64,000 bases of DNA from Sphingomonas aerophila (lineage in GTDB: Bacteria > Pseudomonadota > Alphaproteobacteria > Sphingomonadales > Sphingomonadaceae), in assembly GCF_014199305.1 (NCBI RefSeq), contig NZ_JACIJK010000005.1:62001-126000 (forward strand), written 5' to 3'. The translations under genes were made by a program, and so were the position numbers. Positions 1-64,000 of the stretch are shown here, piece after piece. The stretch's first letter is position 1. Each line of letters opens with the position of its first letter. The notes beneath the pieces were generated by a model. That model saw nothing but the letters and a program-made list of their open reading frames with translations, was not told the DNA's origin and searched no databases.

Positions 1-1
1 C

Positions 2-82
2 GCGCTGCAACTCGACGGGCGCATGGTCGACGCGCCGCACCTGAAGGCCGCGCGCGCGGTACTAGCGCTCGCCGCCGATTGA
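2..82 (+). CDS. C-terminal end of a CitE/HpcH-type CoA ester lyase (partial)
   Basis: Only the last 26 codons and the stop lie in the window; the gene begins upstream of base 1. The tail reads LDGRMVDAPHLKAAR, which resembles the closing helix of the HpcH/HpaI aldolase / citrate-lyase beta-subunit family (an LDG(R/K)M(V/I)D segment, then an Ala/Arg-rich helix). Members cleave or form CoA esters such as malyl-CoA or citramalyl-CoA. Its stop overlaps the 3' end of the convergent PAP2 gene by 21 bases. Family level only; the substrate cannot be assigned from this fragment. Confidence 0.55.
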   Translation, partial: ALQLDGRMVDAPHLKAARAVLALAAD

Positions 83-703
83 CCGGCGCGCGGCTGCCGT
101 CGCCTTCCACCAGGCAAGCGCCCACAGCGTGCCGAAGCACCAGCCGGCGAGCACGTCCGATGGCCAGTGCACGCCCAGCACCACCCGGCTGATCCCGATC
201 GCCCCCACCAGCACGATCGCGAGCGCCAGGACATACCGGCGCGCCGCCTCGTCCCGCAGCACCTGCGTCGCGAGTGCGGCGATGGTGAGGTAGACAAGCG
301 CGCTGCCCGCGGCATGGCCACTCGGAAAGCTGGCATTGTGGACGTCGACCCAATGCGGCACCAGCGTCGGGCGGGGGCGGCTGACCTCGTTCTTGACCAG
401 CGTCACCGCCCAGCCGCCACTCCAGCACGCGGCCCCCGTGGCAAGCGCGGTGAGCCACAGCCGCTGCACCAGCAGCAGGCCGACAACCGCGATCGTGACC
501 ACGGTCAGCACGGTCACGCTGCCAAGCGCGGTCAGGTTGACGGCGGCATTTCGAACCCAGCCGACCCCGCCTACCTCCCCGCGCACCGCCAGCATGATCC
601 AGCGGTCGATCGCGAAGGGCCAACGGTCAGCAATCAGCCCCAAAAGCAACGCGAGCGTGACGGCAACGGCGGCGATGCCCGCCCCCATCAGCAGCTGCGG
701 CAT
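62..703 (-). CDS. PAP2-family membrane phosphatase
   Basis: A 213-residue integral membrane protein with all three PAP2 signature blocks: KNEVSRPRP (104-112), FPSGH (126-130) and SRVVLGVHWPSD (172-183). The conserved Lys, Arg, two His and Asp form the vanadium-haloperoxidase-like active site. It probably dephosphorylates an isoprenoid or phosphatidyl phosphate (undecaprenyl-PP or a phosphatidate) facing the periplasm. Hydrophobic segments lie near 7-25, 60-90, 135-150 and 155-200. The frame stays open further upstream, but that part is Arg-rich and unlike the family, so the ATG at 703 is preferred. Substrate not determinable. Confidence 0.85.
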   Translation of the reverse strand: MPQLLMGAGIAAVAVTLALLLGLIADRWPFAIDRWIMLAVRGEVGGVGWVRNAAVNLTALGSVTVLTVVTIAVVGLLLVQRLWLTALATGAACWSGGWAVTLVKNEVSRPRPTLVPHWVDVHNASFPSGHAAGSALVYLTIAALATQVLRDEAARRYVLALAIVLVGAIGISRVVLGVHWPSDVLAGWCFGTLWALAWWKATAAARRSIGGER

Positions 704-1072
704 GCGTCGGCCCTGGCGACGGGCAGTCTTGATCCTGTTCACGAACAACGAACCGGCGGAGCGCCCCCCGCGTTCCGCCGGTTCAGAAGCGGCGCCGCAC
801 CGCAGCCGCCGGTACGCTGGCCGACGACGTGCCGCGCGCAACATGAAGCGCGCGAGTTCGACGTTGCTGGACGTGCTGGACCTGGCGCCGATGCGCCCGC
901 CGCCGTCCAAGCACCAGCCCCACACAGGCGAGCAGCGCCAGGAGCACGATCGCGATCGCCATCTGTTCAGCCGCTGCCATGGCGTGAAAATGCGCCGATC
1001 TTATGTAGCGAGCAAGATCGTTTCCGTACAATTGCTCCGAATTGGCGTTTGTAACTAAGGCGACCGCCGGTG
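704..1072. other. Intergenic stretch with a doubtful 82-codon membrane ORF
   Basis: This 369-base gap separates the PAP2 start from the stop of the BrkB-like gene. On the minus strand an ORF at 783-1031 would encode 82 residues with one hydrophobic helix (MAIAIVLLALLACVGLVLG) followed by an Arg/His-rich tail. The helix is plausible for a small single-pass protein, but the tail overlaps the discarded upstream extension of the PAP2 frame, and no family is recognised. No convincing promoter or terminator is seen. Confidence 0.3.
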
Positions 1073-2338
1073 TTACTTGCGCTTGACGGCACGCTTTGGC
1101 TTGGCCGGCTTTCCGCGGACCCAGGCGAGTGCTCCCGCCGCGGCCAGCATTGCCGCGCCCAGCGGCGCTCGCCGACGCCCGCGGACCAGGGCAAGCCCTG
1201 CGGTCGCGAGCCCGGTGTTCAGCAATCCCACGCCCTTGCCCCCGATGGCCGAGCCGGCCCGCCCGCCTGCGAAGGCCGCGACCACCCCTGCGCCCGGCCG
1301 GTGATGGATGGGGGCGTCTGCCGGTGCGTCGCTGAGGCCGGCTGATCGGGGATTACCCGCGGTCGTTCCAGCTGCATCGTCGCAACCGGCAACATGGTCG
1401 GCCACCCACGCGCCACGCTGACCGATCGGCTGCGGCGCGCCAGTGGTGGTGTCTGTCGCGGTCTGGTGCTCGCACTCCGAATTGAGCTCCGCGCCGAGCA
1501 TCAGGATATAGGACGACAGGTACAGCCAGGTGAGCAGCACCACCACCGCGCCGAGCGATCCGTAAGTCGCGTTGTAGTTGCCGAAGTTGGACACATAGAT
1601 CCCGAAACCCAACGTCAGCAGCAGCCAGGCGAGCGAGCACAGAAGCGAACCCGGCGTGATCCAGCTCCACTTCGCGCGCGAACGTGACGGTCCGAACTGG
1701 TATAGCGCCGCGGCCGTGGCCGATCCGGCGAGGAGCAGCAGCAGGTAGGACCCGATCTTGCCCGCGATCACCGTGGCCGTCCCGCTGGTCGGCAGCAGGT
1801 CCTCAAGCGCGGCGAGTGCCGCCGTCGCGACCACCGCCAGCACCGCCGCGACGACGCCCGCCGCGGTCATGGCGAGCGCGATCAGGTTCACCTTGATGAA
1901 GCCGCGCTTCTCCGTTTCCTCATAGGCGACGTTCAGCGCGGTGATGATTGCCCCCGCGCCGTTGCGCGCCCCGAACAAGGCAAGCGCAAGGGCAAGCAGC
2001 AGCCCCAACCCCTTCTTGCCGTCGGATGTCTTGACCACGTTCATCAACTGTTCGCCGACGAGTTGCGCGGCGTCCGCCGGCAGCGCCTTGGTCAGGCCCT
2101 GGACGTTGTGGACCACCGTTTCGGGCGTCGCAACCAGACCATAGCTGAGCACGATCGCGCCAAGCACGGGCACGATCGCGAGAAAGCCGTAAAAGGCGAC
2201 GCCAGCGGCGATCAGCCCGACATTGTCGTTCCCCGCCTCTGACCAGCTGCGCCACAATACCGCTTTCCATGCCGGCCAGTCGAACTGCCAGGGACTGATG
2301 GCGTTGGCGGAGGTCGCCTTGGGGGAAATAGTTGTCAT
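1073..2338 (-). CDS. YihY/BrkB-family inner-membrane protein
   Basis: A 421-residue protein of the YihY (virulence factor BrkB) family. The family signature GVAFYGFLAIVPVL occurs near residue 45, followed by about six transmembrane helices with the conserved GAGAIITALNVAYEE segment and the closing YGSLGAVVVLLTWLYLS helix. The C-terminal ~110 residues are an Ala/Gly-rich extension ending in a Lys/Arg-rich tail (KPAKPKRAVKRK), longer than the minimal family. The ATG at 2338 was chosen because the frame upstream to 2473 is not hydrophobic and would overlap the divergent phosphoesterase. YihY was once called RNase BN, an attribution since withdrawn; function unknown. Confidence 0.85.
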   Translation of the reverse strand: MTTISPKATSANAISPWQFDWPAWKAVLWRSWSEAGNDNVGLIAAGVAFYGFLAIVPVLGAIVLSYGLVATPETVVHNVQGLTKALPADAAQLVGEQLMNVVKTSDGKKGLGLLLALALALFGARNGAGAIITALNVAYEETEKRGFIKVNLIALAMTAAGVVAAVLAVVATAALAALEDLLPTSGTATVIAGKIGSYLLLLLAGSATAAALYQFGPSRSRAKWSWITPGSLLCSLAWLLLTLGFGIYVSNFGNYNATYGSLGAVVVLLTWLYLSSYILMLGAELNSECEHQTATDTTTGAPQPIGQRGAWVADHVAGCDDAAGTTAGNPRSAGLSDAPADAPIHHRPGAGVVAAFAGGRAGSAIGGKGVGLLNTGLATAGLALVRGRRRAPLGAAMLAAAGALAWVRGKPAKPKRAVKRK

Positions 2339-2434
2339 AGCAGGAGAACAGCGGGGCGATGCCGCTGTTCCCGCTTTCCGGTATTCGCTCGCTCCGTTGC
2401 CGCCTGTGGGTGCAGCACATATGGCTGGGCTGGC

Positions 2435-2929
2435 ATGATCCTGTTCACGGCCGACACCCACTTTGGCGATCACCGCGCCATCAACATCTCGCGCCGCCCG
2501 TTTGAGAATGCGGCGGCGATGGATGCAGCGCTGATCGCGAACTGGAATGCGCGAGTCTCATCGGGGGATGAGGTATGGCATCTGGGCGATGTTGCCCGTC
2601 GGCCTGAAGCCGTGGCCGGGCTGCTGGACCAGTTGAACGGTCGCAAGCACCTGATCCGCGGCAACAACGATCCGGCCGACACGCTGGCCGCTGCGGGCTG
2701 GGACAGCGTACATGAATACATGGAGCTGGAGGTGGACGGGCGAGCGCTTGTCCTGTGTCACTATCCTTTCCGGTCGTGGAATGGGCAGCATCGCAAATCG
2801 ATCAACCTTCATGGGCACAGCCATGGGCGGCTGACGCCCATGCCCCGCCAGTTCGACGTCGGCGTCGACGCCCGGGGCTTCGCGCCGGTGACGCTGGCGG
2901 AACTTCTCGGGCCGCCTGACGCAGCATGA
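2435..2929 (+). CDS. Calcineurin-like metallophosphoesterase
   Basis: A compact 164-residue phosphoesterase with every metal-binding block: DTH (7-9), GD (51-52), GNND (76-79), H109 in LCHYP and GHSH (127-130). This is the single-domain calcineurin-like family, which hydrolyses phosphodi- or monoesters with two divalent metals. No signal peptide is present, so it acts in the cytoplasm. It is divergent from the BrkB-like gene and is followed after 10 bases by a small hypothetical, with which it probably shares a transcript. Substrate unknown. Confidence 0.88.
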   Translation: MILFTADTHFGDHRAINISRRPFENAAAMDAALIANWNARVSSGDEVWHLGDVARRPEAVAGLLDQLNGRKHLIRGNNDPADTLAAAGWDSVHEYMELEVDGRALVLCHYPFRSWNGQHRKSINLHGHSHGRLTPMPRQFDVGVDARGFAPVTLAELLGPPDAA

Positions 2930-2939
2930 GTAGCCCGGC

Positions 2940-3317
2940 GTGAGCGGCCCGCCGCCCCTCGAAACGCCGGACGGCCGTTACCTGGTCGTGCGCGGGCGAT
3001 TGTGGCGGCGGACCAACCCCGCCCTGCCCGAGGCGGATCGCGTGGCGTTGGTGGCAGCACTGATGGATGCGCGCCGGGCAGTCGGGGCGGCGCTGCGGAC
3101 CGGCGACGAGGATGCGCTCCGGTCGGCACGATCGGCGGTCGATGCGGCCAAGGTCGCGCTGGGCGAACGTGGCCCGGTATGGTGGAGCGACGGTGCCCCT
3201 GACCAGAACCGGCGCATGGCAAACCGTTCGACCTATGCCGATTGGTTCGCGACCCTCGACAAGCACGACGCCTTGCGACCAAAGAAGGGGGAAGAGCACG
3301 CGCCACGGAAACGCTAA
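2940..3317 (+). CDS. Hypothetical protein (125 aa)
   Basis: A soluble, charged protein of 125 residues starting with GTG 10 bases after the phosphoesterase stop. It shows an opening GRYLVVRGRLWRRTNP strand-like segment, an Ala/Arg-rich helical middle with many Asp/Glu, and a WWSDG(A/C)PDxNR motif near residue 81. Its size and this motif are shared by small proteins I have seen described only as hypothetical in alphaproteobacteria. No metal site, membrane segment or signal peptide. The context suggests co-expression with the phosphoesterase. Confidence 0.7.
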   Translation: MSGPPPLETPDGRYLVVRGRLWRRTNPALPEADRVALVAALMDARRAVGAALRTGDEDALRSARSAVDAAKVALGERGPVWWSDGAPDQNRRMANRSTYADWFATLDKHDALRPKKGEEHAPRKR

Positions 3318-3345
3318 GGCGCGAGCAACAAAGGGGAAGGATCAC

Positions 3346-5913
3346 ATGATTGGCAAACGGGTCGCGCGCTGGATGGCTACTGCCTCGCTGCTGGTAACGG
3401 TTGCAGCGGGCGCCGGTGCTCAGCAGCAGCAGCAGCAGGGGCTGCGCCTCGGGGACAAGGGCTACCTGACCGCGCCCGGGCTCGACGTGATCGTGTTCGA
3501 CGACATCTATCCCGACGGGCACCAGACGGGCGTCACCGTGATTCAGCAGGGCACCCGCGTCGCCGCCAACGGCGACCTTCGGCTGGAGCCGGAACCCGGC
3601 CAATGGTCCCCCATGCCGACCGCCAATGGCGGGCATGTGGTGGACAAGGCGACGGGCACCATCACGCAGGCGCTGCGCTATCCCGATCCGACCAAGAACG
3701 GGCACGGCTTCAACCCGATCTTCTACCCCGATCTCGACCTCGACTATAAGGTCAACGTGTCGCCGGCGGGCGGCAACAGCTTTCGTATCACGGTGGATCT
3801 CGACAAGCCGCTGCCCGCGAAATGGGTCGGCCGGGTCGGGTTCAACCTGGAACTGTTTCCGGGCGCGCTGTTCGGCAAGGCATGGCTGCTCGACGGCCAG
3901 ACCGGCATCTTCCCGCGCCAGCCGAACGGTCCCATGGCTCGTGAGCCCGACCGGGGGCTCCCCGTGCCGCGCAATGTCGAAAAGAACGGCCCGGTGCAGG
4001 ATCCCAACGGCCAGGCGCTGGGCGTGCCGCTTGCCACGGGGCGCACGCTGGTGGTCGCGCCCGAAACGGAAGCGCAGCGGATCAGGATCGAAAGCCGCAC
4101 GGGCGCACTGCAACTCATCGACGGGCGCTCGGCCCATAATAATGGCTGGTTCATCGTGCGCGGCGCGGTGGCGGCCGGCGCGACCAAGCGGGCGATCGAG
4201 TGGGTCGTGACCCCATCGACGGAAGCCGGCTGGAAGCGGCCTCCGGTTATCCAGACGTCCCAGATCGGCTATGCACCCGCCCAGCCCAAGCAGGCGGTCA
4301 TCGAGCTCGACGCAGCGGAAACCGCCGACAAGCTGGTGCAGCTCTTCCGCCTGACGCCGGAGGGCCGCCGGCTGGAGCTGTCTGCCCCGGCGACGCGCTG
4401 GGGTAATTTCCTGCGCTACCAGTATCTCACCTTCGACTTCAGCCGGGTGAAGCAGCCGGGCATGTACCAGGTCGCCTATGGCGACCAGCTATCGAGCCCG
4501 TTCCGCATCGACCCGGCCGTGTACAGCCGCCACGCCTGGCAGCCGACGCTGGAATATTTCCTGCCGATCCAGATGTGCCACATGCTGGTGCGCGAGAAAT
4601 ATCGGGTCTGGCATGGCCTCGACCATATGGACGACGCGCTGATGGCCCCGGCGCCGCTCAACCATATCGACGGCTATGAACAGGGCGCCTCCACCCTGTC
4701 GCGCTTCAAGTCGGGCAATGTCGTGCCGGGCCTTGCCGCGGGCGGCTGGCACGATGCGGGCGACTATGACCTGCGCGTTGAGTCTCAGATCGGAGAGGTC
4801 TGGATCCTGTCCAAGATGATCGAGGAGTTCGGGCTCGACTATGACGCGACCCGGATCGACCAGGTGCGCCACCAGGTCGAGATCCACGATCCCGACGGCA
4901 TCAACGATGCGACCCAGCAGATCGAGCATGGGCTCCTGACGGTTCTCGGCGGCTATCGCGCGCTCGGCCGCACCTATCGCGGCATCCAGGTGCCGGCGCT
5001 GCGCCAATATGCCCTGCTGGGCGAAGCGGCGAACGAGACGGACAACATTTCCAGGAAGCCGGTCGAGGGCCTGGGCGTCGACAACAACGGCCAGCCCATC
5101 GTCGCGGACGACCGGTGGGTCTTCACCGAGGACAATCCCGATCGCGAGCTCAACACCGCGGGCGGGCTCGCGGCGGCGGCGCGGGTTCTGCGAAGGAGCA
5201 ATCCGACACTCGCAGGCGAGGCGCTGGCCGCCGCGCGCGACGTGGCGGGCAAGGCGTTCGGGCGTGCGAAGGACAAGTCGAACGAGGTGTTCGCTCTGGC
5301 CGAACTGATTCAGGCGACGAATGACAAGGCGCTGGTCGCGCGCCTGGTCGCGCTGGAGCCCGAGATCCTGGCCCATGTCGACAAGAATGGTTGGGCGCTC
5401 GCCAACATCCTGAACCAGTTGCCTGGCGCCTTTCGCACCCGCGTCACGGCCGCGGTGAAAACCTATCAGGCAAGAGTCACCGCGGACGCACGCACCGACA
5501 GCCCCTATGGAGTGCCCTACAAGCCGCAGATCTGGGGCGCGGGCTGGACGATCCAGGAGCGCGGGGTCCAGCAATACTTCTTCCACAAGGGCTGGCCGCA
5601 GCTGACCTCCACCGACAGCTATATCAATGCGCTCAACTTCGTGCTGGGCGCGCATCCGGGCGAGAACACGGCAAGCTTCGTGTCGGGCGTGGGCGCGGTA
5701 TCGGACACGACCGCATACGGCTTCAACCGCGCGGACTGGAGCTATGTGCCAGGCGGCGTGGTGTCGGGCACCAACCTGGTCCGCCCCGACCTGCCGGAGC
5801 TGAAGGTCTGGCCCTATTTCTGGCAACAGGGTGAGTATGTGCTGGGCGGCGGGGCCACCAATTACATGTTCTTGGCCCTTGCGGCGGACAAGCTTTACGG
5901 AAAGGCCAAGTGA
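3346..5913 (+). CDS. Exported glycoside hydrolase family 9 (endoglucanase/cellulase-like)
   Basis: An 855-residue secreted enzyme. An N-terminal signal peptide ends near AGAGAQ and is followed by a short Gln run. A ~270-residue N-terminal region follows, then an Ig-like CelD_N domain from about residue 298, then the GH9 (alpha/alpha)6 catalytic domain. The signature GGWHDAGDYD (466-475) supplies the base Asp pair D470/D473. Near the C-terminus E830 in QQGEY sits where GH9 enzymes carry the acid/base Glu. GH9 enzymes cleave beta-1,4-glucans and related chains by inversion. The ATG at 3346 was chosen for its signal peptide and Shine-Dalgarno GGAAGG; the frame is open to 3067 but that part overlaps the preceding gene. 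The stop overlaps the next start (tgATG). Confidence 0.9.
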   Translation: MIGKRVARWMATASLLVTVAAGAGAQQQQQQGLRLGDKGYLTAPGLDVIVFDDIYPDGHQTGVTVIQQGTRVAANGDLRLEPEPGQWSPMPTANGGHVVDKATGTITQALRYPDPTKNGHGFNPIFYPDLDLDYKVNVSPAGGNSFRITVDLDKPLPAKWVGRVGFNLELFPGALFGKAWLLDGQTGIFPRQPNGPMAREPDRGLPVPRNVEKNGPVQDPNGQALGVPLATGRTLVVAPETEAQRIRIESRTGALQLIDGRSAHNNGWFIVRGAVAAGATKRAIEWVVTPSTEAGWKRPPVIQTSQIGYAPAQPKQAVIELDAAETADKLVQLFRLTPEGRRLELSAPATRWGNFLRYQYLTFDFSRVKQPGMYQVAYGDQLSSPFRIDPAVYSRHAWQPTLEYFLPIQMCHMLVREKYRVWHGLDHMDDALMAPAPLNHIDGYEQGASTLSRFKSGNVVPGLAAGGWHDAGDYDLRVESQIGEVWILSKMIEEFGLDYDATRIDQVRHQVEIHDPDGINDATQQIEHGLLTVLGGYRALGRTYRGIQVPALRQYALLGEAANETDNISRKPVEGLGVDNNGQPIVADDRWVFTEDNPDRELNTAGGLAAAARVLRRSNPTLAGEALAAARDVAGKAFGRAKDKSNEVFALAELIQATNDKALVARLVALEPEILAHVDKNGWALANILNQLPGAFRTRVTAAVKTYQARVTADARTDSPYGVPYKPQIWGAGWTIQERGVQQYFFHKGWPQLTSTDSYINALNFVLGAHPGENTASFVSGVGAVSDTTAYGFNRADWSYVPGGVVSGTNLVRPDLPELKVWPYFWQQGEYVLGGGATNYMFLALAADKLYGKAK

Positions 5914-7028
5914 TGCGCACCCTCGCTTCCACGCTCCTCCTTGCTGCTTCTGCGATGCCCGCCACGGGCTTGGCACAGGATCGCAGCGATCCGACGATCA
6001 CGCTGCGCAATGCCAGCGGCATGACCGTGCGCCTGATCCCGCAAGGTGCCGCCGTAACCGCGATCGAGGTGCCTGATCGCGACGGCAAGACTGCCAATGT
6101 CGTGCTCGGCTATGCCACCGCGGCCGACTATCGCACCAAGATGAAGAACAACTTCTTCGGAACCACGGTGGGCCGCTATGCCGGGCGGATCGGCAATGCA
6201 CGCTTCGTTCTGGACGGCAAGCCTGTGCAGCTTGAGCCCAATGACGGCCCCAACGCCCTGCATGGCGGTGGCAAGGCCGGGCTGGAAGCGTTCGACTGGC
6301 AGGTGTCGCAGCCGCGCGGCTCACGCGACCGGGTGACGTTCACCACGATCAGCCCCGATGGTTTTCAGGGCTTTCCGGGCCAGTTGACCCTGTCTGTTAC
6401 CTATCGCCTTGCCGCCGACAACGCGCTGCACATTGACTATACCGCGCGCACCACCCGTACGACCGTGCTCAACCTGACGAACCACAGCTATTTCAATCTG
6501 GCGGGCGAAGCGAGCGGGTCGGTCCTGGGCCAGACGCTCCAGCTGCAGGCTGATCGCTACCTCCCGACCGACGATCGCGGCATCCCGACGGGTGCGCTGG
6601 CGCCGGTTGCGGGAACGCCGCTCGACTTCCGTCAGCCGCACGCGATCGGCGAACGAATGGCCAATCCCGTTCCGCCGCTGACGCCGCGCGGCTACAACCA
6701 TGCCTGGCTCTTCAACAAGCCGGCGGGCCCCCTTGCCCCCGTCGCGCGCCTTGCCGATCCGGCTACGGGCAGGACACTGACCGTCGAGACCACCGAACCG
6801 TCGATCCAGGTCTATACCGGCGGCTATCTCAACGGCACCGACATTGGTCCCGGCGGGCGGCCTTATGCCCCCGGCGCGGGGGTGGCGCTGGAGGTGCAGC
6901 ACCTGCCCGACAGCCCGAACCACGCGTCATTCCCGCCGACGGTGCTGAAGCCGGGTCAGATCTACCGTCAGACAACGGTCTGGCGCTTTGGCGTCGATCG
7001 GCCAAAGGAGCGCACGATTCGGCGCTAA
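5913..7028 (+). CDS. Exported aldose 1-epimerase (galactose mutarotase family)
   Basis: A 371-residue mutarotase interconverting alpha and beta anomers of aldoses. Catalytic residues are visible as H117 (ALHGGG), H191 (NHSYF) and E327 (VALEVQH), with the family block NHSYFNLAG. A signal peptide (MRTLASTLLLAASAMPATGLAQ) sends it to the periplasm, unlike cytoplasmic GalM. Its ATG overlaps the GH9 stop by one base, so the two are translationally coupled. It most likely handles sugars released by the GH9 enzyme or imported by the following receptors. Confidence 0.93.
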   Translation: MRTLASTLLLAASAMPATGLAQDRSDPTITLRNASGMTVRLIPQGAAVTAIEVPDRDGKTANVVLGYATAADYRTKMKNNFFGTTVGRYAGRIGNARFVLDGKPVQLEPNDGPNALHGGGKAGLEAFDWQVSQPRGSRDRVTFTTISPDGFQGFPGQLTLSVTYRLAADNALHIDYTARTTRTTVLNLTNHSYFNLAGEASGSVLGQTLQLQADRYLPTDDRGIPTGALAPVAGTPLDFRQPHAIGERMANPVPPLTPRGYNHAWLFNKPAGPLAPVARLADPATGRTLTVETTEPSIQVYTGGYLNGTDIGPGGRPYAPGAGVALEVQHLPDSPNHASFPPTVLKPGQIYRQTTVWRFGVDRPKERTIRR

Positions 7029-7041
7029 GGTCGAACCTATG

Positions 7042-7069
7042 TTGCGCCGCTGCAACAAAGGCGGCGCAA
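7042..7069 (+). terminator. Hairpin after the GH9-epimerase pair
   Basis: A perfect 9-bp inverted repeat (TTGCGCCGC / GCGGCGCAA) with a 10-base loop, 13 bases past the epimerase stop. It lacks a U-run, so it may be a weak or Rho-assisted terminator, or an RNA 3'-end stabiliser. A second inverted repeat (GCGGGAT / ATCCCGC, 7143-7160) lies in the leader just before the next gene. Confidence 0.45.
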
Positions 7070-7178
7070 AATCCACAGCAGCGCTGCGACGCAATAATCA
7101 GCACGTGCATGTTGCCTGGCCCGTCATATGCTGATGGGCAAGGCGGGATGGGGATCCCGCTCATAACAGGGGATCTTC

Positions 7179-9968
7179 ATGCGACGCTTGCCGCTCAGCC
7201 ACATGCTTTCCGTGTCAGTCATCGCGCTCGCGGCGCCGGCAACGGCCCAGACAACCCAATCGGCGCCCAGCCAGGAAACCAGCACCGAGCCGCAGAACCC
7301 CGCCAACAGCGAGCCTGAAACAACCGTGGTCGTGGTGGGCAGCCGCGCCGCCAACCGCACCGTCGCCGAGAGCCCCGTGCCGATCGACGTGATTTCCGAC
7401 AGCGCGCTGCAATCGTCGGGGCTGGGCGAGACGAACAAGATTCTCAACCAGCTGGTCCCGTCCTTCAACTTCCCCCAGCCCTCCATCTCGGACGGATCGG
7501 ACGTGACACGCCCGGCGACGCTGCGCGGGCTCAACCCCGACCAGACGCTGGTGCTGCTGAACGGAAAGCGCCGCCACGTTTCCGCGCTGCTCAACATCAA
7601 CGGCACCGTTGGCCGCGGTGCGGCGGCTGTGGACATGAACATGGTCCCGGCGTTGGCGATCGGGCGGATCGAAGTGCTGCGTGATGGCGCTTCCTCACAA
7701 TATGGCTCCGACGCGATCGCTGGCGTGATCAACGTCCAGCTCAAGACGGCAAGCTCGGGCGGCCGCGCCCAGATCAGCTATGGCAAGTACGTCACCACGC
7801 TGGACGATGTGTCCAACTTCGACGGCCTCGTCACCAACGCAGCCGGTCAGCCCGTGCTGAACACCACCGACCCGCGGTACCTGCAGGCGAACAGTTCGGG
7901 CGAGCGCAAGGCACGCGACGGTGAGTTCATCACCTATGGCGTCAATGTCGGCCTGCCGATCGGCGATGGCGGCTTCTTCAACTTCACGGGCGAATATCGC
8001 GACCGCGACTATACCAACCGCCAGGGCTTCGACCTGCGGCCTAACTATATCCAGCCCAGCTCGACCACGTTCGACCCGCGCGAGGCAGGCTTCGACCGGC
8101 TAGAGTTCCGCTATGGCGACGCCAAGACGCAGGATTTCAACTTCCTGCTCAACATGGAAGTGCCGCTCGGCCTCGCCGATTTCTACGCATTCGGCACCTA
8201 TGGCCACCGCGATGGTTTGTCCGCGGCCAACTACCGTCAGGCCTCCGCGGCGGCAAACCGCAACTACTCTGTGATCAGCCCCGCGACGACGCCCAACAGC
8301 GCCAATTTCGTCGCGCTGACCCCCGACGGCTTCCTGCCGTTCATTCAGTCGAACATCGACGACCTCGCCATGACCAGCGGCGTGCGCATGGACGACTTGG
8401 CCGGGTTCAAGAGCGACTTCTCGGTCGGGTTCGGCCGCAATGAGCTCAACTACCGCACGCGCAACAGCCTCAACACCTCGTTCGGCCCGTCCAGCCAGCG
8501 CAATTTCGATGCGGGCGGCCTCGCCTTTTCACAGATCCTCGCCAATCTCGATCTGTCGCGCCAGTTCGACGCGGGGCTGGCGGGCCCCCTCACCTTCGCC
8601 GTGGGCGGTGAATATCGGCACGAGATCTTCGAAATCCGCCCCGGCGACCCAGCGTCCTACCAGACCGGGCCGTTGTTCATCCCGACCCGCGTGACGACCA
8701 CGGCGAACTGCACGGTTCTGGGCGGCGTGTTCAACACCACCACCGGCGCCTGCTCCTTCCCCGGCCGTGCCGCGGCGGCGGGGGCACAAGGGTTCGGCGG
8801 CCTGCCCGCCTCTGCGCGCACCAACGTCAACCGTGACAGCTTCGCCGGGTACATCGAATTCGACGCGGACCTGTTCACGGGCCTGACCGCGACGGCTGCC
8901 GGCCGCTTCGAACACTTCACCGATTTCGGCGACACGCTGAACGGCAAGCTGGCTCTCCGTTATGAATTCGTGCCCGGCCTGGCGATCCGCGGGTCGGTGT
9001 CGAACGGCTTCCGCGCGCCCTCGCTGCACCAGCAATATTTCACCACCACCTCGACCAACTTCCTGGCCGGCGTGCCGGTGGATGTGTCAACCGTACCGGT
9101 CAGCAGCCCGGTCGCCCGCGCTCTCGGCTCGAAGCAGCTCGATCCCGAAAAGTCGTTCAACCTGTCCGGCGGCTTCACGGCCAGCCCGATCCGTCGTCTG
9201 AACCTGACCGTCGACTATTTCCGCATCAAGATCCGCGACCGCGTAGTCCTGTCCGAGAATTTGGGTGCAGCGGGTGTCGGCACGGCGGCGCAGAATGCGG
9301 CGGTGCAATCGATCCTGGTTGCCAACGGCTTCAGCACCGTCGGCGCGGCGCGCTTCTTCCTCAACGGCCTCGACACCACGACACAGGGCGTGGACGCGGT
9401 CGCTACCTATCGCGCGGACCTGGGCGTGCTGGGCGCCTGGAACTTCTCGGCCGCGTACAACTACACGCAGAACAAGATCGACAAGCGCCTGAACGAGCTG
9501 GGCCCGCTGGCGCAGATCCCCGGCCTGGCGCTGTTCGGCCGGGTTGAGGGCATTCGCTTCGAACGCGGACAGCCGCGTACCAAGGTGGTGCTGGCGACCG
9601 ATGGCAAGATCGCCGGGTTCGGCGTGTCCGCGCGCACGACCCGCTATGGCTCGGTGATCTCGCCGGAAACGACCGCGCCGCTTGGTGCCAATGCGTTGAG
9701 CCTGACCGCACTGGGGCCGGACGACCAGATCCTCAGCCCCAAGTGGATCAGCGATTTCTCGCTCAGCTATGAGCTGAAGGGCGTGCAGCTGACCGTGGGC
9801 GTCGATAACGCGTTCGACGTGTATCCGGATCGCCGCCCTTACGGTCTGCGGCCGAGCGGTGTGGGGGGCAGCTATCCCGCCACCTATCAGTTCCTGCCCT
9901 ACAGCAACTTCTCGCCGTTCGGCTTCAACGGGCGGTTCCTGTACGCGAAGCTGGCGGTCGGCTTCTGA
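7179..9968 (+). CDS. TonB-dependent outer-membrane receptor (tandem copy 1)
   Basis: A 929-residue receptor with a signal peptide ending near APATAQ, a Gln/Ser/Thr/Pro-rich spacer, a plug domain from about 50 to 175 (TVVVVGSRA start, RPATLRGLNPDQTLVLLNGKRRH, then RIEVLRDGASSQYGSDAIAGVIN) and a 22-strand barrel ending in terminal Phe. It imports a substrate across the outer membrane using TonB-ExbBD energy. The start is fixed by Shine-Dalgarno AGGGGA. It follows the GH9/epimerase pair, so an oligosaccharide cargo is the leading inference; the sequence itself does not name the ligand. Closely related to the next receptor. Confidence 0.93.
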   Translation: MRRLPLSHMLSVSVIALAAPATAQTTQSAPSQETSTEPQNPANSEPETTVVVVGSRAANRTVAESPVPIDVISDSALQSSGLGETNKILNQLVPSFNFPQPSISDGSDVTRPATLRGLNPDQTLVLLNGKRRHVSALLNINGTVGRGAAAVDMNMVPALAIGRIEVLRDGASSQYGSDAIAGVINVQLKTASSGGRAQISYGKYVTTLDDVSNFDGLVTNAAGQPVLNTTDPRYLQANSSGERKARDGEFITYGVNVGLPIGDGGFFNFTGEYRDRDYTNRQGFDLRPNYIQPSSTTFDPREAGFDRLEFRYGDAKTQDFNFLLNMEVPLGLADFYAFGTYGHRDGLSAANYRQASAAANRNYSVISPATTPNSANFVALTPDGFLPFIQSNIDDLAMTSGVRMDDLAGFKSDFSVGFGRNELNYRTRNSLNTSFGPSSQRNFDAGGLAFSQILANLDLSRQFDAGLAGPLTFAVGGEYRHEIFEIRPGDPASYQTGPLFIPTRVTTTANCTVLGGVFNTTTGACSFPGRAAAAGAQGFGGLPASARTNVNRDSFAGYIEFDADLFTGLTATAAGRFEHFTDFGDTLNGKLALRYEFVPGLAIRGSVSNGFRAPSLHQQYFTTTSTNFLAGVPVDVSTVPVSSPVARALGSKQLDPEKSFNLSGGFTASPIRRLNLTVDYFRIKIRDRVVLSENLGAAGVGTAAQNAAVQSILVANGFSTVGAARFFLNGLDTTTQGVDAVATYRADLGVLGAWNFSAAYNYTQNKIDKRLNELGPLAQIPGLALFGRVEGIRFERGQPRTKVVLATDGKIAGFGVSARTTRYGSVISPETTAPLGANALSLTALGPDDQILSPKWISDFSLSYELKGVQLTVGVDNAFDVYPDRRPYGLRPSGVGGSYPATYQFLPYSNFSPFGFNGRFLYAKLAVGF

Positions 9969-9974
9969 TCCCGT

Positions 9975-10002
9975 GCGGCTGGGGCACCACCACCCCGGCC
10001 GC
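9975..10002 (+). terminator. Hairpin downstream of receptor 1
   Basis: A 10-bp stem (GCGGCTGGGG / CCCCGGCCGC, one G-T wobble) with an 8-base loop starts 7 bases after the receptor stop. No U-tract follows. It may end or attenuate transcription between the two receptors. Confidence 0.45.
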
Positions 10003-10158
10003 AAACCATCTGCCAAGGCTCGGGCGCCGGTAGAAAAGTTTGCGGTTCACAAATCAGGATTAGCGACGCTTTTTCCCCCCGCGCCCGTTAGGGAGCCGCC
10101 CCTGCCTGCCGGAGCCCGAGACGCATAACGCGCCGACGGCAGGGTGAAAGGGTTCCTT

Positions 10159-12639
10159 ATGCCTCGCGTTCGTCTTCTCACCCTCCTGTCCGGCTCGGTA
10201 TTGGCCACCCTGTCCACGGCAGCGGCCGCACAGGACTCGCTCGACCAGGCGCGCGCCGCCCAGCAGGCGACCTTACCGGCAGAGGAGGCTCAGAACGCCC
10301 CCGCTACCGGCGCGACGACGCCGCCGGACGAAAGCAACGACGTGGTGGTCACGGGCACCCGCGTCGCCGGGCGCACCCGGCTGGACAGTGCGTCGCCCGT
10401 TGATGTGCTGAGCGCGGCGGCCCTTCAGCGCCAGGGCACCACGGAACTTGGCGCGGCACTGGCCCAGGTCGCCCCCTCCATCGACTTCCCACGTGCGGCG
10501 GCCACCGATGCCACCGACGCAGTCCGCCCGGCCACGTTGCGCGGCCTGTCGCCGGATGAGGTGCTGGTGCTGGTCAACGGCATCCGCGGCCACACCTCGG
10601 CACAGCTCAATACAAATGGGTCGGTCGGACGCGGCGCGGCTGCGGTGGACCTCAACACGATTCCGACCGTGGCGCTCGACCGTATCGAGGTGCTGCGCGA
10701 CGGGGCGTCGGCGCAATACGGGTCGGACGCGATCGCAGGCGTGATCAACCTTCGCCTTCGTGAGGCGCGCTCGGGCGGCGGCGCCAGCGTCACCTATGGC
10801 ATCTACAACACCGACATCGACACCGCGCGCGGCAGCCGTAGCGTCACGGGCGAGCATACCGTCACCGCCCAGGCATGGCAGGGCATCGGCTTTGGCGACG
10901 ATGGCTTCCTGACGCTGTCGGGCGAGTATCTGAAGCGTCAGCCGACCAACCGCGCCGACTTCGACCCGCGCGTCACCCCGACGCGCGTCACCGGCCGGTT
11001 CGGCGACCCGGCGGTGCAGCAATACACGATCTTCGCCAACGCCGGCACGTCGCTGGCCGATAACATCCAGCTTTATGGCTTTGTCGGCTACCAGGACCGC
11101 GACACGCGCGGCGCCGCCTTCCCGCGCCTGGCCAGTGCGACAACGACGCTGGCAGGTTATCCGAACGGCTTCCTGCCGATCATCAACACCAAGTCGAACG
11201 ACATCAACTCGGCATTGGGCGTGCGTGGTGAGCTGGCCGGGTGGAACATCGACCTGTCGCTCTCCTATGGCTGGAACAAGCTGGCGTTTCGGACCCTCAA
11301 CTCGGCCAACTACGCTTATGGCGCCGCGACCCCGCAGAACTTCTCCGACGGCGCGCTGACCTATGACCAATGGGTCGTCGGCCTGGACGTCACCCGCAAG
11401 TTCGACGTGTTCCAGTCCTTGAACGTCGCCTTCGGTGTCGAGGGGCGTCGTGAAAGCTACCAGATCAGCCCGGGTGAGCTTGCCTCCTACGGCGTGCCCG
11501 CAACGGGCGCGGTTGCGGGCGTCGCGCAGGGCGCACAAGGCTTTGGCGGCTTTTCCCCTCGCAACGCGGTGGATCGCAGCCGCCGCAATGGCTCGATCTA
11601 TCTCGACGTGGAAGCGCAGCTGACCGACAAGCTGCTCGTCGGCATCGCGGGCCGGGGTGAGGATTATTCCGACTTCGGCACCACCGCGACGGGCAAGGTC
11701 ACCGCGCGCTATGACCTGGCGCGCTGGCTGGCACTGCGCGGCACGGTGTCCACCGGCTTCCGCGCACCCGCGTTGCAGCAGCAATATTTCACCTCCGTCG
11801 CCTCGGTCGTGCAGAATGGCGCGCCCGTGCTGACCGGCACCTTCCCCTCCATCGACCCGACCTCGGCGGCGCTGGGCGGCCTGCCGCTTCGCCCCGAAAA
11901 GTCGACCAACTTCTCGGCCGGAACGGTGCTGCGCTTTGGCGGCTTCGACCTGACCGTGGACGGCTATTACATCAAGTTGCGCGACCAGCTGGGCCTGTCG
12001 GAGAACATCCAGGTATCCGCGACGCAAAGTGCGGCGGTGAATGCGGAGATCGCCCGCCTTCTCGCCCAGTCGGGCACGGGGGCGACGGCCGCCCGTTTCT
12101 TCATCAATGGCCTGCGCTCCACGGCAAAGGGCATCGACGTGGTCGGCCACTACCGCCTGCGCACGGAAGGTGCGGGCGCGTTCGACTTTACCGTCGCGGG
12201 CAACATCAACAAGATCGAGGTGACGCGCGTGCCCACCTCGACCGCGACGCTGGACCCGGCACCCACCCTGTTCGCCCGCAGCCGCGTGCTGTCGCTGGAG
12301 GAAGGCACGCCGGGCGAGAAGATCTCGGGGACGATCGACTGGTCCCTCGGCCAGCTCGGCGCGCTTGCCCGCGTCACCTATTACGGCAACGTCAACCAGC
12401 CGGGCACGACGGAAGCGGGCGACATCAACACCGGCCGCAATGCGATCACCGACCTGGAAGTCCGCTATCAGGCGACCAAGGGTGGCCAATTCGCGCTGGG
12501 CGTCAGCAACCTGTTCGACGTGTATCCGGATCGCTCACCCACGCAGAACAACACCACGGGCGTGGTCGGCTTCCCCTATTATTCGCCCTTCGGCTTCAAC
12601 GGACGCTTCCTGTACGTCCGCGCCGGGCTGAACTGGTAA
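10159..12639 (+). CDS. TonB-dependent outer-membrane receptor (tandem copy 2)
   Basis: An 826-residue receptor with a signal peptide ending near STAAAAQ, a plug (VVVTGTRVAGRTR ... RPATLRGLSPDEVLVLVNG ... RIEVLRDGASAQYGSDAIAGVIN) and a barrel closing with Trp. It shares with copy 1 the plug signature, the FDVYPDR turn and the SPFGFNGRFLY last strands, so the two are paralogs from a duplication, with copy 2 about 100 residues shorter in the barrel loops. Start taken at ATG 10159 because it opens the signal peptide; a GTG at 10144 is in frame. Ligand unknown; same glycan context as copy 1. Confidence 0.92.
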   Translation: MPRVRLLTLLSGSVLATLSTAAAAQDSLDQARAAQQATLPAEEAQNAPATGATTPPDESNDVVVTGTRVAGRTRLDSASPVDVLSAAALQRQGTTELGAALAQVAPSIDFPRAAATDATDAVRPATLRGLSPDEVLVLVNGIRGHTSAQLNTNGSVGRGAAAVDLNTIPTVALDRIEVLRDGASAQYGSDAIAGVINLRLREARSGGGASVTYGIYNTDIDTARGSRSVTGEHTVTAQAWQGIGFGDDGFLTLSGEYLKRQPTNRADFDPRVTPTRVTGRFGDPAVQQYTIFANAGTSLADNIQLYGFVGYQDRDTRGAAFPRLASATTTLAGYPNGFLPIINTKSNDINSALGVRGELAGWNIDLSLSYGWNKLAFRTLNSANYAYGAATPQNFSDGALTYDQWVVGLDVTRKFDVFQSLNVAFGVEGRRESYQISPGELASYGVPATGAVAGVAQGAQGFGGFSPRNAVDRSRRNGSIYLDVEAQLTDKLLVGIAGRGEDYSDFGTTATGKVTARYDLARWLALRGTVSTGFRAPALQQQYFTSVASVVQNGAPVLTGTFPSIDPTSAALGGLPLRPEKSTNFSAGTVLRFGGFDLTVDGYYIKLRDQLGLSENIQVSATQSAAVNAEIARLLAQSGTGATAARFFINGLRSTAKGIDVVGHYRLRTEGAGAFDFTVAGNINKIEVTRVPTSTATLDPAPTLFARSRVLSLEEGTPGEKISGTIDWSLGQLGALARVTYYGNVNQPGTTEAGDINTGRNAITDLEVRYQATKGGQFALGVSNLFDVYPDRSPTQNNTTGVVGFPYYSPFGFNGRFLYVRAGLNW

Positions 12640-12660
12640 GCCGACCGAGGGCGGTGAGGC

Positions 12661-12810
12661 TCAGGCGAAATCGCCCAGCTTCGCCGCTTCTTCTTCCTCG
12701 GCCGCCAGCGCCGGGTCGATCGGGGCAGCAGGGGTAGCGCTGTCCGCCGGGGTGGGTTCCGCCGCCATGTCGCGGCTATCGGGCTCGTTGCCCGGGATCT
12801 TGCCTGTCAT
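12661..12810 (-). CDS. 49-residue acidic protein coupled to the DUF937 gene
   Basis: A short ORF starting at an ATG one base after the TGA of the DUF937 gene, with the strong ribosome site GGAGG in the 3' end of that gene. The product is Pro/Ala/Asp/Glu-rich (SATPAAPIDPALAAEEEEAA), without Cys, membrane helix or signal peptide, and probably disordered. The tight coupling and good Shine-Dalgarno support it as a real gene. Function unknown; it may act with the DUF937 product. Confidence 0.6.
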   Translation of the reverse strand: MTGKIPGNEPDSRDMAAEPTPADSATPAAPIDPALAAEEEEAAKLGDFA

Positions 12811-12811
12811 C

Positions 12812-13366
12812 TCACCGCCTCCCGCCAAGGATCGCGTCGAGCGGATTGCCGCCGCCGCCAAGAAGGCCGCCGAGCAGGCCCCCAACGCCACCCGACTGGC
12901 TGCCGCCCGCCTGCCCGCCGCCCAGCACCGATCCGAGCATGCCGCCCAAACCGCCGCCAAGCCCGCCGTCCGCGCCGCCCTGCGCCATCGCACCACCGCC
13001 GCTATTCTGGGCAAGGTGCTTGGCAACCATCGCCGCCACCACCGGCAACATTGCCTTCATCACCGTTGAGGACAGGCCGCTCTGCCCGGCCGCATGGTCG
13101 GCAACCTGGCGGCTGACGTCCTTGCTGCCAAAGATATGACCGAGGATGTCGTTGCCGGCGGACGTGCTGGGCTGGTCGATCTGCGACCCCGCCTGCTCTA
13201 CCGGGGCAAGGTCGCCCGTGTCCGCCAGTCGTTGCATGCCGCCAGCGACCGCCGGCATGAGCGAGCCCAACGCCGCGCTAGCCTGGTCGGGGCTGATGCC
13301 GAAACGGGCCGCGAGTTGCCCGATGTCCGTGCCGTTCGATCCGAGGATCTGATCCAAACCCTGCAT
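12812..13366 (-). CDS. DUF937-family protein (YidB-like)
   Basis: A 184-residue protein with the DUF937 layout: an N-terminal MQGLDQILG helix, an IGQLAARFGISPDQASAALG segment, a second helical repeat around SSTVMKAMLPVVAAM, then a Gly-rich tail (GGLGGGLGGMLGSVLGG, GGLLGGLLGGG). Start at ATG 13366 because the extra upstream codons do not fit the family. The family is widespread and uncharacterised; the low-complexity tail suggests assembly or flexible packing. It overlaps nothing and leads into the coupled 49-residue gene. Confidence 0.8.
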   Translation of the reverse strand: MQGLDQILGSNGTDIGQLAARFGISPDQASAALGSLMPAVAGGMQRLADTGDLAPVEQAGSQIDQPSTSAGNDILGHIFGSKDVSRQVADHAAGQSGLSSTVMKAMLPVVAAMVAKHLAQNSGGGAMAQGGADGGLGGGLGGMLGSVLGGGQAGGSQSGGVGGLLGGLLGGGGNPLDAILGGRR

Positions 13367-13685
13367 GTGCCTGCTCCACCAATTCGATTGGCTTGTGAAC
13401 GAGACGGGCACGCAAAGGGTCCGACCATCGCGGGCCGACCGGGGTTCCTACCGAGGTGATGCCGAGAGGCGTTGGTACGGTCGTACTGGCGAGCGCTGCA
13501 AGGAACGACAGGCACCGCTTCGCCCAGGTTTTCAGACCAACTGCATCGAGAGCGTCGGCGGCGCTAACGCCGGTGACGTGACAACGCGTTCCCAGGCGAA
13601 AGCGGCTGATCGGGCGAGAGGGATGACGGTTCGGTTCGTACCATCCCTGATATCTTACCTGAATGCTGGCTGGCATACTGCTCTC
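13367..13685. other. Intergenic stretch, no gene seen
   Basis: These 319 bases separate the divergent DUF937 and BLUF genes. The frame of the BLUF gene stays open through most of it, but its translation is Arg-rich, lacks family similarity and is read as fortuitous. Both genes must have their promoters here; no clear -35/-10 pair or operator could be assigned. Confidence 0.4.
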
Positions 13686-14117
13686 ATGCTCAGCTCCCTG
13701 TTATATGTGAGCCGCAGCTTGGTTGGGCACGCCGACGAAGGCGACCAACTTCTCGCCATTCAGGCACTCTCCCATCTGCGAAATGTAGCTCTGGATGTCA
13801 CCGGATTCCTGGTTTCGACACAGAACCATTTCGCGCAATTCCTGGAGGGAGATGCCGACGCCGTCTCAACTCTGATGCAGAGCATAATGATGGATAAGCG
13901 GCACACTGATATCAGGTTGTCACCATGGCTAGAGTTCGACGATCGGCTGTTCCCGCACTGGCGAATGACCTGCTTTCCGACTGGCTGCTTCGTAAGTAGA
14001 CACGTGGAGCCCATCATCGCGGGCTGTCACGAAAGGATGAACACGAACTCGGTCATTCGCCTGATCAAGTTTGTACGCGATACCGCGCCTGATCTCGGGC
14101 GCATGCCCACGCGTTGA
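13686..14117 (+). CDS. Short BLUF blue-light photoreceptor
   Basis: A 143-residue stand-alone BLUF (sensor of blue light using FAD) protein. The flavin-site residues are all present: Y7 (LLYVS), N33 (LRNVALDVTG), Q51 (HFAQFLEG), plus the later W and M in FPHWRM. The family blocks VTGFL, FLEG and I..DKRH follow in order. About 40 residues follow the domain as a capping region, without any output domain (no EAL, GGDEF or cyclase). Such short BLUF proteins signal through protein-protein contact. Start at ATG 13686 matches the domain edge; its ribosome site is weak. No partner gene is adjacent. Confidence 0.85.
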   Translation: MLSSLLYVSRSLVGHADEGDQLLAIQALSHLRNVALDVTGFLVSTQNHFAQFLEGDADAVSTLMQSIMMDKRHTDIRLSPWLEFDDRLFPHWRMTCFPTGCFVSRHVEPIIAGCHERMNTNSVIRLIKFVRDTAPDLGRMPTR

Positions 14118-14168
14118 TTCAGTCTGGTCTGCCAGTGACAGCCAGCTCGGGTCAAAACTGAGCTGAAG

Positions 14169-15275
14169 CTAAAGACCGGACCCGGAGTCCGGCTCGGTCG
14201 CCGATGGTGCGCGAGCGAGCGGTTCGCTCGCCCGCTGTTCGGTCAGGATCTGCCAGCCTGTGATGAACAGCGCGCCTACCAGCGGGCCAACAACGATACC
14301 GCTCAGGCCCACCAGGTTGATGCCGCCCAGCGTTGTCACGAGCACCAGCCAATCAGGGACGCCGGTGTCCCGTCCGACCAGGATGGGCCGCAGGATGTTG
14401 TCGGCCAGGCCGATCAGGAGCACGCCCGACAACACAACGGCGACCGCCTGCCAGATCGCGCCCGTGACGAGCAGGTAGAGCGCGACCGGCACCCAGATGA
14501 TCGCTGGCCCGACCGCGGGCAACAGCGCCGCAATTGCCATCAGCATGCCCCAGAGCAAGGCAGCCGGGAGGCCGACGATCCAGAAGGTCACCGCCCCCAG
14601 CGCACCCTGAACCAGCGCGACAACGCCAGATCCCTTGATCGTCGCGCGCACAACCGCCACGAACTTTGCCGACAGGCGCTCTGCGACGTCCGGCTGCAAG
14701 GGAAGTGCTCGGACAATGGCAGGACCGATCTCTGCTCCGTCACGCAACAGGAAGAACGTGACATACAGCCCGACGCCGAATGTCAGCAGGAAGGCGGCTG
14801 CGTTGCGACCGATCGAGAACGCCTGCCGAGCGATCATGCTGACGCTGCTACCCAGAGCATCGGAGATACGGGACTGGACCCGTTCGAAGCTGTCCAGGCC
14901 GGAACTGTCCATCAACGTCTGCAGGCGCAGCGGCAGCGCATCATGCATCTGCTGGAAGTAGGTCGCGAAGTTGATCTGCCCGCTTCGCACCTGCGTGTAC
15001 ACGCCCGCCGCTTGTTCCAGGACCAGGCTGGCGACGATCAGCGCAGGCATGACCACGGCGAAGGTGATGATCAGCATCGTCACCGCGGCAGCCCGGTTAC
15101 TTCGACCCGGCCAGCGCGAAAGCACGCGCTGGTGCAAGGGCTGGAACAGCAGCCCAGCCAGCGCCGCCCATAGCAATGCGCCCGCAAAGCCGGACACCAC
15201 CGCCGCGAGCGCGATGGTGATGGCGGCCAGGAACGTGATCAATCCGCCCCGCTCGATCCGTTCCTTGAATGCCAA
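14169..15275 (-). CDS. AI-2E-type transporter family protein (PerM/YdiK-like)
   Basis: A 368-residue inner-membrane protein with about seven transmembrane helices arranged as in the AI-2E/PerM family: an N-terminal pair, a ~60-residue cytoplasmic segment with QLR-type helices, then FLLTFGVGLYVTFFLLRDG, the signature block GALGAVTFWIVGLPAALLWGMLMAIAALLPAVGP and ILRPILVG. The last two thirds contain the conserved P-G-P and N-LRP-LVG motifs. Family members export small molecules or act as Na+/H+ antiporters; no substrate can be inferred. The Ser/Glu-rich tail is not conserved. Divergent from the DUF1206 gene. Confidence 0.88.
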   Translation of the reverse strand: MAFKERIERGGLITFLAAITIALAAVVSGFAGALLWAALAGLLFQPLHQRVLSRWPGRSNRAAAVTMLIITFAVVMPALIVASLVLEQAAGVYTQVRSGQINFATYFQQMHDALPLRLQTLMDSSGLDSFERVQSRISDALGSSVSMIARQAFSIGRNAAAFLLTFGVGLYVTFFLLRDGAEIGPAIVRALPLQPDVAERLSAKFVAVVRATIKGSGVVALVQGALGAVTFWIVGLPAALLWGMLMAIAALLPAVGPAIIWVPVALYLLVTGAIWQAVAVVLSGVLLIGLADNILRPILVGRDTGVPDWLVLVTTLGGINLVGLSGIVVGPLVGALFITGWQILTEQRASEPLARAPSATEPDSGSGL

Positions 15276-15499
15276 GTGGTGTTCCTTCTGTTCGTCAGGA
15301 CCTGTCGAGCCGGCTGCAGCGCTGGTAAGACGGACCGTTGATGCGACCGGCTAGCGCATCGCGCCTGCTGCTGCACCAATGCAACGTCCGCGACGCAGTT
15401 CTCACGGTAGTCTGATGCTACAGTTCGGTTCTCGTGACCACTTCGGAACGGACACGTCGAACCGGCTGTTCTTTGCCGCTCAGCGGGGAGTACCCTTTA

Positions 15500-16291
15500 G
15501 TGAATACCCAGGCGCGGCTCACGACACTTACCCGGGTTGGCTTCGCCACGCGCGGGCTTCTCTACCTCGTCATCGCCTTTCTCGTGGTCCGCGCCGGTCG
15601 CGCCGAGGATCCGAGCGGCGCCCTCCGGTACCTTGGCCAAGGCGGCGGCAAAGTGCTGCTGATCATCATGACAACAGGGCTTCTTGCATACAGCCTTTGG
15701 CGACTGTCTGACGCAGCGTTCAACATCGAGCGCCACGCTGCCGATCGGAAGGGCGCGATGGAGCGCGTCGGGGCGGCTGCAAGTGGGGTGGTTCACCTGC
15801 TGCTCGCCTGGCAGGCGATCCGGTTGCTGCGTGGAGCAGCCTCAGCCGGCGATGGCACACGCGAGGGTGCGCGAACGGCCTTGCAGTTGCCGGCTGGCGG
15901 CACATTGATCGTCGTCGCCGGCCTGATCCTCATCAGCGTTGGCGTGATCCAGCTCATCAAGGCCATAAAGGGCACGTTCTTGCGCCACCTGGAGCCGCAG
16001 GTGGCGCAGCGCGTCTGGGCACAGTGGAGCGGACGTGCAGGCTACGCCGCCAGAGGCCTGGTTTTCCTGATCAGCGGCTACTCCCTCCTGAAAGCCGGCT
16101 TCCATGAAAAAGCTGGCGAGGCGGGCGGCACGGCCCAGGCCTTGTCCTGGTTGTCGAGTCCGATGGACACGGTAGTGGCGGTCGGCTTGTTCGCCTTTGG
16201 GCTGTTCAGTCTGATCGAGGCACGCTTCAGGATCCTGCACGACGTGCCCGTCGACAAGGCCGCGCGGCGGGCGGGGATCACCCGCGCCTAG
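15500..16291 (+). CDS. DUF1206 family membrane protein
   Basis: A ~263-residue membrane protein with three repeats of paired helices, each preceded by an Arg-Gly-containing turn (RVGFATRGLLYLVIAFLV, GVVHLLLAWQAIRLL, RAGYAARGLVFLISGYSLLKAG), the DUF1206 signature. GTG at 15500 is preferred because GGGGAG lies 8-12 bases upstream and the domain begins directly after; GTG at 15434 would add a polar 22-residue leader. Function unknown. Confidence 0.82.
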   Translation: MNTQARLTTLTRVGFATRGLLYLVIAFLVVRAGRAEDPSGALRYLGQGGGKVLLIIMTTGLLAYSLWRLSDAAFNIERHAADRKGAMERVGAAASGVVHLLLAWQAIRLLRGAASAGDGTREGARTALQLPAGGTLIVVAGLILISVGVIQLIKAIKGTFLRHLEPQVAQRVWAQWSGRAGYAARGLVFLISGYSLLKAGFHEKAGEAGGTAQALSWLSSPMDTVVAVGLFAFGLFSLIEARFRILHDVPVDKAARRAGITRA

Positions 16292-16486
16292 CCCTGGTTT
16301 GCGGGAGAGGTTCAGGCGTGCTTATCGGGCGCAAGGGGTATCAGGGTATGGTCGGCTGCGACGCGCAGGTCCCGCAGCCTTGCGCCGATGAGCCAAGACG
16401 CGTTTCGATCCAGAACTGGTCACCAGGACGCGATAGGCGCGCCCATCAACGGACGTTGGTTCAGGCACTGACTTCGCCGGGTTTGG

Positions 16487-16897
16487 CTAAGACGCCACGC
16501 CAACCTCGGGCGTAAATGCCGACAAGATCGGACAGGGCCCGGTCGAGGTGGCTGCGCAGTCGTCGGCGAGTTTGGACAACGCCGCCCTTGCTGCCTGCAT
16601 CTCAGCGATCTTTGCATCCAGCGCTGCGATGCGTTCCCGTGCGATCGCACGTGCCCGATCCCGATCATCCGTGGCATCCAGCGCCAGCAATTCGCGGATC
16701 GCCTCAAGTGTGAATCCGGCGGCCTGGGCCTGGCGGATGAAGCGCAGCCGCTGGATGTCCCTCTCGGCATAGCTGCGAAAGCCGCTGCCGTCGGGCCGGT
16801 CCGGCTCGGTCAGCAGGCCGCGCCGCTGGTAATAGCGGACAGTTTCGATGCCGACGCCACCGGCCTGCGCCAGCTTGGAGACCGTCATGCTTGCCAT
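16487..16897 (-). CDS. MerR-family metal-responsive regulator, two-Cys type
   Basis: A 136-residue MerR regulator. The winged helix covers about 3-75 (VSKLAQAGGVGIETVRYYQR, then RSYAERDIQRLRFIRQAQ), followed by the dimer coiled coil. The C-terminal metal loop has two cysteines, DDC(x7)CPI, spaced 8 apart (C114 and C122 from this start; 111 and 119 from the inner ATG at 16888). The spacing matches CueR (C112/C120) rather than mercury MerR, whose extra Cys in the coiled coil is absent here. The divergent promoter carries a MerR-type dyad. It likely senses Cu(I), Ag(I) or a related soft metal; the ion is inferred only. Confidence 0.87.
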   Translation of the reverse strand: MASMTVSKLAQAGGVGIETVRYYQRRGLLTEPDRPDGSGFRSYAERDIQRLRFIRQAQAAGFTLEAIRELLALDATDDRDRARAIARERIAALDAKIAEMQAARAALSKLADDCAATSTGPCPILSAFTPEVGVAS

Positions 16898-16903
16898 CGG
16901 CCC

Positions 16904-16934
16904 TTTACTCCGCACCATGGTACAGACCCCATAT
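16904..16934 (+). promoter_or_regulatory. MerR-type promoter/operator with long spacer
   Basis: A -35-like TTTACT (16904-16909) and an AT-rich -10-like CCATAT (16929-16934) are separated by 19 bases, the over-long spacing typical of MerR-activated promoters. The spacer holds an imperfect dyad TCCGCAC-CATG-GTACAGA (16909-16926), very close to the mer operator arms TCCGTAC / GTACGGA. It lies between the divergent MerR gene and the glutaredoxin-MauE gene and should drive the latter. Confidence 0.7.
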
Positions 16935-16971
16935 GGGCCGGGTACCGCCGCAGGCAATCAGGAGCGCACCC

Positions 16972-17721
16972 GTGTCCAGCCGTCCAGTAGCCGTTATCCA
17001 TCGGATGGTGATGCCAGAACACACCTGTCCCTATGGGCTGAGGGCGCTGGATCTGCTCAGGCGCCGAGGCTTCGACGTCGAGGATCACCACCTCGCCACG
17101 CGCGCCGAGACGGACGCGTTCAAGGCCGAGCAGGGGGTGAAGACGACGCCCCAGATATTCATCGCGGGCGAGCGCGTCGGCGGCTACGACGACCTGCGCC
17201 GCCGCTTTGGCATGCACGTCGTCGAGCCCGGCGCGACCAGCTATCGCCCGGTCGCTGCACTTTTCGCGATGACCGCGCTGCTCGCGATGGCTGCCAGCCA
17301 AAGCGCGTTCGGATCCCCGTTCACCGCCCACGCAATCCAATGGTTCGGCGGGTTCAGCATGGCCGTCCTTGCCTTGCTCAAGCTGCAGGACGTCGAACGG
17401 TTCTCGACCATGTTTCTCAACTACGACCTGCTGGCGAAGCGGTGGGTACGGTATGGCTACGTCTACCCGTTCGCCGAAGGCCTGGCGGGCGTGCTGATGG
17501 CCGCTGGCGCGCTTGTCTGGCTTTCGATCCCGATCGCGCTGTTCATCGGCACCGTCGGCGCCGTGACCGTGTTCAAGGCGGTCTACATCGACGGACGCGA
17601 GCTGAAGTGTGCCTGCGTGGGTGGCTCGTCCAACGTGCCACTCGGCTTCGTTTCCCTGACTGAGAACCTCGGCATGATCGCGATGGCGGTTTGGATGCTC
17701 GTCGGCACAGGTGCGATGTGA
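16972..17721 (+). CDS. Glutaredoxin-MauE/DoxX fusion membrane protein
   Basis: A 249-residue fusion. Residues 1-80 are a glutaredoxin fold with CPYG (C19-G22; the second active-site Cys is Gly) and the cis-Pro segment TTPQIFIAGERVGG. Residues ~85-249 form a four-helix MauE/DoxX-type membrane domain carrying CACVGG on a loop before the last helix. Such domains pass reducing equivalents to extracytoplasmic thiols. GTG 16972 is selected because AGGAG sits 7 bases upstream and the first strand VAVIHRMVM begins immediately. First gene behind the MerR-type promoter. Role inferred: thiol repair or metal-linked redox under metal stress. Confidence 0.85.
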   Translation: MSSRPVAVIHRMVMPEHTCPYGLRALDLLRRRGFDVEDHHLATRAETDAFKAEQGVKTTPQIFIAGERVGGYDDLRRRFGMHVVEPGATSYRPVAALFAMTALLAMAASQSAFGSPFTAHAIQWFGGFSMAVLALLKLQDVERFSTMFLNYDLLAKRWVRYGYVYPFAEGLAGVLMAAGALVWLSIPIALFIGTVGAVTVFKAVYIDGRELKCACVGGSSNVPLGFVSLTENLGMIAMAVWMLVGTGAM

Positions 17722-17765
17722 CCGCTTCGGTTGTCCCTCGTCCATCGCGATCCTAGAACGGGCCC

Positions 17766-18101
17766 ATGCCGCGCGCGCTGCCATCCTTCGATCTACGCCG
17801 GATATTGCTGGCGTTGCTTGCGCTCGGGCTTGTCCTGCGGATGGGAGCTGGGTGCGACGCGATGGCGGCACCACTTAAGCCCGCGGCCCAACAGTCCCAC
17901 TGCACGGACATGCCGGCCAAGCCCGACAAGCCGTTGAAGATGGACGCCGCGGCCTGCGCGCTGTGCGTGACACTGCCAGGGGCCACGCCCGCCAGCTACG
18001 GTGTAGCCGTTCCAGCGGCGGGGGCGTCCGACCCATCGCGCCCCTTGCTACTCGCCGGGCTCGCCGGGGGGCCCGCGCCCCCGCCGCCGCGGGCCGCCTG
18101 A
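17766..18101 (+). CDS. Small exported Cys-containing protein (DUF2946-like)
   Basis: A 111-residue protein with an N-terminal hydrophobic helix (RRILLALLALGLVLRMGAG), then a cysteine-bearing stretch (C30, SHCTDMP, ACALC) and a Pro/Ala-rich tail. Size and layout recall DUF2946 proteins, small membrane or periplasmic proteins in copper and mercury gene clusters; I cannot confirm the family. The CxxC (CALC) and HC motifs could bind a soft metal. It follows the glutaredoxin fusion by 44 bases and probably belongs to the same operon. Confidence 0.6.
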   Translation: MPRALPSFDLRRILLALLALGLVLRMGAGCDAMAAPLKPAAQQSHCTDMPAKPDKPLKMDAAACALCVTLPGATPASYGVAVPAAGASDPSRPLLLAGLAGGPAPPPPRAA

Positions 18102-18211
18102 CGCGACCGGCGGGCTGACCGCTCCACCACTTCCGAAGGAACGACAGGCCGGGACGGGCGCTGCGATCAGGCGCGCGCCGACGGGCCGGCACATACATTG
18201 GACGACACGGC

Positions 18212-19831
18212 ATGATTATCAGGACAATGCTCGCGGCCACCGCGTTTACCGCGCCGATCGCCGCCGACGCCCAGTCCATGCCCGGCATGGACATGGGCCA
18301 GCACGCCGGGCACGCGGTCCCGGCACCCAGGGCGAAGCCCGCGCCCAAGGCGGCCCGCCCCGCCGCGAAACCCCGGACATTGCCGGCACCACGGACGGCC
18401 CCAAAGCCCGCTGCGTCGCAGCCCGCGACGGGCCACAGCACGAAGGACCACAGCCAAGCGGGGGGCAGCGCTCATGTGTCTCCAGCCTCCAGCGCCGATA
18501 TGGCCCCGGCTACGATGGCCGATGCACCTGTGGCATCGACGCCCCAGAACCACGGCCAGATCGACCAGGGTTCCATGCCCGGCATGGACCATGGCGCGGT
18601 GGCTGGGATGGATCACGGCGGCATGGACATGCACGGCATAAAGGGCATGCTCGGCGGCTACAGCATGATGCGTGACGCGTCAGGCACCGCGTGGCAGCCG
18701 GAGAGCTCGCCGATGTGGGCCATCATGGGAAAGCACGGCGACTGGTCCACGATGGTGCACGGCTTCGCCACGCTGGTCTATGACGACCAGGGCGGCCCGC
18801 GTGGCGACCAGAAGGCGTTCGTCGCGTCGATGTTGATGGGTATGGGTCAGCGCGAGCTCGGCCGCGGCACGCTCACATTGCGCGCGATGGGCAGCCTCGA
18901 CCCGCTGATGGGCAAGTCGGGCTACCCGCTTCTACTCGCCACTGGAGAGACCGCCGACGGCCGAACCGAGCTCGTCGACCGCCAGCATCCGCACGACGCG
19001 TTCATGGAACTGTCGGCAACCTTCAGCCACCCGCTCGGGCGGGACCTGTCGGGCTTCGTCTACCTCGGCCTGCCCGGCGAGCCGGCGCTCGGGCCTGCAA
19101 CCTACATGCACCGCTTTTCCGGCATGGCGAACCCGGAGGCGCCGATCTCGCACCATTGGCTCGACAGCACGCACGTCACCTTCGGCGTCGCGACGGCAGG
19201 CATCGTCCACAAGGGCCTGAAGCTCGAAGGCTCGATCTTCACCGGCCGCGAGCCCGACGAGAACCGCTGGGACATAGAGCGGCCGCGAATGGACAGCTGG
19301 TCCGTCCGCGCCACCGTTAACCCGACAGCCAACCTGTCCGCGCAGGTGAGCCACGGCTTCCTTCACAGTCCCGAGGGGCTGCACCCCGACGAGGACGTGC
19401 GGCGCACCTCCGCGTCGATCACCTGGAACCTGCCGTTGGGTCAGGACCGCAATTGGCAGTCCACCTTCGCCTGGGGCCGCAACGATCCATCCGGCGGCGA
19501 TCATCGTCACACCACCGACGCCTTCCTGCTCGACAGCGCCGTCCAGCTCGGCCGCTGGACCGTGTTCGGCCGCGCGGAGAACGTCGACAAGGACGAGCTT
19601 TTTGGGGACGAGCTGTTCGGGGACGAGCACGACGACGATATGCTCGCCGGGCGGGTGTTCAACGTCAGCAAGCTCAGTCTAGGGGGGTACCACTCGGTCC
19701 CGTTCGGCCCCGTGGCACTCGATCTTGGCGGGCTTGTCAGCAAATACGACCTGCCGCGCGACATGCAGCCGCGATATGGCTCGGACCCGACCAGCTTCAT
19801 GCTGTTCACGCGGCTGCGGATCACTGGATAG
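18212..19831 (+). CDS. Outer-membrane beta-barrel protein with Met/His-rich N-terminus
   Basis: A 539-residue exported protein. A signal peptide ends near ADAQ, followed by a ~150-residue disordered region with repeated metal-ligand motifs (MPGMDMGQHAGH, SMPGMDHG, GMDHGGMDMHG) separated by Pro/Ala/Lys stretches. The rest consists of amphipathic beta strands with blocks such as RQHPHDAFMELSATFSHPLG and APISHHWLDSTHVTFG, typical of outer-membrane proteins beside copper oxidase genes. The Met/His clusters resemble Cu(I)/Cu(II)-binding regions of CopB/PcoB. It lies in the MerR-controlled gene run and overlaps no other gene. Function inferred: periplasmic/outer-membrane metal handling. Confidence 0.7.
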   Translation: MIIRTMLAATAFTAPIAADAQSMPGMDMGQHAGHAVPAPRAKPAPKAARPAAKPRTLPAPRTAPKPAASQPATGHSTKDHSQAGGSAHVSPASSADMAPATMADAPVASTPQNHGQIDQGSMPGMDHGAVAGMDHGGMDMHGIKGMLGGYSMMRDASGTAWQPESSPMWAIMGKHGDWSTMVHGFATLVYDDQGGPRGDQKAFVASMLMGMGQRELGRGTLTLRAMGSLDPLMGKSGYPLLLATGETADGRTELVDRQHPHDAFMELSATFSHPLGRDLSGFVYLGLPGEPALGPATYMHRFSGMANPEAPISHHWLDSTHVTFGVATAGIVHKGLKLEGSIFTGREPDENRWDIERPRMDSWSVRATVNPTANLSAQVSHGFLHSPEGLHPDEDVRRTSASITWNLPLGQDRNWQSTFAWGRNDPSGGDHRHTTDAFLLDSAVQLGRWTVFGRAENVDKDELFGDELFGDEHDDDMLAGRVFNVSKLSLGGYHSVPFGPVALDLGGLVSKYDLPRDMQPRYGSDPTSFMLFTRLRITG

Positions 19832-19840
19832 GATACGCCA

Positions 19841-20191
19841 ATGCTCTACCTCGTGATCAAAGCTCTGGTATCGGCCGTCCTCATCGTCGCCGCGTCGGAG
19901 GTTGCGACAAGATACCCCGGCCTCGGCGCGCTGATCGCCTCGGTTCCCCTCGTATCCGTGCTCGGCATGATGTGGCTGTGGCGCGCCAAGCCCGACGCGG
20001 CGAACATGGCGGCGCACGCGGAAGCGACGTTCTGGTACGTGATCCCGTCCCTGCCGATGTTCCTCGTGATACCAGCGCTGCTGCGGCACGGAGCAGGCTT
20101 CTGGCCCGCTCTCGTTGTCGGTTGCGCGCTCACCATCCTGCTCTATTCCATCATGGCCTGGTTTGGACCGCGCTTCGGCCTTCCAATTTGA
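19841..20191 (+). CDS. DUF3147 family membrane protein
   Basis: A 116-residue protein with four predicted transmembrane helices (LVIKALVSAVLIVAASEVA, LIASVPLVSVLGMMWLW, FWYVIPSLPMFLVIPALL, FWPALVVGCALTILLYSIMAWFG), matching the compact DUF3147 family with its ASVPLVS block. It starts 9 bases after the outer-membrane protein and ends the metal-response run. No function known; the family is often found near efflux or stress genes. Confidence 0.8.
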   Translation: MLYLVIKALVSAVLIVAASEVATRYPGLGALIASVPLVSVLGMMWLWRAKPDAANMAAHAEATFWYVIPSLPMFLVIPALLRHGAGFWPALVVGCALTILLYSIMAWFGPRFGLPI

Positions 20192-20305
20192 GCGGCAGAA
20201 ACGTCGCCGCTGAGCCCGCCGTACAGGTGCCTCGCTCACCTTCGGACACGGGAAAGCAGAGCCGTCTGGCGGTATAGTCGCGGTGCGGAGCGGGTGGCCA
20301 AGCGA

Positions 20306-20836
20306 TCAGCTAGAAAGTTGTCCAGTCCTCGCTGTCCGATTGGGCGATATCGAGGCGGGCAGCGCCTTTACTGGAAATCCATAGCGAGGATCGCTGTCAA
20401 TAGATGGCGAGGCAGCGGGACGGAACGTCTTGGGCTGCCCGGCGCTGACCTTGAACAGCGCTGCTTGGTCTGCAAGCGTGGTGACTTCGTTGGAAAGGTT
20501 GCGGGATGCCGCCGATGTTTCCTCGACCATGGCTGCGTTTTGCTGCGTGGACTGGTCCATGGTGCTGATGGCAACGCTGATCTCAGCAATGGCTGTCGCC
20601 TGCGCCTGGTTGTCGCTGGCCATCTGACTAAGAAGGCTATGGACCTCGGCAACGTCGCCCGAAATTGCGGCGAGCGCGCCGTCCGCCTTCTGTACCATCC
20701 CTAGCGCCGAAACGATGTCGGTCTGGGTGACGGTCAATTGCTCCCGAGCGCGGGCCGCCTCCTCTTCGGAGCGCATTGCAAGGGCGGATACGAGATCCGC
20801 TACCACTGCAAAGCCACGCCCCGCTTCTACGACGTA
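20306..20836 (-). pseudogene. 5'-truncated methyl-accepting chemotaxis protein
   Basis: The C-terminal signalling part of a chemoreceptor remains: a degenerate hairpin-tip segment (EAGRGFAVVAD, normally preceded by LALNAxxEAARAG) and the helix with SMAxxxxA-type heptads (ISVAISTMDQSTQQNAAMVEETSAA), then a tail without a CheR-binding pentapeptide. Transmembrane segments, ligand domain and HAMP are absent, and the frame upstream is unrelated and stops near 20946. Substitutions in the normally invariant tip indicate decay. It lies between the metal cluster and tRNA-Lys. Confidence 0.7.
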
Positions 20837-21038
20837 GTGCCCGGCCGCGCCGGTGCTCGTAACCGCTTCGTCAGTGCCGGGACTAGGGCCGAATAGCGCG
20901 GAGACGGCTACGTCACGCGCGGGATCTTCGATCCTGCAACACAGCTAAGGGCGATCGCGGACGGGCAACGCACGCCTCCGCGCGTGGGGTGCCCCAACCG
21001 CACAATCAGGTTGTGTTAGTGAGTGAGAGGAAGGGCGA

Positions 21039-21114
21039 TGGTGGGTCCGCCGGGGCTCGAACCCGGGACCTCTCGATTAAAAGTCGCTTGCTCTACCAAC
21101 TGAGCTACGGACCC
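21039..21114 (-). tRNA. tRNA-Lys (anticodon TTT)
   Basis: A 76-base cloverleaf on the minus strand. The acceptor stem GGGTCCG / CGGACCC is perfect, discriminator A is followed by an encoded CCA, the D-arm reads GCTC...GAGC, the anticodon loop is CTTTTAA with TTT at 34-36, and the T-arm is CCGGG-TTCGAGC-CCCGG. The upper two pairs of the anticodon stem (27-43 and 28-42) are A-G and G-A mismatches. The 5' ten bases overlap the folK 3' end. Confidence 0.97.
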
Positions 21115-21611
21115 CGGCCATCAGCCGCCGCCCGCCTAGGCATTGGGCGCGCCCGGGTCAACCGGCGCTCCAACTGTCGCATGGTCAGCCCGGTGACAGG
21201 ATCGCGCCAATCGGGCGCAATGCGGGCCACGGGGCGCAACACGAAGTCGCGCTGCCGGAACGCCGGGTGCGGCACCATCAGCGTACGTGCGCGCCAGATG
21301 CCGCCCGACCAGGCGATGATATCGATGTCGATCGCCCTCGCCCCCCAGCGCCGGCCGCGACGCCGCCCCATCGCGCGCTCGATCCGCTTCAGCCGGGCGA
21401 GCAGCTCGGGCGGCGCCTCGTCGCTCTCGATCAACGCGGCGGCATTGGCGAAGCGGCGGATGGACGGCCCAAGCGGCGGCGTCGCGATCACCGGCGACGC
21501 GATCACCACCCCGCCGATCGCCGCCAGCGCTGCGCCGATCGCCGCCGCCGGTCCGCCATGGCGCCCCGGCCGGTTGCTGCCGAGCGCAATGAGGTAGGTT
21601 GCCCTCGTCAT
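21105..21611 (-). CDS. folK: 2-amino-4-hydroxy-6-hydroxymethyldihydropteridine diphosphokinase
   Basis: A 168-residue HPPK, the kinase that moves pyrophosphate from ATP to 6-hydroxymethyl-7,8-dihydropterin in folate synthesis. Signatures: IALGSNRPG at the start, an FxNAAAxI strand, the loop RRRGRRWGARAIDIDII containing the D-x-D metal pair, and the VPHPAFRQRDFVLRPVARIAP motif. Start ATG 21611 fits the first beta strand. The stop TAG lies inside tRNA-Lys (tRNA bases 8-10), so the two genes overlap by 10 bases on the same strand. It is divergent from the UDG gene with only 22 bases between them. Confidence 0.95.
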   Translation of the reverse strand: MTRATYLIALGSNRPGRHGGPAAAIGAALAAIGGVVIASPVIATPPLGPSIRRFANAAALIESDEAPPELLARLKRIERAMGRRRGRRWGARAIDIDIIAWSGGIWRARTLMVPHPAFRQRDFVLRPVARIAPDWRDPVTGLTMRQLERRLTRARPMPRRAAADGRGP

Positions 21612-21633
21612 TCACGCTCCGTACCGCGCCGCA

Positions 21634-22314
21634 ATGGAATTCGCACCCAGCGCCTTGCCCGATACCGAGCCGCCCCATGACTGCCCGCTCTGCCCGCGGT
21701 TGGTCGCTTTTCGTCATGAGCTGCGGCTCGAACACCCTGACTGGTGGAACGCGCCCATCCCTGCGTTCGGCGACCCCGACGCCTGGCTGGCGATCGCTGG
21801 TCTCGCGCCGGGCAAGCACGGTGCCAACCGCACCAGCCGCGCCTTCACCGGCGATTTCGCGGGCGAGCTGCTCTACCGTACCCTCCTCACCTATGGCTTG
21901 GCGGAAGGCAATTACGAGGCGCGCGCCGATGACGGCCTGCGGCTCAACGGCACGGTCATCGTGAACTCCGTCCGGTGCCTGCCGCCACAGAACAAGCCCA
22001 CGCCCGAGGAAATCCGCACCTGCCGCCCGTTCCTGGAAGGGCCGCTCGCGCGTCTGCCAAAGGTGCGGATCGTGGTCGCGCTGGGTGCCATCGCGCATCA
22101 ATCGGCAGTAAAGGCGATGGGCGGCCGCCTGCCCAAGGCGAAGTTCGGCCATCTGGCAGAGCACGTCATGCCCGATGGCCGGGTGCTGATCGATAGCTAC
22201 CATTGTTCGCGTTACAACCAGAACACGGGCGTGCTGACGGCCGAGATGTTCGAGGTGGTGTTCGCGCGCGCGCTGATGCTCCGCAACGAACTGGAGAGCG
22301 CTTCTCCGGCCTGA
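21634..22314 (+). CDS. Uracil-DNA glycosylase, type-B/family-5-like
   Basis: A 226-residue DNA repair glycosylase with the [4Fe-4S] cysteines C17, C20, C115 and C130 and the water-activating/uracil pocket block GLAPGKHGANRTSRAFTGD (56-74), the type-B UDG hallmark (no polar residue in the GLAPG motif). The second motif DSYHCSRYNQNTG lies near 191-203. Members remove uracil, hypoxanthine or xanthine from DNA. No signal peptide. Followed by glnD after 42 bases. Confidence 0.92.
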   Translation: MEFAPSALPDTEPPHDCPLCPRLVAFRHELRLEHPDWWNAPIPAFGDPDAWLAIAGLAPGKHGANRTSRAFTGDFAGELLYRTLLTYGLAEGNYEARADDGLRLNGTVIVNSVRCLPPQNKPTPEEIRTCRPFLEGPLARLPKVRIVVALGAIAHQSAVKAMGGRLPKAKFGHLAEHVMPDGRVLIDSYHCSRYNQNTGVLTAEMFEVVFARALMLRNELESASPA

Positions 22315-22356
22315 CCTCCCTGTTCGCGTCGCCCCGCTCACGCTACATCGGCGCCC

Positions 22357-25104
22357 ATGGCAGGACGTTTCGACCATCTCCCCAATCGCCGCGCAATCGT
22401 TGACCGGCGCGCGCTGGCAGAAACTCTCGCCGCGCTACCCGACGGCGATCCGGTTGCGCTGCGCCGGGCCGCTACCGCCGAGCTGAAGTCCGCCCTGGAG
22501 GCCGGGCGAGCCGAGATCGCCCGCCGCCTGGCCGACCAGCCCTCTCGCGGGCTCGAAGTGGCGGGCGCGCAGGCTTACCTGACGGATGTCCTGCTCGGCG
22601 CGCTGATGGAGCTCGCCGCGAACCGGCTCTACCCGTTGCACAACCCGACCAAGGGGGAGCGGCTGACGCTGATCGCCGTCGGCGGATACGGCCGGGGCGA
22701 GATGGCGCCCTTTTCCGACGTCGACATCGGCTTCCTGACGCCGGGCAAGCAGACGCCCCATGCCGAACAGGTCATCGAGTCCGTCCTGTACGCGCTATGG
22801 GACCTGGGGCTGAAGGTCGGCCATTCCAGCCGATCGCTTGACGAGATGATCCGCCAGGCTCGCGCCGACGTGACGGTGCGCACCGCGCTGCTGGAGGCTC
22901 GCTACATCTGGGGCGATCACGAGCTGTACGACGAGGCCGCGCGCCGCTTCAAGACGGAGATACAGGCCGATACCGCCCGCACCTTTATCGCGGACAAGCT
23001 TGCCGAACGCGACGCGCGCCATCGCAAGATGGGCGACACCCGCTACGTCGTCGAACCCAACGTCAAGGAAGGCAAGGGATCGCTGCGCGACCTTCATGCG
23101 CTGTTCTGGATCGGCAAGTACATTTACGACGTCCAGCGCGCGACCCAGCTGGTCGATGTCGGGCTGTTCACCCGCGCCGAATACCGGCTGTTCCACCGGG
23201 CCGACACCTTCCTGTGGGCTGTGCGCTGTCACCTCCACCTGGTCGCCGGGCGCGCGGAAGACCGGCTGACCTTTGATTACCAGCGCGAGATTGCGAGCCG
23301 GATGCGCTTTCGCGACCGGCCTGGCAAGTCGGCGGTGGAACGGTTCATGCAGCTCTATTTCCTGCAGGCGAAAAGCATCGGCGACCTGACGGGCGTGTTC
23401 CTGGCGCATCTGGACGAGAAGTTCGCCGCGCGGGGTCGCCGCTTCCTGCTGCCCACCATTCGCCGCACGCCGCGCCGCCTTGCCGGCTTTCAGCTCGACC
23501 GCGGTCGGCTGGCGTTGCCGCGCGACGACTTCTTCGCCGAGGACCCGGTTCGGCTGATCGAGCTGTTCCAGCTGGCCGACCTCAACGGATTGGAAATCCA
23601 CCCGCTTGCGATGCGCGCCGCCGCCCGCGATGCGAAACTGGTCGGCGACTACCGCCGCGATCCGCGCGCCAACGCGCTGTTCCTCGACGTGCTCTGCTCT
23701 CCACGCGACCCGGAGTTGGTGCTGCGCTGGATGAACGAAGCGGGCGTGCTTGGCCGCTTCGTCCCCGACTTTGGCCGCGTCGTCGCGCAGATGCAGTTCG
23801 ACATGTACCACCACTACACCGTGGACGAGCACACGGTGCGCGCGATCGGGCTGTTGTCGCGGATCGAGCATGGCACGCTCAAGATCGATCACCCGATCGC
23901 GACCGCCATGTTCGATCGCATCGCCTCGCGCCGCGCCCTGTATGTGGCGGTGCTGCTTCACGACATCGCCAAGGGTCGCGGCGGCGACCATTCGGTGCTG
24001 GGCGCGGAAGTGGCGCTGCGCCTGTGCCCTCGGTTCGGTCTGACGCCAGCGGAAACGGAGACGGTTGTCTGGCTGGTGCGCTATCACCTGCTGATGAGCG
24101 CAACGGCGTTCAAGCGCGACCTGTCGGATTTCAAGACGATCCTCGATTTCTGCGAACAGGTGCAAAGCCCGGAGCGGTTGCGCCTGTTGCTGATCCTGAC
24201 GGTGGTGGACATTCGCGCGGTGGGCCCGGGCGTGTGGAACGGCTGGAAGCGCCAGCTCCTGTCCGACCTGTTCGAAGCGGCGGAAGAAGTGCTGCGGCTC
24301 GGCCATAAGCAGACCGGGCGGACGGAACGCATCGCGGCCAAGCAGGACCGGCTGCGCACCGCCCTTGGCTGGGACGACCAGCGGCTCGCCGCCTATGTCC
24401 ACCGCTTGCCCTCCGCATACTGGATCGCGGAGCCGGACGAGGTCTTGTTGCAGAACGCGCGGTTCATCGATGCCGCCGGGTCCGGCCAGCTTGCCATCGA
24501 CGCGCGGGTGGATGCGGAGCGCGGCGCGACATTGGTCACCGTCTACGCCGCCGACCATCCGGGCCTGTTTTACCGGATCGCGGGCGCGATCCACCTGGCG
24601 GGCGGCAACATTATCGACGCGCGCATTCACACCACGCGCGACGGCATGGCCGTGGATAATTTCCTGGTTCAGGACCCTCTCGGCCGGCCCTTCGACGACA
24701 CAAGCCAGCTCGACCGGTTGCGGCGCGGGATAGAGGATGCGCTCGCCAACCGCGGCAAGATGGCCGACCGGCTGCTGGCCAAGTCACCCCCGCGCCCGCG
24801 TGCGGATGCCTTCCCGATCGAACCCAACGTGTTGATCGACAATGGCGCGTCCAACCGCTTCACGGTGGTGGAGGTGAACGCGCGCGACCGGCCGGCGCTG
24901 CTCAACCAGCTTGCCCATGCGCTGTTCCAGTCCAAGGTGACGATCCATTCCGCCCATGTCGCGACCTATGGCGAACGCGCGGTGGATACGTTCTACCTGA
25001 CCGACCTGACCGGCGATAAGATCCCAGACGGCGCGCGCCTGAAGACACTCGAACGCCGGCTTGGCGCCGTGGCCGCGGGCGAACCGCTCGACCTGGCCGC
25101 CTGA
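22357..25104 (+). CDS. glnD: [Protein-PII] uridylyltransferase/uridylyl-removing enzyme
   Basis: A 915-residue bifunctional sensor of nitrogen status that uridylylates PII proteins (GlnB/GlnK) when glutamine is low and removes UMP when it is high. Nucleotidyltransferase motif GGYGRGE...SDVD (109-123), HD phosphohydrolase domain with LLHDIAKGRGGDHS (H535, D536), and two C-terminal ACT domains from about residue 725 that bind glutamine. Length agrees with the family (~900). It converges on the hydrolase pseudogene with 9 bases between stops. Confidence 0.96.
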   Translation: MAGRFDHLPNRRAIVDRRALAETLAALPDGDPVALRRAATAELKSALEAGRAEIARRLADQPSRGLEVAGAQAYLTDVLLGALMELAANRLYPLHNPTKGERLTLIAVGGYGRGEMAPFSDVDIGFLTPGKQTPHAEQVIESVLYALWDLGLKVGHSSRSLDEMIRQARADVTVRTALLEARYIWGDHELYDEAARRFKTEIQADTARTFIADKLAERDARHRKMGDTRYVVEPNVKEGKGSLRDLHALFWIGKYIYDVQRATQLVDVGLFTRAEYRLFHRADTFLWAVRCHLHLVAGRAEDRLTFDYQREIASRMRFRDRPGKSAVERFMQLYFLQAKSIGDLTGVFLAHLDEKFAARGRRFLLPTIRRTPRRLAGFQLDRGRLALPRDDFFAEDPVRLIELFQLADLNGLEIHPLAMRAAARDAKLVGDYRRDPRANALFLDVLCSPRDPELVLRWMNEAGVLGRFVPDFGRVVAQMQFDMYHHYTVDEHTVRAIGLLSRIEHGTLKIDHPIATAMFDRIASRRALYVAVLLHDIAKGRGGDHSVLGAEVALRLCPRFGLTPAETETVVWLVRYHLLMSATAFKRDLSDFKTILDFCEQVQSPERLRLLLILTVVDIRAVGPGVWNGWKRQLLSDLFEAAEEVLRLGHKQTGRTERIAAKQDRLRTALGWDDQRLAAYVHRLPSAYWIAEPDEVLLQNARFIDAAGSGQLAIDARVDAERGATLVTVYAADHPGLFYRIAGAIHLAGGNIIDARIHTTRDGMAVDNFLVQDPLGRPFDDTSQLDRLRRGIEDALANRGKMADRLLAKSPPRPRADAFPIEPNVLIDNGASNRFTVVEVNARDRPALLNQLAHALFQSKVTIHSAHVATYGERAVDTFYLTDLTGDKIPDGARLKTLERRLGAVAAGEPLDLAA

Positions 25105-25113
25105 TCGGCGCGG

Positions 25114-25754
25114 CTAGGGCGCAAAGCTCCCGCTGCGAAGGAAGGTCACGGCCTGCTCGATACAGGCACGGTTGTTCACGATGCCCGGATGGGTGGTCGG
25201 CAGGACGACATGGCTGGACAGGCCCGGCACATGCGTGGACGCGACCGACACGCGGCCGTCATTGGGCCGGGGCAGCAGCAGCGACCCCAGCGGGTAGATG
25301 GAGCGGCTTGCGGCGATAACGCCCAATTCATAGTCGACACGGCCCAGCAGCGCCGCCAGCCGCTCACCCCGCCGCGTCACCAGCTCGCCGCCAGCCGGGC
25401 CGAACCAGCGTCGATACGGCCCCCATCGATGCAACAGGTCCGCAATCTCGCTCCCCCGCTGGGCGGCGCCAGCATGACGACCCTGCCCAGCATTGGTGGC
25501 CGGTACCGCGTCAGCAGCGCACGGGCGACCAGCCCGCCCATCGAATGCGTGACGAAGTGCAATGGCCCGTCCAGCCCCTCCGCGAAGGTGCGGACGGCCG
25601 GGATCAAGCCGTCGACAATGTCGGACAGGTCACGCCGCCGCGACGGGTAATCAAGATTCGCGGTGGCATAGCCCTCGCCCTCCAGGCGGCGCTCCATCGC
25701 CCGCAGCGAGCGTGCCGTGCGGCTGATGCCGTGAAGAAGGACCACGCCGCTCAT
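25114..25754 (-). pseudogene. Alpha/beta hydrolase (lipase/esterase-like), frameshifted
   Basis: The N-terminal half (25754 to about 25455) reads [14 protein letters not shown], the nucleophile elbow VTHSMGG and the strand [10 protein letters not shown]. The frame then runs into ARLRTCC and stops at 25377. The C-terminal half continues in another frame as a segment beginning [18 protein letters not shown] and ends with the HPGIVNN region near 25150. Joining them needs one extra base in a run of five G (minus strand; C at 25453-25457), giving [16 protein letters not shown], the usual layout. So the gene is broken or the sequence has a one-base deletion. Catalytic Ser (HSMG) and His (TTHPG) are otherwise intact. 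Confidence 0.75.
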
Positions 25755-25792
25755 GCAACCGGCTCCATGCCTGTCCAGGTGATCCGAACACG

Positions 25793-25824
25793 AAAAGGCC
25801 GGACCGTGTCGCCACGGCCCGGCC
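25793..25824 (-). terminator. Rho-independent terminator of the third TonB receptor
   Basis: On the minus strand a 12-bp stem (GGCCGGGCCGTG / CACGGTCCGGCC, one G-T pair) with loop GCGA is followed by TTTT. It begins 20 bases downstream of the receptor stop. Confidence 0.8.
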
Positions 25825-25843
25825 CGATCGCGAAGCCGAATTT

Positions 25844-28660
25844 TTAGAAGCGGCCGCGCAGAGTCACGCCATAAGTGCGCGGCTCGGCAATAAACGAGGT
25901 GAAAATCTGGTTCGCCGGCGTGGTGCCAAGCTGGATGGTCTGCGCCAGGCTGCCAGCGCCCTGGAATGGGGCGTTGAACGCGACCTGCTGGTAATCCTGG
26001 TTGAGCAGGTTCTGCGCCCAGGCCTCGATCGACCAGCGCCGATCAGGCGCGCGCAGGCCAATGCGTGCGTTCATCAGGAAGAAGCTGTCCTGCGCCTTTT
26101 CCAGGAACAGGTCAGACCCCGTGTTATAGTCCGACGACAGGCGTCCATCGACATAGAACAGCGCCGAATAACCGGAGGAGCCGAGTTCCGGCGTCCAGCT
26201 GACCGACGACGTCACGACATGCTTGGGCGCGTTCGACAAGCGGTTGCCCGACAGCAGGAACAGCGCAGGATCCAGCGCCTCGCCCGCCTCGCTGCCGACC
26301 AGGTTGTTGCGGTACTTGGTATCGGCCAGCGTATAGCCCAGGTTCACGGCGAAGTTGCTGGTCGGGTAGATGCCCGCCTCCAGCTCGACGCCCTGCGAGC
26401 GCACGCCGTACTTGACGTTGCCCGCGCACCGGCCGGTGGCGGGCGAGTTGTCGCGATCGCCGCCGTTCAGGCTGTCCGAGCAGGACCCGATATTCTGCAC
26501 GACATAAACGGTGCCGTTGAACGTGTTCAGCTGGAAGTTCTTGAACTCCTGCCGGAACGCCGCGACGTTGAAGGTGAACTGCGACGTCGTGAACTTCAGG
26601 CCCGCTTCATACGCATTCACGGTTTCCGGGTCGAAGCGCAGCAGTGACGCGTTTGGCGCGATCGTCACCGCCGGATTGATCGCGGAGCCCAGGTCCGACC
26701 GGTCGAGGTTATAGCCGCCCGCCTTGTAGCCGCGCGAATAGCTCGCATAGAGCAGCAGTTCGCGGGTCGGCTTGTACGAGATCACGCCCGTGCCGGTCAG
26801 CTGACTTTCGTCGAAATTGTCGCTGATCGACTTGCCGTTCAGCGTGGCGCTGGAATTGCCCGTGCACGACAGGGTGATGATCCCGCCGGCCAGCGTCGCC
26901 AGCGCCGGGTTGGTCAACAGTCCGCCCAGGCCACCCTGCGCGGTGCCGGCCTGTTGCGCCGGGCAGACCGTGTTGTTGTTGGTGAAGTTGGCGCTGAAAT
27001 CCTTGCTTTCATGCGTGTAGCGCAGGCCAGCCGTGATGGAGAGCTGGTCGGTCAGCTTGAAGATGTTGTGCGTGAAGAACGCGTAGTTTTCGCTCTGCTG
27101 GTAATAACGGTCCCGCACCGAACCGAGGTTGTTGAGCGTCGACAGCCGGTCTATACCGCCGAGCACCAACGGCGCCGCCGCTCCGAACGCGCCGGTCAGG
27201 ACCGCCCGCCCGGTTGGGCTGAGACAGCCACGCGCCGTGGGGTTGCGCAGCGCCGCCGCCGGGTTGACCGTGGCAACGATGCGGCACGCGGCGAATGCGC
27301 CATATTGGGTGCCGAACTTCAGGTTGTCGACGACCTCCAGGTCTTCCTTGGAGTAATACCCGCCGACCAGCCAGTTGAGGCGATCACCGAACAGCTCGCC
27401 GTTCAGGCGCAGTTCCTGGCTAAAGGTGTGGAACTGGCGATAGCTGTTGCCGTCGTCCGGCCGGTAACCGATGTCGAGGTTGTTGTAATCGATGTCGGAC
27501 TGGCCTTCCGACTTATACTCGCGATAGGCGGTGATCGACGTCAGCGACGCGCCGCCCAGGTTCCAGTCGATCTGCCCCGACCCGCCATAATCCTTGGTCA
27601 CGGCAGAGTAGGCGCGGCCCGGCGTCAGCGAGATGCGGCGGTTGTACGGGTCGCCCCGGCTGGGGAACAGGCCGCCAAGGCTGGTCATCACGTCGACGAT
27701 CCGGTTGGTCGGCGACAGTGCGAAATCCCCTGGGACGCCCGGCGTCGGATCGATTTTCTCGCGCGTATCGACATAAACCGCGCCGCAGCATTTCTCGTTG
27801 CGGTACGTATAGTCGCCGATCAGGCGGATCTGCAGGTCGTCGGACGGCTTGAACAGCAACTGTCCGCGGACAAAGTAGCGATTGCGGTCGTTGTAATCGG
27901 TCCGGTTCACCACGTCGTACAAGAAGCCGTCACGCTTTGAAGCGACACCATCGACGCGGAAGGCCAGCTTGTCGGCGATGATCGGGCCGGTGATGCCCAC
28001 CGCGCCACGGAAGAAGTCGTAATTACCGCCCGTCACCTCGGCATAGCCGCCGAAGCGGAAGTCGGGCGCCTTGGTGATGATGTTGATCGTACCGGCCGAC
28101 GCGTTGCGGCCCGACAGCGTGCCCTGCGGCCCGCGCAGCACTTCGATCCGGTCCACTTCGCCCAGGTCGTTGAGGCCCGAGCCCGTGCGGCTGCGATACA
28201 CGCCGTCGATGAACACCGCGACCGAGCTTTCCAGGCCAGGGTTGTCGCCCACCGTGCCGATGCCGCGGATACGGGCGGACGCGTTGGCTTCCGTGCCGGT
28301 TGACGAAATCAGCAGGGACGGCGTCACCTGCGTCATCTGGCGGATGTCGGTCGCGCCGGTGTTCTGCAACGTGTCCTGGCTGACCGCGGTTACTGCGATC
28401 GGCACGTTGGACAGGCGCTCCGCACGGCGGGTGGCGGTGACCACCACGTCGCGGCTGTTGATGCCGGTCGCGTCCTGGCTGTTGTCGGCGTCCGTCACCC
28501 GGGAGTTCTGCGACTCGACGTCGGCATTGGCCGTCGCTTGGGAGGGCGCCTGAACATCCTGCTGAGTCGTAGGCTGGTCGGTCGTCGGGCGCTCCTGCGC
28601 CATGACCGGCATCGCCAACGCTGCCGCAGCCGCCGACAGCAGAAATGCGGTCTTCCGCAT
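25844..28660 (-). CDS. TonB-dependent outer-membrane receptor
   Basis: A 938-residue receptor with a signal peptide ending near MPVMAQ, a long Gln/Thr-rich spacer, a plug ([62 protein letters not shown]) and a barrel ending in terminal Phe. The [13 protein letters not shown] opening and the [13 protein letters not shown] plug strand place it in the large sphingomonad receptor class used for varied substrates. It has a Cys-Cys pair in an extracellular loop (EKCCGAVY). Single-gene unit with its own terminator; ligand unknown. Confidence 0.93.
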
Positions 28661-28810
28661 GGTATCCTCTCCCTTGTTTTTGAACCCCGGGTTTGCCGGA
28701 AAGGTAGAGGCGAGTTCGAGCGTTCGTCTAGGCTTTTCTCACGCCTTCGAAAAACGGGTCCTGCTGGGGCCAAAAGTGTAACAAGGCGGCCACACCGCTG
28801 CCGGCGGCCA

Positions 28811-28851
28811 GAAACAGAACCGGCCCGCTTACCCTGGGGCAAGCGGGCCGG
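28811..28851 (-). terminator. Terminator of infC
   Basis: A perfect 11-bp inverted repeat (CCGGCCCGCTT / AAGCGGGCCGG) with a 10-base loop lies 18 bases past the infC stop. On the minus strand the stem is followed by TTCTGTTTC, a T-rich tract. This fits an intrinsic terminator. Confidence 0.8.
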
Positions 28852-28869
28852 ATCAGGCGTGTCAGCGAC

Positions 28870-29415
28870 TCACTTGGGCGCCAGCACCATCAGCATCTGC
28901 CGGCCTTCCATGCGGGGATAAGCCTCGACCTTGGCGACTTCGGCCACCTGCTCGGCGACACGCTGCAGCACATTCATGCCAAGCTGGCCGTGGCTCAATT
29001 CGCGACCGCGGAAGCGCATGGTGACCTTTACCTTGTCGCCTTCCTCGATGAACTCCGCCACCTTCTTCATCTTGGTGTCATAGTCGTGGTCGTCGATGTT
29101 CGGACGCATCTTGATCTCCTTGATCTCCTGCGTCTTCTGCGACTTACGGGCAAGGTTCGCCTTTTTCTGCGCCTCGTACTTGTACTTGCCCACGTCCAGG
29201 AACTTGGCGACGGGCGGGTCCGCGTTGGGCGACACCTCGACCAGATCGAGCCCGACTTCCTGGGCAGCAGCCATCGCCTCGCGCGTGTACATCACGCCGA
29301 GATTCTCACCCTCATGGTCGATCACGCGGACCTTGGGGCTCTGGATCCACTCGTTAAATCGAGGACCGTTCATCGGCGGCGCCTGGTTGGGACGGCGCAT
29401 CATGGGAGGACGTAT
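28870..29415 (-). CDS. infC: Translation initiation factor IF-3, with probable AUA start
   Basis: A 181-residue IF-3, which binds the 30S subunit and proofreads start codon and initiator tRNA. N-terminal domain from [23 protein letters not shown], Lys-rich linker ([23 protein letters not shown]) and C-terminal domain ending [14 protein letters not shown] strong AGGAG (29424-29428) stands 8 bases before an in-frame ATA (29415), while the first ATGs (29403, 29400) lie 20 bases from it. Non-canonical starts that only IF-3 can reject are a known autoregulation device of infC, so ATA is preferred; the ATG alternative is shorter by 4 residues. Confidence 0.93.
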
Positions 29416-29428
29416 GGGTAATTCTCCT
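29416..29428 (-). promoter_or_regulatory. Ribosome binding site that selects the ATA start of infC
   Basis: AGGAG at 29424-29428 (minus strand) with an 8-base spacer to ATA at 29415. No comparable purine-rich site precedes the nearest ATG codons. Confidence 0.6.
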
Positions 29429-29487
29429 GTTGGTTGTCTTTCCAACCATATAGTGTTTTTGCGGTTCCAGCAAAAGGCCGGCCGGCG

Positions 29488-29876
29488 TCAGTGAGCGTGC
29501 CCGGAGGGGTCTTTCGTCGATAGTGGCTGGCCCCCTGTCCGCATCCAGCGTTCCATGGCCGCGATTCCGCCCTCGTGCGCGGTGGTCACGCCCGTTGCCA
29601 GCGCCCGCATCTGGGTGTCATTGTGATGGCTAAGCTCCACCCGCGCCATGTCGACCGCCCCGCGATGATGCGCGATCATGCCGCCCGCAAAGGCGATGTC
29701 CGGGTCGCGATCCACCGGACCCATGTCGGATGGTTCCGCGCCGCTGCCTCGTCATCGACACGCATGGCCGCGGTCCGCGGCACACCCGTGGCGGCATGGG
29801 CGGACGGGGCGCCCTGCCCCGCGCCCTTGTCGCCGGACGCACGGCCGCACCCTGCCAGCGCCAGCGCCGCCCCCAT
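29488..29876 (-). pseudogene. DUF305 lipoprotein, frameshifted
   Basis: The N-terminal part, from ATG 29876, has a lipobox (ALALAGC) and a disordered stretch reaching AAMRVDDEAAARNH. The C-terminal DUF305 part is in another frame, beginning DMGPVDRDPDIAFAGGMIAHHRGAVDMARVEL and ending near 29488. It has the MI.HH.GA..MA motif of this four-helix family of exported metal-associated proteins. The two parts join with one extra base between about 29724 and 29731, giving NHxDMGPVD as in intact relatives. Its ATG lies 2 bases after the thrS stop, suggesting co-transcription. Confidence 0.7.
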
Positions 29877-29878
29877 CC

Positions 29879-31873
29879 TCAACGCAACAGGTCGGGCGGC
29901 GTCGCCTCTGCGCGCAGCATCGCGACCACCTCGGCAACCGTCACGATCTCCTGCGCCTGGCTGCCCAGGCGGCGGATGGCGACCTTGCCCTCCTCGGCCT
30001 CACGCTTGCCGACCACCAGCAGCACCGGCACCTTGGCGACCGAATGCTCGCGCACCTTGTAGTTGATCTTCTCGTTGCGCTTGTCCGTTTCGACCCGGAT
30101 GCCGGCGCGCGCCAGCTCGGCCGCGACCTCGTCGGCATAGCCGTCGGCGTCCGACACGATGGTCGCGACCACCGCCTGCACCGGTGCCAGCCACAGCGGG
30201 AATCGGCCGGCGTGATGCTCGATCAGGATGCCGATGAAGCGCTCGAACGTCCCCAGGATCGCGCGGTGGAGCATGATCGGGCGATGGCGCTGGCCATCCT
30301 CGCCGACATAGCTCGCGTCCAGCCGTTCAGGCAGCACCGTGTCCGTCTGGATGGTTCCGACCTGCCACGTCCGCCCGATCGCGTCCGTCAGGTGGAATTC
30401 CAGCTTGGGCGCATAGAACGCCCCCTCGCCTTCCAGTTCTTCCCAGCCGAACTCGGCCGTGTTGCGGCCCGTCGCCGCGACCGCGTCGCGCAGCGACTGC
30501 TCGGACCAGTCCCACATCTCCTCCGACCCGAAACGCTTGTCCGGGCGCAGTGCCAGCTTGATCGCGTAACGGTCGAAGCCAAGGTCCTTGTACACCGAGT
30601 CGAGCAGGTCGCAGAACTTTTGCACCTCCTCGATCAACTGGTCGGCCCGCACAAAGATATGCGCGTCATCCTGCGTGAACTGGCGCACGCGCATGATGCC
30701 ATGCAGCGCGCCATGCGGCTCGTTGCGGTGGCAGCAGCCGAATTCGGCCATGCGGATCGGCAGGTCGCGGTATGACTTGATCCCCTGGCGGAAGATCAGG
30801 ACGTGCGCGGGGCAGTTCATGGGCTTCAGCGCCATCAGGTCGGCATCACCCGACAGGATCGCGCCCTCATCCTCCGTGTTCGGGATCTCGTCGGGCACGA
30901 CAAACATGTTTTCCCGATACTTGCCCCAGTGGCCGGACTGCTCCCATTGGCGCGCGTCCATCAGCTGCGGGGTCTTGACCTCCGCATAGCCCGCCGCATC
31001 AAGCCGGCGGCGCATATACGCCTCCAGCTGCCGCCACAGGACAAAGCCCTTGGGGTGCCAGAACACGGACCCTTGCGCTTCGGACTGGAGGTGGAACAGG
31101 TCCATCTCCTGCCCGATCCGGCGGTGGTCGCGCTTGGCGGCCTCCTCCAGCATGGTCAGGTGCGCGTCGAGCTGCTTCTTGTTCAGCCAGCCCGTGCCAT
31201 AGATGCGCGACAGCATCGCGTTCTTCTGGTCGCCGCGCCAATACGCGCCCGACACGCGCGTCAGCTTGAACGCCTGCGGGTCGAGGCGACCGGTCGTTGG
31301 CATGTGCGGGCCCCGGCACATGTCGAGCCATTGGCCTTGGCGATAAATGGTCAGTTCCTCGCCATCGGGCAGTTCGGCGGCCCATTCGGCCTTGAACGTC
31401 TCGCCCTGGCGCTGCCACGTCTCGATCAGCTGCTCGCGCGACCAGACCTCGCGCTGGAACGGCTCGTTCCGCGCCATGATGCGCCGCATCTCCGCTTCGA
31501 TCGCGGGCAGGTCCTCCTCGGTGAAGGGCCGCTCCTTTGGCGCGAAGTCGTAGTAGAATCCGTCGTCCGTCGCCGGGCCAAAGGTGATCTGCGTGCCCGG
31601 GAACAGGTGCTGCACCGCTTCGGCAAGGACGTGCGCGTAGTCGTGGCGCACCAGCTCCAGCGCGTCCGCCTCGTCCTTGAACGTGACCAGCGCCAGGTTG
31701 GCATCACCCTCGAACGGGCGGGACAGGTCGCGGATCTGTCCGTCGACCCGCGCCGCGATTGCCGCCTTGGCCAGCCCCGGCCCGATCGCCGCCGCGACGT
31801 CCGCCGGGGTAGTCCCCGGGGCTACCTCACGGACGGAACCGTCGGGCAGCGTGATACGGAAATGCGCGGACAT
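29879..31873 (-). CDS. thrS: Threonyl-tRNA synthetase
   Basis: A 664-residue class II synthetase that charges tRNA-Thr. Layout: TGS domain (1-62), editing domain with the zinc/editing HxxxH (HDYAH) and DMCRGPH motif, catalytic core with motif 2 ([25 protein letters not shown]) and the anticodon-binding domain at the C-terminus ([13 protein letters not shown] ... VAMLR). Start ATG 31873 follows AAAGGA. Separated from infC by the DUF305 gene. Confidence 0.97.
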
Positions 31874-31931
31874 GGATTCCTTTCAGCTCAGGATGAAAAC
31901 GCCCGCGATATAGGGAAGGAATCGCGTCAGG

Positions 31932-32933
31932 TCACGGTCGTGCGAGCGCTTGCGTCAACGCCGCCTCGAACCGGGCGGGCGCCTCCACCTGCGGCGCGTG
32001 CCCCAGCCCCTCCAGCCGCACCAGCGTCGCGCCCGGGATGACCTTTGCCGCGCCCTCCGCTGCCTGTGGCACGGTGCGGATCGCGGCGGGGTTGGGCGCG
32101 CTTGCACCGCGAAAAGCCGTCGCATCCGCCTGCCCGATCAGCAACGTCACCGGCACGCGCAGTCGTTCAAGCTCGGCCGCCACCGGTTGCGTCTCTATCA
32201 TGTCCGACAAACGTGCCTGCGCCTCACGCACCTTTTCACCATCGGGCGAGGCGTATTGGCCGGCCAGCATCGCGACCCATCGATCGTACTCGGGCCGCCA
32301 TGCCCCGTGGTAATAGTTCTTCAGCTGGTACGCCCTGATCGACGCGGCGTTTGTCTTCGCCTCCTCGGCGCGCAGCTTCTCGATCGGGGCATAGGGCACG
32401 CCCTCCGCCAGCGTGTCGTTCAGGCCCAGCGGGTTGACCAGCACCAGCGCGTCCACCCGGTCCGGGTAGAGAAGCGCATATCGGATCGCGAGCATGCCCC
32501 CGGTCGAGTGCCCGACCAGCGTTGCGCGCGCCACGCCCGCCGCCGCCAGCAGGTCGCGCGTCCGTGTCGCCAGCGCGGCGAAGCTGTATTGAAAGCCGTC
32601 GGGCTTGTCCGATTTGCAGAAACCCACCTGATCGGGGACGATCACGCGATAGCCGCGCGCGGCCAGCGCCGCCGCTGTCCCTCCCCAGGTCGCCGCGCAG
32701 AAGTTCTTTCCGTGCAGCAACACGGCCGTACGCCCGTTCGCACGGATGGTGGGCGCCACGTCCATATACGCCATCGCCACGCCCCCGCTCTCGAACCGGC
32801 GCACGGGATAAGGGTAAGCAAACCGCTTCAGGTCGGCGCCCAGCGGCTGGGCCCGATCCTCAACGACAGGCGACGCGACGGCAGAAGTGGCAGCCTGGGG
32901 CAGCGCGGCGGCGGCAAGGAGAAGCGCGATCAT
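31932..32933 (-). CDS. Exported alpha/beta hydrolase
   Basis: A 333-residue hydrolase with a signal peptide (MIALLLAAAALPQAATSAVA), oxyanion segment LLHGKNFCAATW, nucleophile elbow GHSTGG, an Asp in the QADAT region and a C-terminal His in GLGHAPQ. Relatives act on esters, lactones or epoxides; substrate unknown. Start ATG 32933 has AAGGGGG upstream. It lies beside another exported hydrolase in the same direction (41 bases between). Confidence 0.85.
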   Translation of the reverse strand: MIALLLAAAALPQAATSAVASPVVEDRAQPLGADLKRFAYPYPVRRFESGGVAMAYMDVAPTIRANGRTAVLLHGKNFCAATWGGTAAALAARGYRVIVPDQVGFCKSDKPDGFQYSFAALATRTRDLLAAAGVARATLVGHSTGGMLAIRYALLYPDRVDALVLVNPLGLNDTLAEGVPYAPIEKLRAEEAKTNAASIRAYQLKNYYHGAWRPEYDRWVAMLAGQYASPDGEKVREAQARLSDMIETQPVAAELERLRVPVTLLIGQADATAFRGASAPNPAAIRTVPQAAEGAAKVIPGATLVRLEGLGHAPQVEAPARFEAALTQALARP

Positions 32934-32973
32934 GCCCCCTTAACCCGCCAGCCGCGCCTTCTCTCCCTTTGGC

Positions 32974-33924
32974 TCAGGCGGCGGGCTTGACCCAGCCGTG
33001 CATCGCCATCCAGCGCGCGAACTCGTCGAACCAGCCGGTGCTGGTCGTCGGCTTGGGATACATGCCAAAGCCGTGGCCGCCCTGTTCGAACAGGTGGAAC
33101 TCGACCGGCCGCTTCGCCGTGCGCCAGCTGTCGATCAGGCCAAAGCCGCCATTGCCGAACAAGGGATCGTCGGCCGCCAGCGCAACGAACATCGGCGGCG
33201 CGTCGGCTGGCACCGTTACCGGCGTCAGCGGGCCATAGATATTGCCGATAAAGGCGGGCTTGGCATCCTCGCCATGCAGCGCCGTGGTCATGGTCAGCAT
33301 CGCGCCCGCTGAAAAGCCCACCATGCCGATCCGGTTGGGGTCGACCTTCCACTCGCCCGCGCGTCGGCGGATCAGGGCAAAGGCGGCGCGTGCGTCCGCA
33401 ATCTGCGGCTGGAGGTTCGCCATCATGCGATCGGGATCGGGCCGTGGCATCGGCCGCGTCCCCGAAAACCGCTCGCGCTGGTCCTTTTCATAGCCGGCAA
33501 GGTCCGCCGGCGTCTGGTTCAGCCTATACTTGAGCACGAAGGCGGCAACGCCCCGTGCGGCCAGCGCCTTGGCGACGTCCCACCCCTCATTCTGCAACGA
33601 CAGGGTGGTGAAGCCTCCGCCCGGCGCGACCACGACCGCAGTACCTGTCGCCTTGGCCGGATCGGGCAGGAAAGGGGTCAGTGTCGCCTCGGTCACGTTG
33701 CGGACGAACACGCTGTTATATTGGCTGTGCCAAGATTCGCGTGCCTTGGCGCCGGGCAGCGGCCCCGTGCCGAGCGCAATCGCACCGGGCTGCGCGGGTA
33801 CGGAGATCGCGGCCATCTGGTCGCTCTGCGCTTGCGCCGGCCCGGCCGTCAGCAACGCCGCCGCCAGCCCCGCCGCCGCGCCCCGCATCCATGCCGAGCG
33901 TGCGCCCGCTATTCTGTTCAACAT
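32974..33924 (-). CDS. Exported alpha/beta-hydrolase esterase (acetyl-xylan-esterase-like)
   Basis: A 316-residue secreted esterase. Signal peptide ends near GPAQAQ; oxyanion region VVVAPGGGFTTLS, nucleophile elbow GFSAGA, Asp in AADDPLF and His in GGHGFGM form the BD-FAE/dienelactone-type triad. Such enzymes deacylate plant or microbial polysaccharides, often annotated as endo-1,4-beta-xylanase-like. ATG 33924 is backed by GGAGAGGAG; the upstream extension to 33966 is not signal-like. It runs opposite to the GH16 lipoprotein. Confidence 0.83.
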   Translation of the reverse strand: MLNRIAGARSAWMRGAAAGLAAALLTAGPAQAQSDQMAAISVPAQPGAIALGTGPLPGAKARESWHSQYNSVFVRNVTEATLTPFLPDPAKATGTAVVVAPGGGFTTLSLQNEGWDVAKALAARGVAAFVLKYRLNQTPADLAGYEKDQRERFSGTRPMPRPDPDRMMANLQPQIADARAAFALIRRRAGEWKVDPNRIGMVGFSAGAMLTMTTALHGEDAKPAFIGNIYGPLTPVTVPADAPPMFVALAADDPLFGNGGFGLIDSWRTAKRPVEFHLFEQGGHGFGMYPKPTTSTGWFDEFARWMAMHGWVKPAA

Positions 33925-34149
33925 CAGATCTCCTCTCCCGCTTGTCACGGTCGCCCTGCGCCGCATTCTTGTCCTACTAGAGCAGCGGCGGAACGCCGGG
34001 TCAACCGGCTGCGATCACCACGTGGAGACGCAATGGTCATCGCAGCAGAATCCGCGGCGCGAAGTCGCCGGCCAACATGGTCACCGCCTCTTTAACCGGA
34101 CCTAAGCCACTGGGAGCGTAGGCTTTTCACAACACGGAGAACGGTTGTG

Positions 34150-35058
34150 ATGGCTATGAATTGGTTGGGCAGGTCGGCGACTCACCTCGCCTTGGCAGCG
34201 TCGGTGGCTGGTTGCGGTGGCGGCACCGGCGCTGCCATTGGGGACAGCGTGGCAGTCGTGCCCGGCCCCCTGCCGGTCAGCACACCCACGCCATCACCCA
34301 GCCCGACGCCCACTCCCACGCCAACCGCCACTACCACGCAGCAGGGTACCCCCACGCCCGCCAATCCGGCGAGCGACCTGTCCCAGCTTCCCCCGGTCGA
34401 TCTGTCGGACATGAAGCTGTGGAACTATGCCGGCAAATGGCATGCGTCCGAATGGGACAATGCCGTCAGCACGATCCCCTGGCGCTATAACCACGTCACC
34501 CAGCCCAATCGCGCGGACACGTATCTGCGGCTCGACGAGGCGGGGGCGCCAGAGCTTCAGGCTGTGACCGGCACGCCTGCACAGACCGACGGTTTGTGGG
34601 AAGCGGACGTGACCCTGCCGACCCTGATGGACGGCCTCGTCGTGGCGCCCTTGTGGCTTTACAATCAGAAGACCCATGACGAAATCGACTTCGAATATGC
34701 CGGGCGGAAGGGCCTCGACGTAACGCTTCACGCCAACGTGAACGGCGCCATGAAGCAGACATCGGTTCGCCTGTTCCCTGGCAAGGACATGTCGGGCCAG
34801 CGCCATCGCTTCGGGATCCGCATGGATCTTGCCGCCGGGGTGATCGAGCTGTTCTTCGACGGCAAGTCGGTTCAGCGTTGGACGCGGGACAAGGCGCCCA
34901 TCTTCATCACCACCCCGCTTCGCCCCTGGTTCTCCATGTGGGCGGCCAATCCCACCAATGCCGGGCTGGTTGGCTGGACCGGCACCTGGCCGGGCCTTCC
35001 CGCCGGCGGGTCGCTGACCATGACGGTGCACGGCTACCGCTACACGCCCCTCAGCTAA
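34150..35058 (+). CDS. GH16 glycoside hydrolase lipoprotein (beta-glucanase-like)
   Basis: A 302-residue lipoprotein with lipobox SVAGC (Cys22), a Pro/Thr/Ser-rich linker of about 40 residues, then a GH16 jelly roll. The catalytic motif EIDFE (178-182) carries the nucleophile E178, D180 and acid/base E182. The Pro/Thr linker should extend the catalytic domain from the outer membrane. GH16 enzymes cleave beta-1,3/1,4-glucans, agar or xyloglucan; the specific polymer cannot be assigned. Starts at ATG 34150 (an adjacent GTG at 34147 has slightly better spacing to GGAG). Confidence 0.83.
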   Translation: MAMNWLGRSATHLALAASVAGCGGGTGAAIGDSVAVVPGPLPVSTPTPSPSPTPTPTPTATTTQQGTPTPANPASDLSQLPPVDLSDMKLWNYAGKWHASEWDNAVSTIPWRYNHVTQPNRADTYLRLDEAGAPELQAVTGTPAQTDGLWEADVTLPTLMDGLVVAPLWLYNQKTHDEIDFEYAGRKGLDVTLHANVNGAMKQTSVRLFPGKDMSGQRHRFGIRMDLAAGVIELFFDGKSVQRWTRDKAPIFITTPLRPWFSMWAANPTNAGLVGWTGTWPGLPAGGSLTMTVHGYRYTPLS

Positions 35059-35079
35059 GGTGCGCCGGGGCCGGGCGCG

Positions 35080-35895
35080 TCAGGCGATCCCGAACGGTAC
35101 GAGGCGGTTGTTGGCATCATGGCCGATGACCGCCCGGCCCAGATACGGCACGCCCATCTCGCCGCACCAGCGAATGATCATGTCCTCCGCCGTTCCCTTC
35201 CACGGCGGGTCGTTTTCGATCACGTCCTTGATCATGCCAAGTTTGACGCCAGCGATCCCTTTCAACTGGGTCGCATGCGCGATCGTGAACAGCATCCGGT
35301 CGATGCGGTACATCGGCTCCGATACCTCCTCCAGCATCAGCACATGATCGGTCAGGTCGGGGAGCCAGGGCGTCCCCACCAGCGCGTCCAGGATCGCGAT
35401 GTTGAACGCCACCGCCGGTCGCCCCGCCAGCCCCGGCTCCAGCACGCTGCGCTCCCCCCGTGTCAGCCAGGCGAGCGACCGCGACACGCACGCGCCCGCA
35501 TCCGCCCGGTTCACCTCCGACGGCATCGGCCCATGCACCGGCCGCCCGATCCGCCGCGCATACAGCGCCGCCAGCAGGAACCCGTTGTCCGAATAACCAA
35601 GATACGTCTTGTGCCGCGCCGCCGGGCCCAGCTGCGGAATGACGCTGTGGAGGAGGCGGTTCGACCCATAGCCGCCCCGCGCAAACCAGATCGCGTCAAA
35701 GGCGGCGTCGTTGGCGAACTCAAGGAAGGCGGCACCGCGCCGCTCGTCCGACCCGGCGAAATGGCCGTCCGACTCATAGCATTGCGGATGAAACACCAGC
35801 TCCACATCCGGAAACGAAAGTGCCGCGAGCGCGGACAGCTTTGCCTCCACGATCCGGTCGATCGGCCGGGCCGGCGCGCAAATCCCGATCTTCAA
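35080..35895 (-). CDS. LD-carboxypeptidase (S66 family)
   Basis: A 271-residue cytoplasmic serine peptidase that trims the terminal D-Ala from murein tetrapeptide during recycling. Triad: S102 (GYSD), E189/E190 (MLEEVSEP) and H259 (IGHDANN). The opening KIGICAPARP and FARGGYG match the family. Divergent from the Mpl-like ligase, 48 bases apart. Both act in sequence on the same recycled peptide, so the pairing supports both calls. Confidence 0.87.
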   Translation of the reverse strand: MKIGICAPARPIDRIVEAKLSALAALSFPDVELVFHPQCYESDGHFAGSDERRGAAFLEFANDAAFDAIWFARGGYGSNRLLHSVIPQLGPAARHKTYLGYSDNGFLLAALYARRIGRPVHGPMPSEVNRADAGACVSRSLAWLTRGERSVLEPGLAGRPAVAFNIAILDALVGTPWLPDLTDHVLMLEEVSEPMYRIDRMLFTIAHATQLKGIAGVKLGMIKDVIENDPPWKGTAEDMIIRWCGEMGVPYLGRAVIGHDANNRLVPFGIA

Positions 35896-35943
35896 CGCCT
35901 GCCCTTCCTTGCCCCGTGTCGCCTTAGCCGATAGCGCGAAGCC

Positions 35944-37356
35944 ATGGTTGACGCCAAGCTCCCGCTGGACCGCCCCTTTTTCGTCGGCATCGGCGGATCG
36001 GGCATGATGCCCCTCGCGCTGATCCTCGCCGGCCGCGGTGCCGATGTGTCGGGATCGGACCGCAGCCTCGACCAGGGTCGCGTTCCCGCCAAGTTCGACG
36101 ACCTGCGCGCCCGGGGCGTCCGGCTCTTCGCCCAGGATGGCAGCGGCATCACCTCCCCCGACCAGCTCGTGATCGCCTCCGCCGCGATCGAGGCGACTGT
36201 CCCCGACATGGTCCGCGCTGCAGAGCTCGCCTGCCCCCGCGCCACCCGGGCACAGGTGCTAGCGTCCCTCTTCAACGACAGCGCCCTGCCGATCGGCGTC
36301 GCGGGCACCAGCGGCAAGTCGACGGTGACCGGCATGATCGGCTGGATCTTCCACGCGCTCGGCCGCGATCCCACCGTGATGAACGGCGCGGTGATGAAGA
36401 ACTTCGCCACTCCCGACGCGCCTTTCGCCAGCGCGCTGGTCGGCAAGGGCGATGCGTTCATCAGCGAAGTGGACGAAAGCGACGGCTCCATCGCGCTTTA
36501 CCGCCCCGCGGTCGCCGTGATCGGCAACATCAGCCTCGACCACAAGGGGCTGGACGAGCTGCGCCAGTTGTTCGGCGACTTCGCCGGCACCGCGCGCACC
36601 AGCGTCGTCAACGTCGGCGATGCCGAAGCCGCCACCCTCGCCGCAACGCTGCCCCGCGACCGGTTGCTGACCGTCGCGACCGACGCCGAAGCCGACATCG
36701 CCGCAACGGCCCTCGCGCCCGAACCCTTCGCCATCGCCTTTGACCTCGCCGGCCAGGGCGAGCGTCACCGCGTCCGCCTCTCCGTCCCGGGCCGCCACAA
36801 CGTCGCCAACGCGCTCGCCGCGATCGGCGCCTGCGTCGCGGCGGGCGTGCCGCTTGCCGACGCTGCCCGCGCGATCGAGGGCTTTGCCGGCCTGCGCCGC
36901 CGCTTCGACCTGGTCGGCACGGCGGCCGGCGTGTCGGTGATCGACGATTTCGGCCATAACCCCGACAAGATCGCCGCGACGCTCGACACGCTGCACGCCT
37001 TTCCCGGCCGGCTGCTGCTCCTGTTCCAGCCGCACGGCTATGGCCCGCTCAAGGTGATGCGCCGCGAACTCGTCGACAGCCTCGCCGCCCGCCTCGCGCC
37101 CGGCGACGTGCTGGTGATGCCCGACCCCGTCTATTTCGGTGGCACCGTGACGCGAGAGGTGACCAGCGCCGACATCATCGAGGACCTGCGTGCCCTTGGC
37201 CACGACGCCCGCCACATCCCCGACAGAGCCCACGCCGCCGCGGCCCTTGTCGCCGAAGCCGAGTCCGGCGACCGCATCACCGTCATGGGCGCCCGCGACG
37301 ACACGCTAAGCCTCCTCGCCGCCGACATGGTCGAGAGCCTGCGCGTAAGGACGTAA
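35944..37356 (+). CDS. mpl: Mur ligase family, Mpl-like (murein tripeptide ligase)
   Basis: A 470-residue Mur ligase: N-terminal Rossmann-like UDP domain ([14 protein letters not shown]), ATP loop GTSGKST (121-127), central block EVDESDG and [10 protein letters not shown], and a C-terminal Rossmann domain ([11 protein letters not shown]). Length suits Mpl (~455-460) and MurC-type ligases. It should reattach L-Ala-gamma-D-Glu-mDAP to UDP-MurNAc, saving recycled peptide. MurC is the alternative, but isolated position next to an LD-carboxypeptidase favours Mpl. Confidence 0.8.
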
Positions 37357-37393
37357 AGCACCCTTGACGTAAAGCTCGCTTTCCATGTAAAGC
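37353..37393 (+). promoter_or_regulatory. Promoter with triple GTAAAGC operator-like repeats
   Basis: The heptamer GTAAAGC occurs three times (37353-37359, 37369-37375, 37387-37393), about 16-18 bases apart, and AAAGC-N2-GCTTT (37371-37382) forms a dyad. A -35-like TTGACG (37364) with a -10-like TGTAAA (37386) at a 16-base gap lies inside the repeats. This is the only promoter-like site before the membrane protein-XRE-hydrolase operon; the XRE product is the likely ligand. Confidence 0.55.
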
Positions 37394-37424
37394 TTCCTTC
37401 ACAACGAGTCGAAGGAGGTCACCA

Positions 37425-37832
37425 ATGCCCGCCACCCCCGCCCTGCGCCGCTACAACAAGCGCGTGCTCATCTCCTGTGCAGCTTACGGCTTCTCGCTGG
37501 TCGGCGGCATCAGCTACTTCAACAATCATCCCGGCGCGCATGGGCCGACCGCCTATCTCGCGGCCGTCATCCCGGCGCTCGCCATCATCGGCGTGTTCGT
37601 CGCGGTCGGACGCTATCTGGTGGAGGAGCGGGACGAGTATCTCCGCATGCTGATGGTGCGCCAGTCGCTGGTCGCAACTGCCTTTGCGCTCAGCCTCGCG
37701 ACGCTGTGGGGCTTTCTCAACAGCTTCGACCTCGCCCCCCGGATCGACAGCTATTACGTCGCGGTCGTCTGGTTCGCCGGCCTGGGTGTTGGCTCATGCG
37801 TCAACGCCCTGATCGAGCGGAGGGCCCGGTGA
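37425..37832 (+). CDS. Small membrane protein of XRE-linked module
   Basis: A 135-residue protein with four hydrophobic segments (VLISCAAYGFSLVGGISYF, YLAAVIPALAIIGVFVAVGRYL, SLVATAFALSLATLWGFL, YYVAVVWFAGLGVGSCVNALI). No family name recognised with confidence. It has the strong ribosome site AAGGAGG and its stop overlaps the GTG of the XRE gene (GTGA). Similar membrane protein-XRE pairs are common in alphaproteobacteria; the regulator may answer to, or control, this protein. Confidence 0.72.
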   Translation: MPATPALRRYNKRVLISCAAYGFSLVGGISYFNNHPGAHGPTAYLAAVIPALAIIGVFVAVGRYLVEERDEYLRMLMVRQSLVATAFALSLATLWGFLNSFDLAPRIDSYYVAVVWFAGLGVGSCVNALIERRAR

Positions 37833-38032
37833 ACAACCACCTTCGCGACCTGCGCGGGGAGCGGGGCTGGAGCCAGCAGGAGCTGGCGGAACGGCTGGAC
37901 GTCAGCCGCCAGAGCGTCAACGCGATCGAAACCGGCCGCTACGATCCCTCGCTCCCCCTCGCCTTCAAGATCGCCGAACTGTTCGGCCTCGCCATCGAAC
38001 AGGTATTCACCAGCCCGTCCAGGGAGTCCTGA
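37829..38032 (+). CDS. XRE-family helix-turn-helix regulator (67 aa)
   Basis: A minimal 67-residue HTH protein. Recognition unit LRDLRGERGWSQQELAERLDVSRQSVNAIETGRYDPSL is the classic Cro/C1 (HTH_3) fold, followed by the PLAFKIAELFGLAIEQVF tail of the YozG-like class. GTG start at 37829 overlaps the previous stop; GGAGGG lies just upstream. It likely represses its own operon via the repeats at 37353-37393. No toxin-type partner is visible. Confidence 0.85.
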   Translation: MNNHLRDLRGERGWSQQELAERLDVSRQSVNAIETGRYDPSLPLAFKIAELFGLAIEQVFTSPSRES

Positions 38033-38033
38033 G

Positions 38034-38948
38034 ATGATCCGTCACCTGCCCCAGCCCCTTGCCGGCCTGTTCGTCGCGTTGATCGCGATCCACGCCACCC
38101 CCGCGTGCGCCCAGCAGGCTGCGTTGGCCGCTGTGACGGCGCCGACGCAGATGCAGCACATCTCCGTCCAGGTGACCGGCACGGGGTCGCCCGTCATTCT
38201 CATCCCTGGCCTGTCGAGCCCGCGCGACGTCTATGCCGGCGTCGTTCCCGCGCTCGCTCGCCACCATCGCGTGTACGTGGTTCAGGTGAACGGGTTCGCC
38301 GGCGACGCACCGCGCGCTAACCTTCAGCCCGGGCTGCTGGCTGGCATCGTCTCCGATCTTCACCAGTTCGCGACCGCGCAGAACATCGCGGCCGCGCCGG
38401 TGGTCGGCCATTCCATGGGCGGGCTGGTCGCGCTGATGCTGGCCAAGGCGCATCCCGCCGACGTCGGCAAGCTCCTGATCGTGGACGCGCTGCCCTTTGT
38501 GGGGGAGATCTTCGCCCCGGGCGCCACCGTCGCGGCCCTCGAACCTCAGGCGCGCGCGATGCGTGACATGATCGCCGCCGCCTATGGCAAGCCCGCCGAT
38601 CCCGCGATGACCGCCGCGATCGCCAGCCACAATGCGCTGAAACCCGCGAGCCAGGCCCAGGTCGCCGCCTGGGCGGCTCGGGCGGACCCGCGCGTTTCCG
38701 CTCTCTCCCTTTATGAGGACATGGTGACGGATCTGCGTCCCGACATGGCCGCCATCCGACAGCCGATCACGGTGCTCGTGCCCTACAGCGCCGCACTGCC
38801 CCAGGCGCAGGCTCATGCCCTTTACGAACGCGCCTATGCCGCTGCGCCCGCACACAGCATCGTCGATGTCGCAGACAGCGGCCACTTCGTCATGCTCGAT
38901 CAGCCGCAAGCCTTCACCACATCGCTCGACGCCTTTCTCGCGGGCTGA
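38034..38948 (+). CDS. Exported alpha/beta hydrolase in the XRE operon
   Basis: A 304-residue hydrolase: signal peptide ending HATPACAQ, oxyanion block ILIPGLSSPRDVY, elbow GHSMGG, acid residue region VPYSAA, and C-terminal GHFVMLDQP with the catalytic His. It starts one base after the XRE stop, so the three genes form one operon. The substrate is unknown; export suggests an outside ester or quorum-type lactone, not established. Confidence 0.82.
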   Translation: MIRHLPQPLAGLFVALIAIHATPACAQQAALAAVTAPTQMQHISVQVTGTGSPVILIPGLSSPRDVYAGVVPALARHHRVYVVQVNGFAGDAPRANLQPGLLAGIVSDLHQFATAQNIAAAPVVGHSMGGLVALMLAKAHPADVGKLLIVDALPFVGEIFAPGATVAALEPQARAMRDMIAAAYGKPADPAMTAAIASHNALKPASQAQVAAWAARADPRVSALSLYEDMVTDLRPDMAAIRQPITVLVPYSAALPQAQAHALYERAYAAAPAHSIVDVADSGHFVMLDQPQAFTTSLDAFLAG

Positions 38949-38968
38949 GGCGCGGGTAAGGGCGGCGC

Positions 38969-39688
38969 ATGACCAGCACTCGCCCCAACCTCGCCTATCA
39001 CCATACTCCCGGCACCGGCCCGACGGTCGTGTTCCTGCCCGGCTACGCGTCCGACATGACCGGCACTAAGGCGATCGCGCTGGAGGTCTGGGCCAAGGCG
39101 CGCGGCCGCGCCTTTCTCCGCTTCGACTATGGCGGCTGCGGCGCCAGCGAGGGCGACTTCGCCGACCAGACGCTGGCCGGCTGGCTGGAGGATGTGCTCG
39201 CCATGATCGACCAGGTCGCGACCGGGCCGGTGGTGCTGGTCGGCTCCTCGATGGGCGGATGGCTGATGCTGCTCGCCGCACGGGCCCGGCCGGATCGCGT
39301 CGTCGGCCTGGTCGGCATCGCGCCCGCCCCCGACTTCACCGACTGGGGCTTCTCGCAGGAAGACAAGATGACCCTGCTCCAGACCGGACAGCTGGAGCGC
39401 GCCAACCCTTATGGCCCCGAACCGACGCTCTACACCCGCGCCTTCTGGTCGTCGGGCGAAGCGAATCGGCTGATGTTCGGGCAGATCGCGATCGACTGCC
39501 CGGTACGGTTGATCCAGGGGCAGCGTGACCCGGACGTGCCCTGGAACCGCACGCTCCACCTCGCCAGCCTGCTGCGTTCAGACGATGTGCATCTGGCTCT
39601 CGTCAAGGATGGCGACCACCGCCTGTCGCGCGACACCGACGTCGCGCTGCTGCTTCGGACGGTGGAGGATCTCGTCGCCCGCGCATGA
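38969..39688 (+). CDS. Cytoplasmic alpha/beta hydrolase (thioesterase-like)
   Basis: A 239-residue hydrolase with FLPGYASDMTG, FDYGGCGASEG, elbow GSSMGG, RDPDVPW and a C-terminal DGDHRLS, fitting the ABHD10/palmitoyl-protein-thioesterase-like group. No signal peptide. Its stop overlaps the ATG of the TPR gene (ATGA), so the two are coupled. Substrate not assignable. Confidence 0.85.
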   Translation: MTSTRPNLAYHHTPGTGPTVVFLPGYASDMTGTKAIALEVWAKARGRAFLRFDYGGCGASEGDFADQTLAGWLEDVLAMIDQVATGPVVLVGSSMGGWLMLLAARARPDRVVGLVGIAPAPDFTDWGFSQEDKMTLLQTGQLERANPYGPEPTLYTRAFWSSGEANRLMFGQIAIDCPVRLIQGQRDPDVPWNRTLHLASLLRSDDVHLALVKDGDHRLSRDTDVALLLRTVEDLVARA

Positions 39689-40422
39689 CCGCTCTGCTCC
39701 TCCTCCTTCTGGCCCAGGCCGCGCCGGCACCGGCCAGCGACAACGGCGCGCGCTGCCTCGATCTCGTCCGCACCGATCCCGCCGCCGCGCTGGTACAGGC
39801 GGCGCGCGCCCCGCTCGCCAACACGGTGGAGGGTGGCCGGTGCGAGGGTCTGGCCAACGCGGCGCTCAGCCGCTGGGGCGCCGCTGCGGTGGCATTCGAA
39901 ACCGCCGCCCGCGCCGCTGCCGCGACCAAGGATGATGAGGCCGCTCGCCTTTGGGCACAGGCGGGGAATGCACGCCTCGCCGGCGGCGACGCATCGGGAG
40001 CCCTCGCCGCGCTCGACTCGGCGGTCGCGGCCGGGACGCTAGCCGCCGAACCACTGGGTCAGGTCCGCCTCGACCGCGCCCGTGCCCGCGTCGCGACGGG
40101 CGACAATGATGGCGCGCGCGAGGACATCAACGCCGCGCTGCCGGCCCTGGACGGCGATCCCGTCGCCTGGCTGCTGTCCGCCACGCTCGCCCGCCGCGCC
40201 GGCGACGTGCCCCGCGCCCGCCACGACATCGGCGAGGCGCTCCGCCGCAGCCCCGACGACGCCGGCGTACAGCTGGAGGCAGGCAACATCGCCGCGCTCG
40301 CCCGTGACGAGGCCGCCGCCAGGGCCGCCTGGGCCGAAGCCGCGCGCCTTGCCCCCAACGGGCCCGAGGGTCGCGCCGCGCTTGCCGCCCTGCGTCAATT
40401 CGACCCCGCCAGCCCCCAATAA
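39685..40422 (+). CDS. Tetratricopeptide-repeat protein
   Basis: A 245-residue protein with a short hydrophobic N-terminus (MTALLLLLLAQAAPAPA, a likely signal peptide) and several degenerate Ala-rich TPR helices, such as LWAQAGNARLAGGDASGALAALDSA and ARHDIGEALRRSPDDAGVQLEAGN. TPR proteins serve as protein-binding scaffolds; partner unknown. ATGA overlap with the upstream hydrolase shows coupling. Confidence 0.75.
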   Translation: MTALLLLLLAQAAPAPASDNGARCLDLVRTDPAAALVQAARAPLANTVEGGRCEGLANAALSRWGAAAVAFETAARAAAATKDDEAARLWAQAGNARLAGGDASGALAALDSAVAAGTLAAEPLGQVRLDRARARVATGDNDGAREDINAALPALDGDPVAWLLSATLARRAGDVPRARHDIGEALRRSPDDAGVQLEAGNIAALARDEAAARAAWAEAARLAPNGPEGRAALAALRQFDPASPQ

Positions 40423-40476
40423 GGGAACCCGGCACGGGGCCGCCGCGCTTGGCAGGGAATCCGCCACGGAGTTCCC

Positions 40477-40929
40477 ATGCGTTACCTTCACACCATGATC
40501 CGCGTCACCGATCCGGACGCCACCATCCGCTTCTTTAACCTGCTCGGCCTGTCCGAGGTGCGACGGATGGAGAACCAGGCCGGACGCTTCACCCTGATCT
40601 TCCTCGCCGCGCCAGAGGACATGGCAGGCCCCGGCGAACGCGCCCATGCCGAGGTGGAGCTCACCTATAATTGGCCGACCGACGGGCAGGAGGCGGAACG
40701 CTACACGGGCGGCCGCAACTTCGGCCACCTCGCCTACCGCGTCGACAACATCTACCAGACGTGCCAGCGGCTGATGGACGCCGGCGTCACGATCAACCGC
40801 CCCCCGCGCGACGGCAACATGGCCTTTGTCCGCACTCCCGACCTGATCTCCGTCGAGCTGCTTCAGGCCGGCGACCCGCTGCCCCCGGCGGAGCCGTGGT
40901 CCTCCATGCCCAACACCGGGGAATGGTAA
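40477..40929 (+). CDS. gloA: Lactoylglutathione lyase (glyoxalase I)
   Basis: A 150-residue VOC-fold enzyme that turns the hemithioacetal of methylglyoxal and glutathione into S-lactoylglutathione. Metal ligands are visible at H5 (MRYLHTMIR), E60-region (AEVELTYNW) and H89/E120-region ([21 protein letters not shown]). Family motifs FFNLLGL and TYNW are intact. It is followed 1 base later by gloB, making a complete glyoxalase pathway operon. Confidence 0.88.
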
Positions 40930-40930
40930 G

Positions 40931-41677
40931 GTGGCAGAGGCCATGCCCAAGCCAGAGGTGGTGCGCGTTCCCATCCTCCAGGACAATTACGCCTGGCTGC
41001 TGTTCGACCCGGAAACGGAGGAGGCCGCGTGCGTCGACCCCGGTGACGCCGCACCCGTGCTCGCCGCGGCAAGGGAGCGCGGCTGGACGGTCGGCCAGGT
41101 CTGGCTGACCCACTGGCACGCCGACCATTCGGGCGGAGTGGCGGAGATGAAGGCGGCGGGCGCCACCATCATCGGCCCACGTACGGAGATCGACCGGATC
41201 AAGGGCCCGGTGGACACGCCCATCGACGAGGGCGACGTGGTCCGCCTCGCCAGCTGGACGGGAAAGGTCTGGCGCGTCCCCGGCCACACCCAAGGGCACC
41301 TCGCCTTTTGGTTCGAGGACGCTGGCCTGCTCTTCACCGGCGACACGCTGTTCGCCATGGGCTGCGGTCGCCTCTTCGAAGGCACGCCTGCGGACATGTG
41401 GGGCAATATGCAACGCTATGCCGAGCTTCCCGACCGCACGCTGGTCTATTGCGGCCACGAATATACCCAGTCCAACGGCCGCTTCGCCTTGTCGGAGGAT
41501 CCGGACAACCAGTCGCTCGTCCACCGGATGCGCCATGTCGACGGCCAGCGCGCGCGGGGCGAGCCAACCGTGCCGACCACGATCGGTGAGGAAAAGCTGA
41601 CCAACCCTTTCCTTCGCGCGGGCAGCGCGGAACAACTGGGGGCCTTGCGCGCTCGAAAGGACGCGTTCCAGGGCTGA
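40931..41677 (+). CDS. gloB: Hydroxyacylglutathione hydrolase (glyoxalase II)
   Basis: A 248-residue metallo-beta-lactamase-fold thioesterase that releases D-lactate and glutathione from S-lactoylglutathione. Binuclear site THWHADHSGG (H61, H63, D65, H66), then PGHTQGH, FTGDTLF and CGHEYT. The GTG start at 40931 directly follows the gloA stop; ATG 40943 is an alternative that removes four residues. Works with gloA in methylglyoxal detoxification. Confidence 0.92.
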   Translation: MAEAMPKPEVVRVPILQDNYAWLLFDPETEEAACVDPGDAAPVLAAARERGWTVGQVWLTHWHADHSGGVAEMKAAGATIIGPRTEIDRIKGPVDTPIDEGDVVRLASWTGKVWRVPGHTQGHLAFWFEDAGLLFTGDTLFAMGCGRLFEGTPADMWGNMQRYAELPDRTLVYCGHEYTQSNGRFALSEDPDNQSLVHRMRHVDGQRARGEPTVPTTIGEEKLTNPFLRAGSAEQLGALRARKDAFQG

Positions 41678-41707
41678 ACAACGACCTGTTTACGCCGGAG
41701 ACTGTTG

Positions 41708-42139
41708 ATGCGCCGTGCCGCCTTGCTGTTACCCGTGATAACAGGCGCGTTGCTAGCCGGCTGCGCCGCCTTGCCGGCCGACACCGCCCGCGCGCAACAG
41801 GCGCAACAGGCGACTGCCGACTCACTGCAACGCCGGCTGGCGGGCTTGACACCGGGCCCGCCACAGGCCTGCCTCCCGCTTAACATCCTGCCGTCCAGCG
41901 GCGTCCAGACAAAGGGCTATGGCTCGACCATCCTGTACGTGGTCGGCCGCGACCTGATCTACCGCAACGACACCACCGGCGGGTGTGAGCGGATCGCGCA
42001 AAGCGACATCCTGGTCACCCGGCAGCTTCAGGGGCGTGCCTGCCGCGGTGACATCGCCACCACCGTCGATCCCGCCTCACGCATGCAGACCGGCAGTTGC
42101 GCCTTTGGCGACTTCGTGCCGTATCGGAGGGCAAAATGA
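41708..42139 (+). CDS. Lipoprotein, hypothetical (tandem paralog A)
   Basis: A 143-residue lipoprotein with lipobox LLAGC near residue 18, a coiled Ala/Gln/Thr segment, then a domain with cysteines (ACLPL, GGCER, ACRGD, GSCAFG) and a closing FVPYRRAK. I do not recognise the family. Its C-terminal half aligns with the next gene, including CR.D and the C-F-x-PY-x-R-x-K ending. ATG start 41708 follows TTG 41705. Coupled to the next gene by an ATGA overlap. Confidence 0.65.
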   Translation: MRRAALLLPVITGALLAGCAALPADTARAQQAQQATADSLQRRLAGLTPGPPQACLPLNILPSSGVQTKGYGSTILYVVGRDLIYRNDTTGGCERIAQSDILVTRQLQGRACRGDIATTVDPASRMQTGSCAFGDFVPYRRAK

Positions 42140-42501
42140 TCGCACGCAGCCTTCTCGCGCTGGCCGCACTTGCCGCCCTGACGGGCGCAAAAGACGATCC
42201 ATTGCGCGGCTATACACCGTCCGGCCCGGCCACCCGATGCGCGGCCGACAGTTCCGCCACGCCCGTGATCCTCGACGGTCATCGGATCGGGCTGCGCCGG
42301 GGGTCCAACCGGATGTGGGTGAGCGAGATCGCCAGCTGCCCCTCGCTCGACCCTTATTCCACGCTGGTCATTGAACGCTTCGGGGGCGGCCCGCTGTGCC
42401 GCAACGACCGGTTCCGGGTGCTGACGCCGGGGGTCACCATCCCCTCGCGCACCTGCTTCTTTTCTACCTTCACGCCCTATGATCGGGTGAAGCGGCGCTA
42501 G
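42136..42501 (+). CDS. Exported Cys protein, hypothetical (tandem paralog B)
   Basis: A 121-residue exported protein: hydrophobic start MIARSLLALAALAALTGA, then RCAADSS, an ASCPSLDPYSTLVIERF block, LCRNDRFRV and the ending TCFFSTFTPYDRVKRR. It shares the cysteine spacing and final motif with the upstream lipoprotein but has no lipobox, so one copy is lipidated and the other probably soluble periplasmic. Shine-Dalgarno GGAGGG precedes the overlapping ATG. Function unknown. Confidence 0.65.
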   Translation: MIARSLLALAALAALTGAKDDPLRGYTPSGPATRCAADSSATPVILDGHRIGLRRGSNRMWVSEIASCPSLDPYSTLVIERFGGGPLCRNDRFRVLTPGVTIPSRTCFFSTFTPYDRVKRR

Positions 42502-42528
42502 CGACCCCGCCAGCGCCGCCCGCCACGG

Positions 42529-43821
42529 TCAAAGCACGAAGCGGCTGAGGTCCGTGTTGCGCGCAATGCTGGCAAGCTGCTTGTCGACATAAGCGCCATC
42601 GACCACCAGCGATTCGCCGCTGCGGTCCTCGGCGTCGAAGCTCACTTCTTCCAGCAGCTTTTCCATCACCGTCTGCAGTCGCCGTGCGCCGATATTCTCG
42701 ACCTGGCCGTTCACCTCCGCCGCGATGCGTGCGACGGCGGCGATGCCGTCCTCGGTAAAGCTCACCTCGACGCCCTCCGTCGCGATCAGCGCCTGGTACT
42801 GCGCGGGCAGCGACGCCTTGGTGTCGGACAGGATCGCGATGAAGTCCGCCTCGGTCAGCCCTTTCAGCTCGACCCGGATCGGCAGGCGCCCCTGCAATTC
42901 GGGCAGCAGGTCCGACGGCTTGGCAACGTGGAACGCGCCAGAAGCGATGAACAGGATATGGTCCGTCTTCATCGGGCCGTACTTGGTCGCAACTGTAGTG
43001 CCCTCGATCAGCGGCAGCAGGTCGCGCTGCACACCCTCGCGGCTCACCGACCCGCCCCGCACGTCGCTGACCGCGATCTTGTCGATCTCGTCCAGGAACA
43101 CGATGCCGTTCGCTTCGGCATCGGCCAGCGCCGTGCGGGTCACGTCGTCCTGGTCCAGCCGCTTGTCGGCCTCCTCCTCGACCAGCTTGTCCCAGGCAGC
43201 CCGCACCGGCAGCTTGCGCCGCTTCAACTGTTGCCCGCCACCGAACTGCTTCATCATCTCGGACAGGTTGATCATCTGCGGCGCGCCCGGGATCTCGAAC
43301 GCAGCGGTCGGTGCCTGCTCCACCTCGATCTCGATCTCGGTCGCGTCCAGGTGCCCGTCACTGAAGCGTTGCCGGAACGCTTCACGCGTCGCCTGGCTCG
43401 ATCCCTTGCCCGTCAGAGCATCCAGCAGGCGGTCCATTGCCGCGGCTTCGGCCTTGTCCTTGACCGACAGGCGGCGGCGTTCCTTTTCCAGCCGGATTGC
43501 TTCCTCGACCAGATCTCGCGCGATCTGTTCGACGTCGCGGCCGACATAGCCCACCTCGGTGAACTTGGTCGCTTCCACCTTCACGAACGGCGCGTCGGCC
43601 AGCTTGGCGAGACGACGGCTGATCTCGGTCTTGCCGCACCCGGTGGGCCCGATCATCAGGATGTTCTTGGGCGTCACCTCGTCGCGCAGCTCGGGCGACA
43701 GCTTCTGGCGGCGCCAGCGATTGCGCAGCGCCACCGCCACCGCCCGTTTGGCGTCCCTTTGTCCGATGATGTGCGCGTCCAGCGCGGCGACGATCGCCTT
43801 GGGCGTCAGATTGTCGTTCAT
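42529..43821 (-). CDS. hslU: HslU unfoldase ATPase
   Basis: A 430-residue AAA+ unfoldase that feeds proteins to HslV. Walker A GPTGCGKT (58-65), Walker B ([10 protein letters not shown], about residue 245), the intermediate domain after about 110 and the sensor-2 [14 protein letters not shown] region with the HslV-docking C-terminus. Length fits (E. coli 443). Follows hslV by 15 bases in one operon. Confidence 0.96.
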
Positions 43822-43836
43822 GATGTCCTGGAAATG

Positions 43837-44409
43837 TCAGTTGCTGCTGTCGAGCGTTTCGACGGTCAGCCGGTCGTTGGTGTAAACGCACACCTCCGCG
43901 GCAATCCCCATCGCCTTGCGGCAGATTGTCTCCGCATCGCCCTCATAGTCCACCAGCGCGCGCGCGGCGGCCAGGGCATAGTTGCCGCCCGACCCGATCG
44001 CCGCGATGCCGGCCTCCGGCTCCAGCACGTCGCCATTGCCGGTCAGGATCAGCGTCACGTCCTTGTCCGCGACGATCATCATTGCTTCCAGGTTGCGCAG
44101 ATACTTGTCCGTGCGCCAGTCCTTCGCCAGCTCAACCGCCGCGCGCATCAGCCCGCCGGGGCTGCTGGCATGACGCTCCAGCTTGGCCTCCAGCCGCTCG
44201 AACAGCGTAAAGGCGTCGGCCGTCGCACCGGCGAAGCCGCCGATCACGCTGCCGTCACCCAGCCTTCGGACCTTTCGGGCATTCGGCTTCATCACCGTTT
44301 GCCCCATGGATACCTGCCCGTCGCCCGCGACCACGACCTTGCCGCCGCGTCGCACCGACAGGATCGTGGTGCCATGCCAGACCGGCATGGCGCTATCGTT
44401 CCCGCTCAT
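43837..44409 (-). CDS. hslV: HslV peptidase
   Basis: A 190-residue threonine peptidase. Autocleavage after G13 leaves T14 ([23 protein letters not shown]) as the nucleophile. The conserved [14 protein letters not shown] and [15 protein letters not shown] segments are present. Start at ATG 44409 gives a 13-residue propeptide; an inner ATG at 44388 also fits. With HslU it forms the bacterial proteasome-like protease, often heat-shock induced; no heat-shock promoter was identified. Confidence 0.94.
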
Positions 44410-44602
44410 GGCCGCCGATGTAGGAAGGACCCGGGCAGACACAATGACGCTGCCTCATCGCGCGACATCGTTCATCCAAACGGGTTCCGCGACACCGTGT
44501 TTTACCTAGGTGAAGTGAAGTGTAAGTTTTTGATCCAGTTCGTTGGGAGCCACAAACTCTGGGTGATATTTGCTTGGGTGGGAACTGAGGGGTACCTGGA
44601 TC

Positions 44603-44797
44603 ATGTTATCGCATTCCGACCACCGCTACTGGGCACAGCGGGCCGAAACAGAGCTCACCCGCGCTCGCAGCGCCAGCAACGAACCCGCCCGCCGCGCACA
44701 CCATCAACTCGCGGCCATGTACCTGAATCTCGTCTATGGCGAGCAAGAGGGCGCCCGCATCGCGGAGAACACCCACATCCAGTCGACGCGAATTTAG
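44603..44797 (+). CDS. Small hypothetical protein (64 aa)
   Basis: A soluble 64-residue protein with one amphipathic helical stretch: YWAQRAETELTRARSASNEPARRAHHQLAAMYLNLVYGE. Many sphingomonad genomes carry small proteins with this Y-x(2)-RAE-x-EL...HxLAAxYL-x-x-VY pattern, usually unannotated. ATG 44603 with GGGG-type ribosome site. The 44410-44602 region before it has lower GC than its neighbours and should contain its promoter. Function unknown. Confidence 0.6.
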   Translation: MLSHSDHRYWAQRAETELTRARSASNEPARRAHHQLAAMYLNLVYGEQEGARIAENTHIQSTRI

Positions 44798-44968
44798 CAC
44801 TCCCTTTGGCGCGCCGCACTGGGGCTGGTCACGGTTCAGCGCCCGATTAGCTTTGCCGTTCCGTAGCGCGAACCGCAGACTGGCCACCATGCGCCTGCCC
44901 CGACGGCGCGTCCTGGCAGGGTCCAGCGCCCGGTCGCTGCGCCTTGCACGCCGTGACCCGCGCGGGCC

Positions 44969-45373
44969 CTAGCGCTCGGCACCGCGCGCCTTGCCCCAGC
45001 TGCGCGCCACCGTGTAGCCAAGATAGCCCGTTCCGAACAACGCATAGAGCGGCTCGGGCAGCGCGGCGAGATAGGCCGCCATCCCGCGTGCGATCGCCTG
45101 GGCCGCGCCTGGGTCTATCGCGGCCAGCAACCCGATCGGGATCGCCCACAACAACAGCGCGTACATCACGTACAGGAATGCAGGCCGCGCGCGCGCAACC
45201 CAGCGATCGTCCGACCGGACCTCGGCGAGCAGTGCCGCCAGGTCCGCCTGACCCCGCGCCGCGTCCTCATCGTCCAGCCGGTCCAGTGCCTGACGCACCG
45301 CGTCGCGCGCCGCCGGGTCGGCCGTCAGCCGATCAAGCAGGGGCGCGGTCGGGGTTGCTGATGCAGTGGCCAT
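44969..45373 (-). CDS. GTA-type three-TM holin
   Basis: A 134-residue holin. Acidic N-terminus (LLAEVRSDDRWVARARPAF), then hydrophobic helices FLYVMYALLLWAIPIGLLA and GMAAYLAALPEPLYALFGTGYLGYTVA, and a basic tail. The DRW(V/T)xRARPxFL and AALPEPLYALFGTGYLGYTxAR blocks match the holin linked to gene-transfer-agent release in Rhodobacter (GTA_holin_3TM). AGGAG lies inside the TAA stop of the preceding endolysin, so they are coupled. Confidence 0.82.
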   Translation of the reverse strand: MATASATPTAPLLDRLTADPAARDAVRQALDRLDDEDAARGQADLAALLAEVRSDDRWVARARPAFLYVMYALLLWAIPIGLLAAIDPGAAQAIARGMAAYLAALPEPLYALFGTGYLGYTVARSWGKARGAER

Positions 45374-45377
45374 CTCC

Positions 45378-45917
45378 TTAACCGATCCGGTTCGCTAGCC
45401 AGCCGTATAGGAAGGCTTCATTGGCCGGCCGCGCCTCGGCCAGCGCAAGATACTTCTCGCCCTGCAACGCCTCCACCGCCTTCAACAGCACGCCTTCGCC
45501 GCTCCTCCCGCGCAGCGCGAGGAATGCCGACAGCGCCGCCGCCGTGCGCAGTCCCAGCCGTCCGTCGACCAGCAGGTCGGGATAGTCCCGGGCCCCGCGA
45601 TTGAGCGCATTCAGCGCCCGTTGCAGAAAGCTCGCGGCCGCGACCGGACCCATGTTCACCCCCGTGTCGAACAGTTCGGCCGCCAGCGCAGGCGCCACCG
45701 CCGCGACCCCATCCAGCCCCGGCGCCGCCCAGTATCGCCGGCGATAGATCGCGGCCGCCTGCGCCCGCGACAGCCGCCGCATGTCGCCGCCATATCCTTC
45801 CGCACGGGCAACCGCTTCGGTGATGCCCCACCGCGTCGCCCCGCCCGCATCGGCCGCTTGATTGCTATACCCGCCCTCGCGGTCGATTACGTCGTTGATC
45901 AGCGAATCGATGTCCAT
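45378..45917 (-). CDS. GH108-family endolysin (DUF847-type, GTA lysis)
   Basis: A 179-residue lysozyme-like enzyme. The GH108 block DREGGYSNQAADAGGATRWGIT carries the catalytic Glu (E14). A second region, NMGPVAAASFLQRALNAL...DGRLGLRT, matches the family and recalls a peptidoglycan-binding repeat. ATG 45917 has GAGGG upstream. Pairs with the downstream holin to form a lysis module like the one that releases gene transfer agents. Confidence 0.85.
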   Translation of the reverse strand: MDIDSLINDVIDREGGYSNQAADAGGATRWGITEAVARAEGYGGDMRRLSRAQAAAIYRRRYWAAPGLDGVAAVAPALAAELFDTGVNMGPVAAASFLQRALNALNRGARDYPDLLVDGRLGLRTAAALSAFLALRGRSGEGVLLKAVEALQGEKYLALAEARPANEAFLYGWLANRIG

Positions 45918-45974
45918 GTCCGCACCCTCGTTGCCAAGGAGCATGAACCATATTGGTTCGCCTGTAGGACAGCA

Positions 45975-48401
45975 TTATTTTTCGTTCGGCGTCACTGATA
46001 CCGTCGTGAACACCACTGGCGAATCGACCAGCCAGATCGACAGCGTATGTACCCCGCGCGATACCGTCATCGGCGTCGTGCCCACACGCTGGTTGTCCGC
46101 AACCGCCTTGCCCCAGCTTTCCTCGGTTTCGCCCGCCAGCAGGTCTACCGTCGTCACTGGCCCGCCATCGACCGACACCGCATAACGGTGCTGCCCACGC
46201 CCCCGCACGTCGAGGCCGGGTGCCGTCTCGACCCGGATAGTGACCGCGCCGTCCTTCGCTGCCGTGAACCGGTATTCCAGCCGCGGGCTGTCCCCGCCGG
46301 GCTTCTCGACCGCCGCCGCCAGCGCAGGCGCCGCCACCAGTCCCGGCCCGTCGCGCCCCAGCCCCGGCACCACTCGCCACGCGATCCCACGTCCCGCGAC
46401 CATGCGCGTCGGACGATCCGTCCGCATCTGGGGCGCGGGCTCCGCGGGCGCCGCGACCGGTCCATCGAGCGCCGGCAGCACATCCATCTCGGGCTGCTGC
46501 CAGCCGGTGTAGCTGATGTGCGTCTGCGCCATCATGCCCGTCCATTTGCCGCCCGCGGTGTCCACTTCGTATCGCCGCCGGATTTCACCGTCATTGGCGA
46601 ACAATCGCCTTGCCTCCGCACCCCAGCGCGCCTTCTCGGCGCCCGTGCTCGACCGCGTGCGTGCAACCGCAGCGTGCAGCCGGTACAGGTTCGCCATCGC
46701 CTCGACTCGATGGAGCACGATCTCGTAATAGGCATCGCGTCGCTCCGCCGGCACAGCAGCGCCAATCCGCTGCGCGTCGCGCTCCAGCGCATCCCAGCGG
46801 CCGACCCGGTCGGCCCATTCCGGCGCCGTGAAGCTCGTCGCGTCGATCAGCTCAGGCTTCCGAAACGCCGCCAACCGGCCATAGCGGGTCAGCAGGTCCC
46901 CGATGGCCGCGCCCTGCCGTGGCCCGAACTGCTGCGCCGCCCATTCCGCCGGAAAGCGCTCCATCGCGCCCTGCGTCATCGCCGCAGGGTTCCAGGCCAT
47001 CGCCAGAAAGAAACCGATCGGCATCTCCATCGGCTTCAGGTCGCCGACATTGACCACCCACAGCCGGTCAGCCCTTGCTTCCCGCGCCAGGTCCATCTGC
47101 TGCCAGACGCGGGCGATGTTGTTGGTATCGAGCCACTTGTAGTTGCGGGGACCCCCGACATAATCGAAGTGATAATAGATCCCGTACCCGCCCGCGCGCC
47201 GCGCGGCGGCCGGGTCGGGCAGGCGGCGCAGGTTGCCCCAGTTATCGTCTGAAAACAGCAGGGTGACATCATTGGGCACCCGCATGCCCTTGTCGTAGTA
47301 ATCCTGAACCTCCTTGTAGAGCGCCCAGACCTGCGGAGTCGCTTCCGGTGGCTTGCCCGTCGTCTCGCCGATCATCCTGCGCTGGTCCGCGACGATCCGC
47401 TCCAGCAATTGCGTTGCCGTACCCTCCGTCATCGGTTCATCGCCGTCGCCGCGCATCCCGATCGTCACCAGCGTCTCGGCATTACCGCGCCGCTTCATGC
47501 CGTCTCGCCAGAAACGCCGCAGCGCCTCTGCGTTCCTGGTGTAATCCCACGGCCCCGTTCCGTGCCGCTTCCAGTCCGATTGCGCGCGGCCCATCGGCTC
47601 GTGGTGCGACGTGCCCAGGACCACGCCCATTTCATCAGCCAGCGGCGCGGCGGTCGGGTCATCTTCCCAGATCGACTTGCCCCACATGGCCGGCCACAGG
47701 AAGTTCGCCTTTTGCCGCAGCAGCAGCGTAAACACCTTTTCGTAGAACGCCCGGTTCACCCCGCCAAAGCGCGTCCGCGCCCAGGTGCCCAGCGCCGGTT
47801 CCTCGTCGTTGAGGAAGATGCCGCGATACTTCACGGCCGGATGGTCCGCGACGCGCCCGGCGGTCAGCCACAATCGGGCGTGCTTGTGCGGCGGCACATC
47901 GGCCCAATAGCCCCAGGGGCTGACCCCGATCTTGGTCGACAGGTCATACAGCCCGAATACCGTGCCGCGCCGGTCCGACCCCGCAATCACCAACGCCCGC
48001 GCGATTCCGGGCGCAGGGTTGTCGACCACCTGCTCGACATAGCCCTCCCACTGCCCCGCAAGGCCAGTCAGGTCGATCTTGCCGCTCTTCGCCAGCGCAT
48101 CGATCATCGGTGTGCCGACCGTGCCCGCGATTACCGCGACCGGCGCCCTCGCAGGAAGGGCATTGGCCAGCGTCACCGCCTGCCCGCCTACCGTGGCCAG
48201 GTCGCCGCGCACATCAGCGGCTGCGCGCCGCACGGCGGGGGTCTCCCCGTCCGCGACCACCAGCGTAATGGCCTGCCCCGGCGCGATCAGGGCCAGCGCT
48301 CCCGCGCTCGCCCGCTCGCACGCGCTCACCGGCGCCGTACAGGCCCAGGCGGGATCGGCCGCCATCAGTGCCACCGCCGCCGCGATCAGCCTGCCCAACA
48401 T
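45975..48401 (-). CDS. Exported GH115 xylan alpha-1,2-glucuronidase-like
   Basis: An 808-residue secreted enzyme with a signal peptide ending AWAC. The GH115 catalytic core is recognisable from blocks such as VAGSDRRGTVFGLYDLS, GVSPWGYWADVPP, YRGIFLNDEEPALGTWA, RQKANFLWPAMW and GTSHHEPMGRA. Family members cleave 4-O-methylglucuronic acid from glucuronoxylan. A C-terminal beta-rich tail follows. ATG 48401 chosen for the GGAGGGACGAGG ribosome site. It follows PepSY in the same direction but with a 41-base gap, so co-transcription is possible, not proven. Confidence 0.85.
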   Translation of the reverse strand: MLGRLIAAAVALMAADPAWACTAPVSACERASAGALALIAPGQAITLVVADGETPAVRRAAADVRGDLATVGGQAVTLANALPARAPVAVIAGTVGTPMIDALAKSGKIDLTGLAGQWEGYVEQVVDNPAPGIARALVIAGSDRRGTVFGLYDLSTKIGVSPWGYWADVPPHKHARLWLTAGRVADHPAVKYRGIFLNDEEPALGTWARTRFGGVNRAFYEKVFTLLLRQKANFLWPAMWGKSIWEDDPTAAPLADEMGVVLGTSHHEPMGRAQSDWKRHGTGPWDYTRNAEALRRFWRDGMKRRGNAETLVTIGMRGDGDEPMTEGTATQLLERIVADQRRMIGETTGKPPEATPQVWALYKEVQDYYDKGMRVPNDVTLLFSDDNWGNLRRLPDPAAARRAGGYGIYYHFDYVGGPRNYKWLDTNNIARVWQQMDLAREARADRLWVVNVGDLKPMEMPIGFFLAMAWNPAAMTQGAMERFPAEWAAQQFGPRQGAAIGDLLTRYGRLAAFRKPELIDATSFTAPEWADRVGRWDALERDAQRIGAAVPAERRDAYYEIVLHRVEAMANLYRLHAAVARTRSSTGAEKARWGAEARRLFANDGEIRRRYEVDTAGGKWTGMMAQTHISYTGWQQPEMDVLPALDGPVAAPAEPAPQMRTDRPTRMVAGRGIAWRVVPGLGRDGPGLVAAPALAAAVEKPGGDSPRLEYRFTAAKDGAVTIRVETAPGLDVRGRGQHRYAVSVDGGPVTTVDLLAGETEESWGKAVADNQRVGTTPMTVSRGVHTLSIWLVDSPVVFTTVSVTPNEK

Positions 48402-48442
48402 CCTCGTCCCTCCAACCATTTAGGAGGGACGCTAGCGCTACC

Positions 48443-49507
48443 TCAAGCCTGTGTCGCCTGCCTGCGTGCCAGGTCCGCGCGCCAGGTCCGCGCCCGCACC
48501 CACATGATCACGCCCGTCACCGCCAGCAGCGCCGGCAATAGCCCGCCGACGAAGATGATGACCTGCCACAGCCAGCCCATGCCCGTGCCGTCATGGATGC
48601 GCCGCATCAGTCCGGTGATGCCGCGTCGCTGCTCGGTCTGCGCGACCACGGCCAGCGCGCCGGTATCGTCCGCGACCTTGACGCTGCGCTTGCCGGGGAG
48701 CTCCACCGACCAATCGGCGCTCTTGGTCGTGGGCCAGGTGATCTTGTTCCAGCCGCCGGCCCGCTGCGCCGCGCGATCGACGCCCAGCCCCGTCTGCCGC
48801 AGCGGCTCCGCCATCGGCGGCCGGCCCCGCGGCGCGCCCCCGCCGAACAGCGTGGGGAAGCTGATCCACGCGCCCGTCAGCGACAGCACGAACAGCGGCA
48901 ACGCGATCCAGAAACCCGTCTGGTAGTGAAGGTTGGTGTCTGTGTTCCGATGCCGCTTCCAGCGCAGGCCCCGCGCCGCCTTGCCAACGATCGGCCACCA
49001 CAGCCACAGCCCGGTGAAGCTCGACAACATCATCGCTATCCCGATCAGACCCACGATGGTCCGACCCCATCCAGGCACGAACAGGCTGCCATGCAGGACA
49101 TGGAGAAAGCGGATCGGACCCGACCCATTGCTCGCCACACCCAGCACCCGCGCGGTCGGCGGGTCCAGATAGACGCTGGTCCGCTGCGGCGGCCCTCGCC
49201 GGGGCGCCGCACCGGGCTTCGCCGGTGGCGACGCGACCACCAGGACCGGCCCCGCCTCCAGCTTCGCGATCGACACGATACGATCCTCACGCCCCAGCGA
49301 TACGCGCGCCGCCGCTTCATATGCCGCGGGGTTCAGCACCTGCTCCCCCGACACCGCGAAGCGCGACGGGTGGATCAATCGATCCAGCCCCTCGTCCCAC
49401 ACCAGCGCCGCACCCGATAGCGACAGGGGAATGATCAGGATCGCCAGCCCCAGCCCGATCCATTGGTGAACCTGGAACCAGGTCTTGCGCCATTGCTGTT
49501 TCGTCAT
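48443..49507 (-). CDS. PepSY-associated membrane protein
   Basis: A 354-residue protein with four transmembrane helices. The first ([27 protein letters not shown]) bears the W-x(6)-H-x-W-xG pattern of PepSY-TM flavin/heme reductases; later WLWWPI and [26 protein letters not shown] match, with a PepSY-like periplasmic region between. Conserved His residues on helices suggest heme or flavin binding, as in ferric reductases such as FoxB/FecA partners. ATG overlaps the PiuC stop (ATGA). Inferred role: reduces or releases ferric siderophore iron. Confidence 0.82.
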
Positions 49508-50187
49508 GCGTCCGCCCATCGCCGCAAAAGATTGTGGTACACGCCTGTCAGCTGCACCGTCGTCGGGTCACCCTGCCCCTTGTCCGTCGCCACCGCCTGG
49601 GTCGCGCGATCAAGGTCGAACAAAATCCGTCGCGCGCCATCGTCGCGCACCATTGATTGTATCCAGAAGAACGACGCGACGCGCGTGCCTCGCGTCACTG
49701 GCTCTACACGATGCAGGCTGGATGCGGGATAAAGCACCATGTGCCCCGCGGGCAGCTTCACCCGCTGCTCCCCGAACACGTCCTCCACCACCAGCTCGCC
49801 ACCGTCATAGCTGTCGGGCTCCGCCAGGAAGAGCGTCGCCGACAGGTCCGCGCGGATACGGAAGTCGCTGCCCCGCCGGATGCGAATCGCGTTGTCGACA
49901 TGCGTCCCGAACGCCTGCCCGCCAGCATATCGGTTGAACAAAGGCGGGAACACCTTCAGCGGCAGCGCCGCCGCCACGAACAGGGCAGACCTCGCAAGCG
50001 CATCCAGCACCGCCCCGCCGGCCTCGCGCGCGGCCGCCGAGTCTTCGGGCAATTGCTCGTTCCGCTTGGCCAGCGCCGACTGCTCGCCCGATGTCGCGTT
50101 GCCGTCGATCCAGTCGGCCGCGTCGATCATCCCCCGCACCCGCGCCAGTGCCGCCGCGTCCAGCACATCGGGAATAGCGATCAGCAT
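49504..50187 (-). CDS. piuC: PiuC-type Fe(II)/2-oxoglutarate hydroxylase (PKHD)
   Basis: A 227-residue 2-oxoglutarate and iron dioxygenase. Iron ligands H96 and D98 (GTHVDN), distal H159 ([12 protein letters not shown]) and 2-oxoglutarate-binding Arg169 are visible. The PKHD-hydroxylase family, homologous to E. coli YbiX and Pseudomonas PiuC, occurs with TonB siderophore receptors. Start ATG 50187 overlaps the Sel1 stop. Substrate unknown. Confidence 0.88.
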
Positions 50188-50891
50188 GCGGCCAACCCCC
50201 GGCTGCGCAGCGGCTCAGGCGCTCGCGCCAGCCATCCGCGCATCTGCTCGCGGAACCGGTCATGCCCCAGCTCCGCCGCCCGCCCGATCCAGCGCACCGC
50301 CCCGTCCACGTCGCCACCCGCGGCGAGCATCCGCGCGTGGTTGAAGCAACCGCGAAAGTCGCCACCCACTGCCGCACGCTCATAACAGTCACGCGCGCGC
50401 GCCATGTCGACCGGCCCCGCCCAGCCATCCTCGGCAAAGCTGCCGATAAAGTTCGCCGCCTTGGCAAAACCGAGCGCCGCCGCCTTCTCCAGCCAGCCAA
50501 GCGCCGCGGCCTTGTCCTCTGCCACGCCCTGCCCCAGCGCCAGCAGCGTCGCGTAATTGTACATCGATTCCGCCATCCCCCGCGCCGCCGCCACTCGATA
50601 GCATTCCGCCGCGCGCCCCTTGTCCACCGCCGTGCCCCAGCCCAGGTCATGGCAGCGCCCGACCATGTTCAGCGCCATCAGGTCGCCGCCCTTGGCGCTC
50701 GCCATGAACCAACGCAGCGCCCCCGCCTCGTCCTTCGGAACGCCGTTTCCGTCCAGCAGCAACTGGCCATAGGCCGCCTGCGCCGCTGCGCTGCCGCCCT
50801 CAGCCAGCTCGCGCAGGAACGCCGCCCGCTCGCCCGGTGAACCGGACAGGCGGGCGGCAACCTCCTCCCTCGACAGCGTGGCAGCTTCCAT
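50181..50891 (-). CDS. Sel1-repeat protein
   Basis: A 236-residue solenoid of Sel1-like repeats (A.Y..G..Y..G.GV..D...A...Y..AA..G...A), e.g. [21 protein letters not shown] and [21 protein letters not shown]. No signal peptide, so it acts in the cytoplasm as a scaffold. It lies 7 bases after the receptor stop and overlaps piuC by 7 bases. Sel1 proteins appear between receptor and PiuC in similar operons of other Proteobacteria. Confidence 0.85.
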
Positions 50892-50898
50892 GCTCGGG

Positions 50899-53367
50899 TC
50901 AGTACCTCAGGCTCAGCGTTCCGAACACCGTCCGCCCCGTCGCGACCGAGGCATAGTGGTTGCCATAGACCTGGTTGAAGTAGGTCTTGTTGGTCACGTT
51001 CTGCGCGTTGACGCTGACCTCGACCGCATGGGTGATCGCATAGCTCGCGCGCAGGTCGAACCGCCAGTAATCGGGGATGGAGCGGTAGAGCACCTTGGTC
51101 GCCGGGTTTACCGTCACCACGCCCGCCGCGTTCTGCGTCGCGCTGCGATTATCGGCATAGCCGCCATATTGCCGGCCCATGTAGATCGCCGTGCCGCCGA
51201 CCTGGAAACCCTTGAACAGCTCCACATTGGTGGTCGCGGTGAAGCTGTGCTTGGCCGTCTGGGGCATCTGCTTGCCAGTGTTGACCGACGGCACAGCCAC
51301 GGTTTTCGTCCCCTGCGCGCCGACCGCCGCTGCGGTCAGCACGGTGTAGCCGCCGTCCAGGATCTTGGGCTCCAGGTAGGTGTAGCCGCCGAAGACCGTC
51401 CAGCCGGGCAGCACCGTGCCGCTCGCCGACAGTTCGACCCCGCGGATACGACTGCGACCAACGAACTCGATCGTCCCGGCGTCGCTCGTCACGCGGGCAT
51501 TGTCGATGTCGGTCTGGAACGCCGCGGCCTGAAGTTGCAGGCGATCGCCCACCAAAGACGCTTTGGCCCCAACCTCATAGCTCTTGGTCTTGGTCGGGCG
51601 CAGATTGTCCAGGATCTGCAGGTTCGCATCCGTGATCGTGGTCGGCAGCGCGTTGGTCTCCTGCCCTTCGCCCAACAGGCTGTTGGGTGGCGTCGCGGCT
51701 GTCGCATAGCTTGCATACAGGCTGGTTTGCGCCGTTGGCTTGAACACCAGCCCTGCCTGCCAGTTGAACAGCTTATCCGTGCGGGCCAGGCGGATCTGCT
51801 GCGCGCCCGCCGCGACCGGCGGCCGCAGCACCGACTTGAACCGATCATATCGCGCGCCAAGGTTCAGGATCAGTGCCGGGGTGATCGTGATCGAATCGAA
51901 CCCGTACACCGCCTGCGTGGTGCCATCCTGCTGCGTTTCCGTGTTGGCCGCGCCCTTCACGATCGGGGTCGGCGTGGTGGACGTATCCGACGCGTAGTTG
52001 ACCCAGGGGTCGTATGGGTTCGGGTTGAACAGGCTGGTGCAGTAAAAGCGCGCGACCGTCGCCGCGTTGCACCGCGGGCTGACCGTTGATCCGCTCGCGG
52101 ACATAAAGGCCCCGCGCCGTGCCTGCTCCCAGGCGAACTCGGTCCCGATCGCAATCGAATGCTCGACCGAACCCGTCCTGAACGTCCCGAACAGGTCGGT
52201 CTGGTCGATGATGCTCTCGGTAAAGCCATAGCGCGTGTTCCCGCGCCGCCAGACATAGCCGCCCGCCGCACCCAGGTTCGGGCCCGGCGCCGCACCTGGC
52301 GTGCCGAACACGTTGCCTTGGCTGTCGTCGGGCAGCAGAAAGATGTACGACTGGTCCGTCCGGTTGAAACGCGCCGTGTTGCGCAGCGTCAGCTTGCCGA
52401 AGTCATGCTCGACCCGCAGCATCGCCTGGTTCGTCGTCGCATCGCGGAAGTCACGATCGGCGAGGCCGTAAAAGGTCGATCGGTCGACATAGCCGGTCTG
52501 CCCGCCCGCCGTGGTCACTCGCCCGATCGCCGGCTCCGTTACGATCCGGCCCGTGCCCGGCGCATTGCCGACCGTGAACAGGAAGGGAATGCCGCTGTCG
52601 GGCAGTTGATGGCTTTCGAGGTAATAGTAGCTGGCCGTCAACCGCGTCGGCGTACCGAGCCCAATCGTCACCGACGGCGCAAAGCCCCAGCGCTTGGCAT
52701 AGATGGCGTCGCGCTTGGCAAAGTCCTGGTCGTGCCACACGCCCGCGATCCGGACGGCGACGGTATCCGCCAGCTTTGCGTTTAGGTCCGCGGTGACGCG
52801 TTTGTAATCCGCCTCGCCATAGCTGCCGCTCACCCGCGCAAAAGTGTCGAGCTGGGGCAGCTTTGAGATGATGTTGATGGTGCCGCCCGCTGCGCCCCGC
52901 CCGCCCAGCGTCGAATCCGACCCGCGCACGATCTGAACGGAATCGGTCGCGAACACCTCCCGCGTCTGGCTCCCCAGGTCGCGCACGCCATCGACATAGA
53001 TCGCGCCCTGCGTGTCGAAGCCGCGGATAAAGGGCCGGTCGCCGATCGGATTGCCACCCTCCGCCGCACCAAAGGTGATGCCCGGCACCGTGCGCAGCGC
53101 GTCCTCCAGACTGTTCGACCCGGTCTGCTCGATGACCTGCGACGACAGCACCACCACCGATCGCGGCGTATCGACCAGCGGCGCGACCTGCTTTGCCTCC
53201 CGGTGCGGCGCTGCACGCTGGCCGCTCACCACCACGTCCGCGCGCTGATCGTCGTCGGCGCTCGCATCCAAGGGGGCCGGAGTCACACGATCTTCGGCTA
53301 GCGCGGGCGCTGTCGCGAACGCGCCAACGCAGCTTAGCGCCAGAAACGAGACAGCTTGGTTCGACAC
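50899..53367 (-). CDS. TonB-dependent siderophore receptor
   Basis: An 822-residue catecholate-type siderophore receptor. Signal peptide ends near APALAE; plug with VVVSGQRAAPH, TPRSVVVLSSQVIEQTGSNSLEDALR and GRGAAGGTINIISK; barrel ending in Tyr. First gene of a four-gene operon with Sel1, PiuC and PepSY, matching the Pseudomonas piu gene group (PiuA and PiuC). GTG start at 53367 with AGGGGGG upstream. A Fur-box-like site lies upstream. Iron-siderophore import is well supported by context; exact siderophore unknown. Confidence 0.92.
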   Translation of the reverse strand: MSNQAVSFLALSCVGAFATAPALAEDRVTPAPLDASADDDQRADVVVSGQRAAPHREAKQVAPLVDTPRSVVVLSSQVIEQTGSNSLEDALRTVPGITFGAAEGGNPIGDRPFIRGFDTQGAIYVDGVRDLGSQTREVFATDSVQIVRGSDSTLGGRGAAGGTINIISKLPQLDTFARVSGSYGEADYKRVTADLNAKLADTVAVRIAGVWHDQDFAKRDAIYAKRWGFAPSVTIGLGTPTRLTASYYYLESHQLPDSGIPFLFTVGNAPGTGRIVTEPAIGRVTTAGGQTGYVDRSTFYGLADRDFRDATTNQAMLRVEHDFGKLTLRNTARFNRTDQSYIFLLPDDSQGNVFGTPGAAPGPNLGAAGGYVWRRGNTRYGFTESIIDQTDLFGTFRTGSVEHSIAIGTEFAWEQARRGAFMSASGSTVSPRCNAATVARFYCTSLFNPNPYDPWVNYASDTSTTPTPIVKGAANTETQQDGTTQAVYGFDSITITPALILNLGARYDRFKSVLRPPVAAGAQQIRLARTDKLFNWQAGLVFKPTAQTSLYASYATAATPPNSLLGEGQETNALPTTITDANLQILDNLRPTKTKSYEVGAKASLVGDRLQLQAAAFQTDIDNARVTSDAGTIEFVGRSRIRGVELSASGTVLPGWTVFGGYTYLEPKILDGGYTVLTAAAVGAQGTKTVAVPSVNTGKQMPQTAKHSFTATTNVELFKGFQVGGTAIYMGRQYGGYADNRSATQNAAGVVTVNPATKVLYRSIPDYWRFDLRASYAITHAVEVSVNAQNVTNKTYFNQVYGNHYASVATGRTVFGTLSLRY

Positions 53368-53421
53368 TTGGACCCCCCTTGGTTGGAGGATCGCTATTGC
53401 GATGCGTTCGCAGAGTCAACG

Positions 53422-53682
53422 CTATTGCGAGTGGTTCTCATTTCGGTCGCGGAATGTCCAGCTTCGCAGCACACTGGCCAGGTTGGGGGGATCGATCTGT
53501 GCCACGCGCGTCGCGTCGATCGCTGCGACCAGGGCGCTCAGCGGCAACCCGCGCGACCGTGCCGCGTCTTCCAGGGCAGACCAGAAGATCGGCTCAAGGC
53601 TGATGGAGGTTTGATGCCCGGCAATGGTGACCGATCGTTTGACCGGCCCGACAAAACCGCCATCCGGAGGAGCAATGCGCAT
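53422..53682 (-). CDS. Ribbon-helix-helix domain protein
   Basis: An 86-residue protein with RHH_4-type signature: KRSVTIAGHQTSISLEPIFWSALEDAARSRGLPLSALVAAID, then a hydrophobic tail near NLASVLRSW. Likely a DNA-binding dimer. Start ATG with strong GGAGGGAGG. Its 3' end contains the Fur-box-like site of the receptor operon, transcribed in the same direction, so it may be first gene of a longer iron-linked unit. Confidence 0.8.
   Translation of the reverse strand: MRIAPPDGGFVGPVKRSVTIAGHQTSISLEPIFWSALEDAARSRGLPLSALVAAIDATRVAQIDPPNLASVLRSWTFRDRNENHSQ
53426..53440 (-). promoter_or_regulatory. Fur-box-like operator
   Basis: TGAGAACCACTCGCA (minus strand) matches the 7-1-7 Fur half-site pattern TGATAAT-N-ATTATCA at 10 of 14 positions. 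It lies about 60-75 bases upstream of the receptor start. A 10-base direct repeat (gctattgcga at 53393-53402 and 53421-53430) flanks it. Supports iron repression of the receptor-piuC operon. Confidence 0.55.
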
Positions 53683-53748
53683 CCTCCCTCCTATCCCGCC
53701 CCGATGCCCTGGTCATCCGAAGACCCGCAAGTCGTGATTGTCTTGGGA

Positions 53749-53764
53749 TGTGAGAACGTTCACA
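53749..53764 (+). promoter_or_regulatory. CRP-like TGTGA-N6-TCACA site
   Basis: TGTGA-GAACGT-TCACA, the exact CRP/FNR-type consensus with six-base spacer, ends 8 bases before the acyltransferase ATG. Its place downstream of any usual promoter suggests repression or coincidence; a LacI- or GntR-like operator is also possible because the core GAACGTTC is palindromic. Confidence 0.4.
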
Positions 53765-53772
53765 AACGTGTC

Positions 53773-54918
53773 ATGAGCGATCAAGCCGCAACCTCCACCG
53801 ACGCGACCGCCCCTGGCAAAAGCCATTATGTGATCCTGGACGGGCTGCGAGGTGTCGCATCCTTGACGGTGGTCGTGTTCCACCTGTTCGAAGCCTACGC
53901 CAACAACGATCCGCAGCAGCAGATCATCAATCATGGCTACCTGGCGGTGGACTTCTTCTTCCTGCTTTCGGGCTTTGTCGTCGCCTACGCCTATGACGAT
54001 CGCTGGGGTCGCATGACCCTGGGGGGCTTCTTCACGCGCCGCTTAGTGCGTCTTCAGCCCATGGTGATCATGGGCAGTTTGATCGGCGCCGCGCTGTTCG
54101 CGTTTCAGGGCTTCTCGATCTTTCCCAACCATGGTTCGGCATCGTTCTGGACCGTGATTGCGGTGATGCTGCTCGGCTGCGTCATGATCCCGCTGCCCAA
54201 GAGCGCCGACATACGTGGCTGGACGGAGATCTATCCCCTGAACGGTCCCGCCTGGTCGTTGTTCTACGAATACATCGCCAACGCGCTGTACGCGCTTGGC
54301 CTGCGCCGCTTGTCCAATCGCGCGCTCGCCGCGCTGGTCGCGATCGCTGCCTGCGCCACCTTGTACCTCGCGGTGGCTGGGCCGCGTGGCGACCTGATCG
54401 GCGGCTGGGCCCTGGACGCGGCGGGCATCCAGATCGGCCTTACCCGCGTCATGTTCCCATTCTTCGCCGGGATCCTCCTCATGCGCCTTGGCGGCTTGAT
54501 CCGGGTTCGTCACGCCTTTGCGGTCAGCAGCCTGTTGCTGGTCGTGGCACTCGCCCTGCCGCGCTTCGGCGGCAAGGAGCATCTGTGGATCAACGGCCTG
54601 TACGACGCAGCCGCCGTGATCTTCCTGTTTCCGCTGATCGTGGCGATCGGCGCCGGCGACAAGAGCGCCGACGGCGTGTCGGTACGGATCGCCCGCTTCT
54701 TCGGCGACCTGTCATACCCGCTCTACATCACCCATTACCCGCTGATCTATATCTACACCGGCTGGGTGGTGGACCGCAAAGTCCCCGGAGCACAGGGGGC
54801 GCTTTTGGGCGCCGTCGTCCTCGCTGCCGCTGTCGCGCTCGCCTATGCGTGCCTCAAGCTCTTCGACGAACCTGTCCGGCGCTGGCTGGCGGCTCGGCTG
54901 CTGGCCAAGCGCGGCTGA
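53773..54918 (+). CDS. Acyltransferase family 3 membrane protein
   Basis: A 381-residue integral membrane acyltransferase (OafA/NodX type) with about ten helices. The family signature ILDGLRGVASLTVVVFHLFE near residue 20 carries the essential His, and GYLAVDFFFLLSGFV and ARFFGDLSYPLYITHYPLIY follow. Such enzymes add acetyl or other acyl groups to lipids, O-antigens or exopolysaccharides; target unknown. ATG 53773 fits the domain start; no clear Shine-Dalgarno, and an upstream ATG (53704) is in frame. Confidence 0.86.
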   Translation: MSDQAATSTDATAPGKSHYVILDGLRGVASLTVVVFHLFEAYANNDPQQQIINHGYLAVDFFFLLSGFVVAYAYDDRWGRMTLGGFFTRRLVRLQPMVIMGSLIGAALFAFQGFSIFPNHGSASFWTVIAVMLLGCVMIPLPKSADIRGWTEIYPLNGPAWSLFYEYIANALYALGLRRLSNRALAALVAIAACATLYLAVAGPRGDLIGGWALDAAGIQIGLTRVMFPFFAGILLMRLGGLIRVRHAFAVSSLLLVVALALPRFGGKEHLWINGLYDAAAVIFLFPLIVAIGAGDKSADGVSVRIARFFGDLSYPLYITHYPLIYIYTGWVVDRKVPGAQGALLGAVVLAAAVALAYACLKLFDEPVRRWLAARLLAKRG

Positions 54919-54936
54919 TCGAGCCTCGGGGCGCGA

Positions 54937-55309
54937 TCAGAACATTTCGTCTAGCATGAGGTGGAAGTGGGGCTTGCGCCCATCAGGCTCCGCAATTCCG
55001 TACTGCTGAGACAATCTGGCCTGCAGCCTTTCGCCAACCTCGGTCGGGCAGTTCCACAGAATCGTCAGGTCCTGACAGCAGGCCGCAATCCCGGCCTGCC
55101 CCACATCAGTGCATCCGACCACCTCGCCCCGCGATCAACAGGTCAGGGACGCCCGGCCTGCCGTGCAGCCGGCACACGGGCCCGCCGAAATCGCTCCCCG
55201 CGCTGCGCACCCACTGGTGGCCGGCAATGTTGTCGACCATGCTGGCGGGCACAGCCGGTTCTGCACACGGCTGTTCGCCATCGCCCTCCGTCACAGGCCC
55301 GTCACGCAC
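54937..55309 (-). pseudogene. Possible frameshifted hypothetical protein
   Basis: This stretch (between the acyltransferase and cobT) holds two short minus-strand ORFs, one ending at 55106 (start 55309; VDNIAGHQWVRSAGSDFGGP) and one at 54937-55122 (DLTILWNCPTEVGERLQARL, DGRKPHFHLMLDEMF). They overlap at a G-rich point near 55117-55125 (GGGGCGAGGTGG) and would join into one ~120-residue protein by a single-base shift. Codon use of the second part is less biased than its neighbours. No family recognised, so either decay, a sequencing error, or two spurious ORFs. Confidence 0.35.
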
Positions 55310-55320
55310 AGCGCGCGCCC

Positions 55321-57150
55321 TCAGTCGGTGTCGAACAACGCCGCCAGTTGCTCGATGATCGTGCCGCCCAGTTGCTCGGCATCCATGATCGTCACCGCTC
55401 GGGAGTAATAGCGGGTCACGTCATGCCCGATGCCGATCGCGACCAGCTCGACCGGCGATCGCCCTTCGATCCAGCCGATCACCTGACGCAAGTGCCGCTC
55501 CAGATAGCTTCCCGAGTTCACGCTCAGCGTCGAATCGTCCACCGGCGCACCGTCGGAGATCACCATCAGTATGCGCCGCTCCTCGGGCCGCGCCATCAGG
55601 CGGCTGTGCGCCCACAACAGCGCCTCGCCGTCGATATTCTCCTTCAGCAGCCCTTCGCGCATCATCAGGCCAAGCGCGTTGCGCGCCCGCCGCCACGGCT
55701 CGTCCGCCTTTTTGTAGACGATGTGCCGCAGGTCGTTGAGGCGCCCCGGCTGGGGCGGCCGCCCCGCGGCAAGCCACGTTTCACGCGACTGCCCGCCCTT
55801 CCACGCGCGGGTCGTGAAGCCCAGGATCTCCGTCTTTACCCCGCACCGCTCCAGCGTGCGCGCGAGGATGTCGGCGCTGATCGCGGCGATGGAGATCGGC
55901 CGCCCGCGCATGGAGCCCGAATTGTCGATCAACAGCGTTACGACCGTGTCGCGGAACTCGGTATCGCGCTCGACCTTGTACGACAGCGACTGACCCGGAG
56001 ATACGACCACGCGGGCCAGCCGCGCCGCGTCCAGCAGCCCTTCTTCCTGGTCAAAGTCCCAGGACCGGTTCTGTTGCGCCATCAGTCGCCGCTGCAATCG
56101 GTTGGCGAGCTTCGACACCGCCGATTGCAGGTGCACCAGCTGCTGGTCCAGATAGCCGCGCAGTCGCGCCAACTCATCCGCATCGGTCAGCTCGTCGGCG
56201 GCGATCACCTCGTCAAACTGGTTGGTCCATGCCTTGTAGTCGAACTGCGGCGCCAGGTCGTGGCTCGGCCGGTTGGGGCGGACCGGCTGCGCGCCCTCGT
56301 CGCCGTCGTCACCCGGCTCGCCCTCCATCTCGTCAACGCCATCGTCGCTGGCCTGTTGTTCCTCGCCCTCGCCCTCGTCGCTGTCGGATTGCTGTTGTTC
56401 GCCGCGCTGCTCGACCTCGCCCTGGCCCTCACCGCCCTGCTCGTCGCCTTCCTCGGTCTCGCTTTCTTCCGAGGAGTTCTCAGCCGAGTCCTCCTCGCCG
56501 CCTTCGTCCGCGTCGCTCGGCTCGATCTCGCCCTCGACCAGTTCCAGGTCGGCAAGCATCTTCATCGCCAGCCCCTGGAACGCGCGCTGGTCATCCAGCG
56601 CCAGCGCCAGACTGGCAAGGTCGGTGCGGCCCGCAATCCATTCACGCGTCAGGGCCAGCGCGGGCTGCGCTGCGGCCGGGGCTTCCTGCCCGGTCAGCGC
56701 CTCGCGCACCAACAGCGCCAGCGCGGTCGACAGCGGCACTTCCTCACGCGATCGGGCGCGGGTGATCGGGTCGGACCGCAGCCGCACGTCCAGCGCATGG
56801 GTCAGGTTGTCGGAAATGCCCTGATAGCCGCGGCTGCCCAGTGCCTCGACCCGCGCGCCCTCCACCGCATCGAACACCGACCGCGCCACCGCCTCGTCGG
56901 GCGCGCCGCGTGCATGAAGCCCGGCGTCGTGATGGCGCAGCCGCAGGGCGAAGCCATCGGCAAAGCCGCGCGCTTCCGCCACCTGTTCCAGCGGCAGCCC
57001 GCGCGCGGGCATCGGCACCTTGAAGTGCTTGCCCGACTGGGTTGGCGCATCCGCGGTGAACGCCAATTCCACCTCCGCCTCGTCGGCCAGCGCGCGCGCG
57101 GTGCCGGCGAGAACGGCCTTGAACCGATCGAGGGGAGTTTCCGTGGCCAT
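55321..57150 (-). CDS. cobT: Cobaltochelatase subunit CobT
   Basis: A 609-residue partner of CobN and CobS in ATP-driven cobalt insertion into hydrogenobyrinic diamide (aerobic cobalamin route). N-terminal helical region, a long acidic low-complexity centre (EE/DD/SE-rich, about 225-300), then a VWA domain with MIDAS motif DNSGSM near residue 406. ATG 57150 overlaps the toxin stop by one base, giving translational coupling. CobN is not in the window. Confidence 0.93.
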
Positions 57151-57539
57151 TACCAAAGCACCTTGCAGCCTAAACCCGCGAACTCGGGGTCGCGGGTCAC
57201 CACGACCAGACCCTCGCACCGCGCCTGGCCAGCGATCAGCCGGTCAAACGGGTCACGATGCGGGCTGTCCAGATACGCCGCTTCCAGGGCGTGTTGATCG
57301 GACACGTTGATCAGGTCGAACCCGTTGTCTGCCATCAAGCCGGAATATTCGGCGCGAAAGGCAGGCAGTTCCGGAAGGCGGCCAGCGTGAGACTTGATTG
57401 CAATCTCCCATATGCTCGCCACACTGACACAGATGCGCTCGGCTCCTTCCCCGATCAGTCGCCGGGCCGCTGCGCCAAGCTTGGGACTGTCCACCCACCA
57501 CCAGAGCGCTGCGTGCGTGTCGAGCAAATAGCCTGTCAC
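57150..57539 (-). CDS. VapC-like PIN-domain toxin
   Basis: A 129-residue PIN-domain ribonuclease. Acidic metal-binding residues D7 ([10 protein letters not shown]), E45 (SIWEIAIK), D96 and D99 ([11 protein letters not shown]) are all present. It should cleave RNA when not bound by the antitoxin. GTG start at 57539 overlaps the antitoxin stop (GTGA), and its own stop overlaps the cobT ATG by one base. A toxin coupled to cobT is unusual. Confidence 0.85.
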
Positions 57540-57817
57540 AATCCGTGCTTCTCCAGCCGCTTGCCTTCCCACATCTCGAGCTCGTCATCCGGTAAGGGAT
57601 CGAACCAGACCGAATCGGGTATTTCGCCCAGCACCGTCAGGCCACCCGGCGTTCGCTTGCGCTTGGCCACGGGCTCGATTGGCACCAGCTTGGCATAGGG
57701 CACGCCTGCCTTCGCCACGATGATCTCTTCCCCCGCATGGGCGCGGTCGACCAAGCGCGAAAACTGAGTTTTCGCTTCATGCACGTTGAACGTCTTTTGC
57801 GGGTCGGCCTCGGCCAT
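57536..57817 (-). CDS. Phd/YefM-like antitoxin
   Basis: A 93-residue antitoxin with an N-terminal Phd fold (FNVHEAKTQFSRLVDRAHAGEEIIVAKAGVPYAKLVPI) and a C-terminal toxin-binding segment ending PDSVWFDPLPDDELEMWEG, typical of partners of PIN toxins. ATG 57817 has GGAGG upstream. It probably represses its promoter via the inverted repeat at 57833-57855. Confidence 0.88.
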   Translation of the reverse strand: MAEADPQKTFNVHEAKTQFSRLVDRAHAGEEIIVAKAGVPYAKLVPIEPVAKRKRTPGGLTVLGEIPDSVWFDPLPDDELEMWEGKRLEKHGL

Positions 57818-57832
57818 CGCTCGCCTCCTCGT

Positions 57833-57855
57833 GTGGACTAAGTGGCTTAGTCCAC
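57833..57855 (-). promoter_or_regulatory. Perfect inverted repeat upstream of the antitoxin
   Basis: GTGGACTAAG-TGG-CTTAGTCCAC, a perfect 10-bp dyad with a three-base centre, lies 16 bases before the antitoxin start and 21 bases after the cobS stop. Phd-type antitoxins bind palindromes at their promoters, so an autoregulatory operator is likely. It lacks a T-tract, making a terminator role less likely. Confidence 0.6.
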
Positions 57856-57875
57856 CCCGATCTTCAAGCCCGCGC

Positions 57876-58880
57876 CTACGCCTTGCTGGCAACGCTCTCG
57901 GGCAGGTCCTTGCCGAACACGCGCTGATAATATTCCGCCACCAGCGGCCGCTCCGCTTCGTCGCACTTGTTCAGGAACGACAGGCGGAACGCAAAGCCGA
58001 CATCGCCGAAGATCAGCGTGTTCTGCGCCCAGGTGATCACCGTGCGCGGGCTCATGACGGTGGAGATGTCGCCGTTGATGAAGCCCTTGCGCGTCAGGTC
58101 GGCGACCCGAACCATGTTTTCCACCTGCTTCTTGCCGTCGGGCTTGTCATATTCGCCCGACTTGGCGAGCACGATCTGCGCCTCGGTCGCGGCAGGCAGG
58201 TAGTTCAGTGTCACCACGATATTCCAGCGGTCCATCTGGCCCTGGTTGATCTGCTGCGTGCCATGATACAGCCCGCTGGTATCGCCCAGGCCGACCGTGT
58301 TGGCCGTCGCGAACAGCCGGAAATACGGGTTCGGGCGGATCACGCGATTCTGGTCAAGCAGGGTCAGCTTGCCCTCCGTTTCCAGCACGCGCTGGATCAC
58401 GAACATGACGTCCGGGCGGCCTGCGTCATATTCATCAAAGACGAGCGCGGTCGGTGTCTGCAGCGCCCAGGGGAGCAGCCCTTCGCGGAACTCGGTCACC
58501 TGCTGCCCGTCCCGCAGCACGATCGCATCGCGCCCGACCAGGTCGATGCGGCTGATATGCGCGTCCAGGTTGATGCGGATGCACGGCCATTTCAGCCGCG
58601 CCGCGACCTGTTCGATATGTGTCGACTTGCCGGTGCCGTGATAGCCTTGCACCATCACGCGGCGGTTGTGGGCAAAGCCCGCCAGTACCGCCAGCGTCGT
58701 GTCCGGGTCGAACACATAAGCGGGGTCGCTGTCGGGCACCCTCTCGTCCGCCTCGCTGAACGCGGGCACTTCCATGTCGATGTCGATGCCGAACACATCG
58801 CGCACGGACACGGTCTTGTCGGGAGCGGCGAGCAGAGTCGTCTCGCGGCTGTCGGGCTGGCTATTGGACAGGTCGGTCAT
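57876..58880 (-). CDS. cobS: Cobaltochelatase subunit CobS
   Basis: A 334-residue AAA+ ATPase of cobaltochelatase. Walker [10 protein letters not shown] (79-87), Walker [14 protein letters not shown], and sensor block [19 protein letters not shown]. With CobT and CobN it inserts Co2+. Length fits (~330). No cobalamin riboswitch is visible near it. It lies between the toxin-antitoxin pair (downstream) and the HxlR gene. Confidence 0.94.
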
Positions 58881-58942
58881 GGTTCGCTTTCGGGATACGC
58901 TAACGCCTTAAAGCAGGGGTCGGGCGCAACTCAAGACGCGCG

Positions 58943-59626
58943 TCAGGCGATCTTCTCCGGCAGGCGGAACAGGTCAATGAATTGACCTGCCACATGGGGA
59001 TCGCCGGTGGCCGACAACAGCCCCTCCCCGTTCACCCCCGCCTTGCCATAGATGGTGCGCCGCATGGCCATGGTGTCGCCGGCAAAGGTCACGTCGGCCG
59101 CGTCGACGTCCCCGCGCACAACGCTCATTTCGCCACGTTCCAGCCGCACGATGAAGCTGTCGTCGGGAAATCGGAACGCAACCGTCGCTTCAATTTTGTT
59201 CAGAGCGGAATGATCGACCAGGGTCAGCAGCGACTGCATGGCCGAAGCGGTAGACATAAAGGCAAGCGGATCGTGCCGCTTCGATCGCGCAGCCCAGCGA
59301 CCCATCACCTGGATGATCGGCTCCGCCTCCTGCCCCCACCGCGTCAGTTCATAGACCTGGACGTTGGCGGGGGAGGACAGCTTGCGCCGCATCAGGATTC
59401 CCGCGGCCTCCATGCTGTCCAGCCGCTGGGTCAGGATGTTGGCGCTGATGCCCGGAAGGTTCGCCTTGATCTCTCCAAACCGCCTGGGGCCGTACATCAG
59501 TTCGCGCAGGATCAGCAGCGACCAGCGCTCACCCAGAAACTCCAATGCAAGCGCGGTGCCGCACGCATCGTCGTACCAGCGTTTGGGGGCGGGCGATTTA
59601 CCCTCGGTCACTTTTTCTAACTTCAT
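58943..59626 (-). CDS. HxlR-family regulator with SCP2-like C-terminal domain
   Basis: A 227-residue regulator. The winged helix (LEFLGERWSLLILRELMYGPRRFGEI, then ISANILTQRLDSMEAAGIL) fits HxlR, and Cys22 (YDDACGTALAL) occupies the conserved N-terminal position used for redox/electrophile sensing in YodB and HypR. The last ~100 residues (FIVRLERGEMSVVRGDVDAADVTFAG) look like an SCP2-type sterol-carrier domain, an extension seen in some HxlR proteins. Divergent from a seven-gene detoxification operon, which it likely controls. Confidence 0.85.
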   Translation of the reverse strand: MKLEKVTEGKSPAPKRWYDDACGTALALEFLGERWSLLILRELMYGPRRFGEIKANLPGISANILTQRLDSMEAAGILMRRKLSSPANVQVYELTRWGQEAEPIIQVMGRWAARSKRHDPLAFMSTASAMQSLLTLVDHSALNKIEATVAFRFPDDSFIVRLERGEMSVVRGDVDAADVTFAGDTMAMRRTIYGKAGVNGEGLLSATGDPHVAGQFIDLFRLPEKIA

Positions 59627-59650
59627 CGTTGTTTTTCTTAACTGCGCGAG

Positions 59651-59661
59651 GCATCCCATGC
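59651..59661. promoter_or_regulatory. Short dyad in the divergent HxlR/VOC promoter
   Basis: GCATCCCATGC lies in the 65-base gap between the HxlR gene and the first VOC gene, flanked by ACTG and CAGT. Candidate binding site of the regulator; the element is short and could be chance. Confidence 0.3.
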
Positions 59662-59691
59662 AAACAGTGAGTCGGGGAGGAAAGTTGCACC

Positions 59692-60138
59692 ATGCAAAAG
59701 GCTATCTTCATCAACCTGCCGGTTAGCGACGTCGCACGATCAACCGCGTTCTATGAAGCACTGGGGTTTGAGAAGAACCCATCCTTCTCCAACGAGCACG
59801 GTTCGGGGATGGTCTGGTCCGACAGCATCAACGTCATGCTGCTCGATAGGGCATTCTACTCGACCTTCACGCCCAAGAAGATCATCGACGCACACACCGA
59901 AACCCAGGCGCTGTTCGCCCTGTCCTTTGACGACCGCACTGCCGTCGACGCCATCACCCAGGCGGCGATCGCCGCCGGCGGGCGCGAGGCGCATGAGGCG
60001 GAGGATCAGGGCTTCATGTACAGCCGCGCCTTTGAGGATCTGGACGGCCATGGCTGGGGGCCGTTCTGCATGGATGTTGCCGCCTTTGTCGCCCCACAGC
60101 CGGACCAGGCAGGGCGGGCCGAACAGGCCGCGGCATGA
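59692..60138 (+). CDS. VOC-family (glyoxalase/bleomycin-resistance fold) protein
   Basis: A 148-residue VOC protein beginning MQKAIFINLPVSDVARSTAFYEALGF, with the N-terminal beta-alpha-beta-beta-beta unit and a second half ending GFMYSRAFEDLDGHGWGPFCMD. No Met/His metal set can be assigned with certainty. First gene of the HxlR-controlled operon, with GGGGAGG upstream. It may act on aldehydes or electrophilic metabolites. Confidence 0.82.
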   Translation: MQKAIFINLPVSDVARSTAFYEALGFEKNPSFSNEHGSGMVWSDSINVMLLDRAFYSTFTPKKIIDAHTETQALFALSFDDRTAVDAITQAAIAAGGREAHEAEDQGFMYSRAFEDLDGHGWGPFCMDVAAFVAPQPDQAGRAEQAAA

Positions 60139-60803
60139 GCGCCACCACCAGCGCCGCCCCCGTTATCACAGCGCTGCGCTGGGTTCCGCCCGGCGCCCGC
60201 GGGCTGGTCCGGGACCTGCGCGCGCGCTGGGCCTTTGAAGAAGTCGGCCAGCCTTATCGCACCCACCTGCTCGAGCTGACGGAGATCAAGCAGCCGCCGC
60301 ACCGGGCGCGCCAGCCCTTTGGCCAGGTGCCGACGCTGGACGATGGAGAGGTAGCGATGTTCGAATCGGGCGCCATCGTGCTGCACCTTGCGCGCCGTTA
60401 CCCGGGCCTGCTGCCGGCCGACCCGGCGGGCGAGGCACGCGCGATCGAATGGTTGTTCGCGGCGCTGAGTTCGGTTGAGCCCTGGATCTACTCTGTCCAG
60501 CTCGCCGCCTTGTTCGAACGCGACCAGCCCTGGTCTGCCGAGCGCCTGCCCCATGCGCTGGCCCAGCTCGACGCCCGCCTGGCGGACCTGGCGGCGGCGC
60601 TTGGTGATGGACCGTGGCTCGACGGCGACAGCTTCACCGCGGGCGATCTGATGATGGTCGCCGTGCTGCGCCAGGTGTCACGCATCGGCGCGCTAAACCG
60701 ACATCCAACCCTTGCCGCCTATGTCGCCCGTGGAGAGGCGCGCCCCGCCTTCGCTCGCGCACTCGCGGCCCAGATGGAAGACTTCGAACAACGCGCGGCT
60801 TGA
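60135..60803 (+). CDS. Glutathione S-transferase family protein
   Basis: A 222-residue GST: thioredoxin-like N-domain with the FGQVPTLDDGE and MFESGAIVLHLARR motifs, then the all-helical C-domain with GDSFTAGDLMMVAVL. The catalytic Tyr/Ser of the classic classes is not evident at the usual N-terminal place. ATGA overlap with the VOC gene shows coupling. Conjugates or reduces electrophiles with glutathione. Confidence 0.87.
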   Translation: MSATTSAAPVITALRWVPPGARGLVRDLRARWAFEEVGQPYRTHLLELTEIKQPPHRARQPFGQVPTLDDGEVAMFESGAIVLHLARRYPGLLPADPAGEARAIEWLFAALSSVEPWIYSVQLAALFERDQPWSAERLPHALAQLDARLADLAAALGDGPWLDGDSFTAGDLMMVAVLRQVSRIGALNRHPTLAAYVARGEARPAFARALAAQMEDFEQRAA

Positions 60804-60826
60804 CCCGCGCAACAGGAGAGGCCGGC

Positions 60827-61180
60827 ATGACCTATATCAGCGGTTTCGTGACGCCCGTGCGCCCCGAACGACGCGACGATTTCGTTGCCAGCGCGCAAGC
60901 GTCCTGGCTGTTGTTCCAGGAATATGGCGCAATCGAGCAGGTCGAGGCCTGGGGCGAGGATGTTCCCACCGGAAAGCAGACCGACTTCCACCGCGCTGTC
61001 GCCCTGCAGGAGGGCGAGGTGGTCGTGTTCAGCTGGGTAACGTGGCGGGACAAGGCGGCGGCCGACGCCTGTGGCGCGGCGATGCAGACGGATCCGCGCT
61101 TTGCCGCGCTCGACATGCCGTTTGACGGCAGCCGCATGATCTATGGCGGCTTCACGCCCGTGTTCGAACAACGTCGCTGA
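60827..61180 (+). CDS. DUF1428 protein
   Basis: A 117-residue dimeric alpha/beta-barrel (ferredoxin-like) protein of the DUF1428 (YbaA) family: MTYISGFVTPVRPERRDDF, EYGAIEQVEAWGEDVPTGK, FSWVTWRDKAAAD and FDGSRMIYGGFTPV. AGGAG-type ribosome site upstream. Function unknown; its place among GST and VOC genes suggests a stress role. Confidence 0.85.
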   Translation: MTYISGFVTPVRPERRDDFVASAQASWLLFQEYGAIEQVEAWGEDVPTGKQTDFHRAVALQEGEVVVFSWVTWRDKAAADACGAAMQTDPRFAALDMPFDGSRMIYGGFTPVFEQRR

Positions 61181-61190
61181 GGAGTTGATC

Positions 61191-61979
61191 ATGGCAGACC
61201 CAACCGGCACGCCCATCTGGTTCGAGCTCAACACGCCTGACCCCGCCGCTGCGCAAGAGTTCTACGCCGCCGTGATGGACTGGCGCTTCACCGCTTCGAC
61301 CGTCCCCGAACATAACGGCTATCGCATGGGCGGCCCGGCAGAGGACCGGCCCGTTGCCGGCCTGATGAGCTTCCCCGATGGCGGTGGCGTCTCGGGCTGG
61401 CTCGTTTATTTCAGCGTGCCCGACGTGGACGCGATGGGGGAGGAGATCGCCCGTCTCGGCGGCGCGGTGCGGTTCGGGCCGATGGACATCCCCCATGTCG
61501 GCCGCTTCGCCGTCTGCACCGACCCGCAGAACAACCGCTTCACCATCATGAGCAGCCTTAATCCGGACACCCCGTCCGTCTTTGCCGGCGGCGGAAACGG
61601 AAGCTCGATCGGCCACCCGGTGTGGATCGAACTCGCAACCCCCGATCCCGACGGCGCCTTCGCCTCTTACGGCGCGCTGTTCGACTGGCGCAAACAAGGC
61701 GCGATGCCGATGGGGGAAATGGGCGAGTACGCCTTCATCGGCCATGAAGGGAAACCCTCGATCGGCGCCATCATGTCCAGCGCGGCCACCGGCGCGCCCG
61801 CACGGTGGAACTGGTACACCCATGTCCGCGACATCGACGCCGCGATCGCCACTGCGACCGATCAGGGCGGGAAGCTGATCCAAGGACCCGACCAGATCCC
61901 GGGCGGCGACTATTCCGCCAACATCGTCGATCCCGCCGGTTATCAGGTCGGCCTTGTCGGACCGCGGGCTGCGGAGTGA
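61191..61979 (+). CDS. Two-domain VOC protein (CFP-30/27-like)
   Basis: A 262-residue protein with two VOC modules: the first with IWFELNTPDPAAAQEFYAAVMDW, the second with VWIELATPDPDGAFASYGALFDW and NIVDPAGYQVGLVGP. The repeats arise from internal duplication. Proteins like this are linked to hydroxylase or antibiotic-tolerance functions, without a clear substrate. ATG 61191 with GAGGAG. Confidence 0.85.
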   Translation: MADPTGTPIWFELNTPDPAAAQEFYAAVMDWRFTASTVPEHNGYRMGGPAEDRPVAGLMSFPDGGGVSGWLVYFSVPDVDAMGEEIARLGGAVRFGPMDIPHVGRFAVCTDPQNNRFTIMSSLNPDTPSVFAGGGNGSSIGHPVWIELATPDPDGAFASYGALFDWRKQGAMPMGEMGEYAFIGHEGKPSIGAIMSSAATGAPARWNWYTHVRDIDAAIATATDQGGKLIQGPDQIPGGDYSANIVDPAGYQVGLVGPRAAE

Positions 61980-62470
61980 GCGAGCCTGCCATGCGTACCT
62001 GCCTCTGGTTCGACCATGGGCAGGCCCGTCCCGCTGCGGAGTTTTACGCCAGCGTCTTTCCGGACACGTATGTCGAGCAGAGCTTTGATGCACCCATCGA
62101 TTATCCGAGCGGCCAGGCGGGGGACCAGTTGACCGTCGAATTCACGCTGCTCGGCCAGCCCTTTCTCGGCCTTAATGGCGGCGACGCCTTTCGCCCGAAT
62201 GGCTCCGTCAGCTTCCAGGTCTATACCGACACACAGGAACAGACCGACCGGTACTGGGATGCGATTGTCGGCGGCGGCGGCGCGGAGAACGCATGCGGCT
62301 GGTGCTTCGACCGCTGGGGTCATGCCTGGCAGATCACGCCGCGCGCGTTGATGAAGGGCATGACCAACCCCGACAGCGCAGCCGCCGCCCGCGTAATGAC
62401 CGCAATGCTGACCATGCGAAAGATCGACATTGCCGCCATTGAGCGCGCCGCCGCCGGAGAGAGCGCATGA
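61976..62470 (+). CDS. PhnB-like VOC protein
   Basis: A 164-residue VOC protein of the PhnB/3-demethylubiquinone-like group: TCLWFDHGQARPAAEFYASVFPD, FTLLGQPFLGLNGGDAF, and CGWCFDRWGHAWQITP, with the typical (G)xxWQI(V/T)P end. Start at GTG 61976 overlaps the upstream stop (GTGA); ATG 61991 is a shorter alternative. Function unassigned. Confidence 0.82.
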   Translation: MSEPAMRTCLWFDHGQARPAAEFYASVFPDTYVEQSFDAPIDYPSGQAGDQLTVEFTLLGQPFLGLNGGDAFRPNGSVSFQVYTDTQEQTDRYWDAIVGGGGAENACGWCFDRWGHAWQITPRALMKGMTNPDSAAAARVMTAMLTMRKIDIAAIERAAAGESA

Positions 62471-62928
62471 CCGACACCCCCCACGAACTCACGATCTCCC
62501 GCTTGATGCGGGCGCCCCGCGCCGCCGTATGGCAAGCCTTTACCGATCACCAGGCTGACTGGTGGTGTCCCAAGCCCTGGACCGCCGAAATCCATGTGCG
62601 GGAACTGCGCCCCGGCGGCCGGGCCGAGATGACCATGCGCGGCCCGAACGGGGAGGTGTTCCCCAACAATGGCGTGTACCTCGACGTCGTACCGGCCGAG
62701 CGGGTCGTGTTCACCGACGCCTTCACCGCCGACTGGCAGCCCGCGGGCCCGTTCATGGTCGGGATCATGGAGTTCGCCGACGAGGATGGCGGCACCCGCT
62801 ACACCGGCCGCGCCCGCCACTGGACGCCCGAGGCCGCAGAAAAGCATCGCGCGATGGGATTCGAGCAAGGCTGGGGCAAGGTCGCCGAGCAGTGGGAGGA
62901 GGTCGCGCGGCGCATCGCGGGCGCATGA
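62467..62928 (+). CDS. SRPBCC/AHSA1-type protein
   Basis: A 153-residue START-like (AHSA1/SRPBCC) protein: ELTISRLMRAPRAAVWQAFTDHQ, DWWCPKPWTAEIHVRELRPGG and the end block HRAMGFEQGWGKVAEQWEEV. The fold makes a hydrophobic ligand cavity. ATGA overlaps both neighbouring genes, a typical coupled order. Confidence 0.86.
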   Translation: MTDTPHELTISRLMRAPRAAVWQAFTDHQADWWCPKPWTAEIHVRELRPGGRAEMTMRGPNGEVFPNNGVYLDVVPAERVVFTDAFTADWQPAGPFMVGIMEFADEDGGTRYTGRARHWTPEAAEKHRAMGFEQGWGKVAEQWEEVARRIAGA

Positions 62929-63554
62929 CGCTGCAGCTCTTCGCGCACCCGTTCTCCAGCTATTGCTGGAAAGTGATGATCGCCCTACACGAGAACGCGA
63001 CCCCGTTTGACCTGCGCCGGCTTGGCCCCGACCAGCCTGCGAACGACGCCGACTGGACCAGGCTATGGCCGTTGCGGCGGATGCCGGTCTTGGTCGACGG
63101 CAGGCGCACCGTGATCGAGACAGACGCGATCCTGGAATCTCTCGACCGCCACTATCCGGGCCCGGTGTCACTGTTTCCCGACCAGGACGATCTGGCGGTG
63201 GAGGCGCGCATGCTCGCCAGCATCGCCGACGATTTCGTGATGCGGCCGATGAACGTCATCGTCGCCGACGCGCTACGCCCGGCCGAGCACCGCGACCGCT
63301 ATGGCGTGGATCGTGCGCGCGAACGGCTGTCCGCCATCTACGCCTGGGCCGTGGGCGATCGGTTCACCCATGCGGACTGCGCAGCGGCCCCCGCACTGTT
63401 CTATGCGGATTGGGCCCACCCGATCGACCCGGCACACGCCACGCTGACCGCCTATCGCGCGCGCCTGCTCGCCCGTCCCTGCATCGCGCGGTGCGTCGAG
63501 GATGCCCGCCCTTACCGACCCTTCTTTCCTCTGGGTGCACCAGACCGGGATTAG
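62925..63554 (+). CDS. Glutathione S-transferase-like protein (second GST)
   Basis: A 209-residue GST: N-domain MTLQLFAHPFSSYCWKVMIALHENATPFDL with SSYCWKV (Ser/Tyr/Cys in the active-site position), RRMPVLVDGRRTVIETDAI, then the helical domain with GDRFTHADCAAAPALFYADW. ATGA overlap with the SRPBCC gene. Ends the operon, 10 bases from the convergent J-domain gene stop. Confidence 0.86.
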   Translation: MTLQLFAHPFSSYCWKVMIALHENATPFDLRRLGPDQPANDADWTRLWPLRRMPVLVDGRRTVIETDAILESLDRHYPGPVSLFPDQDDLAVEARMLASIADDFVMRPMNVIVADALRPAEHRDRYGVDRARERLSAIYAWAVGDRFTHADCAAAPALFYADWAHPIDPAHATLTAYRARLLARPCIARCVEDARPYRPFFPLGAPDRD

Positions 63555-63564
63555 GGAGCTGCAA

Positions 63565-64000
63565 TCAGGCGAAGACCGGCGCGCCTTTCAACTGTTGATA
63601 GGCGTCGATCACCTTTTGCAGCTTGCCTTCCTGGCTGCGGTCACCGCCGTTCCGGTCCGGGTGATACCGCCGCACCAGCTCCGAATAACGCCGGCGCAAC
63701 TGCGTGCGGTCCGCCGTCGGCTCAAGCCCCAATGTTTTCAGCGATTCCCTGTCCTGCCCCGACAGCGGCTTGCCGTCAGGTCGCTCGGGCGCACGCTCAC
63801 GACGATAGCGCGCGGCGATCGCGTCGAGCGGGTCGGAGAAATCGGACCAGCGCGGGCCAGGGTCGCGGCCCGAAAAGGCGCGTGTTTCCCGCTCCCACCC
63901 GGCCGTCGGCCGCTGGGCGGCATGGATCTCGTCCACGCTCATGCCTTCGAAGAAATTGTAGCGGCTGTTGAAGGCACGGACATGGTCCAGGCACATCCAG
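63565..64000 (-). CDS. J-domain (DnaJ-like) protein, N-terminus outside the window
   Basis: The C-terminal 145 residues of a J-domain protein. The N-terminal part (WMCLDHVRAFNSRYNFFEGMS) continues past base 64000, so the true start is not seen. The J domain at the C-terminus contains the HPD tripeptide (VRRYHPDRNGGD). In many alphaproteobacteria this gene stands next to cobS/cobT; here a separate cassette intervenes. Co-chaperone role for Hsp70 is inferred from the HPD motif. Confidence 0.85.
   Translation of the reverse strand, partial: WMCLDHVRAFNSRYNFFEGMSVDEIHAAQRPTAGWERETRAFSGRDPGPRWSDFSDPLDAIAARYRRERAPERPDGKPLSGQDRESLKTLGLEPTADRTQLRRRYSELVRRYHPDRNGGDRSQEGKLQKVIDAYQQLKGAPVFA

Follow-up and report, generated by a model that had tools for sequence, protein, structure and literature searches.

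We report a tandem operator, new here, at the start codon of an HxlR/DUF24 regulator of Sphingomonas aerophila. It consists of two palindrome-like boxes resembling GTTR-N7-TAAC with a spacing of 21 bp. Box A lies inside codons 2-7 of the regulator gene, immediately past the ATG, and box B lies upstream of the gene. The best reading of the locus is that of an old, family-wide stress cassette, whose regulation and function we infer. The anatomy of the cassette, the operator and the conservation of the operator we regard as close to certain. The window, the whole stretch of 64,000 nucleotides that was analysed, contains the following features.

57876-58880, minus strand: cobS, left anchor; TIGR01650, 601.7 bits (cut-off 558.55)
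58943-59626, minus strand: HxlR/DUF24 regulator, 227 aa; PF01638; start ATG 59626-59624; AlphaFold model
59607-59642, plus strand: tandem operator; box A 59607-59621 (GTCACTTTTTCTAAC), box B 59628-59642 (GTTGTTTTTCTTAAC)
59692-60138, plus strand: VOC1, glyoxalase/bleomycin-resistance-like; PF00903; closest solved structure 4gym
60135-60803, plus strand: GST1, class-eta-like; closest solved structures 2ycd/3lq7
60827-61180, plus strand: DUF1428; PF07237, 122.5 bits; closest solved structure E. coli YbaA, 2okq
61191-61979, plus strand: two-domain VOC (VOC2d); PF00903; closest solved structure Rv0577, 3oxh; KbpA family sub-threshold
61976-62470, plus strand: PhnB-like VOC; PF06983, 131.6 bits; closest solved structure 1u69
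62467-62928, plus strand: SRPBCC/AHSA1; PF08327, 87.5 bits; closest solved structure 1xfs
62925-63554, plus strand: GST2; SSYCWK motif
63565-63999, minus strand: J-domain protein, right anchor; PF00226; reaches the window edge

A tandem operator at the regulator's own start codon

The seven small enzyme or binding-protein genes diverge from HxlR, and their families and order are those given in an initial annotation of this DNA, as confirmed by the open reading frames and Pfam scores. Their junctions are, in order, -4, +23, +10, -4, -4 and -4, so that four of six are 4-bp overlaps, in line with the description of genes joined mostly by ATGA/GTGA. Among the genus intervals, 372 of 373 cassette genes lie on the strand opposite to HxlR. 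On the other side, cobS follows HxlR after 62 bp on the same strand; the two genes are co-oriented in 62 of 63 loci, with a separation of at most 120 bp in 45 of the 62. A search of 58700-59800 found no sigma-70 promoter, and the lone terminator-like site from the same check was at chance level. The arrangement supports the earlier view of one divergent, probably HxlR-controlled operon-like unit of detoxification-type proteins. That no named pathway has this gene set also agrees with our searches of the open-access literature, where it is undescribed in the titles and abstracts among the matches listed.

The operator gave one match in the window and none in 100 shuffles. In the 4.0 Mb source genome, the tandem pattern (up to three mismatches) occurs once, at the cassette and nowhere beyond it, with no match for the reversed control. 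A single box (up to one mismatch) matched just boxes A and B; the reversed control also gave two matches, so the single-box pattern is not significant there. Across the genus, the operator is found exactly once in 78 of 121 genomes (controls 0), and 74 of these 78 copies lie on the HxlR side of cobS, within 2.5 kb. It extends to 63 of 296 genomes and 21 of 79 genera of an order sample (controls 0). In a class sample of 289 genomes, the regulator, sought at E<=1e-40 among no more than 10 scored candidates from each genome, and the operator both pick out the same five genomes, two of them in Sphingomonas, while the reversed pattern also matched two genomes of this sample.

The operator is present in 54 of 63 HxlR-bearing intervals between the J-domain gene and cobS versus 0 of 26 HxlR-less ones; it is absent from nine of the 63 at up to three mismatches and from four at up to five. 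Gap sequences were compared in 52 of the 63 loci. Codon 3 of HxlR is TTA in 56 of 83 orthologues, against 41 of 9194 leucine codons elsewhere (codon 11 on, matched interval genes). This excess points to selection at codon 3 acting on the DNA more than on the protein. Sequence comparison shows the operator to be paired, at the regulator's own start codon, with a one-Cys HxlR subfamily with a predicted SCP2-like domain.

The interval between cobS and the J-domain gene

The initial annotation described the cassette as interrupting the neighbourhood of cobS and the J-domain gene, and probably inserted there; it named conservation at this place across the family as the observation that would count against insertion, and such conservation is largely what the synteny comparison finds. 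We examined 89 intervals, after dropping 28 of 117 J-domain genomes in which no cobS lay on that contig at a distance of up to 20 kb. In 63 of the 89, a recurrence beyond chance, HxlR is accompanied by three or more of the other seven families; within the genus, this gap normally holds the cassette, which we do not regard as inserted. In other genera, 11 of 20 operator-bearing loci (one per genus with a match) likewise sit between cobS and the J-domain gene. A recent insertion would account for the cassette-free intervals of 97-284 bp in 14 of the 89 near pairs, for the variable gene content and for the module's occurrence at other sites outside the family. Against it, Fitch parsimony on a midpoint-rooted tree of cobS and the J-domain gene only places HxlR as present at the root, with clustered losses and 10 changes versus 22.9 in shuffles; one most-parsimonious history has nine losses and one gain. 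Moreover, the reduced cassettes L047 and L072 share a clade (support 0.958) with eight empty intervals. Synteny and parsimony together lead us to reject recent insertion, which is hardly credible.

Distance congruence is low already between cobS and the J-domain gene, which served as controls (Mantel 0.337), and thus argues neither for nor against vertical descent. The cassette genes give values between 0.05 and 0.38. HxlR is the lowest against cobS (0.135), and because its distances follow cobS so poorly, lineages may have exchanged the regulator.

Outside Sphingomonadaceae, 22 operator-bearing loci were hand-picked among the best 80 matches, and their sites differ from that of the family. 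We looked for partners by running tblastn with the window proteins at a cut-off of E<=1e-6; the stretches covered were 4.3 to 20.7 kb long, and more divergent partners escape such a search. No cobS was seen in these stretches. Nearly all of the loci (21 of 22) carry VOC1 or VOC2d, the normal payload there, and a GST matching those of the window occurs in only two of the 22; glutathione is therefore not the core of the cassette. In Methylobacterium gnaphalii (L193), ORFs that by eye look like SRPBCC, RibD_C and VOC follow VOC2d. A Microvirga locus has HxlR and VOC1 only, followed by a 1500-aa ORF that by eye seems unrelated; since just these two genes are kept there, most of the "detoxification" genes appear optional.

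Regulator, payload and proposed mechanism

The longest HxlR ORF has 238 aa and starts at 59659, and the conserved start gives the 227-aa protein (PF01638 78.1 bits, cut-off 20.8). With this start, the N-terminal cysteine noted earlier is Cys22, the single cysteine of the window protein; it is present in 83 of 83 orthologues and is the sole cysteine in 68 of them. The residue two positions further on is Thr in 73 of 83 and Lys in none. The AlphaFold model (pLDDT 90.5) matches the winged-helix regulators HypR (4a5n, Z 12.9), B. subtilis HxlR (7bzg, Z 12.7) and YodB (5hs7, Z 12.3). Its C-terminus, at about residues 109-224, is predicted to have an SCP2-like fold: the model aligns with the C-terminus of the alkylsulfatase Pisa1 (2yhe; Z 12.3, rmsd 2.1, 105 aligned) and with UbiJ-SCP2 (Foldseek E 8.4e-4), and PF14864 scores below cut-off (23.6 against 27).

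Payload genes (VOC, DUF1428, PhnB-like VOC, GST, SRPBCC) are lost, doubled or reordered while the head of HxlR and operator is kept, and other species also carry a RibD_C reductase, DUF899 or DoxX. Frames with stops were left out of the alignments (five DUF1428, one VOC2d, two SRPBCC). VOC1 has F6 in 62 of 62 copies, at what may be the position of the first-strand His ligand of metal-dependent VOC enzymes such as glyoxalase I. The two-domain VOC matches 3oxh with E 2e-31 and scores 90.2 bits with the KbpA model, and the PhnB-like VOC has an invariant Cys107 inside a CGWC motif. GST1 is closest to the Agrobacterium class-eta enzyme AtuGSTH1-1 (E 8.5e-61), which conjugates aryl halides and also reduces organic hydroperoxides (PMC3319563). 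Catalytic Arg34 of that enzyme corresponds to R26, and all 50 ungapped rows have Arg there. The Ser25 position is Val17 (Val in 47 of 51 rows) and the Phe22 position is Leu14 in the window (Phe in 40 of 51); because these two are not matched, we term GST1 class-eta-like and not a class member. The glutathione-linked detoxification suggested earlier holds only in part: GST1 occurs in 48 of the 63 HxlR-bearing intervals, GST2, the least constant member, in 15, and a matching GST is rare outside the family. An anti-phage system was also considered and rejected, with a PADLOC family match for none of eight proteins.

Based on these data, we tentatively propose, at somewhat under even chances for the functional model as a whole, that HxlR, with one Cys and a hydrophobic pocket, represses a modular cassette whose products protect against hydrophobic electrophiles or organic hydroperoxides. 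Two HxlR dimers would sit side by side on the boxes, 21 bp being about two helix turns, and would repress hxlR itself and the cassette, the repressor sign being assumed. A hydrophobic reactive compound that enters the SCP2-like pocket, bonds to Cys22 or does both would then release HxlR. Hydrophobic electrophiles may be ligands or substrates of the small VOC, SRPBCC and DUF1428 proteins, and the class-eta-like GST may conjugate them or reduce organic hydroperoxides.

Three other explanations deserve consideration. The cassette could confer resistance to, or modify, one natural-product or aromatic class, with the SCP2-like domain as sensor, Cys22 unused in sensing, bleomycin-type binding by the VOC proteins and SRPBCC as a ligand binder. 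The three VOC proteins and SRPBCC are indeed small ligand-binding folds, and both the usual payload outside the family and the Phe of VOC1 at the putative His position fit this explanation; however, the payload is varied for one ligand and Cys22 is invariant, although the cysteine is conserved in the wider HxlR family too (PMC7835342). We consider the proposal fairly unlikely. A formaldehyde or methylglyoxal response as in B. subtilis, with the VOC proteins as glyoxalases, is suggested by the match to 7bzg and by the VOC genes themselves. The Cys-Lys methylene bridge of B. subtilis HxlR requires Cys-x-Lys (PMC7835342), and the complete lack of Lys at that residue leads us to reject the bridge; no formaldehyde pathway family was found in the scanned cassette proteins, and the response as a whole is very improbable. 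Finally, the genes could form a metabolic operon serving some as yet unrecognised catabolic route, with no stress role, tied to cobalamin synthesis by read-through from HxlR into cobS. The orientation and short separation of these two genes agree with this, but the scanned cassette proteins include no transporter or obvious catabolic enzyme and cobS was not seen at the outside-family loci, which makes such an operon improbable.

Returning to the electrophile-responsive repressor, a bolder and rather doubtful form of it is a fixed regulatory head, in which a repressor with two inputs, a reactive Cys and a lipid-type SCP2 pocket, and the tandem operator on its start codon would govern an exchangeable payload. 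Genes would be swapped, doubled, reordered or shed in the family, down to a single VOC in at least one genome elsewhere. Since the head is mostly fixed ahead of cobS in Sphingomonadaceae, the same stress signal could set cobalamin synthesis too. If true, this would be a hydrophobic-electrophile sensor of a sort not reported for HxlR proteins in the literature found. The locus is kept through much of the family and offers a handle on DUF1428, DUF899, PhnB-like VOC and AHSA1-type SRPBCC, co-occurring families of unknown role. The operator enables a regulon search in any genome, and a predicted one-Cys, one-pocket sensor would make the inducer testable by a simple reporter.

Relation to known systems

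HypR-type switches use two cysteines that form an intersubunit disulfide. The second cysteine is absent from the window HxlR and from 68 of 83 orthologues, and since a single Cys is usual, the two-Cys switch is not applicable. B. subtilis HxlR is a transcription activator acting with formaldehyde (PMC7835342), which speaks against the repressor sign assumed above. The window HxlR shares the winged-helix fold and the N-terminal Cys with the thiol-based regulators YodB, HypR and B. subtilis HxlR, and by aligned ranges Cys22 corresponds to Cys11 of the latter, provided that the alignment is gap-free before the Cys. Unlike these three, it has a predicted additional SCP2-like C-terminal domain and a tandem operator on its own start codon. 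The SCP2-like domains of the alkylsulfatase C-terminus and UbiJ have the same predicted fold, which in the window HxlR is fused to a DNA-binding domain. Among the payload proteins, GST1 shares the catalytic Arg with AtuGSTH1-1 and differs at the Phe22 and Ser25 positions, and the two-domain VOC has two VOC domains as in Rv0577-like and KbpA-like proteins, with a KbpA score far under the 250-bit cut-off.

Cassette anatomy and ancestry at the cobS/J-domain site

Sequence analysis and family searches of the window, which spans positions 62001-126000 of its contig, bear out the initial annotation of the cassette's open reading frames, protein families and overlaps. The numbering of Cys22 is also right, given the conserved HxlR start (ATG at 59626-59624, minus strand).

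57150-57892: Phd/YefM antitoxin and PIN toxin pair, between cobS and cobT
58881-58942: gap between cobS and HxlR
58943-59626, minus strand: HxlR regulator
59607-59621 and 59628-59642: operator boxes A and B
59660-59674: second conserved stretch, GCAAACAGTGAGTCG
61976-62470: PhnB-like VOC protein

The cassette had been thought probably inserted, a claim that synteny contradicts. Among 121 genus genomes, 117 have a J-domain match and 119 have cobS; in 89 of the 117 the two lie within 20 kb on one contig (86/89 colinear), and all 89 intervals were compared with the window proteins.

Cassette families in the 89 J-domain-cobS intervals
HxlR: 63
VOC1: 60
GST1: 48
DUF1428: 62
VOC2d (two-domain VOC): 66
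PhnB-like: 53
SRPBCC: 38
GST2: 15

In 16 intervals all eight families are absent, and 10 of the 26 HxlR-less intervals retain one to three remnant genes, chiefly VOC2d or DUF1428. On the cobS and J-domain tree, HxlR presence requires 10 changes, against an average of 22.9 and a minimum of 19 in shuffles; parsimony gives a root state of "present", and one most-parsimonious history has nine losses and one gain. Two reduced cassettes, L047 and L072, group with eight empty intervals in one clade (support 0.958). From 44 operator matches in 20 other genera, we took one locus per genus: cobS lies within the fetched stretch in 13, the J-domain gene in 12 and both in 11, and all 20 loci carry at least two payload families. 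Because of these interval counts, the parsimony result and the other-genus loci, we reject insertion: the cassette is genuine, and at this location it is conserved and ancestral, being native to the site and lost many times.

Several further features of these loci were observed. In L047 and L072, whose cassettes are apparently in decay, GST1 is fragmented and the SRPBCC frames, as called in this analysis, contain stops. HxlR and cobS share a strand in 62/63 loci, with a gap of at most 120 bp in 45/62, and the hxlR message could possibly run on into cobS. The antitoxin-toxin pair recurs between cobS and cobT in the named loci L180, L203, L209 and L253. Locus L206, whose record bears the title Microvirga sp. 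SRT01, shows cobT, cobS (94% identical), HxlR, VOC1 and DUF1428 arranged as in sphingomonads and is possibly mislabelled.

A tandem operator at the regulator start

The gap between HxlR and the cassette contains two GTTR-N7-TAAC-like boxes spaced by 21 bp, with the consensus GTtactTTTTcTaACTtCAt|.GTTGctTTt..TAAct over 83 loci (the bar marks the HxlR start). Box B lies upstream, and box A directly past the ATG on HxlR codons 2-7. Codon 3 is TTA in 56/83 loci, as against 41 of 9194 leucine codons from codon 11 onward in matched interval genes; this bias therefore indicates selection on the DNA itself. By eye, gap comparison also reveals the conserved 59660-59674 stretch, which follows the operator, precedes the first cassette gene and resembles CAAACAGYGATTCGC in many relatives; it is possibly a promoter or leader.

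Searched at up to three mismatches, the tandem pattern has a single match in the window, against none in 100 shuffles, and is single-copy in the 4.0 Mb genome. Exactly one copy is present in each of 78/121 genus genomes, within 2.5 kb of cobS in 74/78 (median 745 bp), and the operator accompanies 54/63 HxlR-bearing versus 0/26 HxlR-less intervals. Across the order, 63/296 genomes in 21/79 genera matched, none outside the window's own family. In a class sample (n=289), the five genomes found with the regulator (E<=1e-40) are also the five found with the operator: two of the window's genus and three of one genus in another family, the latter with the operator at the start of the regulator; the reversed control matched two other genomes. 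Among the best 80 named loci listed, 76 have the operator at up to four mismatches.

Payload, regulator and comparison with known systems

We compared 22 named loci from other families, among them Methylobacterium, Microvirga, Roseomonas, Brucella pituitosa and a Lysobacteraceae genome. All 22 carry the operator (up to four mismatches), but neither cobS nor the J-domain gene was found in any of their fetched stretches. The proposed glutathione linkage is only partly upheld: these stretches contain a GST in 2/22 and VOC1 or VOC2d in 21/22, and in Microvirga puerhi VOC1 alone seems to remain of the payload. The usual partner is thus a VOC protein rather than a GST, which makes glutathione a less likely core of the system. 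Accessory genes in relatives encode RibD_C (17 loci), DUF899 (13) and DoxX-like proteins (9). Two payload proteins have conserved cysteines, in the CGWC motif of the PhnB-like protein (Cys107 in 53/53, Cys110 in 51/53) and at Cys34 of SRPBCC (34/36), for which redox or thiol chemistry is possible.

The AlphaFold model of HxlR (mean pLDDT 90.5; residues 1-12 below 50) matches HxlR/DUF24 proteins in its N-terminal half. In this predicted model, residues ~109-224 match an alkylsulfatase C-terminal domain (2yhe, Z 12.3, rmsd 2.1, 105 aligned) and, weakly, UbiJ-SCP2. Cys22 is present in 83/83 orthologues and is the sole cysteine in 68/83. One cysteine combined with a hydrophobic-type domain makes a two-cysteine disulfide a less likely sensing mechanism than S-alkylation, a mixed disulfide or ligand binding. 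The likeliest role of the cassette is protection from hydrophobic electrophiles or organic hydroperoxides, under what we infer to be a dual-input HxlR repressor, with inducer and substrates likewise putative. Among the papers listed by our searches of an open-access library, we found none describing this gene set.

Two characterized proteins offer comparison. AtuGSTH1-1, which GST1 resembles, is reported to combine aryl halide transfer with high organic hydroperoxide peroxidase activity and to be inactivated by Arg34Ala (PMC3319563); GST1 keeps this arginine in 50/50 ungapped rows but not Ser25. The B. subtilis formaldehyde sensor HxlR has a Cys-x-Lys motif, according to PMC7835342, whereas the cassette regulator lacks it, with lysine at that position in 0/83 orthologues.
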